Source of the DNA: Tubulanus polymorphus
Taxonomy: Eukaryota > Nemertea > Palaeonemertea > Tubulaniformes > Tubulanidae
Reading direction: 5' to 3'
Length of the DNA stretch: 64,000 bases
Assembly: GCF_964204645.1 (NCBI RefSeq)
Contig: NC_134032.1
Coordinates: 1,824,916-1,888,915, forward strand
Position 1 is the stretch's first letter. Each line of letters starts with the position of its first letter. Below, in pieces: positions 1 to 64,000 of the stretch. The position numbers and the translations under genes were made by a program. The notes beneath the pieces were generated by a model. That model searched no databases and had not been told where the DNA came from. It was given only the letters and a program-made list of their open reading frames with translations.

Positions 1-432
1 AGTGGACGACTGGATGAGTGGACGACTGGACGAGTGGACGACTGGATGAGTGGACGAGTGGACGACTGGATGAGTGGACGCCTGGATGAGTGGCCGACTG
101 GATGAGTGGATGACTGGATGAGTGGAGTACTGGATGAGTGGACGACTGGACGAGTGGATGAGTGGACGAGTGGACGACTGGATGAGTGGACGCTTGGATG
201 AGTGGACGACTGGATGAGTGGACGACTGGACGAGTGGACGACTGGATGAGTGGACGAGTGGACGACTGGATGAGTGGACGCCTGGATGAGTGGCCGACTG
301 GGTGAGTGGATGAGTGGATGAGTGGACGAGTGGATGAGTGGACGAATGGATGAGTGGACGACTGGATGAGTGGACGACTGGATGAGTGGACGACTGGATG
401 AGTGGACGACTGGGTGAGTGGACGACTGGACG
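1..432. repeat. 16-bp minisatellite, GTGGACGACTGGATGA type
   Basis: The window opens inside a tandem array of a 16-bp unit made of two similar 8-bp halves (GTGGACGA and CTGGATGA). Units vary at a few positions (cgcctgg, ggccgac, gagtac) and some half units are dropped. The array fades out near 432. Its left end lies outside the window. A looser array with the same CTGGATGA/CTGGATTA words lies at 50890-51030. Confidence 0.93.
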
Positions 433-654
433 CCAGTCTCCTAGTAACCCAGTCGCTCAGAATACCATGTAACCTGCGCACGGTTTTCGAATCGCGTCAA
501 AATGAAGAACTGAATGGCACTATTAACGACGTATGGAATAAGTTCCTACACCCTTGCACTATTACCCGTATTCTAAACATGGGATGACTGGGCCCTGGCA
601 TGCGACTAAACCAATAAAAGCGTCGCGGGAGACTCCCATGATGTAGTTTTCAGT

Positions 655-975
655 TTAGATTTTCGGAACCGATTAAGTCGGAAAAATATCCAGTATTAGC
701 TCAAAGAAATGCTGTTTTTCATGAAACATGAACTAAAGTGATAGTCGAACAATGAATATTATTGATGTAATTATTATAATATTGTGTGTAAATCGATCAA
801 TCAAACTGACCAAATATAAATTCAACTTACGCAAACACGTAATGTATCCTAAACGCGACGAACAGCGCCTTCAAACGAACGACAGTCTGAAGGCGACAGA
901 CACACTCCGGTTCGGTATGTTTAGTGTAGGTGGTCGTTGGAGCGGTGAATTGATTAGGTCTCTATTACTTCACAA
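655..975. repeat. Dispersed repeat R1, diverged copy
   Basis: The right half, including the word CCTAAACGCGACGAAC, a purine-rich GGTGGTC..GGAGCGGTGAATT block and TAGGTCTNTATNACTT, recurs in the same order at 2811-2948. The left half (AAGTCGGAA..TATC.AGTATT) matches the other two copies more weakly. No open frame or terminal repeat is obvious, so the element class is unknown. Confidence 0.6.
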
Positions 976-2604
976 TGAATGCGATGAATAGACTCGGAAC
1001 TCTGGCGCGTACGAATAAAACTAGTGCATTTCTACTAAAACGAAATCGAGCGATTTGACATAACCCGCAAAGAATTCGGCCGGGAAAATTTTTTAGTGTA
1101 AAGCAGGTAATTTCTGATACAATATATCCAACTCATATATTGCAAAATCCGGTCGCTCAAAAGTCACTCGCGCTATCATGAATTCCGCGTCGGGCCGGAG
1201 CGCCATCCCGTGCCCGCCGAACTAACCTCCTCAAGTCTCCCGAGAAAACTCTACGACAAGTGTAAATTAGCGAAGGTGATATCTGTTGGATTTTCCTGAA
1301 CCATTCTCAGTGTCACCACAATCTACGAACCCAGAACCGTAATCTTCATATTATAACGATAAGGCGCCATTACGTAAAATAGTTAAACCCGATCACATGA
1401 CCAACAATTCTATTTTAACCCGGTTAATCGTCCTTGACCGATCGGATAGCCTATTTGAGATATATTTCCATTTCAGGTCTTTTGACGACCGTAGAACGTG
1501 TAATATAGTTAAATCCGAATTTGCTTTCATTCCAAATCACCATATTCAAGATGATTCTTTAGAAAAAAAGAAATTTAAATATTCTAATTTACGAATGATG
1601 TTGTTTATAAAGTCTTTTTTGAAAGGTAGCCTATTGGGGTAGCCTACCTAACATTCAAATATGCTTTTCGATTCGATAGCCGATTGAACGTGTGATGATT
1701 AAACTACGGCGCTGTTCATAAATGTCTCGGACGATTGAACCGGTTACAAGCGGGCTACAAGTCGGTTTTACATTTCATAATCCAGTTCATGAAATGAATC
1801 GATCTTTACGAGATGAATTATAATCCGGTAGAACTACTCTGAACTCAAATCCTTTAATATCGAGTGACCATATTTAACTTGAACAGAAATTTTAGAACTA
1901 TTGCGACAATAGAATATTGATTGGTCTACTTAAAACTCAAATACAAATCACTGGTCACAAATTAATACGAGGTAGGAGTACCAGGGTTCTACTGTATTTG
2001 AGTTTGCTGTAACGAAGGTCCACATGTTCAATAAGCCTAAACTAAACTAACCTAACTAGCTTCCTTTACTAACAATTAAAATGTTTGCTTACCTATTTAT
2101 GAGTAAGGCTTCACGGATTATTTTGAAAATGTATCCTTTCCTTGAAAGTCGCGGCGTCCAGATTCCACGAGTCATCTATCGGGTCAGTCGTCGGTTTAGT
2201 CAGCATGTATCGGCATCAATCAGGTCCTGGAGATCCAAAGCGAGGAAGGTGTGAAGTCCTTTGTGTGTATTCGTTGGGTTTTTTTTCGGCACGGCATTGA
2301 TGACAGTGATCAGGTCCCGAGGAGGAAGGGCTTATCCGCAAAAAATCCAACGAAACACCGTTAGAACTCCTAATTATACTCGATATATGGGCATCTAATA
2401 AATTCCCCTTTATAGTCGAGATACTTTTGGTTACTTTTTATCGTTTTCGTTTACCTAGATAGAATGTTTTGTGGCGACCGTGAAGGTTCCAGGCTGCGGG
2501 TTCGAATCCGGATACAGATTAGCAGTTATCCGAGTAATTCTACATTTTTGTCGAAAATGCGACTGAACTGAATAAATGCGAGATATAGAATCTCGACGAG
2601 TCTT
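976..2604. other. Gene-free AT-rich stretch
   Basis: Short frames only, none protein-like. One isolated tRNA B-box-like word (GGGTTCGAATCC, about 2498-2509) lies in a non-tRNA context, without a clear A box at the right distance, so it may be a SINE remnant. Confidence 0.5.
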
Positions 2605-2950
2605 TCATAAGAATATTTAGGCTGAATTGTCGAACCGAAAAGTCGGAACATTATCTAGTATTTCCTGCGTCCATTTAATCCAAGAATCTCAGCTTTTTAT
2701 AGTGAATGTAAATGAAAATGGAACAACATTGATGGTTAAGCTACGTGTACCTTAAAATGAAAACTTAAAACTCGCCAAATATAATTTCAACTTACAAATA
2801 TGTTCTGTATCCTAAACGCGACGAACCGCTCCTAGCACCGAACATCGACGAAGGTCTGACCAGATATCTGGTCACACACTCGCGTTTAGTATATTTCGTA
2901 TAGGTGGTCAGCGGAGCGGTGAATTTAATAGGTCTATATAACTTTACAAT
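2605..2950. repeat. Dispersed repeat R1, longest copy
   Basis: The left 150 bases, from ATAAGAATATTTAGGC through GTTAAGCTACGTGTACC, are nearly the same as 4584-4735. The right 140 bases match 848-975. This copy therefore joins the two shorter ones and probably shows more of the ancestral element. No coding capacity is visible. Confidence 0.75.
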
Positions 2951-3323
2951 AGAGCTGAAGAGAAGCCGCGTTAAGCCGGCGTAGAATCAGAAAACGAACA
3001 GATTAAAACCCATTCGCCAGTTAACTTCATCGAGTAGATGTTGGTTGTTGGTGTTTTCTGACCAGATTGTGACATTTTATTTCGGCAAAGAATCCGCTGC
3101 TAGGAATTGTGCAAGTCGAATGAAGAGAATCAACGTCGGTTTTCGCAGACGAATCGTCATTTCAGTCGCTCACTGATTATCAGGCGCCATCTAGCGCCTA
3201 TGCACGATAAGAACGCGTGACGTCATGACCAACGACCGTACGCTCCTGCTGTTAGATCGGTTATAGCTTTGCTACTATAAATACATTTCAACCATGAAAC
3301 AATGAAGAATATACTGTATTTGA

Positions 3324-3753
3324 AGGGATATCACCTCACCTGGTGAGGGGATATCACCTCACCTGATGAGGGGATATCACCTCACCTGATAAGGGGATAT
3401 CACCTCAACTGATGAGGGGATATATCACCTCATCTGATGAGGGGTATATCACCTCACCTGATGAGGGGATGTATCACCTCATCTGATGAGGGGATATCAC
3501 CTCACCTGGTGAGGGGATATCACCTCACCTGATGAGGGGATATCACCTCACCTGATGAGGGGATGTATCACCTCACCTGATGAGGGGATATCACCTCACC
3601 TGACGAGGGGATATCACCTCACCTGGTGAGGGGATATATCACCACACCTGATGAGGGGATGTATCACCTCATCTGATGAGGGGATGTGTCACCTCATCTG
3701 ATGAGGGGATATCACCTCACCTGATGAGGGGATATCACCTCACCTGATGAGGG
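3324..3753. repeat. Palindromic satellite, 18 units of 23-25 bp
   Basis: Eighteen head-to-tail units have the form GGATATCACCTCACCTGATGAGG. Each contains the inverted repeat CCTCACC..GGTGAGG or CCTCA..TGAGG around a 1-5 base centre, so every unit can form a small hairpin. Length changes come from GATATC versus GATATATC or GATGTATC spacers. Two isolated units lie on the opposite strand at 55255-55306. Confidence 0.95.
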
Positions 3754-4583
3754 TCGAGGAGTCACTGGGCTAGACACGAGAAAAAAATTGAAAAAACAGC
3801 ATTTTTGATTTAAAAAAAAAATTATTTTTCTTACGTCAATTCAATTAACAAGACCCATGAATTAAAACTATGGATACGAGACAACATAAACTTAACATTT
3901 TTTAGGATACGTAACTTCGATGTTAAGTGGCTTCTTAGAGACTGGGTATATAAACATATATACAAATACAACTCCGGGCTTATCATCGTCGTTCCTTCTC
4001 TGCACAGATTTAGCTAACTTGTGATAAGTTTCCTGATCCCCATGGCCATTTGCAAAGTCGTAACGCGAGTCTAACAGTTTTTAAATCTTAAGACTAACCT
4101 TAATTTGAGAGATTATCTAAGATATTGTCTAGTCATAACTGTTGAACTGGCTCCAGTGGACTTCAATCATCGATAAACATCACTTACGTACAATATAACG
4201 ATTATGAAATGACTAAACGGCAAAGGGTTACTACCAACCAAATTTCCGCATTTCAAATCAACTAATTTTAGTGAATTTGTATGTTGCACCACGGACACTG
4301 CTACTTTGTTGGTTTCCCCACGATATGATAAGAATTGCCCATTTTCTGTTGACGAACTATCAATCGAAATGGCGCTTAGCCACAAATGATGACATTTTCT
4401 TCTTGAAAGGTTGTCTAAGATTATGATTCGTTTCCTAATGAATCGACGCGTTTTTTTCGACGACTTCAATGCACGTTTCTTATTATAGCTCTACTGAAAA
4501 GACCGCAAACTTGGTCGTGGAGATTCAGTCTATATATCGCAGCACACATCGAGATGATAGAATGAATTTCTTATAGCTTGTAT
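3754..4583. other. Gene-free stretch
   Basis: AT-rich sequence with an A/T run near 3780-3830. A 100-residue open frame on the minus strand (4167-4469) has no recognisable motif and looks like chance. Nothing else is supported. Confidence 0.5.
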
Positions 4584-4735
4584 AAGAATATTTAGGCAAA
4601 ATTGTCGAATCGAAAAGTCGGAATATTATCTAGTATTTCCTGCGTCAATTAAATCCGAGAATTTCAGCTATTTTATAGTGAATGTAAATGATGATGGACC
4701 AATTGATGGTTAAGCTACGCGTACCTTTCTGAAAA
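4584..4735. repeat. Dispersed repeat R1, left-half copy
   Basis: This segment runs from TAAGAATATTTAGGC to GTTAAGCTACGCGTACC and matches 2605-2755 closely, in the same orientation. The right half of R1 is absent, so it is a truncated copy or the end of an element. Confidence 0.75.
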
Positions 4736-6133
<1,398 letters not shown>

Positions 6134-6142
6134 CAGTTTGTA

Positions 6143-7483
6143 TTACACCGAGTCCTCTTGTCGACCGTAGATTTTCAAGTAACCGTTTTTACCGGTCCGC
6201 ATTTCGGCCGCGGACGACGAACCGGACGCGTCGGCGTTGTTCGTAGCGCGTAGACTGGTCGCCTGCGTGCAGACGCTGGCACGCGGGCGCGCTCCGGGCG
6301 CCGATTGGTTACTGGCGGCGGCGGCGATCTCGGAGAACAGGCCGTCCGTCTGATTGGCCCGGTTATGCACGCATATGCAGAACAGACGTTTGAAAGTCTT
6401 ACGGAATTTCGTGCTGAACATACTGTACAGGATAAAGTTAATGGCGGCGTTTATTTGAATGAGTAAGTTTGTAAAGTTGCCCGCGATGCGGCGGTCGTTG
6501 TCTTGGCGAACGGTCAAGTCCTGTTTCCTGATAATCTCCGAGGATTTCATGAGTAACATGATCGCAGACGGTAGCTGGCAGATCAAGAACACGACCACGA
6601 CGCTGATGAGCATCACCGTAATTCGCTGTTGTTCCTGTTGGTGGCGCTCGCGTCGCGCGTCGCACGTCGACACGTCGACGCATATCATAGTCTTACGCGC
6701 TTTGTTGGCCTGCATCACCGAGTGTATGAGCAGCGAATTGAACACGGCCAGTAGGAGAAGCGGAATGAACGTGAACAGGGCCGTGTTGATCCAAAAATAG
6801 CCGATCTTCGCCAGCATCGTTCGGTAGGCGGTAGCGGCGAATTTGGGCGGTATGGTCGCGTTGGTTTTTCGGTCGACCAGTCCGTAGACGCATTTGTGCT
6901 CGAAAAAGTCCGGCAACGTGCACAGAAACGACACGCTGCACACGGCCGCTATGATCCACTTCGCCCGTTTGGTCGTGCAGATCACGCGGCCCTTCATCGG
7001 GTGACGCACCGCTATGTATCGCTCCGCGGTGAACGTTAACGTTAACCAGGTGCCCGTGTTGCTGAAATAGTTCGCCATGCAACGAACGACCGGGTAGAGA
7101 TTACAGAAAAACAAATTCAACTTCACGGCAGGGAAAGTCCGAAAGAACATGACAATAGATAGAAATAGGTAGAGAGTGTCTTGTAGAGCTAACATCGTCA
7201 GATAATAGTTCGTACTAGATCGCATCCACTTGCGGGTCAATACCGTCATGTTAACTACATTACCCAGAATTCCGCAAATGTCCACGAACACGGCTATCGG
7301 ACGCACGACTAACCGGACAGTGGCCAGTAGTTCTTTGGACCTCCGTTCGGCCTCGTCAGCGCTCATGTCCGAATCCGGATACATGTGCGATAGGTTGTAG
7401 TCGGCGCTGCCCACGCTGTAGTAGATACTTTCGTTCAACAGGGAAAGTTCGGGGGTGACGGCGAAATTGACCCCGGCCGTCAT
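6143..7483 (-). CDS. Class A GPCR, FMRFamide receptor / GPR139-like, intronless
   Basis: A 446-residue seven-helix receptor expected at the plasma membrane, coupling an extracellular ligand, most likely a neuropeptide, to G proteins. Helices run at about 56-82 (GN at 74-75), 93-114 (LALQD, D102), 131-158 (E154-R155-Y156, the DRY position), 174-191 (W176), 228-256 (P241), 288-312 (FLICQLP, the FxxCxxP switch at 299-305) and 336-356. Helix 7 has NFILY (349-353) in place of NPxxY, as is common in FMRFamide-receptor-like proteins. C198 in loop 2 and C127 or C135 are candidates for the conserved disulfide. N17, N30 and N208 are N-glycosylation sequons. C369 and C371 could be lipidated. The tail ends EDSV, a possible PDZ ligand. 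The ATG is the first after an in-frame TAG (7511-7513) and has G at -3. The whole receptor is one exon. Family placement is by motif only; the ligand is unknown. Confidence 0.93.
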
Positions 7484-9049
7484 CTCGAGCGCGTAGAGAG
7501 TCGTTTGAATCTAAATGCTAAATATAGTTTTATTCCGAGCAATAGCGACACGTACAGAGGCTACTAGGATAGACAGATCGGGATCGGCTGCTGGAGGGTT
7601 AACAAACTCGCATCACACCGGACTGTTTGTATGAAAGCGTTGAATCACGTTGAGTGTCTCTTAGGGTTCTGTCCTCCCTCTATGGTAGGATTCGACTACG
7701 AATCCGTGAAAATCCGAACAAATCCATCCTTCCAAGCGGAAAACCCGTGATTTCACACGTCAAATCGAGGTTAGAAAGCAAATCTTCGCGATGAGTCAAT
7801 CCCGGATGATTTCCTCGCTTACCAGCGACGCTGTTCAGTCGGTGGCGGCTTTCAGCTCCACCGATGATGCGTAGCTTTCAGGTCACTTGCGATATATCGC
7901 CCCTAATGGCCGAGAATCGCAGACATCGTTGAAGAATCCTATAGGTGGCGCATCAGTCGTCGTTTTCAATGTTTTTATCGCTAAAACGAGAAAGACAGAT
8001 GAACAAATTAGAATCTTTTTCTAAAAACAAGTTTCCCTACACTCGACCTCGTGACCAAAGCCGTATATATGGAAATCTGATATCCCATCTAAAACTTGGC
8101 ACAACTTAGTTTACAGAGGCCGGTTTTATAGTCTGAAATTAACCCGAGCGCTAACTTAATTCATTTTCGATTGAGTTAAAGATGATACCGAACCGGGCAT
8201 AGGTGTATTGGAGACGTAATATGACTTATTGTAATGAGATGCTTGCATGCATTCGCGGTAAACTGTACAACCAACGTTATCGACACCAGTTTGAAATACA
8301 GTTCAGATTTCGGATTTTTATCAAATCATTATTACTTTTGAATATATACCGTTGATGTACGTATGGTGTTTGCCCCTTTTGCGCGACGGTTATATGTTTA
8401 TATACTCAAGGTCATCGTGGAGCCGCGTTCCTGACCAGAAATCTCATCATTTTTTTCTACATTCAATTTTCCCCGGACCGTCGAAGGTCGTTATGGAGCC
8501 TTGCTCTTCGCCGGAAATTGGGTGCTAGCCGTCGGCCTGAGTGCAGTATTAACCGACAGTGCGCCGGCTGTCAGTCCGATGACAAACTGCCCGCGTCGGG
8601 GTCAATCGTCGCGTAATTGCTAAGATTAACGCGGATTAATCAGGATTTGCTCCACAATGCGCGTTAATCCGGGATTACAAGGACCTGTTAGGAGATATCA
8701 AGAGGTCCTGTAATCATCCCTTTTCCTGCAACACGAAGCGACGACCGAGTTCTAAACAAAATGCGCATCTTCAACTGATTACCGCCGGTAACGGTTGTTT
8801 AATCAAACGACCTCGACCTTTATTTACACCCGGACTCACGCGCGAATTAATCCGCCCTAGATTGAAGTGTCGCCCGTCTCCCGCGCTGTTTCTTGTCGGT
8901 TGTCTACTGAGCGACAGCGCCCAACCCCTTTAACGTGTAATCTTTAAATCATTCATTGACATTAGACTTCACAACAGCAGGTGATCAAAGATTTGATGAA
9001 AAAGATATGGAGACGGCCGTGGTGGTATCGTAGTAAAAAGTATATCTAT
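7484..9049. other. Upstream region of the receptor, no other gene seen
   Basis: This should hold the 5' UTR and promoter of the minus-strand receptor, but no convincing TATA box or start site could be fixed. A diverged direct repeat lies at about 8408-8445 and 8484-8520 (AAGGTC.T..TGGAGCC....CCGGAAAT); the words recur in the tail of the 39-kb satellite. The lone GGTGGCGC word near 7946 resembles the end of family S. Confidence 0.45.
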
Positions 9050-9352
9050 CATTGATAATGATGATAAAAATAATGTTAGTAAAATATAGCGCAGGTGTCC
9101 TAAACGGAGGCCAGTTCAAATGTTAGCAAGCTAGTCTCCATATAAACCATTTATCAGACATCTCTCCCTGGGGAGATGTAACATCCGAGCAGCTGCTGGG
9201 CGCTCAGGAGTCATCTATCAGACCAGGTACACATTAACTCCTGGGTGGAGCGAGGTAATGAGGACCGAAGACACTACGGTAATATACGGGGTGCGAACCC
9301 CACGACCTGCACTCCCAGAGTCAAACGCTTTAACCACTCGCCCAAACCGCTC
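9050..9352 (-). mobile_element. tRNA-derived SINE, degraded copy
   Basis: Read on the minus strand, this has a decayed tRNA-like head (B box near 9295-9306, A-box remains near 9328-9350). A body follows that shares long stretches with 59110-59385 (CTCCCTGGGGAGATGTAACA, GCGCTCAGGAGTCATCTATC, CCTGGGTGGAG), then an AT-rich tail near 9050-9083. The A box is damaged, so the copy is probably silent. Confidence 0.8.
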
Positions 9353-9439
9353 ACTCAACTTAGTTAGTATTAGTTAATTGACTAGGCAGTTATCCTTTCT
9401 GCAAGGTTCATAAAATGATTCCATGGGCAATCTTTTTTA

Positions 9440-9575
9440 GGAAGTTATTCTCCTGGAAGGATCTTCGTAAATTGATGATGTCATGATATAAAGGGATTTT
9501 CGGAACCAGTTTCTGGATGGGCCATTCGCCTGGTAGTAATTCATGATGTCATAGGGGGATATCGAATCAGCTGCA
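9440..9575. repeat. Relics of the 65-bp GATGATGTCAT repeat
   Basis: Two words like those of the 39-kb satellite, TTGATGATGTCAT (about 9472) and TCATGATGTCATAGGGGGAT (about 9541), lie 68 bases apart, with TTCGTAAAT and GGGATTTT at the expected places. They look like an old dimer of the same repeat. Confidence 0.6.
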
Positions 9576-9962
9576 TCATTTCTGTCGTAGGGAGATTCAA
9601 GTAGTGCAGGAAGTCAGTGGTCTGATTCGAGATCTCAAAGCACGATGGGTATTCTGCGGAGGGGCCGACGTCATTGATCACGTGATCAGCCAGGCAGCCA
9701 TCTTGTTTTTCAGCGGTTTATCTAGTAGATAGCGATTTACCAGATCAGTGGTACGACACGGGTATAAGGTTGACATACAGCTCTGCTGATCCGAGGGTGA
9801 CAAGGAGGCGGACGGATAATCATCAATCTTGCTCAAACGACCAATATATAATCGATTACATTAATCTGTATCATTACTTTGCGGAAGAAGGAATGAAAAA
9901 AAAAACAGAAATGTGTCATTGAAATGCAGGACCAAGTTTCAGAGTTCAGAGTTAAATTTCAG

Positions 9963-10735
9963 GAGAGGGAAGGAGAGAGCCAGGAGGGCCAGGAGAGGGA
10001 GGAGAGAGGGAGAGGGAGGAGAAGGGAGAGGGAGAGCCAGGAGAGGGAGAGGGAGGAGAGGGAGAGGAGGGGGAGGGAGAGCCAAGAGAGGGAGAGGGAG
10101 AGCCAGGAGAGGGAGAGGGAGAGCAAGGAGAGCATGAGCCAGGAGAGGGAGAGGGAGAGCCAGGAGAGGGAGAGTGAGAGCAAGGAGAGGGAGAGGGAGA
10201 GCCAGGAGAGGGAGAGCAAGGAGAGCCAGGAGAGGGAGAGGGAGAGGGAGAGTGAGAGCAAGGAGAGCCAGGAGAGGGAGAGGGAGAGGAAGAGCAAGGA
10301 GAGCATGAGCCAGGAGAGGGAGAGGGAGAGCCAGGAGAGGGAGGGCCAAGAGAGTGAGGGAGAGGCAGGAGATGGAGGAGAGGGGAGATGGGGAGTCAGG
10401 AGAGGGAGAGCCAGGAGAGGGAGAGGGAGAGCCAGGAGAGGGAGAGGGAGAGCCAGGAGAGGGAGAGCCAGGAGAGGGAGAGGGAGAGCCAGGAGAGGGA
10501 GAGCCAGGAGAGGGAGAGCCAGGAGAGGGAGAGGGAGAGCCAGGAGAGGGAGAGGGAGAGCCAGGAGAGGGAGAGGGAGAGCCAGGAGGGGGAGAGGGAG
10601 AGCCAGGAGAGGGAGAGGGAGAGCCAGGAGAGGGAGAGGGAGAGCCAGGAGAGGGAGAGGGAGAGCCAGGAGAGGGAGAGCCAGGAGAGGAGAGCCAGGG
10701 GAGGGAGATGGAGAGGGAGGAGGAGAGGCACAGAA
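9963..10735. repeat. Purine-only satellite, GGAGAGGGAGAGCCA type
   Basis: About 770 bp on the plus strand are almost pure A/G with periodic CC. Units are built from GGAGAGGGAGAG plus CCA or CAA in steps of 6, 9 or 15 bases. Because nearly all steps are multiples of three and contain no stop, frames of up to about 300 codons open on both strands; these are not genes. The same sequence in the opposite orientation forms 27843-28485. The strand bias suits triplex (H-DNA) formation. Confidence 0.95.
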
Positions 10736-11280
10736 ATATAGTGAGATATCTCCGAGGCCAATCCGTATTTCTTTTCGTTTGCCAAGAGGGTTTTGTATAT
10801 ATAAGGCAAGGATTCATTAGTTCATATCACATGAACGCGTGGAAATGGCGGTGTCAATTATGGTCGGATTCTCAAACGGAGGCGAGGCAGTTTTCTATGT
10901 TCGGTAGGAGTCGACCGCGTGAATTCTATACGCACAGCGATATTCAAGCCATTCGTCCTTCATGTATATATTCGAGTTTCATCAGAGGAGTTATTTACAT
11001 TCTGTTAGGGCTTTAGATTCATTTCCAGGGTTCTGACGTGGGCGAGTTCCGTACAAATTTTGTCTGCCACTAATTTTTTCTGGGATGGTTGATTAACCTT
11101 TGGTCGCAATCGCGCGAAGGTGTAAAACAGAAGCCATACGACCGCGGGACTGGATTCTCATAGTCAAATCAAAGTCAAACAGTCAACCGTGTTTCTAAAA
11201 ACGATGTGGCTATAAACAGTACGTGACCGTAAGGTGATCTCCACGGGCTTGGCGTACGTGCGTAGGTTAGCGCACGCGCA
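10736..11280. other. Gene-free stretch
   Basis: No repeat or coding signal was recognised between the purine satellite and the next SINE fragment. Confidence 0.5.
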
Positions 11281-11378
11281 ATGCAGCAGAATTCTGACTT
11301 GCAATATTGGGATTCGAAACAAAAAGAAAAAATATCTGATGGCAGACCAGCGCTTTACCCACTGAGCCACAGAACACA
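11281..11378 (-). mobile_element. tRNA-like SINE head fragment
   Basis: On the minus strand the A-box-like TGGCTCAGTGGGTAAAGCG (complement of 11351-11369) is followed by a B-box-like TTTCGAATCCC (complement of about 11310-11320). Spacing fits a tRNA-type internal Pol III promoter. No clean cloverleaf can be folded, so a SINE head or tRNA pseudogene is more likely than a tRNA gene. It directly abuts the 11-bp satellite. Confidence 0.6.
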
Positions 11379-11381
11379 GCC

Positions 11382-11510
11382 ACGCCGACGTTACGCCGAC
11401 GCTACGCCGACGCTACGCCGACGCTACGCCGACGCTACGCCGACGCTACGCCGACGCTACGCCGACGCTACGCCGACGCTACGCCGACGCTTCGCCGACG
11501 CTACGCCGAC
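11382..11510. repeat. 11-bp GC-rich satellite (ACGCCGACGCT)n
   Basis: Nearly 12 head-to-tail units of ACGCCGACGCT, with single-base variants (gtt in the first unit, gcttc near the end). It is much richer in CpG than its AT-rich surroundings. Confidence 0.95.
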
Positions 11511-13020
11511 GAAAAATTCATTTATAACATAGCCTCGCCTAACCCTAATCCTATTCTTTCACGCGTGCGCGTACGTAGTCACCTACGGGTAGCCACGTTG
11601 AACTAAAAGTGGCCCGGAGTCTTATCAAACGCACACGGCCGTGGAAATGGAGTTCAATTAAACCCATGTAACATTGTAAGTAAATCGGGTTTAGAAATAA
11701 CGCCCGAAACTGTCGAACCAGTAATACAATTTTTTTGTCATTCTAAGTACGCCAGAATTAAACGGCCGGTCGAGAATATATGAAAACAAGAAAAAAATCG
11801 AGACATCATTTTTCATAGATCATAAAAGCTGATAGGAAAAGTGCAAGCGATAAACGGAGAGAGAGATGGATGGACGAGCTTGAGAGAATGCACCGTCTGA
11901 TGTTTGTTATCGACTCTTACCGCGTTAAGTATAGCCACCCACATAATATCTCTGCAATATTCCGTGTCTAATACTTCGTAAAAAAAGCCAGACAGTCTTT
12001 TTTCTTTTCGTTTTTCGTTTTTCCGAGAATTTATATCCCGCTTATTTTTTTCAGACCCGATAACCCACTCCCTGTCCATATACCGCTGACCACGCGATAG
12101 AAAGGCTCGCAATTCCGTTTTAGTTAGAAGTTTTCCTCCACCGCCAACCTTGAAAGATTCTGGATATAGATTTTGACACCGTTAAAACCGTTACAATAAT
12201 ATTTATATACATTGATACCTAATATACGTTAATGAAGGGGTTCAGCGCGATTCAATGCGCACTACGTCATCAATATTGGCGTTCCAAATAACAATTACAA
12301 TTGTGAATTTTGGCGTTTATTTTGTTTTGTAATTGATTCTATTTCATAAAAGTCTTATTTTATCTTCAATAGATTCTAATAATAATTTTAGAAAAAAGTT
12401 GTGTACTACGTCATCAATATATCGGGGATAGACTGGTTGCCGCTCAATTCAATTCAATTACCGATATTCGAATCCGAAACAACTTTATTGATCCATCAGA
12501 TTATGTAATCGCATTATCTATTGTCGACGATATTAAAAAAATCCGCATGTTCTTTTTGCAAGCGTCGACAAACTTTCAACTTAGTTTGCTTGTTTTCCTT
12601 CTGGGCGCGATATTAATGGAACGTAGGGAATTTTTGTCCAGATACAAAGCGTGCTGTAATGAAAACACGCGGCGTCCCGCAGCGCGCAGTCGATATGTTA
12701 AACGATAGTGTCGGATAGCGTGAAGTACGGACGTTATCGGCGTGTATTTCTATATGTTAACCTGACAGCTCTATCAATCCTGCGTATCAATATTGTGTCT
12801 CTCTCGCCTAGGGGGGAGAAAATGTTTTCATCATCGCAAAAATAATCCCCGAGCCTTCGAAACGAATTATGCCGCGTAAACAAGAGACTTAAGGGGTATG
12901 GGAAGATAGGGACGTGACAGGGTTGGAGACTTATATATGGGCGAAGAGAAAACATGGGCGATTGGAAATCAGGGCCGCACCTAGCGTTTTTGGGGAGGGA
13001 GAGAAATCCGAAAAAAGGGC
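11511..13020. other. Gene-free AT-rich stretch
   Basis: No coding signal. The 16-bp word ACTACGTCATCAATAT occurs twice, at 12261-12276 and 12405-12420, bracketing an AT-rich block with AATTACAATTGTGAATT. This might be a small degraded element, but I cannot define its ends. Confidence 0.45.
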
Positions 13021-13029
13021 AGTTCTAAA

Positions 13030-13093
13030 GGACATAAATTTTTGCAAGAAAGACATAAATTTTTGCAAGAAAGACATAAATTTTTGCAAGAAA
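13030..13093. repeat. Three perfect 21-bp direct repeats
   Basis: GACATAAATTTTTGCAAG plus AAA is repeated three times without change. Perfect identity suggests a recent local duplication. Confidence 0.92.
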
Positions 13094-13126
13094 GAGCATT
13101 TTTCGAAAATTTCTTGGTTTTTATTT

Positions 13127-13184
13127 GAAAATTTGATTGGATACAGTAAGATTTGATATTGTTTAAAACTATCGATTATAACCC
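13127..13184. repeat. Dispersed repeat R2, copy 1
   Basis: GAAAATTTGATTGGATACAG through AAACTATCGATTATAAC matches 14269-14330 with few changes, in the same orientation. A shorter trace (AACTATCGATTATA) occurs near 14020. Confidence 0.75.
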
Positions 13185-14086
13185 CACCCCCCACCTCGCT
13201 AAATACAGTCCTGGAATAAGCCTGGATCGTTCAGGAGATGGGCGGGGTGCAAAAGAGGGTTTGGAGATGGAAAGGGTTGATGATATGAGAATATGTTCGT
13301 AGAACGCGAAGGGGAGTGTGTCAGTGGAGCGCGGGGAGGAGGAGGCGCGGAAGATAACCTGACGCGCGAAATAAATATCAACGCGAGGTCAAGGTCATTG
13401 TCTTGAATCAACGGTTATTCAAGGTTGAAATTGAAAACAAACAAAAAAACGAATTCAAAAAACGTACACCCGAACCTCCGAGCCAAACGTGAAGATTGAT
13501 TTCAATTCGAGTTTAATTAACAGCTTTTTGGCGGCTCTCGACCCGCACGCGCCGATTCGAAACTTTCCAGTTACAACGAAAAAAAAATCTTTCAACGGTT
13601 AAGAACACGATCGGTAACGAAGCGAAACGATTTAAATATCGTACGTGTCGGACCCGTTTCTGCGTAGTGGTTCTGAAACTTCTCTATCAGTTCTACCGAT
13701 TTGCTGTTGTTCAGCCCTCGCGTGTTCTCGGAACGTTTACAGATGGTTTTTTTTTAGTGTTCAGTTATATCGAGTGGAGCCTAATGCAGACGAGTTTTAA
13801 ATTCCCCCCGAAAGCTACAACGTTTCAGCGAGATTTATTTACGGATTTTTGTTGCATTCGAACGCGATTTTCGCAACTGACATGTTCTAAATTAGGAGCG
13901 GCTCTTTAAGTGTGGAGTCATGTTATCACGAATATGAAATTTACCCCGTGACCCATACTTCAAACATGCTGAAATAAGACCCCGAAAATCGATTGATTTC
14001 ATGTCGGATGTATAACAAACTATCGATTATATCTACCGCGGTACGTCGAGGTCCCCTCTATGCTAAAACTTAAAACCAGAAAATAA
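13185..14086. other. Gene-free stretch
   Basis: Contains a pyrimidine/purine-rich part near 13240-13350 and a short trace of R2 near 14020. No gene is supported. Confidence 0.45.
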
Positions 14087-14222
14087 GATAAAACCCCACT
14101 ATCGTCTGACGATGATCTCTAGGGTGAGATCGAAACGTCGTGTCTTATATATATTTTTGATTGAATAGATAAATTCTTGTTTTTAAATTCTTTTAATCCG
14201 TAGATAGTGGGGATTTTATCTT
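14087..14222. repeat. Hairpin element with hammerhead-like core, flanked by inverted repeats
   Basis: The outer arms AAGATAAAACCCCACTATC (about 14087-14105) and GATAGTGGGGATTTTATCTT (about 14203-14222) are near-perfect inverted repeats. Just inside the left arm lies CTGACGA (14106-14112), one T, then a perfect 6-bp stem GATCTC / GAGATC (14114-14119 and 14126-14131) with loop TAGGGT, then GAAACGTC (14132-14139). Similar motifs occur at 22020-22053, 26069-26150 and 56478-56513. The element class is not known from sequence; Penelope-like or another retroelement terminal region is possible. Confidence 0.6.
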
Positions 14223-14268
14223 ATTATCCGTTTACCACGTTTGAGTGTGGTTATCGTTCTATCAAAAC

Positions 14269-14330
14269 CGGAAATTTGATTGAATACAGTAAGATCTGAT
14301 AATGTTTAAAACTATCGATTATAACGAAAG
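14269..14330. repeat. Dispersed repeat R2, copy 2
   Basis: Second copy of the 60-bp sequence at 13127-13184, separated from the hairpin element by about 45 bases. Confidence 0.75.
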
Positions 14331-14639
14331 TTATCTACCCGCACGATCGACCTAGATTCATCCTGAAACGAAACTTAGACCCAGAAATTCGATTAAGTAC
14401 TATAATACTTAAGATAATCAAAATACTTAAGATATCGGGTAGGATAGCCATCGTACACTCGCGACGTTGACTACGGATGATAAGTTCGAAGCCCGCGAAT
14501 ATAAAAAAGAGTGAAAACTGAATCCTATTTATCAAGAATTCAAATCAAAATATGCGACGTTTCGAACTCTCAAAAGAGATATTCGGTAAAAAACCATATT
14601 AATCTTTTAAATTCTGCGTAACAGTGGGTTTTAATTATG

Positions 14640-14720
14640 ATTATCTTTTTAGCGACAATTTATATCATTATTATCACCATTATTATTACAATTATTATTA
14701 TTACTATTATCATAATTTCA
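14640..14720. repeat. Imperfect (ATT)n / (ATC)n microsatellite
   Basis: Interrupted ATT/ATC/ACT triplets. It could be an eroded SINE tail, but no SINE body is recognisable beside it. Confidence 0.8.
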
Positions 14721-14888
14721 AGCGAACTCGTATATAGGCTGCCTGGGATAACGAAATAAAAACGTGTAGCATTGAAAGCCATTCCGCGGCGGCGCGTCAC
14801 TTGATTAGATCTCTCAAAAAGTATATACGTGTAATACAGTAATTACGTGTATGTATTTTCAGCGACAAAGAATCTGTGTATATAAAAC

Positions 14889-15823
14889 AACTTAAGATCA
14901 GTCTATAAGCTCATGTTGGTTCTATATCCAATCTAACAACTTAAGACCAGTTTAAGCACATTTTGAAACTAATATCTAACCAATCTAATTATACTTAAGG
15001 CCAGTCTAAGCTCATTTTGGTTCTATAGCCAATCTAACAATTTAAGACCAGTCTAAGCTTATGTTGGTTCTATAGCCAATCTAACAACTTAAGACCAGTC
15101 TAAGCACATTTTGGTACTAATAAAGCCAATCTAACAACTTAAGACCAGTCTGAGCTCATGTTGGTTCTATAACCAATCTAACAACTTAATACCAGTCTAA
15201 ACTCATTTTGGTTCTTTAACCAATCTAACAACTTAAGATCAGTCTATAAGTTCATGTTGGTTCTATATCCAATCTAACAACTTAAGACCAGTCTAAGCTC
15301 ATGTTGGTTCTAAACCAATCTAACAGCTTAAGATCAGTCCAATCTAATGTTTACCTCTATATCCAATCTAACAACTTAAGACCAGTCTAAGCTCATGTTG
15401 GTTCTATATCCAATCTAACAACTTAAGACCAGTCTAAGCTCATGTTGGTTCTAAACCAATCTAACAACTTAAGACCAGTCTAAGCTCATGTTGGTTCTAA
15501 ACCAATCTAACAGCTTAAGATCAGTCCAATCTAATGTTTACTTCTATATCCAATCTAACAACTTAAGACCAGTCTAAGCACATTTTGAAACTAATATCTA
15601 ACCAATCTAATTATACTTAAGATCAGTCTAAGCTCATTTTGGTTCTATAGCCAATCTAACAACTTAAGACCAGTTTAAGCACATTTTGAAACTAATATCT
15701 AACCAATCTAATTATACTTAAGATCAGTCTAAGCTCATTTTGGTTTTATAGCCAATCTAACAACTTAAGACCAGTCTAAACTCATTTTGGTTCTAATATA
15801 GCCAATCTAAAAACTTAAGACCC
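14889..15823. repeat. 47-bp satellite, block 1 (MITE-A core)
   Basis: About 20 diverged head-to-tail units with the recurrent words CCAATCTAACAACTTAAGAC, CAGTCTAAGCTCA and TTTTGGTTCTATA. Deleted and extended units (GCACATTTTGAAACTAATATC, TAATGTTTACTTCTATATC) occur more than once, so blocks of units have been copied together. The same unit fills the MITE at 29654-30159 and matches the core of the solo MITE at 44493-44632. Terminal repeats are not visible here. Confidence 0.93.
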
Positions 15824-16925
15824 GAGTCTCAATTCAGTATGTTGGAGTGAGGTTCTGCGAATAGAATAAATTCGATTGAATAAATGATTATTCCTTTTTT
15901 ACTTATATCTAAACAGAAAAAAATAATGCTTCGATTTCGTATTCTCGATTCGTTTTCGTTTCGTAAACAATAACTTGCTCTTCGTCGATACATTTCTACT
16001 CCGTTTACGGATAAACTATATTCAGAATGGTCGGATCTTATTTCTTTTCCGAAACGATCAATCGTTTTCGACAATATACGATTTTGGATTTCGGATTTCG
16101 GACGATATTTCGCTCTTCATTTTGGTAACGTCTTGTTAGCCGAGGTGTGTCGATTTAAGTAAAACCTGTTCGTATAAATCATAAGAAATGTTGAGAAGGC
16201 CTGGGACTCTAGGTCTAATCGTGACCAGGTTCTTTTTTGTTTGCAGGATTTAAGATAATAAACAGCACTTGAGATAATAAATATATACTTCTACAGTGAT
16301 TACTGACTATGAACATTGTCAACAATAATCTGATCGCTTTGGTGAGGCGTTTTGTAAACGATTCCACTGGTTTTCCTTTCTAAGCGGCGCCCTTTCAGAG
16401 CGGTGTCAAGGTTCTGTCGCACGCTGCGTGAATTAGACACCGGCAACAACACGAAATTCTAATTTAAAATGATTGATTATTGCCGGATTTAACGGTTAAC
16501 TTCGATGTCGTTCGTTTAAATGCGGGAATAAAGCCGGGTTTAAATGCCACTCCACGTGACTTTACTTCTGCGCCTAACTATAGAGCCTAACTGTAACTAA
16601 TTCGTTTTAGATTGCTATACTTTCAATGAACCCAGGGAATCATTGTAACTTTTGCAACTTTATTGACAAACACAAGGTCACAATATGTTGGCTATCATCG
16701 ACAGTGTAACAATATAGTATATTTTGATACGTATTGCTACATTTTGACAGACGGTTGAATTAAATGTCTGTTGATTTAAAGCTGTTAACTATTAAAACCT
16801 GACCCACGTAGGATCTTACTTTTTTTCTAAAAAAAAAAAAATGGGCCGGAGCGGTTCATCGGTGTCGCCAGAACCGTGATCAAGTCCCGACTGCATTTTT
16901 CAATCTGGACTAAGATACCACGTGG
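15824..16925. other. Gene-free stretch between satellite blocks
   Basis: An 81-codon frame at 15829-16074 (minus) lacks any motif. A run of A bases lies near 16828-16842. No gene is supported. Confidence 0.45.
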
Positions 16926-17325
16926 TCTTCTACAACCAATCAAACAACTTAGACCATTCACAACTTAGGACGAAGCACATTTTGGTTTGATAATCATCAA
17001 AGTAACAATTTAAGATAAGTCCAATCTAATTTTGACCAGTCTAAGCTCATTTTGAGCCTATAACCAATCTAACAACATAAGACCAGTCTATAAGCTCATG
17101 TTGGTTCATATCCAATCTAACAACTTAAGACCAGTCTAAGCATAATTTTGGTACTAATATCTAACCAATCCAACTATACTTAAGACCAGTCTAAGCTCAT
17201 TTTGGTTCTAATATAGCCAATCTAAAAACTTAAGACCAGTCTTAGTCCAGTTTGATTTCTAACCAATCTCGAAACTTAAGACTAAGCTCATTCTGGTTCG
17301 TTAGCCATTTATATGACGTCTGAAA
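16926..17325. repeat. 47-bp satellite, block 2, degraded
   Basis: The same words as block 1 (CCAATCTAACAACTTAAGAC, AGTCTAAGCTCATTTTGG) occur in about eight units with many more substitutions and gaps, especially at both edges. The gap of about 1.1 kb from block 1 may be inserted sequence, or the two may have formed separately. Confidence 0.85.
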
Positions 17326-18793
<1,468 letters not shown>

Positions 18794-19181
18794 GGGTCCA
18801 GTTCCACAGTTCAGAGTTAAAATTTGACCCGGAGTTAACTCATTGAAAATGAACTAACTTTTACTCAGAGTTAACTCTAACTGACAACTGTGGAACTGGG
18901 TCCCGAGTTAAGATTTTGACTCTGAGTTAACTCATTGAAAATGAACTAACTTTTACTCAGAGTTAACTCTCAACTCACAACTGTGGAACTGGATCCTGAG
19001 TTAAGATTTTAACTCTGAGTTAACTCATTGAAAATGAACTAACTTTTACTCAGAGTTAACTCTCAACTCACAACTGTGGAACTGGGTCCTGAGTTAAGAT
19101 TTTGACTCTGCGTTAACTCATTGAAAATGAACTAACTTTTACTCAGAGTTAACTCTAACTCACAACTGTGGAACTGGGCCC
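18794..19181. mobile_element. MITE-B tandem array, four cores sharing terminal repeats
   Basis: The array starts with GGGTCCAGTTCCACAG and ends with its inverse, CTGTGGAACTGGGCCC. Between them are four copies of a core (GAGTTAACTCATTGAAAATG then AACTAACTTTTACTCAGAG) separated by single copies of AACTGTGGAACTGGGTCC. Neighbouring cores thus share one terminal repeat, giving a repeat of about 95 bp. The core is itself near-palindromic (ACTCTGAGTTAACT..AGAGTTAACTCT). Solo copies lie at 36425-36532 and 46783-46892. No transposase is encoded. Confidence 0.93.
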
Positions 19182-19732
19182 TGATGTATCAAATTAGGCA
19201 GCCAAGGGAATTCACCCCAATCAGTCGCTTGCCGGTTCAGACTGGTTGGAAGATTGTTCGAATGAACCGGAACCGAATTTCCATATTTATGTACTTCGAT
19301 TTAAGAATGGGAATGTAAACGATGAATGGAGAGGAGGGCATGGAACGAGGAAACAACAGATGACAAGCTGAAGGGAAGGGAATAGCCGCAGATGTAGCTG
19401 AACAATTATATGAAAACTATAGCAGACGATTCGGGATATTTCGTGTCGCATGCTCGTGACTGGTATCATTAGAATGGAATATCCACGACAACAACAAAAA
19501 CAGTTGACGGAAATGAGATGTATTTTTCCATCTGTTCGACGCCTTGAGAACGAACACGGTTCAATTGTGTAGTTACGTAAACTGGTATCGAGTACCCCCT
19601 CCGCCCCCCCCCCCCCCGGTGAGCCGGAGGGTATTTCATCAAGTGTTTAACGCTTACGGTAATGATGTAGCGTAACGTTATGCGGTGAGAGATTATCGGT
19701 AAAAGTGATTTTTAGATGCGCTAGAAAGTATT
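19182..19732. other. Gene-free stretch with a poly-C run
   Basis: A homopolymer of 14 C (19604-19617) lies near 19.6 kb. A 60-codon frame at 19287-19469 (minus) has no motif. Confidence 0.5.
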
Positions 19733-20420
19733 GCCTCTCCTTCCCCGCTCCTTGCCTCTCCCTCCCCGCTCCTTTCCTCTCCCTATCCGCTCCTTGCCTC
19801 TCCCTGTCCGCTCCTTGCCTCTCCCTGTCCGCTCCTTGCCTCTCCCTATCCGCTCCTTGCCTCTCCTTCCCCGCTCCTTGCCTCTCCCTGTCCGCTCCTT
19901 GCCTCTCCCTGTCCGCTCCTTGCCTCTCCCTATCCGCTCCTTGCCTCTCCTTCCCCGCTCCTTGCCTCTCCCTGTCCGCTCCTTGCCTCTCCCTATCCGC
20001 TCCTTGCCTCTCCCTGTCCGCTCCTTGCCTCTTCCTGTCCGCTCCTTGCCTCTCCCTCCCCGCTCCTCCCTCCCCGCTCCTTGCCTCTCCTTCCCCGCTC
20101 CTTGCCTCTCCCTCCCCGCTCCTTGCCTCTCCCTGTCCGCTCCTCGCCTCTCCCTGTCCGCTCCTTGCCTCTCCCTCCCCGCTCCTCCCTCCCCGCTCCT
20201 TGCCTCTCCCTCCCCGCTCCTCGTTTCTCCCTCCCCACTCCTTTCCTCTCCCTATCCGCTCCTTGCCTCTCCCTGTCCGCTCCTTGCCTCTCCCTATCCG
20301 CTCCTTGCCTCTCCCTGTCCGCTCCTCGTTTCTCCCTCCCCGCTCCTTTCCTCTCCCTGTCTGCGCTTACCTCTCCCAACCCTCGCCTCTCTCTTCCTCC
20401 CCAGCCCTCGACCATCGCTC
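19733..20420. repeat. 21-bp CT-rich satellite with higher-order structure
   Basis: About 32 units contain TTGCCTCTCC followed by a variable CTGT, CTAT, TTCC or CTCC and then CCGCTCC. Variant order near the left side repeats as CTGT, CTGT, CTAT, TTCC, a four-unit (84-bp) higher-order block. As 21 is a multiple of three, frames of 260-270 codons open as heptapeptide repeats (LPLPVRS, LSLSAPC). These are not credible proteins: no frame is favoured and every one is low-complexity. Confidence 0.94.
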
Positions 20421-21132
20421 CTCCCTCCCGATCTATGTAATCAGGTTTTTAGGCCTGAACTGCAAATCAGGTTTTCTAAGGTTCTGCTGAACGAGTCGTA
20501 TTTAGAATCATCCGCCTCGATGAGTTCGCCACTCCGTCGGTAACTTCGATTCTCGACCGGCGTAAGAGAAAAAAAAAAGAATCGCCGCCGTCCGCGCGAT
20601 GCCATTTAGCGTCTGGACGGCGACGATAATTGAACTAGATTGGTTACGACTCGTTGACAAGCACGAAAACCCGGTCGGACAATCAACGCGACCGCAAATA
20701 AAACTGCGCGCAAAAGTAATTTGACGTGAAATTGACTGACGAATAATCGGAGCAAACGTGGCTGGAATTTTAGAGAGAATTAAAAAAAAACTCCAACACG
20801 ACACAACGCGATCAGACTGGCGGCGGTGTCTGATAAAGTTTCTCAAAACGCATCTTTCAGACGAAGTTATTGCATTTCAAATAAACCGTAGATTTTTTTC
20901 TCTGTGCGTTCAATGTTGGTTTTTAATTCTTGTCGTCGTCGTCTTAAAACGATCGTCGCTTCTCTCTAGTTGTTTTTTGCCCGAAGCTTCGCGCAACGGT
21001 ATCGGGATATTATATCGAGATCGTTGAAGATAAAGTGGAAATCGAGTGAATGCGACCAAAAGGAGAGTTTGTAACTAAATCGCTTTGCGGGGATTTGATA
21101 TTGGATCAGGCCGAGTCGAAACTTTGCCGAAT
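20421..21132. other. Gene-free stretch
   Basis: Several overlapping 80-110 codon frames exist on both strands around 20508-21027. None shows a domain, signal peptide or codon pattern that I can support. Confidence 0.45.
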
Positions 21133-21499
21133 TGCGCAACACAACCCAGGCTGTTTCATAGTGAAAATCAGTCCATTTTCAATGAAATCCGAACTTACAT
21201 TATTAGGCTTACAAATCCTAAAATTATCAAAAACTATCAATCGCTGAAAATTGAATAACTAATCGGAAAAGTTGACTCGATTTTATCAAAATGTAGAAGA
21301 AATTAAAGAGTGACGGTAGCCAAGTGCCACTAGCGATCCTAGCGGATTATCGCTGAATCCTCGCTTCCCCCGGTATCCCTGCCGGTACCCCATTAAGCGG
21401 TGAAATGCTATTCTATCGTCGGCTATCGAAGAGGTATAAAGCGGGATTCGAACCCGGACCAGAATGTTGCCAGCGTAACGTCTTTCCACTAGACCGAAC
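21133..21499 (-). mobile_element. Family S element, copy 1, with tRNA-like head
   Basis: Best view of a SINE-like family seen about ten times in this window. On the minus strand a tRNA-like head comes first: A-box-like GTTCGGTCTAGTGG (complement of 21486-21499) and a B-box-like GGGTTCGAATCCC (complement of 21443-21455). Then come TACCGGGGGAAGCGAGGATT, AATCCGCTAGGATCGCTAGT, TTTCTTCTACATTT, a variable middle, TTCATTGAAAATGGACTGAT and a GGGTTGTGTTGCGC end. Other copies end in CCATCTGGCG or CCATCTGGTG. It is short, carries a Pol III-type promoter and has no coding capacity, which suits a non-autonomous retroelement; target-site duplications were not established. Confidence 0.75.
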
Positions 21500-22015
21500 T
21501 AAATCAGTAATAACGCTCCGTCTAGCGGTAGTTGGCGGAACTATCGGAAATGAAGCATGGTCCGGTGGTTTCGAGCAGCGCTATCGTCTGCTATCGGTAA
21601 TTAAGCGCCACCTAGCGGTAATGAGCAGTATTATCCCCGCAGGTTGACGCGAGTAGGTTATCCGTCTGTCTGGAAAATGATTCAATATCGTCGGCAATTG
21701 GGTTGTGTAGTTAATGGCTTCCAACCATTCGTGAATAGAATATATGTCTCGATGTTGTCTGGTTATGGCTGATGATGAAATGCGCCCGCCCGCTATCTCC
21801 TCACTCGCCTCATCACAGCTTAACGCTGTCTGATCACTGCGCACATGCGATATACAATCTAAGTACGTATTGCATCTAATCTAGTACCTTTCCGAACTTT
21901 GATGGCTCCCTCCGACGCAAGCCCTTGAGCATAAGTAGTATCCATGACGTTAAATCCTTATGTAGCTATCAAACCTGGTCGAATAAAACACTCTAATCCG
22001 CGTCCATGAGGAATT
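21500..22015. other. Gene-free stretch with CTAGCGGTA words
   Basis: CTAGCGGTA occurs at about 21521 and 21613, with CTATCGGTAATTAAGCGCCA between them; these resemble ends of family S. Nothing else was recognised. Confidence 0.4.
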
Positions 22016-22056
22016 CCACCTGATGACGGCTGTTAGTCAACAGCCGAAACGTTGTG
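22016..22056 (+). repeat. Hammerhead-like hairpin motif
   Basis: CCAC is followed by CTGATGA (22020-22026), one C, a perfect 7-bp stem GGCTGTT / AACAGCC (22028-22034 and 22039-22045) with loop AGTC, then GAAACGTT (22046-22053) and GTGG. The flanking CCAC and GTGG are complementary. The arrangement equals that at 14106-14139 with a completely different stem. An AT-rich segment follows. Confidence 0.6.
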
Positions 22057-23960
22057 GTTTCAAAATTATTAATTTTGTGTTATAAAAATCAAAAGAATTG
22101 TGGGCCTTCTTCGTGTATCAACCTATCTGTCTGTTCACCCCTCAAACGCTTCGACAAACCTTCAGCATTTTCTGAAAACGTGTTCGTCAAGGTGTCCCCA
22201 TCCCCTGTGGCAGTACTCCAGACGTTTTTCTTTGAAAATGAATTAGGGAGTCGTGTGGGGACTATCAATTTTAGACAGACATTCACCGTCTGGGAAAGAT
22301 GTGTTCGGTCCATAGACTGCGCCATTCAAAAGGCGATCGTCTGAAGGGGTGCGGCTACAGACAGCAGATTGATAGCTGCATTAAATCACTGCGATTTCTC
22401 GTGAAATAGTAAAAAAATAGGCTATAGTCTAGGTAGGCCCCACTCTCATGCTCATGATTTCCAAATAAAAATGCGGCCTTGTTCTCTTAAATGTGGCCCT
22501 AAGTCATTTGATTAATCATTCCGTCAATGACTTTGTGGCCGGACTACCGATTGGTTACCAGGCCTACGTCAGTACGTGATTCTATGACGCTAGAATATCT
22601 AAACCTTCGCCGAAACTGTCATCCCCTCGATCCCCCCTCCACTGGGAGAGTGGGGAGAATGATCGGCCTTTCTTTGCGCTAATGAGCAACACACAGACTC
22701 ACAGACTGGTGGGTGAAATATGTGGCAAATGAAGCCCCATCTTTAACAGAAGCCCTTCGTTGAAACGACCGCGGGAATGTGATGTGCGATTAATACTGAA
22801 ATTCTATATAGAAGCCACTGACTTAGTGTCTGAAAAAAAAAAAAACAATAAAAGACCTTCACTCACAGGTCGACTGTAAAACTAGAGCAGAGCGGCTAAC
22901 AGGCGGTCTAATACACGAGTGAGATTACGTACATTATCATAGAATAAAATGATAATGATATTAGATCGACTTGGTGCAGCTTTCATTGATGATTGATCTA
23001 ATGACGAGACGAGCTGAATGAAAATTGAAGCGCCGAAGAACAATTTTCTAATACTAGAGAACCATGCCGATCGTCACTTGCCAAAAGCGGTTTACCCGGT
23101 CGCCACAGACCAGAGGTGGATCCAGCTTCACTACAAAATGGCCGTTGTGAATATATCAGTTCACTTTCGTATATTAAAGCATGTGTAAGATATCTAATCT
23201 AACGAAGCGTCCTACAGGGAGAGATACTTGTACGACAAAAAAAGAAGATTTTCGAGGTTTATTTCCAGTTATGTAAATCGGAATAAACTATAGCTTATAG
23301 AAGCTAAGTCAAAAGATTCGAGTAATTTTAGAGGGTCATTCTGAGCTCGGCCCAGATTCACAAAAAGGTTTAACTGTTAGATCGGCTTAATTTATTTATC
23401 GATTCAGTCTATTCAAAATCGATTTAGGCCTTAATCTTTTTCGTGAAACTTTGCCCCTCCTGAGTTAGTCACCCCATCCGTTCGGTTAACCCATGATTAA
23501 CCCATCTCCCTCAAACTTTATTTATTCTACTCGGGTCGTTCGTAGTCAAGCAAAGCCTGCAAGTGGCAGAACGGTTAATTACAGCAGCGCCAGCGCCTTG
23601 TCGCGTGATCGCACCGATTTGCGCTGAATTAAACCCCTGTTGCGCTGCAGCCGGTGAGAATATTCATCGCTTCTAATCTGGCGGTGGACGATAATCATTT
23701 TCTTTATCTCTATTCTAATATTTTATATGATTGCCGCTCGTCGTTTTATTCCGCAACGACACGCGACATTTTTACAGGATTGGATGGAAATATGGGGCGG
23801 GTAAGGATCGAAGTTGCGAAAGAATGTAACGTTTGTAGCGAAGGGCTGTAACGTTGAAAGTACTAAGGCGCAAGAAAATGCGATGGGCAAGCGAGAAAAT
23901 AACTAATTTCGAAGTGAGGGTTAGAGTGTAAGGGGTCGCGTAGGATGCAAGAAGCTGGTG
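22057..23960. other. Gene-free stretch
   Basis: Two opposed open frames of 96 and 78 codons overlap at 22054-22344, just after the hairpin motif. They could be a relic of a retroelement but carry no recognisable domain. An A-run is present near 22830-22845. No gene is supported. Confidence 0.4.
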
Positions 23961-24025
23961 TATGGGACTGCGCCTGGTCGCTGTGATAGCGCGGCGCATC
24001 GGGTTCGAGTCCCTGAACCGCGTGG
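23961..24025 (+). other. Possible tRNA-like fragment
   Basis: GCGCCTGGTCGCTGTGATAG and then GGGTTCGAGTCCC (about 23999-24011) imitate a D arm and a T arm at shorter than normal spacing. No acceptor stem pairs, so this is at most a SINE head remnant. Confidence 0.35.
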
Positions 24026-24521
24026 TTCGGTATTTTTGCTCAAAAATTGTGGCTTTTCCCTAGAAATATCCGCCTTTAAAAATGATTTTCTGGTGCGGCA
24101 TTTAATAAGAATATCTCGTCGTTATCTGAAGATTAGAGTCGCGTCACGCAGCGGAGTGAAAACCGATCAATTTCCGATCCTCGCATAATCCCGTCTGGCG
24201 CCTCGATCTTATGGTCAATCCTACCGCCACTAGATGGCGCTACATACTGAAAATCGCGATCTTTTGAATTATCATATCCGGACATTTGACGATGTTTTTA
24301 AGGCATATATTTGATATTTAAACTGGATTTATAATCTATCACCATAGATTTTGGTCTCCGATTGGGACGTCAAAAGCCACAGCAGGACACAAGCGCCGTC
24401 TGGCGGATGTTCGAAGTACATGCCTGCCTACACGTACCACGATACCGAACCATACAATACAGTTGTAGTTGACAGACGAATTCAGGGCGGTAAGATGAGA
24501 TAACTGGATTCGGCTAAAACG

Positions 24522-24596
24522 CGGGCTAAAACTCATAAACTATTTATCGAGGCTTTCACGAGGTTTAAAACGTGGCCGGAATATAAAATCAATAGT
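24522..24596. repeat. Direct duplication, left copy
   Basis: GCGGGCTAAAACTCATAAAC through GTGGCCGGAATATAAAATC matches 25486-25560 at roughly nine bases in ten, in the same orientation, about 965 bases away. The copies bracket a LINE-like tail and family S copy 2. Confidence 0.85.
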
Positions 24597-24599
24597 ATT

Positions 24600-24842
24600 A
24601 AGATGTAGAAATACACGAATGTATTCTGCCAAAAACAAAGTATTTTCAGAACATTTCAACATTTTATTGCATTTCTTATTTTTTCTTTCCCTTTTGATGG
24701 ACCTGTTTTATACAAACTATTCCTCAGTTTCTACAGGCCCCTCCAGGTCTAATTTACTGTATTTTGTATTATGCTTTGTACACTACGCTGTAAATTAAAT
24801 TTGTAAAATCAAGTGTTCAAATCAAATCAAATCAAATCAAAC
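24600..24842 (+). mobile_element. Possible 3' end of a non-LTR retrotransposon
   Basis: An AT-rich, T-run-containing segment ends in TGTACACTACGCTGTAAATT and a short (AAATC)n tail (24818-24840). Non-LTR elements often end in such short tandem tails. No coding part lies upstream, so it would be a strongly 5'-truncated copy. The assignment is by appearance only. Confidence 0.35.
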
Positions 24843-25032
24843 ATTCATCGATAATTTCGGGTCCTTCGTATTCAATAACTCTTAATATTTCACTTCGGTT
24901 GGATCTTCGTGATCGTCGTGACTAGTTAGGTATCTTCTCGAATTGGTGTGAGAACGACGGATCATTAAGATATCGTCTACTTAATCGCTACGAAACCGCC
25001 ATCTAGCGGATTATCGAGGGTTCACCGACACC

Positions 25033-25325
25033 ACCAGATGGCGCAACAAAACACTGGGTTAATTTGCAGCGAAAATCAGTTCATTTTCGATGAAATTTGA
25101 ATTTGATTTTTAGCCTTCCGAAAAAAGTACGAAAATGATCAAACAAGTTGTTATAAGATTCCGTTTCTCGGTGAAGATGTATTCATTAATGAAAAAAGTC
25201 GATTACAATTCGATAGAAATTTAGAAGAAATTGAAGCGCGGTAACACAGTAACCACTAGCGACACCTGGTGGATTATCGCCGAATCCTCGCTTACCTCGG
25301 TAGCGTTGCCGATGTAGCACATTGC
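25033..25325 (-). mobile_element. Family S element, copy 2
   Basis: In minus orientation it runs from GGCAACGCTACCGAGGTAAG through GCGAGGATTCGGCGATAATC, CACCAGGTGTCGCTAGTGG, ATTTCTTCTAAATTTC and TTCATCGAAAATGAACTGAT to TTGTTGCGCCATCTGGTGG. The tRNA-like head is not recognisable, so it is probably 5' truncated. Confidence 0.8.
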
Positions 25326-25485
25326 TTGGAAACAGGGAATTCAAGATGGATACAAAAATTAGTACGCGAGTCACACGTACGCGGCCTTTGCGGTCTGCGC
25401 TCGCTACCCTTTGATTCGCTTCAAATCGGAGAAAATTGTTCGACGGAGTTTTGTATAAGTTGTCGCTCTCGTGTAAAAGACGACG

Positions 25486-25560
25486 CGGGCTAAAACTCGT
25501 AAACTATTTATCGACGCTTTCACGAGGTTTGAAACGTGGCCGGAATATAAAATCGACGCG
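25486..25560. repeat. Direct duplication, right copy
   Basis: Partner of 24522-24596, with changes such as CGTAAAC for CATAAAC and TTTGAAACG for TTTAAAACG. Confidence 0.85.
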
Positions 25561-26002
25561 CGTTTGACGAGCAATCGGCGGCAGTTCCGTCAAAACGAAT
25601 CATAATCTTATATCTCGATTCATGAAAATGGAAAAAAATCGTATTTTCTCGCGAGGCCGCGGTGCAGCAGTGTCTGAAGTGTCGCGCCGAACGTGAAGTT
25701 AATCGGGTGAATGGCGTCGCTATGAATACAAACGTACCGTTTGCATATCGGACTTTTACGAGGAAAAGTGTTTAACTCGCGGTATTCAGATCGCGACCGA
25801 CGGCGTTATGCAAAAATGTATCTTTCTCGCATTTGATGACGTCATCCCGGAGCGTCTCTTGAACGCAGTTCGACTAATTGAGTTTTGAATTACTTTAAGC
25901 CTTGCATCGAATAGAATCGATATATCTTATTGAGAACGCATGGACCCGATTCTATACGCTGAACTTTAAACTGATCTCAATAACATCGATAAAACTATTG
26001 AA
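25561..26002. other. Gene-free stretch
   Basis: CpG-rich sequence with no recognised repeat or frame. Confidence 0.4.
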
Positions 26003-26220
26003 AATCCCACAATTGTAGCCAGACAACGATATAAAGCTTGGAAAGTTTTCATTCAAGCTAGTTGTTTCATTCGACGTTTCGACCATATTCTAATAGTCAT
26101 CTATGACGCATTAGTCTATAAAGAAGACTATTAGAATATAGTTGAAAACGTCGAATGAAACTACTAGCTTAAATGAAAACCGTTCAGGCTTTACATCGTT
26201 ATTTCGTGATGGTGGGGATT
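26003..26220. mobile_element. Foldback element carrying two copies of the hairpin motif
   Basis: The left arm (26003-26104) and right arm (26117-26220) are inverted copies of each other: AATCCCAC..GTGGGGATT at the tips, then ACAACGATATAAAGC, TTTTCATTCAAGCTAG and TTTCATTCGACGTTTCGACC. A 12-base centre separates them. Each arm contains a version of the hairpin motif (GATGACTAT..GAAACGTCG type); the left arm reads on the minus strand, the right on the plus. The arms share words with the single copy at 56403-56520. Confidence 0.85.
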
Positions 26221-27842
26221 CTACGCATATAGTCTCGATAATTTTTTTCCTGAGTTTATTGCTTATCTTATATACACGTCTTGTTCGGTTGTAGAACGTG
26301 ACCCCCGCGAGCCGGTAATCTCCGGTCAGGGGAAAAGTGTTGTTAGAATGCGAGTGAAGTCCGTCAGTCCTGGAGGTCTGGGGAGGGGCTGTTCGGGGGT
26401 CTAAGCGAAAATATCGTCCCGCGGTGCTACAGTGAGGTGTAGTAAGATAGATTTTGTGTTTGTAAACAAAGCGTCTCTCCCACCCCTTGTTAAATCGCGG
26501 ATGGAAGGTGCACTTGTTGAAATCGAAACTCGTCAGCCCAGAGAGATAGTCACTATTTGATATCGATACACTAAATAGTTCCTATCACCCCGGTCCGAAA
26601 ATATTTCTGCCGCCCTAATCCATAGAATGTTCCGACTTCCGGTCGTTTGCGAGAACGAAATTCCCAAATATTCATATCCCGATGGCGGATCTTCGATTAT
26701 TTGCAGGGGCGGACCCGAAAATTGGAATGAGCTCTTAATTTGAAAAGGGCAGATTTGGCAATACAAACAAAGAGGTATCCGGGAATTAAGTTGATATATT
26801 GAAGAGCTTGGCAGGACGCGCGCATGCGCAGTTAGATGAACGTGTGCAAGAATTTCGACTTATGAATAAAGGTCGTTGCTGAAATCAATCAAACTTTCCC
26901 GAAAAATATCTCAGATGATTCGTGATCTTAGGACTTTAATAAGAAGATTCTTACCAGTGAATGATATCGGTATTTGTTCAAAATTCCCAGTACGCGACGT
27001 CTGCCTGCAAATACAGAAATTTTTACAAAATACTTAGATTAGACATTTTAAAGTCATTTTTAACGATACAATGAGCTCAATACACCTCAGCGCCGTACCC
27101 TTGGACAGTAGCTACCTCGATACGGGGGCGGATCCAGGATTAGACCGGGGGGGGGGATTCCAAGGTGAAAGTTAATCTGCTATTCGCTCATGCGGAGGGC
27201 TCCGAAAAATAGAAGCCTCCAGATTCATGTTCCTGTATTCAACCAGTAAAATCAAACATTCATTTGATTGGCAAAAGCAGTGTTAAAGAAAAACGGAATC
27301 ATTTCTCTCTGATCCAAGATGGAATCCCTCCCCGGATCCGCTCTGCCGAACCCAATTCCCGATACAATCACACTATTACAGCTATGAAAGTACTTTACTT
27401 TACATCCAGATACGCTCCTCTCGCCGTGGACCGTACGAGAGAAACGCTCGTTACTTCGGGGGTCGAGGTCGCGCTTCCCACGAGGCAGACACACCGGTGC
27501 GATAAGATCGTAAATTCGTTTCGTAATTTTGCCCGCGTCGTTTCTTTAAATAATCCCTCTAATTAGCTCGTTAAATTAGTTCATTTATTTCTCAGCGAGA
27601 TAGCGCACTTCGGGGAATGTTCTATTTATAGATTTGTAACAGGCGAACATGATTGGAAAGCGAACGCGCGCGCACGCATTAACGGTTGCCGCTTTGCGTG
27701 ACTGTGACGTCACAGTCTACGCTGTTTTGTTTATATCCGCAAGGAAGTGTAATGAGTTTTGACACTTGCTTTCTAACACGAAATGACTGCTTATTGGGCA
27801 GCACGTGACGTTTTTATAAACCTTGAGCTATTTTTCTTTAAT
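26221..27842. other. Gene-free stretch
   Basis: Includes a run of G (about 27149-27159). Two opposed frames of about 80-100 codons overlap at 27252-27566 without a motif. No gene is supported. Confidence 0.45.
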
Positions 27843-28485
27843 ATCGCCCTCTCCCTCTCCCTCTCCTGGCTCTCCCTCTCCTGGCTCTCCCTCTCCTGGC
27901 TCTCCCTCTCCTGGCCCTCCCTCTCCTGGCCCGCCCCTCCTGGCTCTCCCTCTCCCGCTCCTGGCTCCCCATCTCCCCTCTCCTGGCTCTCCCTCTCCCT
28001 CTCCTGGCTCTCCCTCTCCCTCTTCTGGCTCTCCCTCTCCTGGCTCTCCCTCTCCTGGCTCTCCCTCTCCCTCTCCTGGCTCCCCATCTCCCCTCTCCTG
28101 GCTCTCCCTCTCCCTCTCCTGGCTCTCCCTCTCCCTCTTCTGGCTCTCCCTCTCCTGGCTCTCCCTCTCCTGGCCCTCCCTCTCCTGGCCCTCCCCCTCC
28201 TGGCTCTCCCTCTTCTTCTCCATCTCCCTCTCCTGGCTCCCCCTCTCCCGCTCCTGGCTCTCCCTCTCCCTCTCCCTCTCCCTCTCCCTCTCCCTCTCCC
28301 TCTCCCTCTCCCTCTCCCTCTCCCTCTCCCTCTCCCTCTCGTGGCCCTCTCTCGTGGCTCTCCCTCTCCCTATCCCTCTCGTGGCTCTCCCTCTCGTGGC
28401 TCTCCCTCTCGTGGCTCTCCCTCTCCTGGCTCTCCCTCTCCTGGCTCTCCCTCTCCGTCTCCTGGCTCCCCTCTCCCTCTCCCAG
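27843..28485. repeat. Pyrimidine satellite, inverted counterpart of the 10-kb array
   Basis: The units CTCTCCTGGCTCTCCCTCTC are the exact complement of the purine units at 9963-10735. A block starting CTGGCTCCCCATCTCCCCTC at 27961 is repeated at 28076, giving a 115-bp higher-order repeat. Near 28258-28340 the array becomes a simple (CTCTCC)n run, and further right CTCGTGG replaces CTCCTGG. Long frames on both strands are by-products. Confidence 0.95.
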
Positions 28486-29481
28486 AATCTTATTAGAAAA
28501 TTCATATCAGTAAGGTTTTACAACAAACGCGTAACTTGTCTCCAGGTCACGTGATCTACATAAAAAAAATACCGCTCGCTAAATAACTGATACAATATTT
28601 ATAAATCATCTCGTAAGCTTCTCGTCAAAGCGGGCTCCACGCAGATGCAGCGCTAACACTGACATTTCACTAAAAAGACGCAGAAGCTGCAGGTGATACG
28701 GAGTTCAGCGTCAGTGCGCGTGCGCAGTGCGGGCCCCTGTTTATCGTCTGCAACGCGCGGACGTGTAACAACGGATTACTGTAATCCGCGAGTAATAAAC
28801 AACCGTAATAGATTTTACGATTCCGCTTAATGCCACAACGAACAACCGTCGTTAACAGGCCTGCGCAATGTCGTAAACAGATCCAGTAGGCAGTCGTAAA
28901 CAATGCGACTATACGACGTCACGGAAGTGACCCCTGTTATATTCCAGCCCTCTTCAGAGTCTTCACAGAACTACAACTTGTGTATATGAAATGTATGAAA
29001 TGAATCCTCGTCGCTCAGTCTTGCTCGCTGCCTCGAACCGACATCCCGAACGCAGTCGTGTTCGACAACAAAAAACATTTTCGGCGAATTTCCAGACCTT
29101 TTAAGAAATATAATCTTTTTCTGAAAACGCCTAATCGTCGCCGCAATTAATTACTCAGTAACCGTTCGCGGATTAAACGTTCCCCGTGCGTTCGTTCGAG
29201 TCCCGACGAATTAGTCTTTTGATGCTCGTCTCCGTCCGTCCAACGGTGGCCTTATATATTCGAAATTAATTACCCGCATCCGTCGCGAGGACTCGCTTAT
29301 GGCTCGAAGGGTTTCCACGAAAACCTTTCAAGTGCGTACGCGCGCATCCGCCTCGCACGGAATAGAGTATTACTACCTCGGCGATAAGGAAAACTGTCGT
29401 CAATTCGAAATAGCAAATGTCCGTAATTTCAAATTTACAGAAAGATATAAGAGATTTAAGGGACGAATAGTACAATATGGA
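28486..29481. other. Gene-free stretch
   Basis: No convincing coding sequence or known RNA. The 80-codon frame at 29299-29541 runs into the MITE that follows and is not supported. Confidence 0.45.
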
Positions 29482-29602
29482 TTAACTATTTATTTTACGC
29501 ACGAGATATTGCTGCTGGTGTACAGAAGCTTCATGAGGTGAATGAGTAAGAAAGCTATTATACATTACAAGCAAAAGTTCGCGCGTCAAATAAACTAGTT
29601 AA
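29482..29602. mobile_element. MITE-C element, copy 1
   Basis: The left end TTAACTATTTATTTTACGCA and the right end GCGCGTCAAATAAACTAGTTAA form terminal inverted repeats. The interior GAAGCTTCATGAGGTGAATG matches 34015-34035. It has no coding capacity; the transposase superfamily is undetermined. Confidence 0.8.
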
Positions 29603-29653
29603 TCTTTACTACTCGTTCAAAAGTGTCTATTCTAACACCCGTTTAACTCCACC

Positions 29654-30159
29654 GGCCAGTTGCATAGTCATGACTTAGACTGAAGACCAGTCTAAGACCA
29701 ACTTAGTTCTATAGCCAATCTAACAACTTAAGACCAGTCTAAGCTCATTTTAGTTCTATAACCAATCTAACAACTTAAGACCAGTCTAAGCTCATTTTGG
29801 TTCTATAACCAATCTAACAACTTAAGACCAGTCTAAGCTCATTTTGGTTCTATAACCAATCTAACAACTTAAGACCAGTCTAAGCTCATTTTGGTTCTAT
29901 AACCAATCTAACAACTTAAGACCAGTCTAAGCTCATTTTGGTTCTATAACCAATCTAACAACTTAAGACCAGTCTAAGCTCATTTTGGTTCTATAACCAA
30001 TCTAACAACTTAAGACCAGTCTAAGCTCATTTTGGTTCTATAACCAATCTAACAACTTAAGACCAGTCTAAGTCCAACTTCGTTCTATAGCCAATCTAAC
30101 AAAAAACCAGTCTTAAGATTTAAGACCAATTTTGGACTTAAGTCACAACTGTGCAACTG
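29654..30159. mobile_element. MITE-A copy expanded by the 47-bp satellite
   Basis: Bounded by GGCCAGTTGCATAGTCATGA on the left and CACAACTGTGCAACTGGCC on the right, the terminal repeats seen in the solo MITE at 44493-44632. The interior has about eight near-identical 47-bp units (CTATAACCAATCTAACAACT then TAAGACCAGTCTAAGCTCAT). High unit identity compared with 14889-15823 implies recent amplification or homogenisation. The array lies cleanly inside the element, so it grew within it. Confidence 0.93.
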
Positions 30160-30789
30160 GCCACAGGTTATTCTACGAATCTTCTCTTCACATTACGGTA
30201 TATATATTAAATACTAAATTGAAATCTATTTCCATTAAAATGTAACGATATCACGAATATATGTTAACGATTTGTTAAAGTATTTCGCCGTCCGCACTCC
30301 ACCTCAGCTTCCAAATTCCCCGTCCCCCTCTCACCTATTTCCATCTGGTTTAATTACCCCCCCCCCCTCACACTTTGTCCGCTCACTCCCCCGTCGCAAG
30401 CTCAGCTACCACCCACCGAATTCCCTCCCCCCCGACCATGTTACTCACACTCACTGCGCGTTCATCATCTACCTGTCCCGATCTATTATTCTGCGCGCTG
30501 TCTCTGGGAACAACGACAGCTGGGGGATCATGGTTTTGATTTTTAATTTCGCCTAATTTTCCACATCACGTTTTCTACCCGGTCGAAGAGTTGCCGAATT
30601 ATTCACGTTGCCTGACCGCGGGGCATGATTAGAGTAAATGTATCTACACGGGATTGTAATAAAAATTAAAGTACCGGGTACTTCACGTTGCCGTCAGTGT
30701 TGTAGCGATTTTATCGGTTCTTCGGTGCAGAAAAGACGCGCGATAACTACAACGAAGGATATGTCATACGATCGCGATCATAATTGGAT
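30160..30789. other. Gene-free stretch with short C runs
   Basis: C-rich text at 30290-30430 gives a 94-codon frame that is low in complexity. No gene is supported. Confidence 0.45.
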
Positions 30790-31115
30790 AGCGGCGAGGC
30801 TACTGAGGGAAGCGAGGATTCAGCGAGAATCCACCAGGTGTCGCTAGTGGCACCGGGTTACCGCGCTTCATTTCCTTCTACATTTCGATAAACTTCGAGT
30901 CAAATTTTCTGATCAGTTAATCAATTTTCAGCGAAATCAATACAGCACACTGATTGAGAAAGGAAATCGTATATCAATTCGATGAGTCGTTTGATAATTT
31001 CCGGATTTGGAAGCCTAAAAATGATGTTCAAATTTCATCGAAAACGAACTGATTTTCACCACGAGTAACCCAGTGATTTGTTGCGCCATCTGGCGTTGCC
31101 GGTATCTCATTCTGT
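30790..31115 (+). mobile_element. Family S element, copy 3
   Basis: Starts GGCGAGGCTACTGAGGGAAG, then GCGAGGATTCAGCGAGAATC, CACCAGGTGTCGCTAGTGG, TTTCCTTCTACATTTCGATA, TTCATCGAAAACGAACTGAT and ends TTGTTGCGCCATCTGGCG. One of the fullest copies of the body; no clear tRNA head upstream. Confidence 0.85.
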
Positions 31116-31639
31116 TGGATATGAGTCAAGCGCGGCGTACGAACGTTACATTAATTGGTCGAATCAACCATCGATTTTAAAGATGTTATTCCTTCGGGTT
31201 TTGATGCCACCCATAAGTAAGCCTTATGAATGGAGCGATACCTGCTGCCTAAAAGGCTCATGGTTGTAATGGAAAAAATGCGATGAACTACCCGAGACTA
31301 GAGCTTTACATCGACAAGTTTGATGGTCTCGACTCCAAATTCGATAGGGCGCACACTCCTTGTCAGGTGTTATTTTGTCTGTTGCGGAGATATTTCGAAA
31401 ACTAGCGGGAGGGGATGGTACCGGAAACTTTGGGGGAAGGGGGCGGGTGATACCGGATGGCACTGTCAGGCGGGGAAGGATAGAATAAAAAGTGGCACCT
31501 ATATTTTTCACGTCAGTTCAGTTGGTTTACCACGACTAACAAAATAAGTCGCCGCGAGTAAAATAAATTCTCGCCATCTCGTCGAAAAGCTTGTAAACGA
31601 ATTCGAAAACCGAGATGAAAATAAAGCGTAAAAGCAGTG
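31116..31639. other. Gene-free stretch
   Basis: Includes a G-rich part near 31405-31455. No gene is supported. Confidence 0.4.
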
Positions 31640-31710
31640 CACTCACCGGGATTCGAACCCGGGTCTCATTCGAGGAAAGCAAGCGTGTTAACCAGTAGAC
31701 CAATACGGTT
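31640..31710 (-). mobile_element. tRNA-like SINE head or tRNA pseudogene
   Basis: On the minus strand a D-arm-like TGGTCTACTGGTTAACA (complement of about 31686-31702) is followed by a perfect T arm, CCGGG / TTCGAAT / CCCGG (complement of 31646-31662). It resembles tRNA-Glu or tRNA-Gly in layout. The acceptor strands do not pair and the anticodon stem is broken, so a working tRNA is unlikely. Confidence 0.6.
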
Positions 31711-33960
31711 AGTCCTTGGCTCGTGGTTATACAACTTCTCATATTCATAACGACTGAATTACTAAACGTCGTATGAAGGATAACTCTTGTAAGTACAAAT
31801 AAGATAAGACAGACAACAATGGGTGTCGCCATCTAGCGGGCCGACTCCGCCACTCTCTATGAATCGAGATCAATCGTATAAACATAATGCGAGATCATTG
31901 TTATCTCGTTTCATCAGCGGAATATCGTTTTTTATGATTGCCATTTCATCATCATCTTTTCTTCGTCGTCGTCGTCGTCGTCGTCGTCTTTTGAGTTATT
32001 ACTATTCATGAAACGACCCGGCGCGGCGCGCGGAGTCCATCTCGGCGCGATGCCGTATATTTCTAAAAATCCATTAGCGGAATTCGTACGCCGTTTGCGT
32101 AATCGCCTTTTCATACAGGCGGCAGCGATCGGGCGGCCATCTTCGCATCCCTTACCCCCGTCACTCGAGGGACAGAGCGCGCACCGATACAACCGATAAA
32201 AATATGCGTTGATCATATCCCGTTTTTATTTACGATGATGCACAGCGCGCGGCGGGGCGGGTGCGCGCTTTGTGCAACGTGTTTGATTTATTGTGTATGC
32301 GATGCGCACTTAGCGCCGGAGCTTCGCCTACTGACTGATAACTTTCTTTCATCGACATAAAAGATCCGAATAAACCATCAATTAGATGGTATATAGTATA
32401 TAAAATCGACGAAATTTTTTTACCGGCGAAATGGGCTCTCTCATCTTTGCGCACGCGCATTGATATCCTTTTCTCGTCGCTTCTTAATTGGTCTAGCGGA
32501 TCGATAGATTACGTTTAGTGATCATTATCAGAAGCAACTCCTCCGAAGACACAAGAAGAAGAACTCCCCGAATGATTTTTTAACCGAGTGAGTATAAAAA
32601 GGTGTAGTAGTTGCAGTAAAAGAGTTTTCGATATGCATTTCATTTTATAATAAAAAAGGCTTCAGGACGGGAAGTTCAAAATTGAACGTTGAAATTTGCC
32701 CTTTTCTAGTTTGGCGATTGATATGAGGACGTGATATGGGATGTGCCTTTTTTACTTTGGGGGAAAAAACGAAATGAACGCAATTTTCGAAATGCGTAGC
32801 ACCTGCTTACGGCCCTACCGTCTGTCAATCTTCGCCTGGGCCTGTGTGCAACGTGACCACGTTTGCGTTCATCCTCGCTTGCCAGGGGTTCGGTATAGCT
32901 ACCCGAACTCGCTTCCACCACCAGCGCCCCCTGGCCTCACGATGCGTGATTTCTGGATTACTGGCGCTGTTGGCGCATGACGTCATATATGGATTTGCGA
33001 AATACTTCCTTGTTCGGTAAAACGTTCGCTTATTGGTCGATTTTAAATCGGGAAATCCAACGGATGTCTAATGTCGTTTTGTTACAAGCGCGGTGATTGG
33101 CCCGACTGGACTCTGGTCGGCTGGTAACGACTCCAATCAGTCGCGAGGTCAAGGAATTCGGGGAACAGCTTTAGCGTAGTGGGTTCGAATCCCTTGACGG
33201 GTGAAGCTGGTAATTTACAAATAATAAAGTTTGAATTCATGTCCTCATTGAAAATAAGAAGTAACCGATAGCAATAACACCAAAAATTGTGAGTTAAACT
33301 TTTTTTGTAGAACTGAACATTACATTAAAACAATCACGTCTAGATTGGGCAAAACGAAATGCGATGACGTCAGATCCGGGCACAGAAGATTGAATATTAA
33401 CGACATCACGCTTGGACTCACTGCACACAGAATATCGACGTGATTCAATCGCGATTAAAAACGAACGAATGGAATTTCGCCCGTAACGAAATGAAAAACT
33501 GTACATTTAGAACGGATAATATTTGAAATGAAATCTGTCCGGGAATGATGAATACGCGAGGCGCTCATTACCATTATTGTTATTCGACTCGAATTCCGAT
33601 CATAAATCACAAACAGCAGACGACATGCAGAGAAGGTCACGTGGTCCTAGTTCGAACCATGGAAACCGGGCGATTCTCTGATTTATAGTTTATCTAGGTT
33701 TCGCGCGCCAGATTTATTGATTAGAATGAACTTTATCGTCGAATTGATATTCGTTTTTTTTTTTCTAATGACAAATTATCGCGAGGAATAGACGATCATC
33801 GCGCCGAACGAAGCAATTAACAAATAGGAAGAAATGAACGATTTTATAGATTGATTTTGAAACTACAAATTGACTGACTCCACGCTCGACCTCTAGAAGA
33901 AATGTGGAGTTCAAATTCAGATTTTGTGAATAGTTGTGACCACTTTCACAGTCTTATACT
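31711..33960. other. Mostly gene-free stretch
   Basis: Contains GTGTCGCCATCTAGCGGG near 31817 (end of a family S copy), a (CGT)n run at about 31961-31990, a CpG-rich zone at 32015-32280, scattered family S words near 32870 (ATCCTCGCTTGCCA), and a lone B-box-like GGGTTCGAATCCC near 33181. Many 60-95 codon frames overlap, none with a motif. Confidence 0.45.
32593..32600 (+). promoter_or_regulatory. TATA-box-like site
   Basis: TATAAAAA about 300 bases beyond the CpG-rich zone, with TTGCAGTA about 20 bases downstream as a poor initiator candidate. There is no coding sequence downstream, so this could equally be chance in AT-rich DNA. Confidence 0.2.
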
Positions 33961-33967
33961 GTATAGA

Positions 33968-34090
33968 TTAACTATATTTATTTGACGCACGAGCTTTCCG
34001 CTACTAATTAATAGAAGCTTCATTAGGCGAATGAATGGCGAAACTTCTATTCATTAGTAGCAAAAGCTCTTGCGTCAAAAAAATAGTTAA
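33968..34090. mobile_element. MITE-C element, copy 2
   Basis: Arms of about 48 bp: TTAACTATATTTATTTGACG then CACGAGCTTTCCGCTACTAA on the left, and their inverse (TTAGTAGCAAAAGCTCTTGC then GTCAAAAAAATAGTTAA) on the right, with a short middle GCTTCATTAGGCGAATGAAT. Nearly the whole element is a hairpin. Most intact of the three copies. Confidence 0.88.
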
Positions 34091-35694
34091 GGACTACTCG
34101 TCTGGTTATTTATTGCTTGGAGAGGCTTTAGTTTATTTTATTTCCAACAAAACAGCAAAGCATTCGTTGCCTAACGCATAATCATATTTCATATTCTCTA
34201 CCTTCGGCTATTTGGCACGTTCGAGTAAAATCAACTCGTTACGGTGCGACTGGGGAACTCGGGAATCTTAATTTTGATATTCGAGTCGCCTGATGCTCAA
34301 AGTATGCTCCGCGCGCGAGTGCTGTTTTACGAGCGCGATGTTTCTCGGACCGCGGGGATTGTAAATCTAAGGTCTATCGGAACGAATCGTAGCGCCCGTC
34401 ACGCGGTCGTCTGATCCACTGAATACGTGCGCCAGGTTCAAATTCGACGAAAACGTCTCGAAAAACTGAAAGATCAACCGCGCTGAAATCAAGCGATGAA
34501 CTCCCCGGAGTGCGGGGGTACAGGCAGTCGTTAAATTCCGCGGGAGGAATAGCGCGACGTGAAGTGAATTAATTCTATATGTATGAATAATATATGTTTG
34601 AATCGTCTGTTGGCAAGGTCATCGTAGAGGTGACGCTTTAAATCGAACAAACGAGTCTAATCTAAAGAGGGGATTAGATTAGGTCGGATACAAATAAAAA
34701 TACGAAATCGAGTAAGATGACCGGTGGAAAGTATGCGAAAGATGAGAGAGGAGGGGAAAGAAAAGGAGGGGATGAAAGGATAAGGCAGATGAGTGAGGGG
34801 TGATAGGTGAGGGTATCAGGGGGTGTTGACTGGGAGAGAAAGGAGGATGGCAGATCAGCAGCCGATCCAAGGGGGGCTAATTGGGCGCCCTATTTTTTTC
34901 TGCCAAGACAACATTTTCAGAACCTGGCTTAAGAAAGTTTACAAAGTCCTAGCAAATTATTGCCCCTAATTTTGTTCTAGAATCATTGATATACAGAAGC
35001 TCAAAGATAATCCTTTTTCAAAATTTTCTTCGGTTTCCCTAAACTCCCGTTACGGAGTGCGTCTACAGTGTCTTGGGTTTTCTGCCAAAAATTATTCAAA
35101 AATGCCTGGATCCGCCGCGCGCTGCAGAGCGCGAGTGAGATAAAAAATAAAGATGAAGATGGGACATAAAAAGAGCTAAAGAGAGAAAAGAGAATAACAC
35201 AGACTGAAAACGTGTAAAAACCGATTAGTAACTGAAATTGAAGACGAAACGTTCGGCGAGTAAAAAAAAAACACAGAACACATCGGTGAAACGTCGACTG
35301 AGACAATAACAAAATAACAACTGCATTCAGCGCGCCTTAACTATTCCCTATTCGTGTAAGCCTAACAAATGACATTATTAGCGAGACGCTAGCCGTTCTC
35401 TGCGGAAAACTACTGTCAACTTTAATAACTGCGAATAACCGTAACTTCTAACGGAAAGAGCCCGGCTAATTAAACTAGGAATACGGCAAAGAGCGGAAAA
35501 CACGTCAGACCGAATCATCGTATGTTACAGTGTTTGTATATATAGCTGTAGTCGTCTGTCATCATCGCTCGTTTGAAAGCAATCATCACTCGGTTTATTT
35601 CACTCCGAGTTTCTCACTTTCTACGCGGTCGATTCCAACTATCGACGTATTATTATTTTTCTGACGTTTGCTTCGAGGCCTTAAATGGGATAAC
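34091..35694. other. Gene-free stretch with a purine-rich patch
   Basis: A purine-rich patch at 34725-34850 gives a spurious 63-codon frame on the minus strand. A frame of 103 codons at 35001-35312 (minus) is hydrophobic near its middle but shows no recognisable family. TATATATA near 35538 is isolated. Confidence 0.4.
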
Positions 35695-35990
35695 CCAGTG
35701 CTACTGTGGCAGGCGAGGATCCGTCTGGTGTCGCTAGTAGATGGTTGGTCGTCCGCGTTCGATTTCTTCTACATTTCAATGGAATCTGAATGAACTTTTC
35801 TCTTAAATGAATCAATCATTATATGAAAACTAAACCGATATCCAAGTAGAAGAATGAAAGTATTTCATACTTGGTGCCGTGATGAAAATATGGATGCAGG
35901 AGTCGAAAAATCCAGTTCAAAGTTCATTGAAATAACTTTGACACTGGACGACCTACTGCACGTCATGCCATCTGGTGGGATAGCTGGTTT
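35695..35990 (+). mobile_element. Family S element, copy 4
   Basis: Order of words: TGTGGCAGGCGAGGATCCG, CTGGTGTCGCTAGTAGATGG, TTTCTTCTACATTTCAATGG, AACTAAACCGATATCCAAGT, AGTTCATTGAAATAACTTTG, CACGTCATGCCATCTGGTGG. The middle differs from copies 1-3 and matches copies 5, 10 and 11, so there are at least two subfamilies. Confidence 0.82.
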
Positions 35991-36424
35991 TTCGGGTACC
36001 CCATTCGTCATCAGACCACGATGTTTACTGCCCATTTCCCCCACAAGTCGGTGGCCAGCATGCTTCGCCTTCGATTTTGTTCCTTGCCATATCAAATATG
36101 AAAATAGCCGCACAAAGCAGCGACTAAAAGTTATGACCTACAACTCTAATTTTCTAAATAATCGCAGGATCTTTGAAAAGACGGATCTAGATACGACACC
36201 TTAGTAATTATAAGTTGAAGTATAACTGATTTGTAAGCCTGTAGACATCTCGCTAGTAAGAGGAATATAAAACTCGTAGAGAATCGAGTGAAAGGTTATA
36301 TACCCTGTGTACCAAGTATTATCATACCTAATCGGTTAATTCGTTCATTTGTCAAAATCGCCACCTAGTTGGAAAACGATGTACTAAATGGTCATTGTGT
36401 AATGCTATATGCACGTATAACACA

Positions 36425-36532
36425 GGGTCCAGTTCCACAGTTCTGAGTTAAGATTTCACCCTGGGTCAAAACATTGAAAATGAACTAACTTTAACTCAGA
36501 GTTAACTCTAACTCACAACTGTGGAACTGGGT
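36425..36532. mobile_element. MITE-B, solo copy
   Basis: GGGTCCAGTTCCACAGTT on the left, AACTGTGGAACTGGG on the right, and one core with ACATTGAAAATGAACTAACT. It is about 108 bp and the simple form of the array at 18794-19181. Confidence 0.9.
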
Positions 36533-37439
36533 GGAGGACGTTTCTTAATAGCAAGTATAGGACCACCTTTGACTGATGACGTCACGTCACAAAATGATTT
36601 TCCATCACCCCGCAAGAGGGAGCGCTTTCTTTTTACAGGAGAGGCCGTTAACTCGACAATCTCATCCAAACATCACCCCCCCCCCCTGAGCCATTAGATT
36701 CGCCACAACTAAAAACGGAAATCCGTTTCCGCCGCGGCGTTAAAACAGTTAACTCTCGCTGCGACCGGAAGATGGCGTTCAACGAGCACTTTCCTCTTAA
36801 CTCTTAAAATCGTTTATTTTTCCTCGCGATAAATAACCGAAAGGAATTCGAATCACGCTGTTTTCAAGAATGGTTATTTGATCGGCCCTGATTTATCCAC
36901 GCCACTCACTCCTTCTTTCGCGGTATCTTTTTTTTTTAATAAACAGCAGCGATTTTCAACAGGTCTCAAGTGAATAAATCGTCGCCTTTACTACAATGTT
37001 GCAACGACGTACATTCTACTCGGCGTCTGTCTCCTCTCTCTCTCTCTCCTCTCAACCCGGTCTCTCTGAAACTGATTTCGAAAGACTCTCTCATTCAAAG
37101 GCTCTCGGTATTTTAATCGCGCGGTCCTTCTCGATTCCGATCGGATCATGAGAGACCCGTATTGAATCGCTAGCAGCAATTCCTCGTCTCCGAACCGCAC
37201 TTTTCATACTCGTTTGGCGCGTGTAGCACCGGGCTACTTCAACGCGAACAAGATCGTCTGTTGTTAACCGGATAAGATGTCACGGAACGCCGCAGGTGCC
37301 CGTCTCCACGCACCCTTGAGAGGCCGTAAACGGTTTAATTTAACCGGCGAATAATCGCGGGTGATTTCGTGTGCGCCTGTTATCGTCGGGTTTCGACATA
37401 ACGAGTGTCGTTGACTGTAAACAGATCACAGAAAAAAAG
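36533..37439. other. Gene-free stretch
   Basis: Contains a C run near 36677-36686 and a short CT repeat near 37030-37052. No gene is supported. Confidence 0.45.
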
Positions 37440-38262
37440 ATAAAAAGCAGCCACGATTTCAGGCATCCTCAAGACTCGTTAAACAACAGCCTTGATTTCT
37501 GATCTCCAGACTGAGCTTTATTCAGTCTTGCTTTTTGTTCACTCAGACCTGGCAGTGGTTGTCTCCACAGTGTTCTCCGTCGCTCTACGATCCCAGAAGC
37601 TTCCTGACGTCCAGGAGTTAACTAAAGTCTCGATATCCGACGCACCGGACTAAATCTAAGTCTTGATTTCTTTCAGATTTGAAATTCAGCTCGGAGTTAT
37701 GACAGTGACTCCGCACTAAACTAATCAATCTTGGATCCTGACAACAACCAGGAGCAAATTACAGCCTTGCTTTCTGGCACACTTAAAACTTAAGTCTTGA
37801 TTTGTGACAACTCCGATTAAAGCACGGCTCTTAGAAGCAGTCTTGATTTCAGAGACACCGGATTAAAGTTCGGCATCGATTTCCGACAAACCGGACTGAA
37901 CTCCAGTCTAGATTTCTAACAACCCGGACTCAACTCCAGTATAGATTTCTAACAACCCGGACTAAAATCCAGTCTAGATTTATAACATCCCGGACTAAAC
38001 TCCAGTCTAGATTTCTAACAACCCGGACTAAACTCCAGTCTAGATTTCTAACAACCCAGACTAAAGTCCAGTCTAGATTTCTAACAACCCGGACTTAAAT
38101 CCAGTCTAGATTTCTAACAACCCGGACTAAAATCCAGTCTAGATTTCTAACAACCCGGACTTAAATCCAGTCTAGATTTCAAATAACCCGGATAAAAAGT
38201 CCAGCCTATATTTCTGACAACCCAGACTAAACTCCACTTTAGATTTCTAAGCTACAACTTTA
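37440..38262. repeat. 33-bp satellite with decayed left flank
   Basis: From about 37880 there are a dozen 33-bp units with AACCCGGACT, AAACTCCAGT and CTAGATTTCTAAC. To the left (37440-37880) the same words recur in much altered form (AGTCTTGATTTCTGAC, GACTGAGC, CCGGATTAAAG) at irregular spacing. The right edge also decays. This is the pattern expected when the centre of an array is homogenised and its edges are not. Confidence 0.9.
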
Positions 38263-39239
38263 TGATCCTATAAACCAAACGACATCTGAAGCTTTATAGT
38301 TTGAAAATATTCTCAGTCTAATTTCGTTTCTATTGATTGTCATGACATCACACACGACAAAAACCAGACAAGAACTTCTGAGTAACAATTTCAAAAACCG
38401 AGACCGACGTCAATACACTTTTCACCCACAGAGTCGTACGTCAATTTCTATTCAATTTAGATCACACACAACCGCCGCACTCATGAGGAGTGCTCCAGAC
38501 GAAAATCAAATTATTGACATCAAAAAGCGGTGCGAAATAACTGTTTATTTAGGCGCTATGAGTCGCGTTGCGGTTCTTTTTTTCTGTCAAAAAAGCCGAG
38601 GAAATATCTTTGCGAAAATCGCCGATAATTCGTAATCACTCGGTCGAATTTGCCGAGTCTCTCGACGCAGAAAACCCGTGATCGTAAAGCAATCGATAAT
38701 AATTTTTCGCATACGCGCACGCATATAACACGCCGAACGATTTTCCGTATGGTTTCCTTACGTTTTTCACGAGACTCGAAGCGAAATCGAAGTGAAATTG
38801 AATTCTGAATGGATCAATGGATTCTCGTGGCCGCCGTTTCGTCGGTACAGACAGACACGTCAACTCGAAGCAGAACGTAAGTTGGTCGTTGACGTGGCGA
38901 CGCGACAATTCGCCTCCATTCATCACGTTCATTTTCATCTCGTTTCGCGTCTCGTCGAAAAGCGAAATATCTTATGAAATTCTACGCGCGTGACGAATGA
39001 ATAATTGATTCGAATTTCGACGTTTTAGCGCGACGACTTTCAAGCGGAACACACGAGATGGAATAAGTGGATTTAATAGCAAGAGCTCACCCTAGAAGAA
39101 AAAACGAAATTGCAGAACTTCTACGGTGGGGAGCTCACTACAGTTATATATCTCCTTTTCAAAGCTTCCGGAGAAATAAAAATTTCTACGGAAGCGCCTT
39201 GTGGACATATCTATCTAAAAGAATTCGAGGTTAATTTCG
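38263..39239. other. Gene-free stretch
   Basis: Overlapping frames of about 100 codons (38333-38635 plus, 38636-38938 minus) show no domain. No repeat was recognised. Confidence 0.45.
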
Positions 39240-39960
39240 AGTTTGTTTAAAAATAATTTGAAAGAGGAAATTCATGCAGTAGCCTTCCTTTCTAGAAATA
39301 TCTATAGGGACAATTTGATGATGTCATAGGGGGATTTTATGTGGAAGCCTTCCTTAGTAGAAATATCTACAGGGACAATTTGATGATGTCATAGGGGGAT
39401 TTTATGTAGTAGCCTGTCTTTCCGTAAATGTATATTAGGAAAATTTGATGATGTCATAGGGGGATTTCATGTAGAAGCCTTCCTTTGTAGAAATATCTAT
39501 ATGGACAATTCGATGATGTCATAGGGGGATTTTATTTAGTAGCCTTCCTTTCCGTAAATGTATATTAGGAAAATTTGATGATGTCATAGGGGGATTTTAT
39601 GTAGAAGCCTTCCTTTGTAGAAATATCTTTATGGACAATTTGATGATGTCATAGGGGGATTTTATGTAGTAGCCTACCTTTCCGTAAATGTATATTAGGA
39701 CAATTTGATGATGTCATAGGGGGATTTTATGTTGTAGCCTGCCTTTCCGTAAATGTATATTAGGAAAATTTGATGATGTCATAGGGGGATTTCATGTAGC
39801 AAACTTCATTTCTGGACTTGTAGACGGGAGAGTGATGATATCATAGGGAGTCGCATAATGTGTAGCCGCGTTCTATTCCGGAAATGTCTATAAGGATATT
39901 CCATAAGAGGATTTTGTCTTTATTTCTGGACAGGTGTATCGGGGTTATTTGACGATGTAA
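39240..39960. repeat. 65-bp satellite with alternating subtypes
   Basis: Eight clear units share ATTTGATGATGTCATAGGGG followed by GATTTTATGTAG. Two subtypes differ before this core: A has GTAGAAATATCTATAGGGAC, B has TCCGTAAATGTATATTAGGA. Order is A A B A B A B B, so the middle is a 130-bp dimer repeat. Degenerate units continue to about 39960. GATGATGTCAT contains a TGATGTCA word close to a cAMP-response-type site. Relics lie at 9440-9575. Confidence 0.93.
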
Positions 39961-40429
39961 TTTGGGGATTTATGTAGCAATATCATTTGGATGATGCATC
40001 GACACAATTAACACTGTATAATCAGTAACCTACGTAACTATCTTCCGCAATATACCAAGCTTCGTAATGGTCAGTAACTAGGGTCTAGTATATACGAGGG
40101 GCTGTCCGTGTTAAGGTCCTATCTGAAGGGCCTGCGTATCGAAGCTCAGCGTCTCGCTGTCACTGTTGAGAAAAATAGAGAGTCGAGGAGAAAAAGAGAA
40201 AGAATGATTTGACATTTTAATTCGATAAAGATTAATTCGCCTTCCATTAAAGCGATGAGACGATATCTGCGCCGCAGGATTCCACCAATCCATCGCGCAC
40301 GAGTTTACTACGATCGGAATCGCTTTAATCACTTATCATCTGAGTTTTATGCGACACTTCTCCATTTAAAAATTCGTATCGCCGTTCGTACTGAGGATAT
40401 CCGAGGTTGTGGACAATCCCCGCCCTCTC
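39961..40429. other. Gene-free stretch
   Basis: No repeat or coding signal was recognised before the long inverted repeat. Confidence 0.4.
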
Positions 40430-40922
40430 TACTGTCTGTCACACATGCTCTTCGTGCGACGTTTTGGTCCGTAATTTCGTTCATAATCGGTTGATCTGTA
40501 AATATTATGCATCAATTTGTTCAGTAAGGAATTTGCATTCAGAAATTAATCATGAACTGGCAGAAATTTGTTTGTGTTTTCTTCTATCAGCGATAGTTTA
40601 CCTAGCATACGCTCGCGTAATGCTGAAAAACGGCTTTTATGGCCCGTCACGTGGCGCCACCTACTGTATTCTGATATGCTAATGAGCAGGTGATGACGTC
40701 ACTGTAACGTTTCCGAGCGGATGTTTCAGCATTACGCGAGCGTATGCCGAGTAAACTATCGCTCATAAATGAAAACAAAAACAACTTTAGTGAAAATTGT
40801 TGTTTATTTCTGAATGCAAATCCCTTACTGAACAAATTGATGCGTAATAAAAGTAGATAAACCGATTATTAACGAAATTACGGACCAAAACGTCGCACGG
40901 AGAGTAGGTATGACAGACAGTA
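40430..40922. mobile_element. Long inverted repeat, two 199-bp arms
   Basis: The left arm (40430-40628) and right arm (40724-40922) are inverted copies; the tips are TACTGTCTGTCA and TGACAGACAGTA, and the inner ends AGCATACGCTCGCGTAATGC and its inverse. The arms differ at scattered sites and in a small middle region (CAGAAATTTGTTTGTG versus a longer AAACAACAATTTTCAC form). The 95-base spacer holds a perfect TGACGTCA (40694-40701). Transcription through it would give a hairpin RNA of about 200 bp. It may be a foldback MITE; no coding capacity. Confidence 0.92.
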
Positions 40923-42082
40923 AGCCCGCGGTGCGTGGTTTGTTTAGACTGAAGAGTTTAGTAAAGGCTAACACGTACGATACGGGAAACTACATGAGAC
41001 GGAAACATGTTTGCGACTGTTTCCCTGCATCGCGTGCGTTTAATACCAGAAACGATAAACATGGTATCCGGAAAAAAATTTTCCGAAATCGAGCATAACT
41101 TGGGCTTGAACCATTTTACAGTTGCTAGCCGCCATTTTGTCACGGTAACTTTTTCCTGCTGTCTTGTCGGTTGATCAGTGTTTTCTCGCCTCAGACTGTT
41201 TACGATGCGTGTTTAACTATATATATACTTCGTCTATCCTTGAATGGATTTAGACATTCTAACCACACGAATCTCTGCATTTCAGTTATACAAAATTCAT
41301 TTCACTTGTTTGCAACGATACGAAATGAGAGCGCTATTAGTGATACACTCCTTAGATTTTGGGTAATATTCAAATGAAAATCTTAAGATTGTTACAAAAA
41401 CTGTTTATTTTGGAGATTTTCTGGTCGAGTTCCTCGAAAAAGTCAAAACCGATTTTTTTTTTAATTACAGTTCAATACGCACTTCATACTCGTACGCAAC
41501 CGCCGATATATAGCCTTCCTTTATACGTCCGTGATACAGAACAACAAGCCCGTATAACACGATACCGCATAGTGTCATTTCCCCTCCTAACGGCGCCCGT
41601 TACAACACGGCGACATACAGTTGCCTTTGAAGCCACGAACTCGGGGCGAATAACAAATTAATTTCATCAAGGGGGTGTCCATTGGCGACAAAATATGTTC
41701 GCGAAAAGAGCGCACTTGTTGTTTGTTTACCCCAGCGCGACAAGAGACGTCGTTGACCTCGGCGAAACTCCCCGAAGAGGGGAACGCGTTTACCGCCATA
41801 CATGGCAATGAATACTAAACGGCTACATAACGGCTACAGCGCTCCGTCCGCGACGGTGAAGAAAAAATAACGTGGACAAAGAAATCGCAAAATAAACCTT
41901 AAACATCCGGGGTTATAGGTAACCGCGGAGCGCTGTTGATACAACCACTTCTACTGGACCGCGTGAAGTGGCTAAAAGACCCATCTACACATAAATCCTT
42001 AATTGCCAATCTACACGAGAAAAAAAACAGTCTCCTAAAAGCCAGTTCCAACGGTTTAGCGCCTCCATGTAGACGGGCCTAT
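40923..42082. other. Gene-free stretch
   Basis: Frames below 100 codons on both strands, none with a motif. No repeat recognised. Confidence 0.4.
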
Positions 42083-42150
42083 AGAGATTGGGCTATTATT
42101 GAGATTGGGCTACTTTGAGATTGGGCTATCTTTGAGACTGGGCTATTTCG
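42083..42150. repeat. Short GAGATTGGGCTA tandem repeat
   Basis: Four units of 16-19 bp: GAGATTGGGCTATTATT, GAGATTGGGCTACTTT, GAGATTGGGCTATCTTT and GAGACTGGGCTATTTC. Confidence 0.85.
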
Positions 42151-43090
42151 GAGCGAAGCTCGCAAACGTATCATCTTAAGAATCGAATTCAGCCCCAAAC
42201 CAAGACAATTTTCATAAAGTGACTCAAAGTTTCAGTATAGTCATGATGGCAAAGTATTGTAAGGAGGCTGGACATAATCATCCAAGCAGCCAGATGGTGG
42301 TCTGATTATTGATAACCCGCGAATCAGTCGGGGTTGCGAGGGAATCTATGCTCGCTCAGCGCGTATCGACTCGTCGATGTAAAGATCGCGCGGAATGCGG
42401 GGAGCGGAGCGAGAATGACCCGCGGGGGTCAACTCCGGCGATTCGCTTTCGCATTCGATCGCGGGCAGGGACTGAGCCGCGTATTAACGCAATTATATAA
42501 ACAGTCGCCGCGCAGTGGCGGTCAGCGGCAACCCCTGCAGCGCTCGCGATCACCTTTCTTCCGTTACCAAATAAGCGGCATAATTTCAGCCGGAGTGTCC
42601 GGTCTAGCAGCAACATCGAATTATCCTTAAATATTTGTATAAAGGAGCTAAACATGCATACATCGCTGAGGCGGCGCGAATTGCTAATACTCTCAGTCGT
42701 GTTGATAGACAATCCAGTTATGTCCAGTCGGTGATGTCTCTATATATACAAGGATCTACATCTTTATGAGGTGATAAGTCGGTGTTGATTCTGGTTTTCT
42801 GACCGCTGAAGGCGGTACACAGTTGCGCGAGTCTGTTATCTAGTTATTCCCGGGGTCGCGCAACGTCGTGAAGCCGTTTCTCGTCACCGCCGATATGTAT
42901 ATATATATGGCGTCATCAAATACCGGAAGCCATGTAATTGCAGACGTTTCCTCCGAGCTGCTGGCTCGGCGCCAACGTCGGTTCTTTCATCGACTGTTTT
43001 TTTTATCCTCTTGATCGCTCGTCCATCCTTTAGAAAATTATTAAAAAAGACGTTAATGTCTTTTTTCGGATCTGCCTAATGACCTACTTC
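42151..43090. other. Gene-free stretch
   Basis: A CCAGATGGTGG word near 42290 resembles the end of family S. No gene supported. Confidence 0.4.
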
Positions 43091-43094
43091 GCTC

Positions 43095-43180
43095 GACTAT
43101 ATACTCTCACTGTATCCACTCTCACGGTATCCACTATCTCTGTATCCACTCTGTATTTATCCACACTCTTTGTATCCTGC
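43095..43180. repeat. Loose TGTATCCACTCTC repeat
   Basis: Five imperfect copies of CTCTGTATCCACT-like sequence stand just upstream of the CT-rich satellite. Confidence 0.7.
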
Positions 43181-43407
43181 ACTTTCCTCTTATCTATCAC
43201 CTCACTTCCGTATAACCTTTCACCCCTCACTCCCACTGCCCTCTCATTCTCTTATCCGCTCTCTCGCCCTCCCTCCCACCCCCTTTCTCTCTTTCCCTCT
43301 CTTAACCTCGCTTCCAACAAACTTAACAGCTCACTCTATTCAACTGCCCGTCTCCGTCTCTTACTCTTTCTAAACCGCCTTCCGCTCCCCCTCTCTCTTT
43401 CTCTCGC

Positions 43408-44079
43408 ACTCTCTCTAACTCTCTCTCGCACTCTCTCTAACTCTCTCTCTAACTCTCTCTCTAACTCTCTCTCTAACTCTCTCTCTAACTCTCTCTCTAA
43501 CTCTCTCTCTAACTCTCTCTCTAACTCTCTCTCTAACTCTCTCTCTAACTCTCTCTCTAACTCTCTCTCTAACTCTCTCTCTAACTCTCTCTCTAACTCT
43601 CTCTCTAACTCTCTCTCTAACTCTCTCTCTAACTCTCTCTCTAACTCTCTCTCTAACTCTCTCTCTAACTCTCTCTCTAACTCTCTCTCTAACTCTCTCT
43701 CTAACTCTCTCTCTCTAACTCTCTCTCTCTCTAACTCTCTCTCTAACTCTCTCTCTAACTCTCTCTCTAACTCTCTCTCTAACTCTCTCTCTAACTCTCT
43801 CTCTAACTCTCTCTCTAACTCTCTCTCTAACTCTCTCTCTAACTCTCTCTCTAACTCTCTCTCTAACTCTCTCTCTAACTCTCTCTCTAACTCTCTCTCT
43901 AACTCTCTCTCTAACTCTCTCTCTAACTCTCTCTCTAACTCTCTCTCTAACTCTCTCTCTCTAACTCTCTCTCTCTCTAACTCTCTCTCTAACTCTCTCT
44001 CTAACTCTCTCTCTAACTCTCTCTCTAACTCTCTCTCTAACTCTCTCTCTAACTCTCTCTCTAACTCTCTCTCTAACTC
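43408..44079. repeat. 12-bp satellite (TAACTCTCTCTC)n
   Basis: More than fifty near-perfect 12-bp units. Two places have a 14-bp unit followed by a 16-bp unit (AA at 43717 and 43733, then at 43963 and 43979). They are exactly 246 bases apart, so a block of that length was duplicated. The 354-codon frame running through it (LSNS repeats) is an artefact of a unit divisible by three. Confidence 0.96.
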
Positions 44080-44492
44080 CTGCCCATCTCTCCCGCTCCC
44101 ATCTCACGCCGGAAAAACACGACAGTCCCCGAATCGATGTTAATAGCAACAGAATCGAGCGGGTGCTTCTTTCGACAAGGGCGTCAATATCTATAGTGGA
44201 TCCACTTTCTCCGTTGGAACGTGAGGCATGTTGGATGCGGACGGCTATGCATTTTTAGCGCAATTTTCCATCATCGCAACCAACCCTGCACGCTACCCGA
44301 CATAAATAGAGCGTTCATTTTAGGTGGGATAAAATCCATTGCTATCAATCGCGACGGTGAATGACAAGATGATTTTTAGCTTCGGTGACTTCGACGGCCT
44401 ATTTTACATTCTTCGCGTAGTTATCGTGAATCAGCGCAATCTAGCCAATCAACGCGCCGTCATGTTATTTTACATAATGGTTATGCAAATCA
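44080..44492. other. Gene-free stretch
   Basis: No recognised features. Confidence 0.4.
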
Positions 44493-44632
44493 GGGGCCAG
44501 TTGCACAGTCGTGACTTAAGTCCAAAAGTGGTCTTAAATCTTAAGACTGGTCCTAAGTTGTTAGATTGACTATAGAATTAAGTTGGTCTTAGACTGGTCT
44601 TAAGTCTAAGTCATGACTATGCAACAGGCCCC
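44493..44632. mobile_element. MITE-A, solo copy, likely source of the 47-bp satellite
   Basis: Terminal inverted repeats GGGGCCAGTTGCACAGTCGT and its inverse (ATGACTATGCAACAGGCCCC), followed inward by GACTTAAG / CTTAAGTC. The middle, read on the minus strand, has AGACCAGTCTAAGACCAAC, CTATAGTCAATCTAACAACT and TTAAGA, the words of the 47-bp satellite units. It is only 140 bp, non-coding and almost wholly palindromic. Confidence 0.9.
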
Positions 44633-45544
44633 AGGTTTATTGTATTGCATTTTCTTGAATTAAGGTGTATTCCACGTTCATGATGTTCATGAACGTCTGG
44701 AGTCAACACAGTTTGAACGTGTTCAATAAGATACGCCGAACTATACGTGGTTCTTTCCGGCGAATAATCACGCATAACATTTGCATATATAATTATCGTA
44801 TGTAGACACGATTGGGATCCGTGTGAATAAAAATTTACATATATGATAATGAAGATGTAGACTTTACTGGCGACTGTTGTGTTTAGAGTCTCGTAGACCG
44901 ATATATCCGGCCAACGAACGCGTCATCATCACGTGGCAATAGGAGCCTTGCATCAGGACCCAACCTTCACCTTCCCTTTCGTTCCCCGCGCGTCTAATGC
45001 TTCCGAAAATAATCGACTTTAAAATCGATCAAATATCGCAACTGATTTACGCAGTTTGACCCGTGTAAACCGCTGTGCGCTGTAAGCCAGTAATTGGTCG
45101 CTAGTAACCGAGGCTCTTTCCCATTTTAGATAGAAACAGAGAGCGGAATATTTTGCATTTCGCGTCTAATGCCTGCTTAAGCCGTGCCGTGAATGGTTTA
45201 GTTCCAGTCTATTTTCTATTCAATATAGAAACATCGCGATGGCTTTTATTGATAAACGTCTTAAAGCTCACAACCGCAAAATGCTACGACGAAAAACGCG
45301 TCAGAGATATAATATCTGAATTGATTCGCAAAAACAGCAGAAAACAGCGCGTATAATATGGCGTATGGTGATTTTAGGCGGATGAATCTGCCATTCTTAC
45401 CGTAATCGGTGTTCTCTGCGAGTCATTCTAGAATTGGGTTTTCATTTGAGCGGGGAATCATTGTTACCTGACAAGTTCAATAATATTCGGCTAACATTTT
45501 TGATAAACTATAGTTATCGCGCAACACAAACGGGGAACTAACGA
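44633..45544. other. Gene-free stretch
   Basis: No repeat, RNA or coding sequence recognised. Confidence 0.4.
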
Positions 45545-45808
45545 CCAACTGTGGCAATCGAGGATTCCGCGTATGGCAGTCGAGTATCCGCCAGGTGTCG
45601 CTAGTAGGTAGTTGGTCGTCCGCGTTCGATTTCTAATACATTTCAATTGACTTTTCTCTTAAATGAATCAATTATTCATGAAAACCGAACCGATATCCGA
45701 GTAGAAGAATGAAAGTATTATGTATTTAGTTGATGCTGTGATAATGCATGGTTTGGGGATTCTAAAAGTCAATCCAGTTCAAAGTTCATTGAAAAGTAAC
45801 TAATTTTG

Positions 45809-45846
45809 ACGATTACGATTACGATTACGATTACGATTACGATAAC
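45809..45846. repeat. (GATTAC)n microsatellite
   Basis: Six hexamer units (GATTAC, the last as GATAAC), inside family S copy 5 directly before the 68-bp box. This may be the simple-repeat tail of an inserted element. Confidence 0.9.
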
Positions 45847-45852
45847 GATTTA

Positions 45853-45920
45853 TTTACACTCCAACCATTTCCATGGTATATGGAGGAAAACTATTACACA
45901 TGTATATACAAATATTTACA
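45853..45920. mobile_element. 68-bp box inside family S, copy 1
   Basis: From TTTACACTCCAACCATTTCC through GGTATATGGAGGAAAACTAT to ATACAAATATTTACA. It is nearly identical to 52471-52538. TATTTACA stands at both ends here, which could be a target-site duplication. Confidence 0.75.
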
Positions 45921-45990
45921 AAACAACACTGGATGCTCGTCACGCCATCTGGTGGGGTAGCTGCCGATGTTGCGGTTCCTCATTGGGGAA

Positions 45991-46782
45991 CCCGCAGACG
46001 CGCACTCGAGTGGTTAAAGCAGTTCGTAAAACGGCATCGCAATCTGATCGGGCATATACACCGCTGAGCTAACATTTTCAGTAAATGCCACCTGTATTCT
46101 CGGCGGGAACTCGCGTTCGAATTTACGACAGTTGCAGCGAAGCGCGCAGTGACGCGGCTATAACTAACGCGCAGCCATAGCGTCCAATAAACCACCGCAA
46201 AATCGTTAACGGGTCTCACCGAGAACGTAAAACCCACGACATAGAACGCGTTTCGCTTGGCTTCACTCGCAAAAAACGGCATTATCGAAGATTTAACACC
46301 TCGGAGGCCGTTATTCGCGAATCCTATATATACTGCCTCGTATATTCATCGACCGTGTCTTCAGAATACCCGCATTAAAAAAACTAGGCCCGTTCCAGAT
46401 AACGTTAGTTTGAAATGATACTAGGTTCCAGTTGGAGACCTAATAGACTAAGCATTTTTACATAGCAAATCATGCAGAATCCTAAGTTTCAGATAAGCAA
46501 AAAGCGGAAGTGTGATTGTTGAACTGATGGATTGTGCAAAAGGGTTGTAGCTTATAGATTTAAGAACGATCAACCAATATCGATAGAAAATGACTCGTTG
46601 GGCTTTAAAGTGTGGCCAATTTTACCAAAATACATTCAAAATGATGCACTTTTCGGGAAGATGGGTCCGATTTGTAAGCATCGACGATTATAATTACGTT
46701 CATTCGAAATATGAATGCCTATAGACATTCGGCCGTAAGTGACAACCGAAATGACAACCGCAATGAGACGACACGGAGCCCA
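45991..46782. other. Gene-free stretch
   Basis: A 100-codon frame at 45980-46282 (minus) has no motif. No repeat recognised. Confidence 0.4.
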
Positions 46783-46892
46783 GGGTCCAGTTCCACAGTT
46801 CCGAGTTAAGATTTAACTCTGAGTTAACTCATCGAAAATGAACCAACTTTAACTCAGAGTTAACTCTAACTCACAACCGTGGAACTGGATCC
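46783..46892. mobile_element. MITE-B, second solo copy
   Basis: GGGTCCAGTTCCACAGTTCC on the left, AACCGTGGAACTGGATCC on the right, core ACTCATCGAAAATGAACCAA. Length 110 bp. Confidence 0.9.
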
Positions 46893-47487
46893 GGGAAGCC
46901 CTCTCTACAACCCGCCTGCGCCACGATTTAGTAATATATGAATACAAATGCTCAGATGGATAAAGGTTTTCCGATGTTTAGAAGGATCTGAACGGCACGA
47001 TCCGCTGGGTTTCCTGAGAATAGCGAAGGACCGTTCGAATTCCCGGGCGAAAGAGTATAGCTGTATAAGGTGGTTCGTTTTCATCGTGAAAAGGTCTAAT
47101 CACCGAGAAGACAAATCAAATTCCGCAGGACGCGAACCCGAACTTAATTGCGATTTGCCTCGAATATGCAAATGAGATCTCTGAGTGGCGCATTGAGAGA
47201 GCTCTACTCATTAACATGGGCTCCTGCCTGTCGCTAGAGACAGGAGTTGAATAGATGAGCGGGTGGAGGTGGGTGGAGATAGGGGAATAGTGAAAGGGGG
47301 GACACTGATTAAGACAAAACAAGACGTTGAGTGGAATGGTAAGAGAGAGGAGGGTAGTAGGACAGGGGGAGAGGATTGACGAGGTTGGCCTGGTAGAGTA
47401 TATAGGCGGTGCATGGTAGGATGGCGGTTTAGGGGAGGGAGTGCCAAAGGATTGTATACGGGGTCGGTTTAAAGAGATTGTTAATGG
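46893..47487. other. Gene-free stretch with purine-rich part
   Basis: The purine-rich part (47240-47460) opens a 134-codon frame on the minus strand that is proline/serine/leucine-rich and low in complexity; not supported as a gene. Confidence 0.45.
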
Positions 47488-47830
47488 GATACGGGCGCCA
47501 CTAGATGGCGCACGACACAAAACAATGGGTTATTTTTAGTGAAAAAATATTCACCTTCTCAATCAATATTGGTATAGATTCCAATGAAATAATCTTCATT
47601 TACTAACCAGAAATGTTGACTCGAATCTAACCGAAATGTCGAAGAAACTGAAGCGCTGTAACCCAGTGTTACTAGCGACACCTGGCGGATTATCGCCGAA
47701 TCCTCGCTTCCCTCAGTAGCCGTTGCGGTATCCCATTACATCGGCTGGGAATCGATCTAAAGTCGTCAACTGTTGCAGATCGAACTCGCGTGTCGATCAA
47801 TGCGCGCAAACCACTAGTTAGAAATACGAG
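47488..47830 (-). mobile_element. Family S element, copy 6, with tRNA-like head
   Basis: Minus strand: head with CTAGTGGTTTGCGCGC (A-box-like, complement of about 47802-47817) and GAGTTCGATC (B-box-like, complement of 47778-47787), then GATACCGCAACGGCTACTGA, GGAAGCGAGGATTCGGCGAT, CGCCAGGTGTCGCTAGTAAC, AGTTTCTTCGACATTTC and ending GTGCGCCATCTAGTGGCGC. Like copy 1 it links a tRNA-type promoter to the body. Confidence 0.82.
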
Positions 47831-48328
47831 GAGATTTGGAGACAGAATTAGGACAAATACTTTTGAATGTCACATCGAAGGAGGTCTGTATAGACGGCTC
47901 TTAGTTCTCGTCTAGTTAGCGAGCAGCGTCCATTTCTATGCAAATTCGCGTGATGAAATCGCCGCGTTGTGAACAGCGCGCAGACACGTGATCGGAAATC
48001 TAAGATCAGATTGTTTCATCGCCGAGGGCAGCAGGTAACTCGACTGTGACGTCAGTTGTACGAGCGACAATGACGTCACGATAACGTTACCAGGCCTACG
48101 AACGCGACGATTTTATAGCATTCCCATCGACAGAGCAGCGTTAGGATAATTGAGATGCCAAGGAAGGTCGGGTCTAAAACGAAAGAAAGATGAAGTTCCC
48201 GGTGAGACACAGCCATGCAGTATCTGAATACAATGAGCGCGGGCAGCCCGGGGAGTATTGTGCAAAGAAAAGAACATGTTTCTTTTTCTACGAAAATATG
48301 AATATCGAATTTGCGGTTATTGAAAGGT
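47831..48328. other. Gene-free stretch
   Basis: No recognised features. Confidence 0.4.
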
Positions 48329-48405
48329 CGCAGTCCTGTGGGCGAGTGGGTAGAGCGTTTGACTCCGGGAAGACAGCACGTGGGTTCGAACCCTGGTCAA
48401 GGCAT
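48329..48405 (+). mobile_element. tRNA-like SINE head
   Basis: The A box TGGGCGAGTGGGTAGAGCG (48339-48357) and B box GGGTTCGAACCC (48382-48393) are near-consensus and correctly spaced. The T stem pairs for only three bases and no acceptor stem forms, so this is a SINE promoter or tRNA pseudogene. The body downstream was not recognised elsewhere in the window. Confidence 0.6.
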
Positions 48406-48737
48406 ATTCGTCATGCTTCTCGTCAGCCGGGAGTATGGGAAACTGGCATTGACGATGAAACCTGAGCGCCTAGTAAGGAACTCCGATGTTACTTTTCCCT
48501 ACAATGACTGATATTTTGTTTACTTTTTGTTATTGTTATTCTAGGTAGGAGTCATTCCCGAGGAATGTCGCTTGGTTGAGACCTCGGGCTACTTAGGCTC
48601 AAGCCCAGTAAGAGCAGTCAATAGAGCCGTATTTAGAAGGGGACAGGGGGCAGTTGCGCCTACCCCAAAAATTTGGAAAAGTGCCATTTTTGCTAATATT
48701 ATTATCATATCCTATAGAAATGCCTTTTTCTGGTTTC

Positions 48738-48812
48738 CACTCTTAGATTTGAACGCAAGGCTCGATCCTGAATACCAGGGTAGACCAGTTCGGTTCGAAT
48801 CCTGGCGATCGC
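48738..48812 (+). other. Weak tRNA-like fragment
   Basis: The B-box-like CGGTTCGAATCCTGG (about 48790-48804) follows CTCGATCCTGAATACCAG. The A box is not convincing. Possibly an older SINE relic. Confidence 0.3.
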
Positions 48813-49450
48813 AGGCACAGTTTTCTTCGTCGCGCGATATCGCCACAAATGTTGAAACGAGATGAAATGCAAAAAGTATGTGATTGATTCGACGCAAGAT
48901 CGGCGCCTGAAATCCGAATCAAGTCGATAATTTTTTGCCTGCGCGCGATTTAAAAACGTAATCGAACGCCTCCGACGCGCGCGCGCATGGACCGAGAATC
49001 CAGCGCAGAACACGCAGACTGTATCATAGTCGGGTACGGATTTTACCAAATCGACTCGATATCCCGCGACGGTTCGGTTTTTAATTGAAAAGCCATCGTT
49101 CCCTGCCTCAACGAGACCGATTTGACTTCGAATTGTGCGGGGAGATTTATTCGACGAGCAATTACCGTGTCAATCAGAAATAGAATACAAGACTCGCAGA
49201 CGGATCTATAGACCGCTTCAGAATGATTGATTTGACTGCGCGGTCGCCGTGCGTGAAAAGAAACGCTTTCTCAAAAGATTTAAGGGCGAATTAATTACGC
49301 CTTAAATCGATCGCGGCATGTTTCAAATGTTTCTAAAAAAAATTCGCAGACGCATTTCGTTCCTTATTGAGCAGAAGGTTCGTAGACAGTAGCCTGGTGT
49401 TAACCGGGTTTAGAATAAATAGCCAAATAAATAGTTGTACTACATAGGTT
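48813..49450. other. Gene-free stretch
   Basis: CpG-rich near 48960-48990. A 114-codon frame on the minus strand (48705-49049) has no motif. Confidence 0.4.
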
Positions 49451-49530
49451 TTGAATATTTATTTGACGCGCACGAGATTTCGCTACTAATGTTTAGTAAC
49501 TTCATCGGGTGAACGAGTGAAAAATGTCAC
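49451..49530. mobile_element. MITE-C, one-sided remnant
   Basis: TATTTATTTGACGCGCACGA, GATTTCGCTACTAATG and AACTTCATCGGGTGAACGAG match the left half of the copies at 29482 and 33968. The right arm is missing. Confidence 0.7.
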
Positions 49531-49649
49531 TCTGATCCGGTAAACATTTTGACAATCCAGTCCCATAAAATCCTAATCCAGCGTAACCGAATTAAACGAC
49601 CAATGGTTGGTCCTAACGAGGACTTCGTGGCACCAGCTATATCCCGCTA

Positions 49650-49985
49650 GATGGCGTGCGTAACAGTGCGACGACCCCGTCAAAATCTAGTTCATTTTCA
49701 ATGAACTGTCATCTAGATTTTTAGCCTCCCGCATCAGAAATTAGGCAAATCACTCGTCTTGATAAACTCAGATGATCTTAAGGTTCATATTTAAGGTGGT
49801 TTTTTACTGATCACTGTTCTAAGAATTCGAGGAATTATGGATAGACTTTAATTGAATAATAGAAAAATCCGGGAGTTGTTGTCTGAGTGCACACTAGCGA
49901 CACCTGGTGAATCCTCGATGCATCCTCGTTTGCCGCAAGTGGAATCCTCGATTGCCACAGTCGAACGTAGAGTCCTCATTAGCAG
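49650..49985 (-). mobile_element. Family S element, copy 7
   Basis: Minus strand: GCAATCGAGGATTCCACTTG, then GATGCATCGAGGATTCACCA, GGTGTCGCTAGTGTGC, a long variable middle, AGTTCATTGAAAATGAACTA and a CGCCATCTAGCGGG end. The plus-strand right end lies about 45 bases from a (TA)n tract. Confidence 0.8.
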
Positions 49986-50026
49986 AGTCCTTTCTACCGG
50001 TTGCGGAAATAGCATCAGGCTCGTCC

Positions 50027-50027
<1 letters not shown>

Positions 50028-50094
<67 letters not shown>

Positions 50095-50095
50095 C
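50028..50095. repeat. (TA)n microsatellite
   Basis: About 68 bases of TA with one G interruption near 50085. Confidence 0.97.
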
Positions 50096-50456
50096 GACCA
50101 CACGACGTCACTGACGGCGCGGTCGTGTGGACTGGCTGGCGCGAAAATCGATTCATCACGCGTCCTAGTCTTATGATACGCACCCGAGTTATATCATCAT
50201 TTCGTAGTTGTTTTATGGTGTCGTTAGTACCGTATCAGCAGACCTACCAGCTGTATACTTAACACGTCGAGTAAACATTAAATCGGGATTAACGGGTGTT
50301 ACGAGGCTGGCGTGCCGGCGCATACGATACTCTCTGCATCTACTGACAAAAACAAAAAAAGAGATCGTACTTTTCGAAAGAAAAAAAAATATATCCGACA
50401 ATGAACCTGTAATGAGAACACGTGATCAGCTACTATACTATATACAACGGCTTTGA

Positions 50457-50540
50457 GAGGCGCAGTGGCCGAGTGGGTCACTGGTCACTGGTCTCGTCAA
50501 TGCAGGGTTTATGGGTTCAAACCCTGGTGGCGACAGAGTT
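50457..50540 (+). mobile_element. tRNA-like SINE head, Leu/Ser layout
   Basis: The A box TGGCCGAGTGGGTC (50466-50479) and B box GGGTTCAAACCC (50513-50524) are near-consensus. The A box resembles tRNA-Leu or tRNA-Ser, but the A-B spacing is too short for their long variable arm, and the acceptor stem is unclear. Probably a SINE head feeding into the motif cluster downstream. Confidence 0.6.
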
Positions 50541-50609
50541 TCTCGGTCGAAGGTTCTTCTCCGGTCTCTCCCCCATCGGGAAATAGAAACATCGAACCCG
50601 CTTATAATG

Positions 50610-50880
50610 CCATGCGTGGCGTCAGCGATGTACAGTGTACAAAGCTGCTACACGAAGCGTACACCAGTTTGATACAGTCACAGTGTTCTCGACTGGATAT
50701 TGTGTACACCAGCTTTAAAAAGTACACGGCAGTTATACGACAAACTGTACACCAGCCCTTATAGAGCGCGCACATCAGTAATGTACATCATCGCCGACTA
50801 TGTACAGTGTAACAACAGCTGTACCAATATACAGTGTACACTGTAATGTACACGAGCCGTATACAATGTACAGTTGTTTT
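50610..50880. repeat. Cluster of TGTACA / GTACAC palindromic words
   Basis: About a dozen GTAC-centred words lie within 270 bases: GATGTACAGTGTACAAAG, CGTACACCAG, TGTGTACACCAGC, AAGTACACGG, CTGTACACCAGCC, AATGTACATC, TATGTACAGTGTAAC, ATACAGTGTACACTGTAATG, TGTACACGAG and AATGTACAGTTG. Many overlap as palindromes and spacing is irregular (about 13-60 bases), so it is not a simple tandem repeat. Confidence 0.8.
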
Positions 50881-50889
50881 TAGGAAATA

Positions 50890-51030
50890 GTGGTGACTGG
50901 ATTACTGGCCCAATGGTCGACTGGCTGACTGGGTGACTGGTAACTGGCTGATTTTGGTGACTGGATGACTGGATTACTGGTCGATATGGTGGAGATGGTC
51001 AATGATGGTGGAGATGAGGATGATGGTAAA
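50890..51030. repeat. Loose CTGGATGACTGGATTACTGG repeat
   Basis: Irregular 8-12 base units of the form GACTGG plus ATGA, ATTA or CTGA, then a TGATGGTGGAGATG part. Its words match the minisatellite at 1-432. Confidence 0.8.
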
Positions 51031-51263
51031 TGTCATCCAGTCACAGTCACCTTATCAGCCAAAAATGTGGTTCGACCTGTAACCACTTAACCTGATACTA
51101 CACTTAGAACGGACTGTGTCAGTCGGTCAATCGATATGAAGTTTTCTGAAAGTATTTCGTCGCGGAATTGTCAATTTCTCGTCGTGTCGCCGATGTTTAT
51201 TCGATTATTTTAGTGGTGCCGGTAATATCCAATCCGATATCAATTTATAAAGTTCAAGATAAG

Positions 51264-51279
51264 AGCGCGCGCGCGCGCG
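51264..51279. repeat. (GC)8 alternating tract
   Basis: Sixteen bases of alternating GC (GAGCGCGCGC...GTGG); a potential Z-DNA-forming site. Confidence 0.9.
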
Positions 51280-51685
51280 TGGTTTATGAGATAAGCGTGT
51301 AATATGATTTCACCGGGCCGAGTTCTCACACAAATTGATCTCCAAACGGAGACGCGACTAAACAAATAATATTCCCCATCTTCTCGCTCTCCCTGCAGTC
51401 GCTTACGAATCCGACTAGAAAAAAAGAATTCAGTCGGGAAAAAATTGAAACGCTCATCCAATCCCAACTTCGATTCGTAGCAGGGAACGTGTTACGCAAA
51501 AGGGGATAGGTTCGGGCGATATCCTCGCATACACAGCCCCAGATATCTATCATTCAATTTGATACGTGTCTGGCGATCGTAATGACGATTATTGATTGGA
51601 TATCAGTAACGTCACGTGTCACCAATCGGAGCTGGGATGAGCTTTTTAAAAACTAACGACCCGATATGACGAGAAGCGTCGCGCG

Positions 51686-51693
51686 TATATAAG
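51686..51693 (+). promoter_or_regulatory. TATA-box-like site
   Basis: TATATAAG in a GC-rich frame (GCGCG before, CCGGACGGCGG after) about 75 bases downstream of CACGTG. The context looks more promoter-like than chance AT-rich DNA, but no downstream coding exon was found. Confidence 0.3.
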
Positions 51694-52369
51694 CCGGACG
51701 GCGGTTTTGACCATTTTTTTTTTGAATATCGAATTACGTCACGTGTCGTGGCGGTTATGATTCGGCTTTCACGCTACAGCAGACGTTTGAGATTACCTCC
51801 CAGACCGTAAACATAATCCCCGCGCTTTCCGAGCTATCGCGCGCATATATTCGGTTTCGTGTCGTGTCGCTGTGTGGTGGTACAACATTTCGGGCGGTTG
51901 CAGGGATTTTGTTTCTCGATATTCTAAAACCGGTAATTACCTTAAAATCTGTCCGATTACGATGGATGAAATCACACGCGACCGGCCTCAAACACGACAT
52001 CAGCGCGACCATCGTTGTTGAATTCGGAGAAGGGATGTGAACGCTGTAACGAAGAAACATGAAATTTTAGTAACACGTGCGGGAAAAACTTCGTAAAAAG
52101 TTGAGTCAAAAAGTTGGTACGATACATGCTAAAATGGTGATATGGAGATTGTACCGGTAGTTATTCGCAATGTGTCGGAATGATTACTTTAAGTCTAGGG
52201 CCCGAAATTGAAACCGAAAAGTAAAATTATCGAATGTTTCAAACTACTTTCAACTGTTTATCGTCCGTAAAATAATCTGGTCGATTACGAATTTTAGAGT
52301 AAAACCAAAAAAAAAGAACAACCTATAAAACTATACACTCATTTGGGGACGCCGATCTATTATTTGATG

Positions 52370-52590
52370 ACTTGTTCGACAAAATCTCCATTTGGGAGCC
52401 GAAAATCTAGTTCAAAGTTCATCGAGAATGAACTGATTTTCAGTATCTATCATACGAATACGAATATCTATTGCACTCCAACCATTTCCAAGGTATATGG
52501 AGGAAAACTATTACACGTGTATATACAAATATTTACATAACTGAGTGCATTGTTGCGCCATCTGGTGTTGATTACTATTACTATTACTAT
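52370..52590 (+). mobile_element. Family S element, copy 8, partial, with internal insert
   Basis: Only the distal part is present: AGTTCAAAGTTCATCGAGAA, TGAACTGATTTTCAG, then ATACGA-type simple repeats, the 68-bp box (52471-52538) and GCGCCATCTGGTGTTG, followed by an (ATT/ACT)n run to about 52588. The insert sits at the same place as in copy 5. Confidence 0.8.
52471..52538. mobile_element. 68-bp box inside family S, copy 2
   Basis: Near-identical to 45853-45920 (ACTCCAACCATTTCCA, GGTATATGGAGGAAAACTAT, ATACAAATATTTACA). The left end reads TTGCACT where the other reads TTTACACT. Confidence 0.75.
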
Positions 52591-52667
52591 CCCCCATTCA
52601 GTGAAATAACGACAACTTTCTAATTATTCTCGGTGAACTTTTCTGGAGCATTTCTGGAGCAGGAGAT

Positions 52668-52692
52668 TGCGCCGCCGCCGCCGCCGCCGCTG
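52668..52692. repeat. (CCG)n triplet repeat
   Basis: Eight or nine CCG triplets with one CTG. In one frame (52633-52818) they give a proline run within a 61-codon reading frame; no start context or splice evidence makes that a gene. Confidence 0.9.
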
Positions 52693-52825
52693 CCGACAGC
52701 CATTGAGAGATCGGTGAGAAAAATATCGTCGACGCGAAACGGGAAGTGTTACGTCTGCCTCGGCGACACCTTCATTTCCGGTCGCAGCGGACGACTTTTC
52801 CGCGAACAGGAAAAATAAAACGTAC

Positions 52826-52937
52826 ACGAACACCCTCTCCCTCTCTCTCCCCCTCTCTCCCTCTCTCTCCCTCTCTCCCTCTCTCCCTCTCTCTCTCTCT
52901 ATCTCTCCCTCTCTCTACCTCTCTCTCGCTCTTACTC
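52826..52937. repeat. CT-rich simple repeat
   Basis: CTCTCTCC and CTCTCC mixtures, degrading to CTCTCTACCTCTCTCGC at the right. Confidence 0.92.
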
Positions 52938-53390
52938 ATTCTCGTGCCGGGTTATTCTAGATTGCAATTATCCCCGAACTGTGCCAGCAATTAGAATTCT
53001 CCTGATGCGCTGGAAATAATAAATTTCGAACCGCCTCCGTTTCCATTCAAAAATCTCCCATACCCGACTTGTCGTTTGTAATTTGGAAAAAATTAATTAA
53101 AATTTATCGACTCGATCGCGAAGAGAAGAGAGAATGAGGAAAATAGAGGGGAGGGAGAGTCGTAGAGAAGACGGTGGATAGCTAGGGGAAATGAGAGTTT
53201 GGGGCATGGGGAGGGGGGTAAGGGGGATACGGGGAGCGAACGAGGAAATAGTCAGATAGGAATTAGAAAAGTGAGTATATATCTAAATTAGCATTTCAAA
53301 TTATAATTTTATCAGCTCATTTTTATTTCATGCCTACGTAAAGCGCGCTGATTACACTTTGTAGGAGCGCCCTAGGTAAGAAAAAAGAAT
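52938..53390. other. Gene-free stretch
   Basis: Purine-rich around 53110-53250. No gene supported. Confidence 0.4.
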
Positions 53391-53469
53391 TTTTATTATC
53401 ATTATTATTATTATTATTATTAATTATTATTATTATTATTATTCCTATTATTATTATTCCTATTATTCC

Positions 53470-53541
<72 letters not shown>

Positions 53542-53562
53542 CATTATTAGTATTATCATTAC
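53391..53562. repeat. (ATT)n microsatellite, possibly a SINE tail
   Basis: Long ATT run with CCT and GTT interruptions. The preceding AGCGCCCTAGGTAAGAAAAA (about 53366-53385) is reminiscent of SINE 3' ends such as that at 59085-59110, but no body was recognised. Confidence 0.9.
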
Positions 53563-54154
53563 TATCGTTATAGAGGGAGAGATCAAAGTGACGGGTCGCT
53601 GGAAATCGAAATACGTAGAATTAGTGAACTACTCAATCTCGGCTTCAATCTTCTATATCCCAATCCGCCACTGGCGCGTGAGGTTGGATAACTCGTAGTC
53701 ACGTGTCAGTCGTAATCGATCATATTTTCTGTGTTACCCGCGGATCAGTGTTTAATGCGAAAACTATTATAAAGATAAATGCGCAGAATAACGCGATTAG
53801 TCTCCGTCAGTCGTAAAAGGGCCGGGCTGCGAGTTGTGGTTCGGCGTCAGATCGCGTCGAGCCAGCTGAAATGACTTATCAAATTGATTTTCAAAACAAA
53901 TTCTTTCTTTTATACTTTGAAAACGAATGAATCAACTTTTCAAGGGATTTTTTATTCTGTCAGGCTTAAGTTGATAGCATTTGTAAATATTATGATTTAA
54001 TTTTCAATTAGTTCCCTTTATTGTACACCTATCAGGTATACTTCTTTTTAAAGTTTTGATAGTTATATCTCATTATTGCGGACCTTAGGTCCGTGAGCCT
54101 TTTAGAATTAGCGAGTTCGATGGTGTATAAATAAGGACACCAACTACGGTGAAG
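53563..54154. other. Gene-free stretch
   Basis: No recognised features. Confidence 0.4.
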
Positions 54155-54425
54155 ATAGATTATTCCACTTGTGGCAAGTGAGGATCCACCAGGTGTCACT
54201 AGTGTACAGTAGGACACCAATTTTTGTGATAGAATATTCCGCTTGTGGCTAATGATCCACCAGGTGTCACTAGTGTACGGTAGGACATCAACTGTGTGAA
54301 AATAGAGGATTTCACTTGTGGCAAGTGATCCACCAGGTGTCGCTAGTGTAGGATATCAACCACTGTGGCAAAATCGATTGGACTTGTTACAAGTAACACC
54401 CACCAGGTGGCGCTCATACTCATCT
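54155..54425. repeat. Tandem array of a 75-bp family S segment
   Basis: Four successive units each carry CACTTGTGGCAAGTGA (or a variant), ATCCACCAGGTGTCACTAGT, GTACAGTAGGACACCAA and then an AAAATAGA-like filler, at spacings of about 70-78 bases. The CACCAGGTGTCGCTAGT word is the proximal conserved block of family S, here without the rest of the element. Confidence 0.85.
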
Positions 54426-55254
54426 ACCTCGCGCTTCTACAGATTCTACATAAAAAGAATTGATCTTTTGCTGAAGTTCATTCATGAACAAACAATACCT
54501 TCGCCAACACGCCGAGCCAACACACACACAAATAGCCGGTTTCGACTACTCGACGGTTCATCCTCCCTCGTGGCCTTTATTCTGTTCTACATCAAAACGA
54601 ATCGGGTAGGCGCTAATTTGAGCAAAACCAGAAGCAACCGATGATGACCCCGCAATCACGCACACACGCTCGCACGCACAAAATAACTGCCTCTTTCGTA
54701 TTGCGGGTTCAATTTCCGGTGAACAGACGAACGAACACACCGACAAAAAGTAGGCTAATTCCGCCGCCCCGCGTCTAGAGTCCACGCGGCGAGGTACAAA
54801 ACCATAAACAATATCACATCACGCAAAGGACTAACTTCAAAGTGGTGTATTAACTTTAATATTTAATCCAACCCCTGGCAGTTAACCAATAATATGTCCT
54901 AATAGATCTTCGACGCTGGCTCGAATTCGTTTTTGAATACCCGTCTCGTCTGTGTAAACAAACAAAGTTTTTCCGCGGTGGTCTGTTGGCTCAACACGGC
55001 GTGGGTTTAACTCCCCTCCAGCATTTTAGGGTTAGTCAAAGTCGTTATAATTCCATCTTTCCTTTGCTCCTTTTAACGCCACCATTTAGAACTTATTCGC
55101 TCAATCGAGTTCAAATTCGATGGAACCCGTTGTTTATCAAGCTGCCAGATTCATTAAGATGCCATGTTTTTCTCGAGTACCAACAGCGCCTTCTAACAGG
55201 ACTTCTACCGTATTTGAAATAACCAGTCTTAATTTATGATAGTTAAATTCAACT
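54426..55254. other. Gene-free stretch
   Basis: Opposed frames of about 75-108 codons at 54318-54785, none with a motif. No gene supported. Confidence 0.4.
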
Positions 55255-55306
55255 GAAATCCCCCTCATCAGGCGAGGTCAATCCCCCTCATCAGGTGAGG
55301 TGATAT
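55255..55306. repeat. Two isolated units of the palindromic satellite
   Basis: CCCCCTCATCAGGCGAGGTC and CCCCCTCATCAGGTGAGGTG with ATAT after them are units of the 3324-3753 array on the opposite strand, 51 kb away. Confidence 0.85.
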
Positions 55307-56402
55307 TGGGTTCATTGTTCTAAGACGGAGCCTACGTTTATCTATCGTTTGGTTTTTCGGTTCGCGGAGTCGTATATATATATTATTTTTGCTCATCGGA
55401 CTGACTGCGGGCCATCTTTGATTTACGCCAAATATTACGCGCATAATATTGAACTCATCGTCTCCCTCTACGTATATCGGAGCGAACCTCTAGCGACAGC
55501 GAAAAAAAGTGCCTCAGCCAAAGAGCTCTGTGTCGTCTAGTTCCCTAAGCTAACATCATCAACGGAGCAGAGATCAGCAACATCTCCGTGATGAAGAAAG
55601 GATAACGGGGATGAGAGGGATGCTGGATGAAAGGCCGACAAGATGCTTGTCTAATGGACCGTACGCTACAGGCTTGATTACTCCGGAAAGGAAGAAATGA
55701 GTCTCTGTATCCCTTTCTCGCTGCTCGAGAAACCGTAGCAGTATCGCACTGGCTCTGTGATATCGGTCCTAATAGACATTGTTAATTGTATAATAACGGA
55801 GACAGCTATTTGGTGTAACTGAAAAAAAAATGGTCAGGGAGAGCGCATCCTCGCTTGCCAGGGCTTGATTGTCGCCCGCTGTGGCACACGCCAATACAAA
55901 CCCTGGCCGCAAACACGTCATTGCGGAATCAGTTCCCCGTTAAGAAGAATCTACTCGACGTTCCGTGGCTCTTCTCTCCCCTCAAATAGTTCGCCCTCTC
56001 TCCCTTCTTTATCCCTCCTCGCCTTCATCCGAACTCCCCTCTTCGCCTCCCCTTCCCGCATCTCTATCAATCCATCTGTTACGGCTCTCCTGTCGCTAGT
56101 TAAAACAAGTCATCAGTTCCCCGCCCACTCTATTTCCAGACAGCCGCCACTCCCCACGCGGCCATGACAATTCCCGCGCCGGTATACACAATCTAATGAA
56201 CCGACGGGCAGCTGTAGGAATTAACGTTCATTACCGGGACTGAGAGCGGAGTGTGGACAAACCTAGAGCAGTAGAATACAAATAACTTCACCGGGTAACT
56301 AGTACTGGTTTGTCAACCTCAATCCAGCTACTCAGTTGTCGCGGGCTTCTATACACGGTCCAACAGTTGGGTTAAATTTAACTCTGGATCCACAGTTACA
56401 AA
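55307..56402. other. Gene-free stretch
   Basis: CATCCTCGCTTGCCAGGG near 55847 resembles the proximal part of family S. A 100-codon serine/proline-rich frame (55865-56167) is not supported. Confidence 0.4.
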
Positions 56403-56520
56403 GTAATTATATGAGGAGAGAATCCCACAATGATAATAAAAAGTCCGAAAATGAAACTTCGAGATAGTAGTTTATTTCAACGTTTCGACTATATCCTAAT
56501 AGTCATCTTCAGGAATAATG
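56403..56520 (-). repeat. Hairpin element with hammerhead-like core, copy at 56.5 kb
   Basis: On the minus strand, from 56513 down to 56478: CCTGAAGA, one T, a perfect 6-bp stem GACTAT / ATAGTC with loop TAGGAT, then GAAACGTTG. Further 3' come AAATAAACTACTATCTCGAA and, at the end, a TGTGGGATT word as in the foldback element at 26003-26220. Confidence 0.6.
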
Positions 56521-56709
56521 AGATACTACAGAAATTATGAGATTAGTCTCTTTGTCTCTGGATTGTATATATATATCTCATTAACTTAACGTGGGTTTTA
56601 TTCTGGGTCCAGTGGTAAACTTTACTTTGAATTCAGTTCAACGGCTAATGGGGTTGGTTTAGTTTAACTTTAGCCCCAGTTTCGCCAGTAGATCATGGGA
56701 TGAAAAACC

Positions 56710-57045
56710 TAACGTCGAACCCACCTGCCCAGCTATCCCACCAGATGGCGCGACGAGCAGTAGGTCATCCATTGTCAGAATTAGTTCCATTTTCAATAAA
56801 GTCTGGACTGGATTTTTAGACTCCCGAATCCGTATATTATCGCAGCACCCAAATAAACAATACTTTCATTCTTCTAATCAGATATCGGTGTAGTTTTCAT
56901 ATGAATCATTTGGGGTTTATCAAAGAGAAAAGTTCATCCAGTTTTAATTGAAATGTAGAAGAAATCGATGACCAACTATATACTAGCGACACCTGGCGGA
57001 TCCTCGCCTGCCCATAAGTGGAATCCTCGATTGCCACTGCGGAAC
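56710..57045 (-). mobile_element. Family S element, copy 10
   Basis: Minus strand: GGCAATCGAGGATTCCACTT, GGCGAGGATCCGCCAGGTGT, CGCTAGTATATAGTTGGTC, TTTCTTCTACATTTCAATTA, ACACCGATATCTGATTAGAA, ATTGAAAATGGAACTAATTC and GCGCCATCTGGTGGGATAGC. Same subfamily as copies 4 and 5. (Copy 9 is the tandem array at 54155-54425.). Confidence 0.83.
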
Positions 57046-57189
57046 TAATTTCGTTCGGATCTAGTTCCACGATCATCTCACAACAACTGCGATCGAACCG
57101 GGTGCGTTAATGCCGTTGATTAGATCGCTTTTTCACACGCGAATCGACCAGCAACGGCCCGGATAATGTCCGGTGATGAAATTACGGAC

Positions 57190-57352
57190 TAATTGACGTC
57201 CATTCACGTGTATATTGTGTGCGTACATTAAACGCGAGGTTCGAGTGACGTCTACGGAGTTGATCGAGCCTCGTCAATACCGCGCGTCAGAAAGCGGCCG
57301 GTGACACAAACAGGCAATACTTCACCGATACTAGATACAGCGAGTATAAAAA
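57190..57352 (+). promoter_or_regulatory. Promoter-like cluster: two CRE words, E-box, TATA
   Basis: TGACGTC at 57194-57200 and 57246-57252, CACGTG at 57205-57210, and TATAAAAA at 57345-57352 are in order on the plus strand, within 160 bases of CpG-rich DNA. About 30 bases after the TATA box comes AACCATTCAACC, a possible start region. No coding exon is visible downstream in this window, so the target, if any, is unknown. Confidence 0.3.
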
Positions 57353-58999
57353 CCGCCTGGACGTAAGAACCATTCAACCCCGCGGGTACAAACCCTCGAT
57401 CTGTCCATCACACCGCGCTGAGTCGTCGTTTCCAACCGACACACATCAGATACTCTATCAAAAGTTTTCATCCCCTTCGAGAGGCCGTCCCAGGGGTGTC
57501 TTCGTAAACGGTATCGCCTAAAAAGTCGTGCTATCGTTTAAGAAGCCAGGCGCCTTGACTAAGCTCCCAAAAAATCGACTTAGATTTGAGGTTTTCTAGG
57601 CGACGTCATCGATTGAATACGACGCCATATTGGAAGGCGAATCGCGTATGCTGTTCGAGCTAACGAAAACCTAAAACAATATTTTTGGATTCATTAAATA
57701 TCATCGAAATATCAGGCATCCGAAATATCATCGAGTTAAAAAATTTCACAATGCGTGAACGAATCTAAAAGGTTTATTTCAAAAAACCTCGGGTGGTTGC
57801 TACCACCCTTCTTCTTAGGGACCATTCGACCTAAGAATCGGGGTGTTCCTGTTCGCGATCTCAGGCGATTTCCTGTTCGAAACGTTGTCCATTTCGATTT
57901 CGATTCTCGATAAACAAAATTCGTTTTCAACCTTTTTTTACAATTCTGTATATAGCGGTTTTTAAACTTATCGTCGTAGTGTAGTTATTCTACCGCCAGG
58001 TGGTAAACCTCACTTGCCACGACGAATGGATTCCTTTTTTCCGCATTATGGTTCCCCTCCCCATTTGCATAATTAGAATCATTCGCCCAAAAGTATATAT
58101 TATATCAATAACTATATTTACTGCGATTGTTTTCACATTATATATTCATACAGTAGGTAATATAATATGTACATTTTTTAGAATGTAAGAACAAACCAGC
58201 GAGGACGGTTTAACAAAGAAACTTGGTGCTTGTGTTGTGTACCGCCCTCCTGAGTTACAAAATGGAAAAAAAAACAAACAAAAAACAAACAAACAAAGAG
58301 AACAAGATAAAGAAAAAGGAACAAAACAAAAGAATTTATAGAAAGAATAAATGAATAAACAAATAAATAGATAGATGGATCGTGGCAAAAAAACGTAAAA
58401 ATATCATCTCAACACATTATGATTCCATAACTTTTAACGTAATGTTATCGAACAAAGGGAACATAGATAAATACAACAACCCAAAAGTCGTCGCAGTATT
58501 AGAACCATCACGTTGAAGGAACTCGAACCGCGTTCGGTCACAAAACACCAGTTTTTCATCGGGTCGGTTGTTTACAATGCGGAACCAGAAACTATAATGG
58601 CTTCTAGAAGTTCCTTATTTCCAGCATGGCGATGAATTAAGTCCGCGTGTAACGTTTTTAAAACTAGGATTAGTCCGGGAGTATAGTTAATGTCGCTGGC
58701 GCGTACGAATAGAGTGCATTAGAGCAATTTCATTTCGCCGGGTCTAATGGATAGTAATTCAGCTTTCAGCAGTTTCACGTATAAAAGCCGAATTTCATTG
58801 ATACGCGTCGTTTCGACTACTGAACACTTTCTAATCTCTATAGCTTTCGAGAGTCGAAACAAAACAAATGAAAGACGATCGAATGAAACCTTTTTTTTCT
58901 TAGTTTGAGAATCGATTCGACAGTAATGCGTATCCGATGACATTTTACGAAATTATCGGTGGATCCAGTTCTATATTTTTAAGCTCAGCTCAGGTCGAC

Positions 59000-59000
<1 letters not shown>
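57353..59000. other. Gene-free stretch
   Basis: Contains a CGCCAGGTGG family S trace near 57992 and an A-rich (AAAC)n patch at about 58265-58300. A few 60-80 codon frames lack motifs. Confidence 0.45.
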
Positions 59001-59083
<83 letters not shown>

Positions 59084-59385
59084 TGTGTCTTATATAGCGC
59101 TAAATCCAGTTAAGCTGCTCAGAGTGCTTTACATTTTCGGTATTATTACCCCGGCCAATTTTTAGTACTCTAACATGTATCAGTCATCTCCCTGGGGAGA
59201 AGTAACACCGAGCTGCTAACAAGCGCTCAGGAGTCATCTATCAGAACAGGTTCCCGTTTAGTCCTGGGTGGAGAGAGGCAGTGAGGATAAGTGTCTTGCC
59301 CGAGGACACTACGGCAATGTACGGGGTTCGAACCCACGACCTGGCTTCCCAGAGCCGAACGCTCTAACCGCTCGGCCACACCGCT
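59001..59385 (-). mobile_element. tRNA-derived SINE, best-preserved copy, with (TAA)n tail
   Basis: On the minus strand the head has A box TGGCCGAGCGGTTAGAG (complement of 59362-59378) and B box GGGTTCGAACCC (59324-59335). The acceptor strands GCGGTGT and ACATTGC (complements of 59378-59384 and 59314-59320) pair along all seven positions if two G-T wobbles are allowed. The body follows (CCTGGGTGGAG, GATGACTCCTGAGCGC, CTCCCAGGGAGATGACTGAT), then AGCGCTATATAAGACACAT and a tail of about 27 ATT units (59001-59083). This is the classic layout of a LINE-mobilised SINE. The older relative is at 9050-9352. Confidence 0.9.
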
Positions 59386-59759
59386 TACGACCTGACCATC
59401 TGGTCGTAAAGGTCTGATTGATCGCAGTCCCGACCCGAATCGCCCCGATCAAAATCGTGGTCGTAAGTTGACCCGGGCTTAGCATCAGGGAAACAAATTC
59501 AAAGTCGTTCAAGTAAAACCGACGATGAGGTTCTCCACGAGGTTTAGAGTTCCAGTCTGACTGTATTCATGCAGTGCAGGGGCTGAAGGAAGCAGGGATA
59601 GTGGGGAATGAATGAAAGTAACAATAAGCTTCAGGTGTTGGGCAATTTAGCTGAAAGTAGCATATAACATATATAGAGTATAAGACTATGTCGTCAAATT
59701 TGTAGCTATCGACATTGATCCGAAGAGGGCAATCATGGGACCATTCGAACGTGATGGCA
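59386..59759. other. Gene-free stretch
   Basis: No recognised features. Confidence 0.4.
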
Positions 59760-59995
59760 TCGCTACACTCAGCCACGGCACGAACCCTGCCACCACACTA
59801 GACCGGTTGCGCAGGTACATGCGCAGCTTTGCCGCACCAATTTGCGGCACCAATCATATTGCTCGTTGTATAATCGCTGAGGCAAATTTCACGGACTAAA
59901 ATAAAACAGGATTTCCGATTGGTTAATAATGACACAATCGAATCCGTGCGTTGTCTCGATGCCGTCATCATCAGGTTCGAATCCCTGCCGGGGAG
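59760..59995. mobile_element. Element D, copy 1, with tRNA-like words at both ends
   Basis: The left part on the minus strand (CGGCAAAGCTGCGCATGTAC, GGTCTAGTGTGG, GGGTTCGTGCCG) matches 63921-64000. The middle (59895-59935) has, on the minus strand, GTCATTATTAACCAATCGG and TCCTGTTTTATTT, shared with 60734-60775 and 63798-63842. The right part, GGTTCGAATCCCTGCCGG on the plus strand, is shared in inverse form with 60588-60606. Confidence 0.65.
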
Positions 59996-60584
59996 GATGC
60001 TTTAGGGTCGGGAAAGAAACCTCGTGCGTTCCCATCCCCGTCTAAATCAACCTTTCGTGTTTTGCACTCGGCGCGTAACTGTTACTTTATCGTAATGAAA
60101 CTCACCAGAAATCAAACAGCACTCACAGAGATTAGATTTGCTAAGTCGACGAGGGTAAAATCTTCATTTCCTGTTGAGCGCCACGTCGTCGCCGCGCGCG
60201 CCGCCATGTTTGTTGTATTTAGTATGCGGAAGGCGTCAGGCGACGAAATGAACTAAACATCAGTTGATTGCGCAGTAGTTACCTCGGCTGTAATTGTGTG
60301 CGGCCACATGACCAGTCGAGATGATGAATAACCAGATAAGGAGTTGTTGTTATAGTGATTGAGAAGTGTGGAAAGGGGAATCCTGCCGTGAGATAAGGGG
60401 TTGTTATTGTCATGAATTATTGAGAAATCAACTATTTTGAATTAAATTGTTAAACAATAATTCGAACATTGATAATAATGAAAAATGGATTGGCAAAAAC
60501 CAAAGGAAAGGGTACAGTACTCGACGGAAATATGGGGTCAAAATGTTGATCGAAATGGAAAAGGGCAGTGTAATTTCCGGCCTC
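59996..60584. other. Gene-free stretch
   Basis: Near the start, GAGGATGCTTTAGGGTCGGG may still belong to element D. No gene supported. Confidence 0.4.
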
Positions 60585-60780
60585 TTCCGGCAGGGATTCG
60601 AACCTGATGGCATTGAGAGTCGCCACGGTGCTAGACTGGTTGCCTGCCCAATTCTGCGCCGCCCGCATTGGCACAAAATCTAACTGAAGGTAGACACCGG
60701 CAACCAGTCTAGCCACGGCGCGGACAGCTTCGATGATGGCATTATTAGCCAATCATAAATCCTATTTTATTTCTAATAGT
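60585..60780. mobile_element. Element D, copy 2
   Basis: Begins with CCGGCAGGGATTCGAACCTG (inverse B box), then GCCACGGTGCTAGACTGGTT and, 60 bases later, its inverted partner GGCAACCAGTCTAGCCACGG. This is followed by ATGGCATTATTAGCCAATCA and AATCCTATTTTATTTC. The GCTAGACTGGTTGCC pair forms an internal inverted repeat with about 45 bases between arms. Confidence 0.65.
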
Positions 60781-60889
60781 AGACTGCTTATATCGTCATT
60801 GCTAATTTATCGAAATTATTTCTGCATTCGCGGAGTCCTAAGACTTTTAAAAACTTTTTAAGATAGAATAAACATCGCGGAATGGGGCA

Positions 60890-61065
60890 CCCGCACAGTG
60901 CTACTGTGGCAATCGAGGATTCCACGTTTGGCAGGCGAGGATCCGCAGGTGCCGCTTGTAGATGGTCGGTCGTCCGCGTTCAAATAATGAATCGATTATC
61001 GATGAAAACTAAACCGATATCCGAGTAGAGAAGAATGAAGGTATTGTATATTTGGTGGGTATTAC
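60890..61065 (+). mobile_element. Family S element, copy 11, 3' truncated
   Basis: GTGGCAATCGAGGATTCCAC, GGCAGGCGAGGATCCGCAGG, GTCGGTCGTCCGCGTT and AACTAAACCGATATCCGAGT are present in order; the distal AACTGATTTT and CCATCTGGTG blocks are missing. Confidence 0.78.
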
Positions 61066-61126
61066 CTCATTACAATAGCATTTTTTGCCCATTCACCAGA
61101 AAGCCTTATTTTAATTAACACTATTC

Positions 61127-61330
61127 TTAATCAATAAGATCTAATATGCTTTCTCCGTCATAAAGGTGTACAGAGTCTTTGTCTCCGTCATAAAGGTGTT
61201 CCCGGTTCAGTTCGTCATCAGTATACAATATCGGGCGATATAGAGGAGGCCAAGACGAAGGTTGAGATGAATAGTCGAACAAATTACTCGCTGCCAGGCT
61301 TTCTACCACTAGTGCAGACGACAGACACCT
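61127..61330 (-). CDS. Possible terminal exon, acidic C-terminal tail
   Basis: An open minus-strand frame ends at the stop TAA (61127-61129). Its last 60 residues look protein-like: SSQPSSWPPLYRPILYTDDE, then a tandem HLYDGDKDS / HLYDGES and a DLID end. A plausible splice acceptor (TGTCTGTCGTCTGCACTAG, complement, ending near 61308) could open it. The HLYDG duplication comes from a 24-bp DNA repeat (TCCGTCATAAAGGTGT). No family is recognised, no upstream exon was found, and chance is a serious alternative. Confidence 0.22.
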   Translation of the reverse strand, partial: RCLSSALVVESLAASNLFDYSSQPSSWPPLYRPILYTDDELNREHLYDGDKDSVHLYDGESILDLID

Positions 61331-61811
61331 CACCGCGCAGTACGAATATACATCCACTACAGATATATGCGTGGTCAGAAGCCGGCGCGAATTTATCATT
61401 GCCAAATCCCTTCCCCGCAACATCATCCCGGTATCATTAACTTACATCGAATATTTCATCGCGGCTAATAGAATATATTTCAGAGCCAGCGCGTGGCGGT
61501 GAAGACTAGTTTTTCTATCCGTATGAGAAAGAAGCCATTCATCTTATTTCGGACGATGATTGATTTCGCTTCTGGAAACTTCGGTTACGAATCTAGCACA
61601 CGCTGCAGCAGTCTATGAATATTAGTTTTCCCATGCGTGCGCGGGGATACGAACAACGCGGCCCAACTGAGTATTATATCGCTGCGCGATGATTAAAAAA
61701 TAGCGCAAAAAGGTCACGTGTTCCCAGTTTTTGGGACGCTCGTTGATTTCATCTCCCAAAAAAAAAATAAATTTCGTTTCAGAATTCCTCATTTTCATTT
61801 CGTATTGCAGG

Positions 61812-61835
61812 CCCGAGGCAACATGGAAAAATTGG
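61812..61835 (+). other. Possible micro-exon with good splice sites
   Basis: A 24-base segment is preceded by a pyrimidine-rich tract ending CGTATTGCAG and followed by GTAAGG. It contains AACATGGAAAAATTG. A further CCTCCTCAG acceptor word lies at about 61890-61898. The pattern is suggestive only. Confidence 0.15.
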
Positions 61836-61902
61836 TAAGGCCACTTTCTATTGTCATCATCAGCATCATCGTCATCAGACTGGTTTTGCCTCCTCAGTAG
61901 AA

Positions 61903-62250
61903 GTGTTTCCTGAGGAAAGAGGCAATCGGTCCTTCAGCAATCACCGGGTCGCACGGACATGGCCGCCTCTTGCAAGGAGGTCAGGTGGCGTTTGCACTTC
62001 TTTGGCCGAAACGTTTAGAAGCCCAATCCAGCCTTTCTTTCGTTGCCCGGAAAACGTCTTAATCTCAATTTGGAATAGAAATCTCAAACTATTTTTCCCA
62101 TTCGGCTTTGGGTCTTCGGTTGACTTCGGTGTCGGCTTCTCAGGTCGGTGCGGCATCTTCCACGGCGAGCCAGGTACGATTGTGACGCCTCGCTCATTGA
62201 AAATACTAAATATACGGATTATCCGTGGTGCCATAATAAACCGTCATTAA
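61903..62250. other. Region open on both strands, possible gene fragment
   Basis: A 115-codon frame on the plus strand and a 97-codon frame on the minus strand (61941-62234) overlap in DNA richer in GC than its surroundings. The minus version contains a proline/lysine-rich part (PHRPEKPTPKSTEDPKPNGK). Neither shows a recognised domain. It could be an exon, a decayed retrocopy or chance. Confidence 0.2.
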
Positions 62251-62951
<701 letters not shown>

Positions 62952-63440
62952 CACATGAGAAGGGGTATATGGAAGGGGGCAAGGGAGCGAGAGGGAGACA
63001 GGCTTGATAGTGAGCGGAGTTTGGAGAGTGAAGCACAGCCTCTGTGATTTTTAATATTCACCGAGCAAGCGTTCGGTCAACACTATTTCATTCGCAAATG
63101 GCTTTTACCCACCAGGCTGAACATTTAATCGCGTAAAGTTTAATCCGCGAGTACTATTACTCTAGGATTATATTGACCCCGTGTGTTAAGTGTTATCGAC
63201 CCGTGTGTAATTTTAAGATATTTATATTCAATTCTTCGAGAGCCGCTGCAGCACTTAGTCCACAGGTTAAATCCAATAACCTACGTTCAGGTGTGACACG
63301 GGGACGTGACTGACAGCAAATGGATATGGCGTTTGTTCGGTGGCAGGTTAAAATGGGATGGACGAGAGGGAAATTTAAAGGGATAGTCCTTTAAAAAGTC
63401 GTCGCAGGGCTTGTCTGTTAGAGAAGGGCTTGTCTGTTAG
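62952..63440. other. Gene-free stretch with a short duplication
   Basis: GGGCTTGTCTGTTAGAGA is duplicated in tandem at about 63406-63441. GGATATGGCGTTTG..GGTGGCAGGTTAA near 63322 resembles 63499-63525. Confidence 0.55.
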
Positions 63441-63510
63441 AGAGATTCAGTCGATGTTTTTCTTGTAGCCGATTTCAAATCATATCGGTTCCTAAAACGG
63501 ATATGGTGTT
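63441..63510. repeat. 70-bp direct repeat, copy 1
   Basis: Runs from AGAGATTCAGTCGATGTTTT to AAAACGGATATGGTGTT. Identical to 63686-63756 except for one extra T in the second copy. Confidence 0.95.
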
Positions 63511-63685
63511 TCGATGGCAGGTTAAGGATAGTCAGTCGTTTAAAAAGTCCTCGGCGTCGCGTGGCTTGATGGTTTCTACCGAGAAAGATTAAAATAGCTA
63601 TAAATCCTTTATTCAGCTGGTATTGTTTGAACTATCTGATAGTCGGAAATGTATTAAGCATCGGACAACGAGGCGAAGTCGGTTC

Positions 63686-63756
63686 AGAGATTCAGTCGAT
63701 GTTTTTTCTTGTAGCCGATTTCAAATCATATCGGTTCCTAAAACGGATATGGTGTT
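63686..63756. repeat. 71-bp direct repeat, copy 2
   Basis: Same sequence as 63441-63510, 245 bases downstream. Near-perfect identity indicates a recent duplication. Confidence 0.95.
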
Positions 63757-63759
63757 AAA

Positions 63760-63845
63760 ACCGTGCCAGACCACCCAGTGCGCAGATACGTAGTTGACGA
63801 TGTCATTATTAGCCAATCAGATATCCCGTTTTATCTAGCCCATGT
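63760..63845. mobile_element. Element D, copy 3, middle segment
   Basis: ACCGTGCCAGACCACCCAGT, GATGTCATTATTAGCCAATC and ATCCCGTTTTATC match the middle of the copies at 59760 and 60585. Confidence 0.6.
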
Positions 63846-63920
63846 TTTCTCCACTTACAGTTCTACCGTGAATTTACCTTAGTGATTATAAAAACGCAGT
63901 AAATCTGATTGATGCCTCAA

Positions 63921-64000
63921 AGTTTTCGCGCGGCAAAGTGGTGCATGTACCTGTGACAACCTCGGCCTAGTGTGGCAGGGGTTCGTGCCGGTGTGGGGGT
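63921..64000 (+). mobile_element. Element D, tRNA-like end, cut by window edge
   Basis: GCGGCAAAGTGGTGCATGTA, CCTGTGACAACCTCGGCCTA, GTGTGGCAGGGGTTCGTGCC match the minus strand of 59770-59830. GGTTCGTGCC stands in for a B box. The sequence stops at the window end. Confidence 0.6.

Follow-up and report, generated by a model that had tools for sequence, protein, structure and literature searches.

What are the hairpins that recur in this DNA, and why do their stems differ while the sequence on either side stays fixed? In the window, by which we mean the whole 64-kb stretch that was analysed, the first-pass annotation had described one such layout at three sites and likened it to the core of a hammerhead ribozyme in a Penelope-like element (PLE). 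At each of the three we find CTGANGA, one nucleotide, a 6-bp stem with a 6-nt loop, and GAAACGT, together exactly 33 nt. The first two (copies A and B) lie at 14106-14138 and 22020-22052; the end points of the third (copy C) move from 56478-56513 to 56480-56512. The perfect stems, put at 6-7 bp, have 6 bp in all three copies, and 7 bp is reached only by extending copy B. Two looser copies said to lie in a foldback at 26003-26220 were found as well (foldback span about 26001-26220): both are decayed, stand head to head and are of copy C's family, so their stems are not independent of copy C. These copies and their surroundings are listed here under the reading argued for below.

14072..14082: candidate left target-site duplication of copy A, AAAACCAGAAA, assigned by eye
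14083..14102, minus strand: inverted family-A tail fragment on the 5' side of copy A, with inverted arms (14079-14102 matches the tail on the opposite strand)
14106..14138, plus strand: copy A, minimal hammerhead core of family A, 33 nt; stem II GATCTC/GAGATC, extra U, stem III palindrome ACGU, H17 = C
14139..14263, plus strand: remaining family-A leader and tail, including the CCAC..GTGTGG stem-loop
14264..14274: candidate right target-site duplication of copy A, AAAACCGGAAA, assigned by eye; 10/11 identical to AAAACCAGAAA
21978..22003, minus strand: inverted family-B tail fragment on the 5' side of copy B
22020..22052, plus strand: copy B, minimal hammerhead core of family B, 33 nt; stem II GGCTGT/ACAGCC, extendable to 7 bp, extra C, stem I GUGG/CCAC in register
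22053..22122, plus strand: remaining family-B leader, ending at the short 3' end
26074..26106, minus strand: left-hand foldback copy, decayed, head to head with the right-hand copy
26118..26151, plus strand: right-hand foldback copy, decayed, core degraded; stem GACTAT/ATAGTT
56411..56543, minus strand: copy C insertion, comprising a partial pLTR, the core and the leader with its short 3' end; 99% over 133 nt to family-C element L188
56480..56512, minus strand: copy C, minimal hammerhead core of family C, 33 nt; stem II GACTAT/ATAGTC, extra U, H17 = U
56542..56577, plus strand: inverted pLTR fragment on the 5' side of copy C; 97% over 36 nt, in opposite orientation

The sequence around the cores leads to the host element. 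Copy A matches two fetched family-A copies (L170 at 91% over 175 nt, L116 at 91% over 122 nt), and copy B matches the family-B locus L112 (82% over 112 nt). A canonical PLE is defined by a reverse transcriptase with a C-terminal GIY-YIG domain, in tandem pLTR units. L112 carries a 713-aa open frame (P0001; RVT_1 2e-9, GIY-YIG 5e-5) flanked by two family-B motifs, and L188 an 833-aa open frame (P0004; RVT_1 6e-10, GIY-YIG 1e-5) enclosed by two family-C motifs that are identical and lie 2,858 nt from each other, which in the one unit examined makes a tandem pLTR-ORF-pLTR arrangement. In P0001 and P0004 both domains exceed the Pfam cut-offs and GIY-YIG is C-terminal. For family A the parts lie in separate frames: at L116 a reverse transcriptase frame (RVT_1 1.7e-11) is found upstream of the family-A motif, and another frame has a GIY-YIG match with an E-value of 0.0029, under the Pfam cut-off. 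Within the window, a motif screen by eye of 299 stop-to-stop fragments yielded no PLE frame, and no reverse transcriptase or GIY-YIG fragment stood out. With PLE frames adjoining families A, B and C, the earlier proposal of a hammerhead core in a PLE holds as a reading of the sequence, and the evidence supports taking the recurring hairpins for hammerhead-type motifs of PLEs, a kind that is already known.

The same comparison answers why the stems differ. Copies A, B and C come from three different element families, and for that reason their stems are unrelated while the flanks are fixed, as had been described. In the genome that holds the window (267,791,593 bases, or 267.8 Mb, in 77 contigs), the pattern CTGANGAY-(14-30)-GAAACGT has 4,167 matches, against 24 for the reversed pattern. 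Five core types are frequent among 82 listed 33-nt copies: GACTAT/ATAGTC (17 exact), GATCTC/GAGATC (16), GGCTGT/ACAGCC (9) and two GGCTAA/TTAGCC types (7 and 3). The cores of copies A and C are identical to two of these types; copy B has C as its extra base, against the usual U, and otherwise equals a frequent type. Many of the rarer rows carry single uncompensated changes, like decaying copies. The copies are mostly short PLE insertions, with thousands in the genome. Very probably, then, each site in the window is a short PLE insertion that carries the element's minimal hammerhead motif and was left by the life cycle set out below. Such motifs are of a known kind, yet one can read from the copies how the element begins, is copied and enters new sites. 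In one further locus, L111 (G000:C1:12552000-12561500), a head-to-head hammerhead pair lies amid frames that resemble those of a Polinton/Maverick-type element, with a packaging ATPase and an integrase as judged by eye.

The RNA of such an element would adopt a type I fold, consisting of stem I of 2-4 bp, CUGANGA, one U, a 6-bp stem II, GAA, ACGU and H17. Stem I in register is a prediction of the hammerhead model that is absent from the first-pass annotation. In the window, four pairs of stem I are present in copy B, three in copy C and three in copy A, where the stem has decayed and two of the pairs are G-U. We examined covariation with one representative for each of five families, over stem II and a four-pair stem I counted from pair 1.1-2.1 onward. 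Across both stems, 92% of cells are paired and 8 of 10 pairs have changed on both sides, as counted in five related sequences, which are few and from which the structure itself was drawn. The covariation score is 0.82, where shuffles average 0.26. Of the five covariation measures, four lay beyond every one of 500 shuffles, and the fifth (further pair types) was reached by 24 of the 500. When the partner strand is slid by 1-3 columns, pairing falls to 26-48%. Taken separately over the five families, stem II (six pairs) has 100% of cells paired and five pairs changed on both sides, and stem I has 80% of cells paired with three of four pairs changed on both sides. Pair 1.1-2.1, in which 1.1 follows H17 and 2.1 precedes C3, is G-C in all five families; stem I is 2 bp long in family D2 and 3 bp in families C and D1. 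Stems I and II thus covary among the families, as the proposed check on genomic copies had asked. Stem changes without compensation, which had been named in advance as evidence against a conserved fold, do occur in single copies, as expected of dead copies, while the family types covary.

The unpaired core bases are kept as well. CUGANGA before stem II and GAAA after it are exact in copies A, B and C and in all five family representatives, the genome copies having been selected by pattern. Among 83 sampled copies with at least 4 of 6 stem pairs, H17 is U in 50, C in 32 and G in 1. The single extra base between CUGANGA and stem II, already pointed out as a departure from the standard core, is real and nearly always U: it is U in 82 of these 83 copies, the fetched ones having been preselected for a pyrimidine there. 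A fixed-length search for A, C or G at that place returned just 78 matches genome-wide (4 in the control), so U is the rule. Stem II accordingly does not follow directly after A9. De la Peña and Flores reportedly described an extra nucleotide in a viroid hammerhead core in 2001; theirs is a viroid and not a PLE. For the viroid, the extra nucleotide is described as going with weak activity and as tied to infectivity (PMC11014351). Known hammerhead alignments permit one or two inserted nucleotides beside stems (PMC10085705).

Stem III is the second departure. The palindrome ACGU has no loop, and a stem III with an A15.1-U16.1 pair does not form in cis. A single motif, having only ACGU for stem III, cannot complete that stem by itself; the idea that stem III would form best between two molecules is borne out as a reading of the sequence, and the full core would form between two RNAs or two tandem units, as is inferred here and has been published for PLE hammerheads. 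The Rfam hammerhead models, put forward as a check, gave no match at the gathering score or up to an E-value of 10 in the window, around copy B or in the five family copies, a miss that is expected if stem III is missing. The best Rfam matches were miRNA models on tandem arrays and inverted repeats. Folded alone, all three 33-nt cores form stem II; with flanks, copies A and C have minimum-energy folds that rely on different pairings and do not surpass most or many shuffles. In summary, the motif lacks two textbook features (a core with no extra base, and stem III in cis) and has the others that were tested.

Minimal hammerhead motifs of PLEs were reportedly described by Cervera and De la Peña in 2014, and a 2017 paper by Lünse, Weinberg and Breaker states in its title that PLE hammerheads cleave RNA as dimers. 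A fish repeat of like layout is given no weight here. As presented in reviews, PLE hammerheads lack helix III and possibly self-cleave as dimers (PMC6155905, PMC7761336). The motifs studied here fit this description of minimal PLE hammerheads without helix III, sharing the type I core, the missing helix III, thousands of dispersed copies in an animal genome, the link to pLTRs and the possible dimeric cleavage (PMC6155905, PMC7761336). Metazoan retrozymes, as described, share type I hammerheads in small animal repeats, and differ in being tandem non-coding repeats with loop contacts, mostly with helix III (weak in amphibians), and with circular RNAs (PMC7229834). The copies here are instead truncated PLE insertions without helix III, single or head to head in the fetched loci. 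The fetched copies are not tandem small repeats of the retrozyme kind.

Where the motif lies in the element RNA can be predicted from the sequence upstream of it. In the pLTR of families A, B and C, a TATA-like box precedes the A of an initiator-like TCA by 31, 29 and 31 nt respectively; from that A to CTGANGA the distances are 4, 7 and 7 nt. With the initiator A just upstream of the hammerhead, the element RNA is predicted to carry the motif right at its 5' end. The 5' ends of the copies were counted in 102 core matches from the fetched loci and the window, of which 68 were assigned to families A-C; the 34 left out are 16 of family D and 18 unassigned. Upstream of the core, 35 of the 68 end at a distance of 4-9 nt, 13 at 0-3 nt and 1 at 11 nt, so that 49 end within 11 nt, and 19 extend at least 17 nt upstream, in counts that contain some mis-assigned or duplicate rows (L175, L105 at 4891, L158) along with decayed ones. 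About half of the copies thus stop at the predicted transcription start or a few nucleotides from it, and these ends would be RNA 5' ends. In this way the copies place the motif where the element RNA is predicted to begin.

Because the 5' end of an insertion tells which RNA was copied, use of a cleaved template can be counted. For family C, the first 20 nt after the predicted bond occur 573 times in the genome; in 494 of them (86%) the 12 nt upstream of the bond are unchanged, and in 435 (76%) the next 12 nt downstream are. Among the first 100 listed, the upstream 12 nt are intact in 89, the motif is present with point changes in 8, and 3 end 7-11 nt upstream of the bond. None of these 100 family-C copies begins at the predicted cut (nucleotide 1.1), and these insertions were therefore copied from RNA that was uncut there. 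This count bears on template use and not on whether the RNA can cut; cleavage, if it happens at all, would be no step in making these insertions. A Poseidon element of Anolis carolinensis (PAc) offers a parallel: uncut RNA is described as its dominant template in vitro, in line with our 0 of 100 cut-site insertions (PMC11167929). The same source reports that no PAc RNA-seq reads started or ended at the cut (PMC11167929).

The count also feeds the strongest rival, in which the hairpin belongs to the PLE leader and mainly serves another purpose, such as protein binding, translation or packaging, and its hammerhead likeness is a non-cutting relic. We regard this as possible, if doubtful. The absence of family-C copies that begin at the predicted cut among the 100 speaks for it, a fast ribozyme is not what one would expect from a motif with an extra base, no stem III and no Rfam match, and the Anolis PLE hammerhead is reported to have cut nothing without protein, with catalytic mutants leaving insertion unaffected (PMC11167929). 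That motif is also described as cutting when the protein is present (PMC11167929), and the core, H17 and the in-register stem I are kept in five families, whereas a plain protein-binding hairpin needs neither H17 nor register.

A second rival concerns the extra U alone, which might be kept because it creates an AUG (CUGANG-AUG) that starts the PLE frame, the RNA fold being secondary. This is quite unlikely. In the family-C unit L188 no more than 5 codons can be read from the AUG that the extra U creates, and the first in-frame AUG of the long frame comes 108 nt past the core; a start codon alone would also leave the compensated changes in stems I and II unexplained. The PAc frame, by contrast, is described as beginning in the motif (PMC11167929). 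By eye, the AUG arising from the extra U in family D cores likewise opens 5 codons.

Under the preferred reading of short PLE insertions, the two ends of the copies suggest how they were made. Reverse transcription would start at one of two sites in the leader, giving either a 'short' 3' end or a stem-loop 'tail', and cDNA synthesis would run back across the uncut hammerhead to the RNA 5' end; the resulting family-C copies would be about 110-145 nt long. In a minority, two cDNAs, one from each side of the target cut, would be joined head to head near the RNA 5' ends. PAc is described with comparable parts, namely a frame with reverse transcriptase and GIY-YIG, a pLTR, a hammerhead with stems I and II, a 30-40 bp tail delimited by two start sites of reverse transcription, and an AC-rich stem-loop (PMC11167929). 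The Anolis PLE protein is reported to cut and extend both target strands (PMC11167929).

Head-to-head pairs are common in the genome. Two CTGANGATG half-sites lie within 30 nt of each other at 390 junctions, a few of the listed ones overlapping or appearing unrelated, against 1 in the control; cores in such junctions make up at most about 780 of the 4,167, a fifth. Same-strand neighbour motifs 67-69 nt apart numbered two among the matches listed. In all 12 fetched pairs, many of whose loci were chosen because close head-to-head cores were listed there, the stem-loop tail is found on one side and the short 3' end on the other (11 of 12 by script, L105 by eye). Nine of the 12 share 11-17 bp at their outer flanks as a target-site duplication, and three have no clear duplication; mismatched flanks share at most 9 bp, with 0 of 132 reaching 10 bp. 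The shared outer flanks mean that a pair is usually one insertion event. In L128, L129, L134, L148 and L166 the break of the inverted partner falls inside the core and not at the start site, which speaks against two-sided joining as the sole route.

We infer for most pairs, as the simplest reading, a two-sided target-primed synthesis whose cDNAs were joined near the RNA 5' ends. Joins near the 5' end with one long and one short 3' end agree with priming by the enzyme from both strands of the target. Self-priming on an antisense template, favoured in the paper on Adineta vaga Penelope elements (PMC3846280), was considered for the foldbacks and kept for some cases; it fits the four family-B loci L092, L093/L094, L099 and L120, where a snap-back stem II hairpin at the junction looks like self-priming. 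Self-priming alone leaves the long and short 3' ends in 12 of 12 pairs unexplained, and two-sided priming is preferred for most of them on that ground. Where that paper favours self-priming on the antisense template, the long and short ends here suggest two-sided priming, with some family-B junctions looking self-primed (PMC3846280). The Adineta vaga elements, as described, otherwise share much with those studied here: direct pLTRs plus an inverted pLTR, an optional tail of about 31 bp on one inverted pLTR, short target-site duplications, a TATA box and initiator in the pLTR, and head-to-head palindromic junctions (PMC3846280). The word 'hammerhead' is absent from that paper (PMC3846280).

The predicted position of the motif at a capped 5' end, together with the missing stem III, leaves room for a further role that we consider unlikely and offer as speculation, that of a pairing device for two-sided insertion. 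Two RNAs, one primed on each target strand, would be held together by an ACGU/ACGU helix and exchanged stem I strands; both cDNAs would end at the held 5' ends and join head to head there, and cleavage would come after cDNA passage, if ever.

The junctions also bear on the rival of a DNA-level palindrome or foldback element with no RNA function, which is very improbable. Head-to-head inverted repeats are frequent, at 390 junctions, the window copies adjoin inverted fragments, and some family-B junctions hold the stem II palindrome, all of which such a rival would account for; against it, the direct tandem of L188 carries the motif unaltered, the unpaired core bases and H17 are kept, and PLE frames flank the motif. 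As for a chance resemblance in unrelated sequence, the flanks alone do arise by chance (54 exact matches in viral contigs and 37 matches in prokaryote contigs) and a few listed genome matches look like chance, such as L171-L175, but the genome count of 4,167 against 24 refutes this rival. The homologous tails and flanks and the absence of the layout with a perfect 6-bp stem from 200 dinucleotide-preserving shuffles of the window also speak against it, and its probability is next to nil. In the same 200 shuffles the two flanks at any spacing of 8-40 nt occurred 15 times in total. A 6-bp stem at this register is present in 0 of the 54 viral matches and in 1 of the 37 prokaryote matches, for which the pattern already fixed the closing G-C pair; the viral and prokaryote flank matches are only background. 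Two of the 54 viral flank matches, L016 and L020 in two viral contigs, have a hammerhead-like core with a 6-bp stem and without the extra base, CTGATGAGACCAG...CTGGTCGAAACG.

The window holds several other features. An inverted repeat of 120 nt (40430-40549 and 40803-40922), with arms 88% complementary and 253 nt apart, forms a foldback without an exact hammerhead core. One 47-48 bp satellite (ACTTAAGACCAGTCTAAGCTCA...) makes three arrays within about 15 kb, at 14886-15822, 17034-17282 and 29679-30102. A 23-bp tandem repeat at 3321-3753 has partly palindromic units and below-threshold Rfam miRNA matches. Two places are tRNA-like, a GGTTCGAGTCC box near 24000 on the plus strand and an odd tRNA call at 59313-59384 on the minus strand, and these may be tRNA-derived repeats. 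A 455-aa open frame at 6143-7510 on the minus strand resembles, by eye, a seven-helix peptide receptor.
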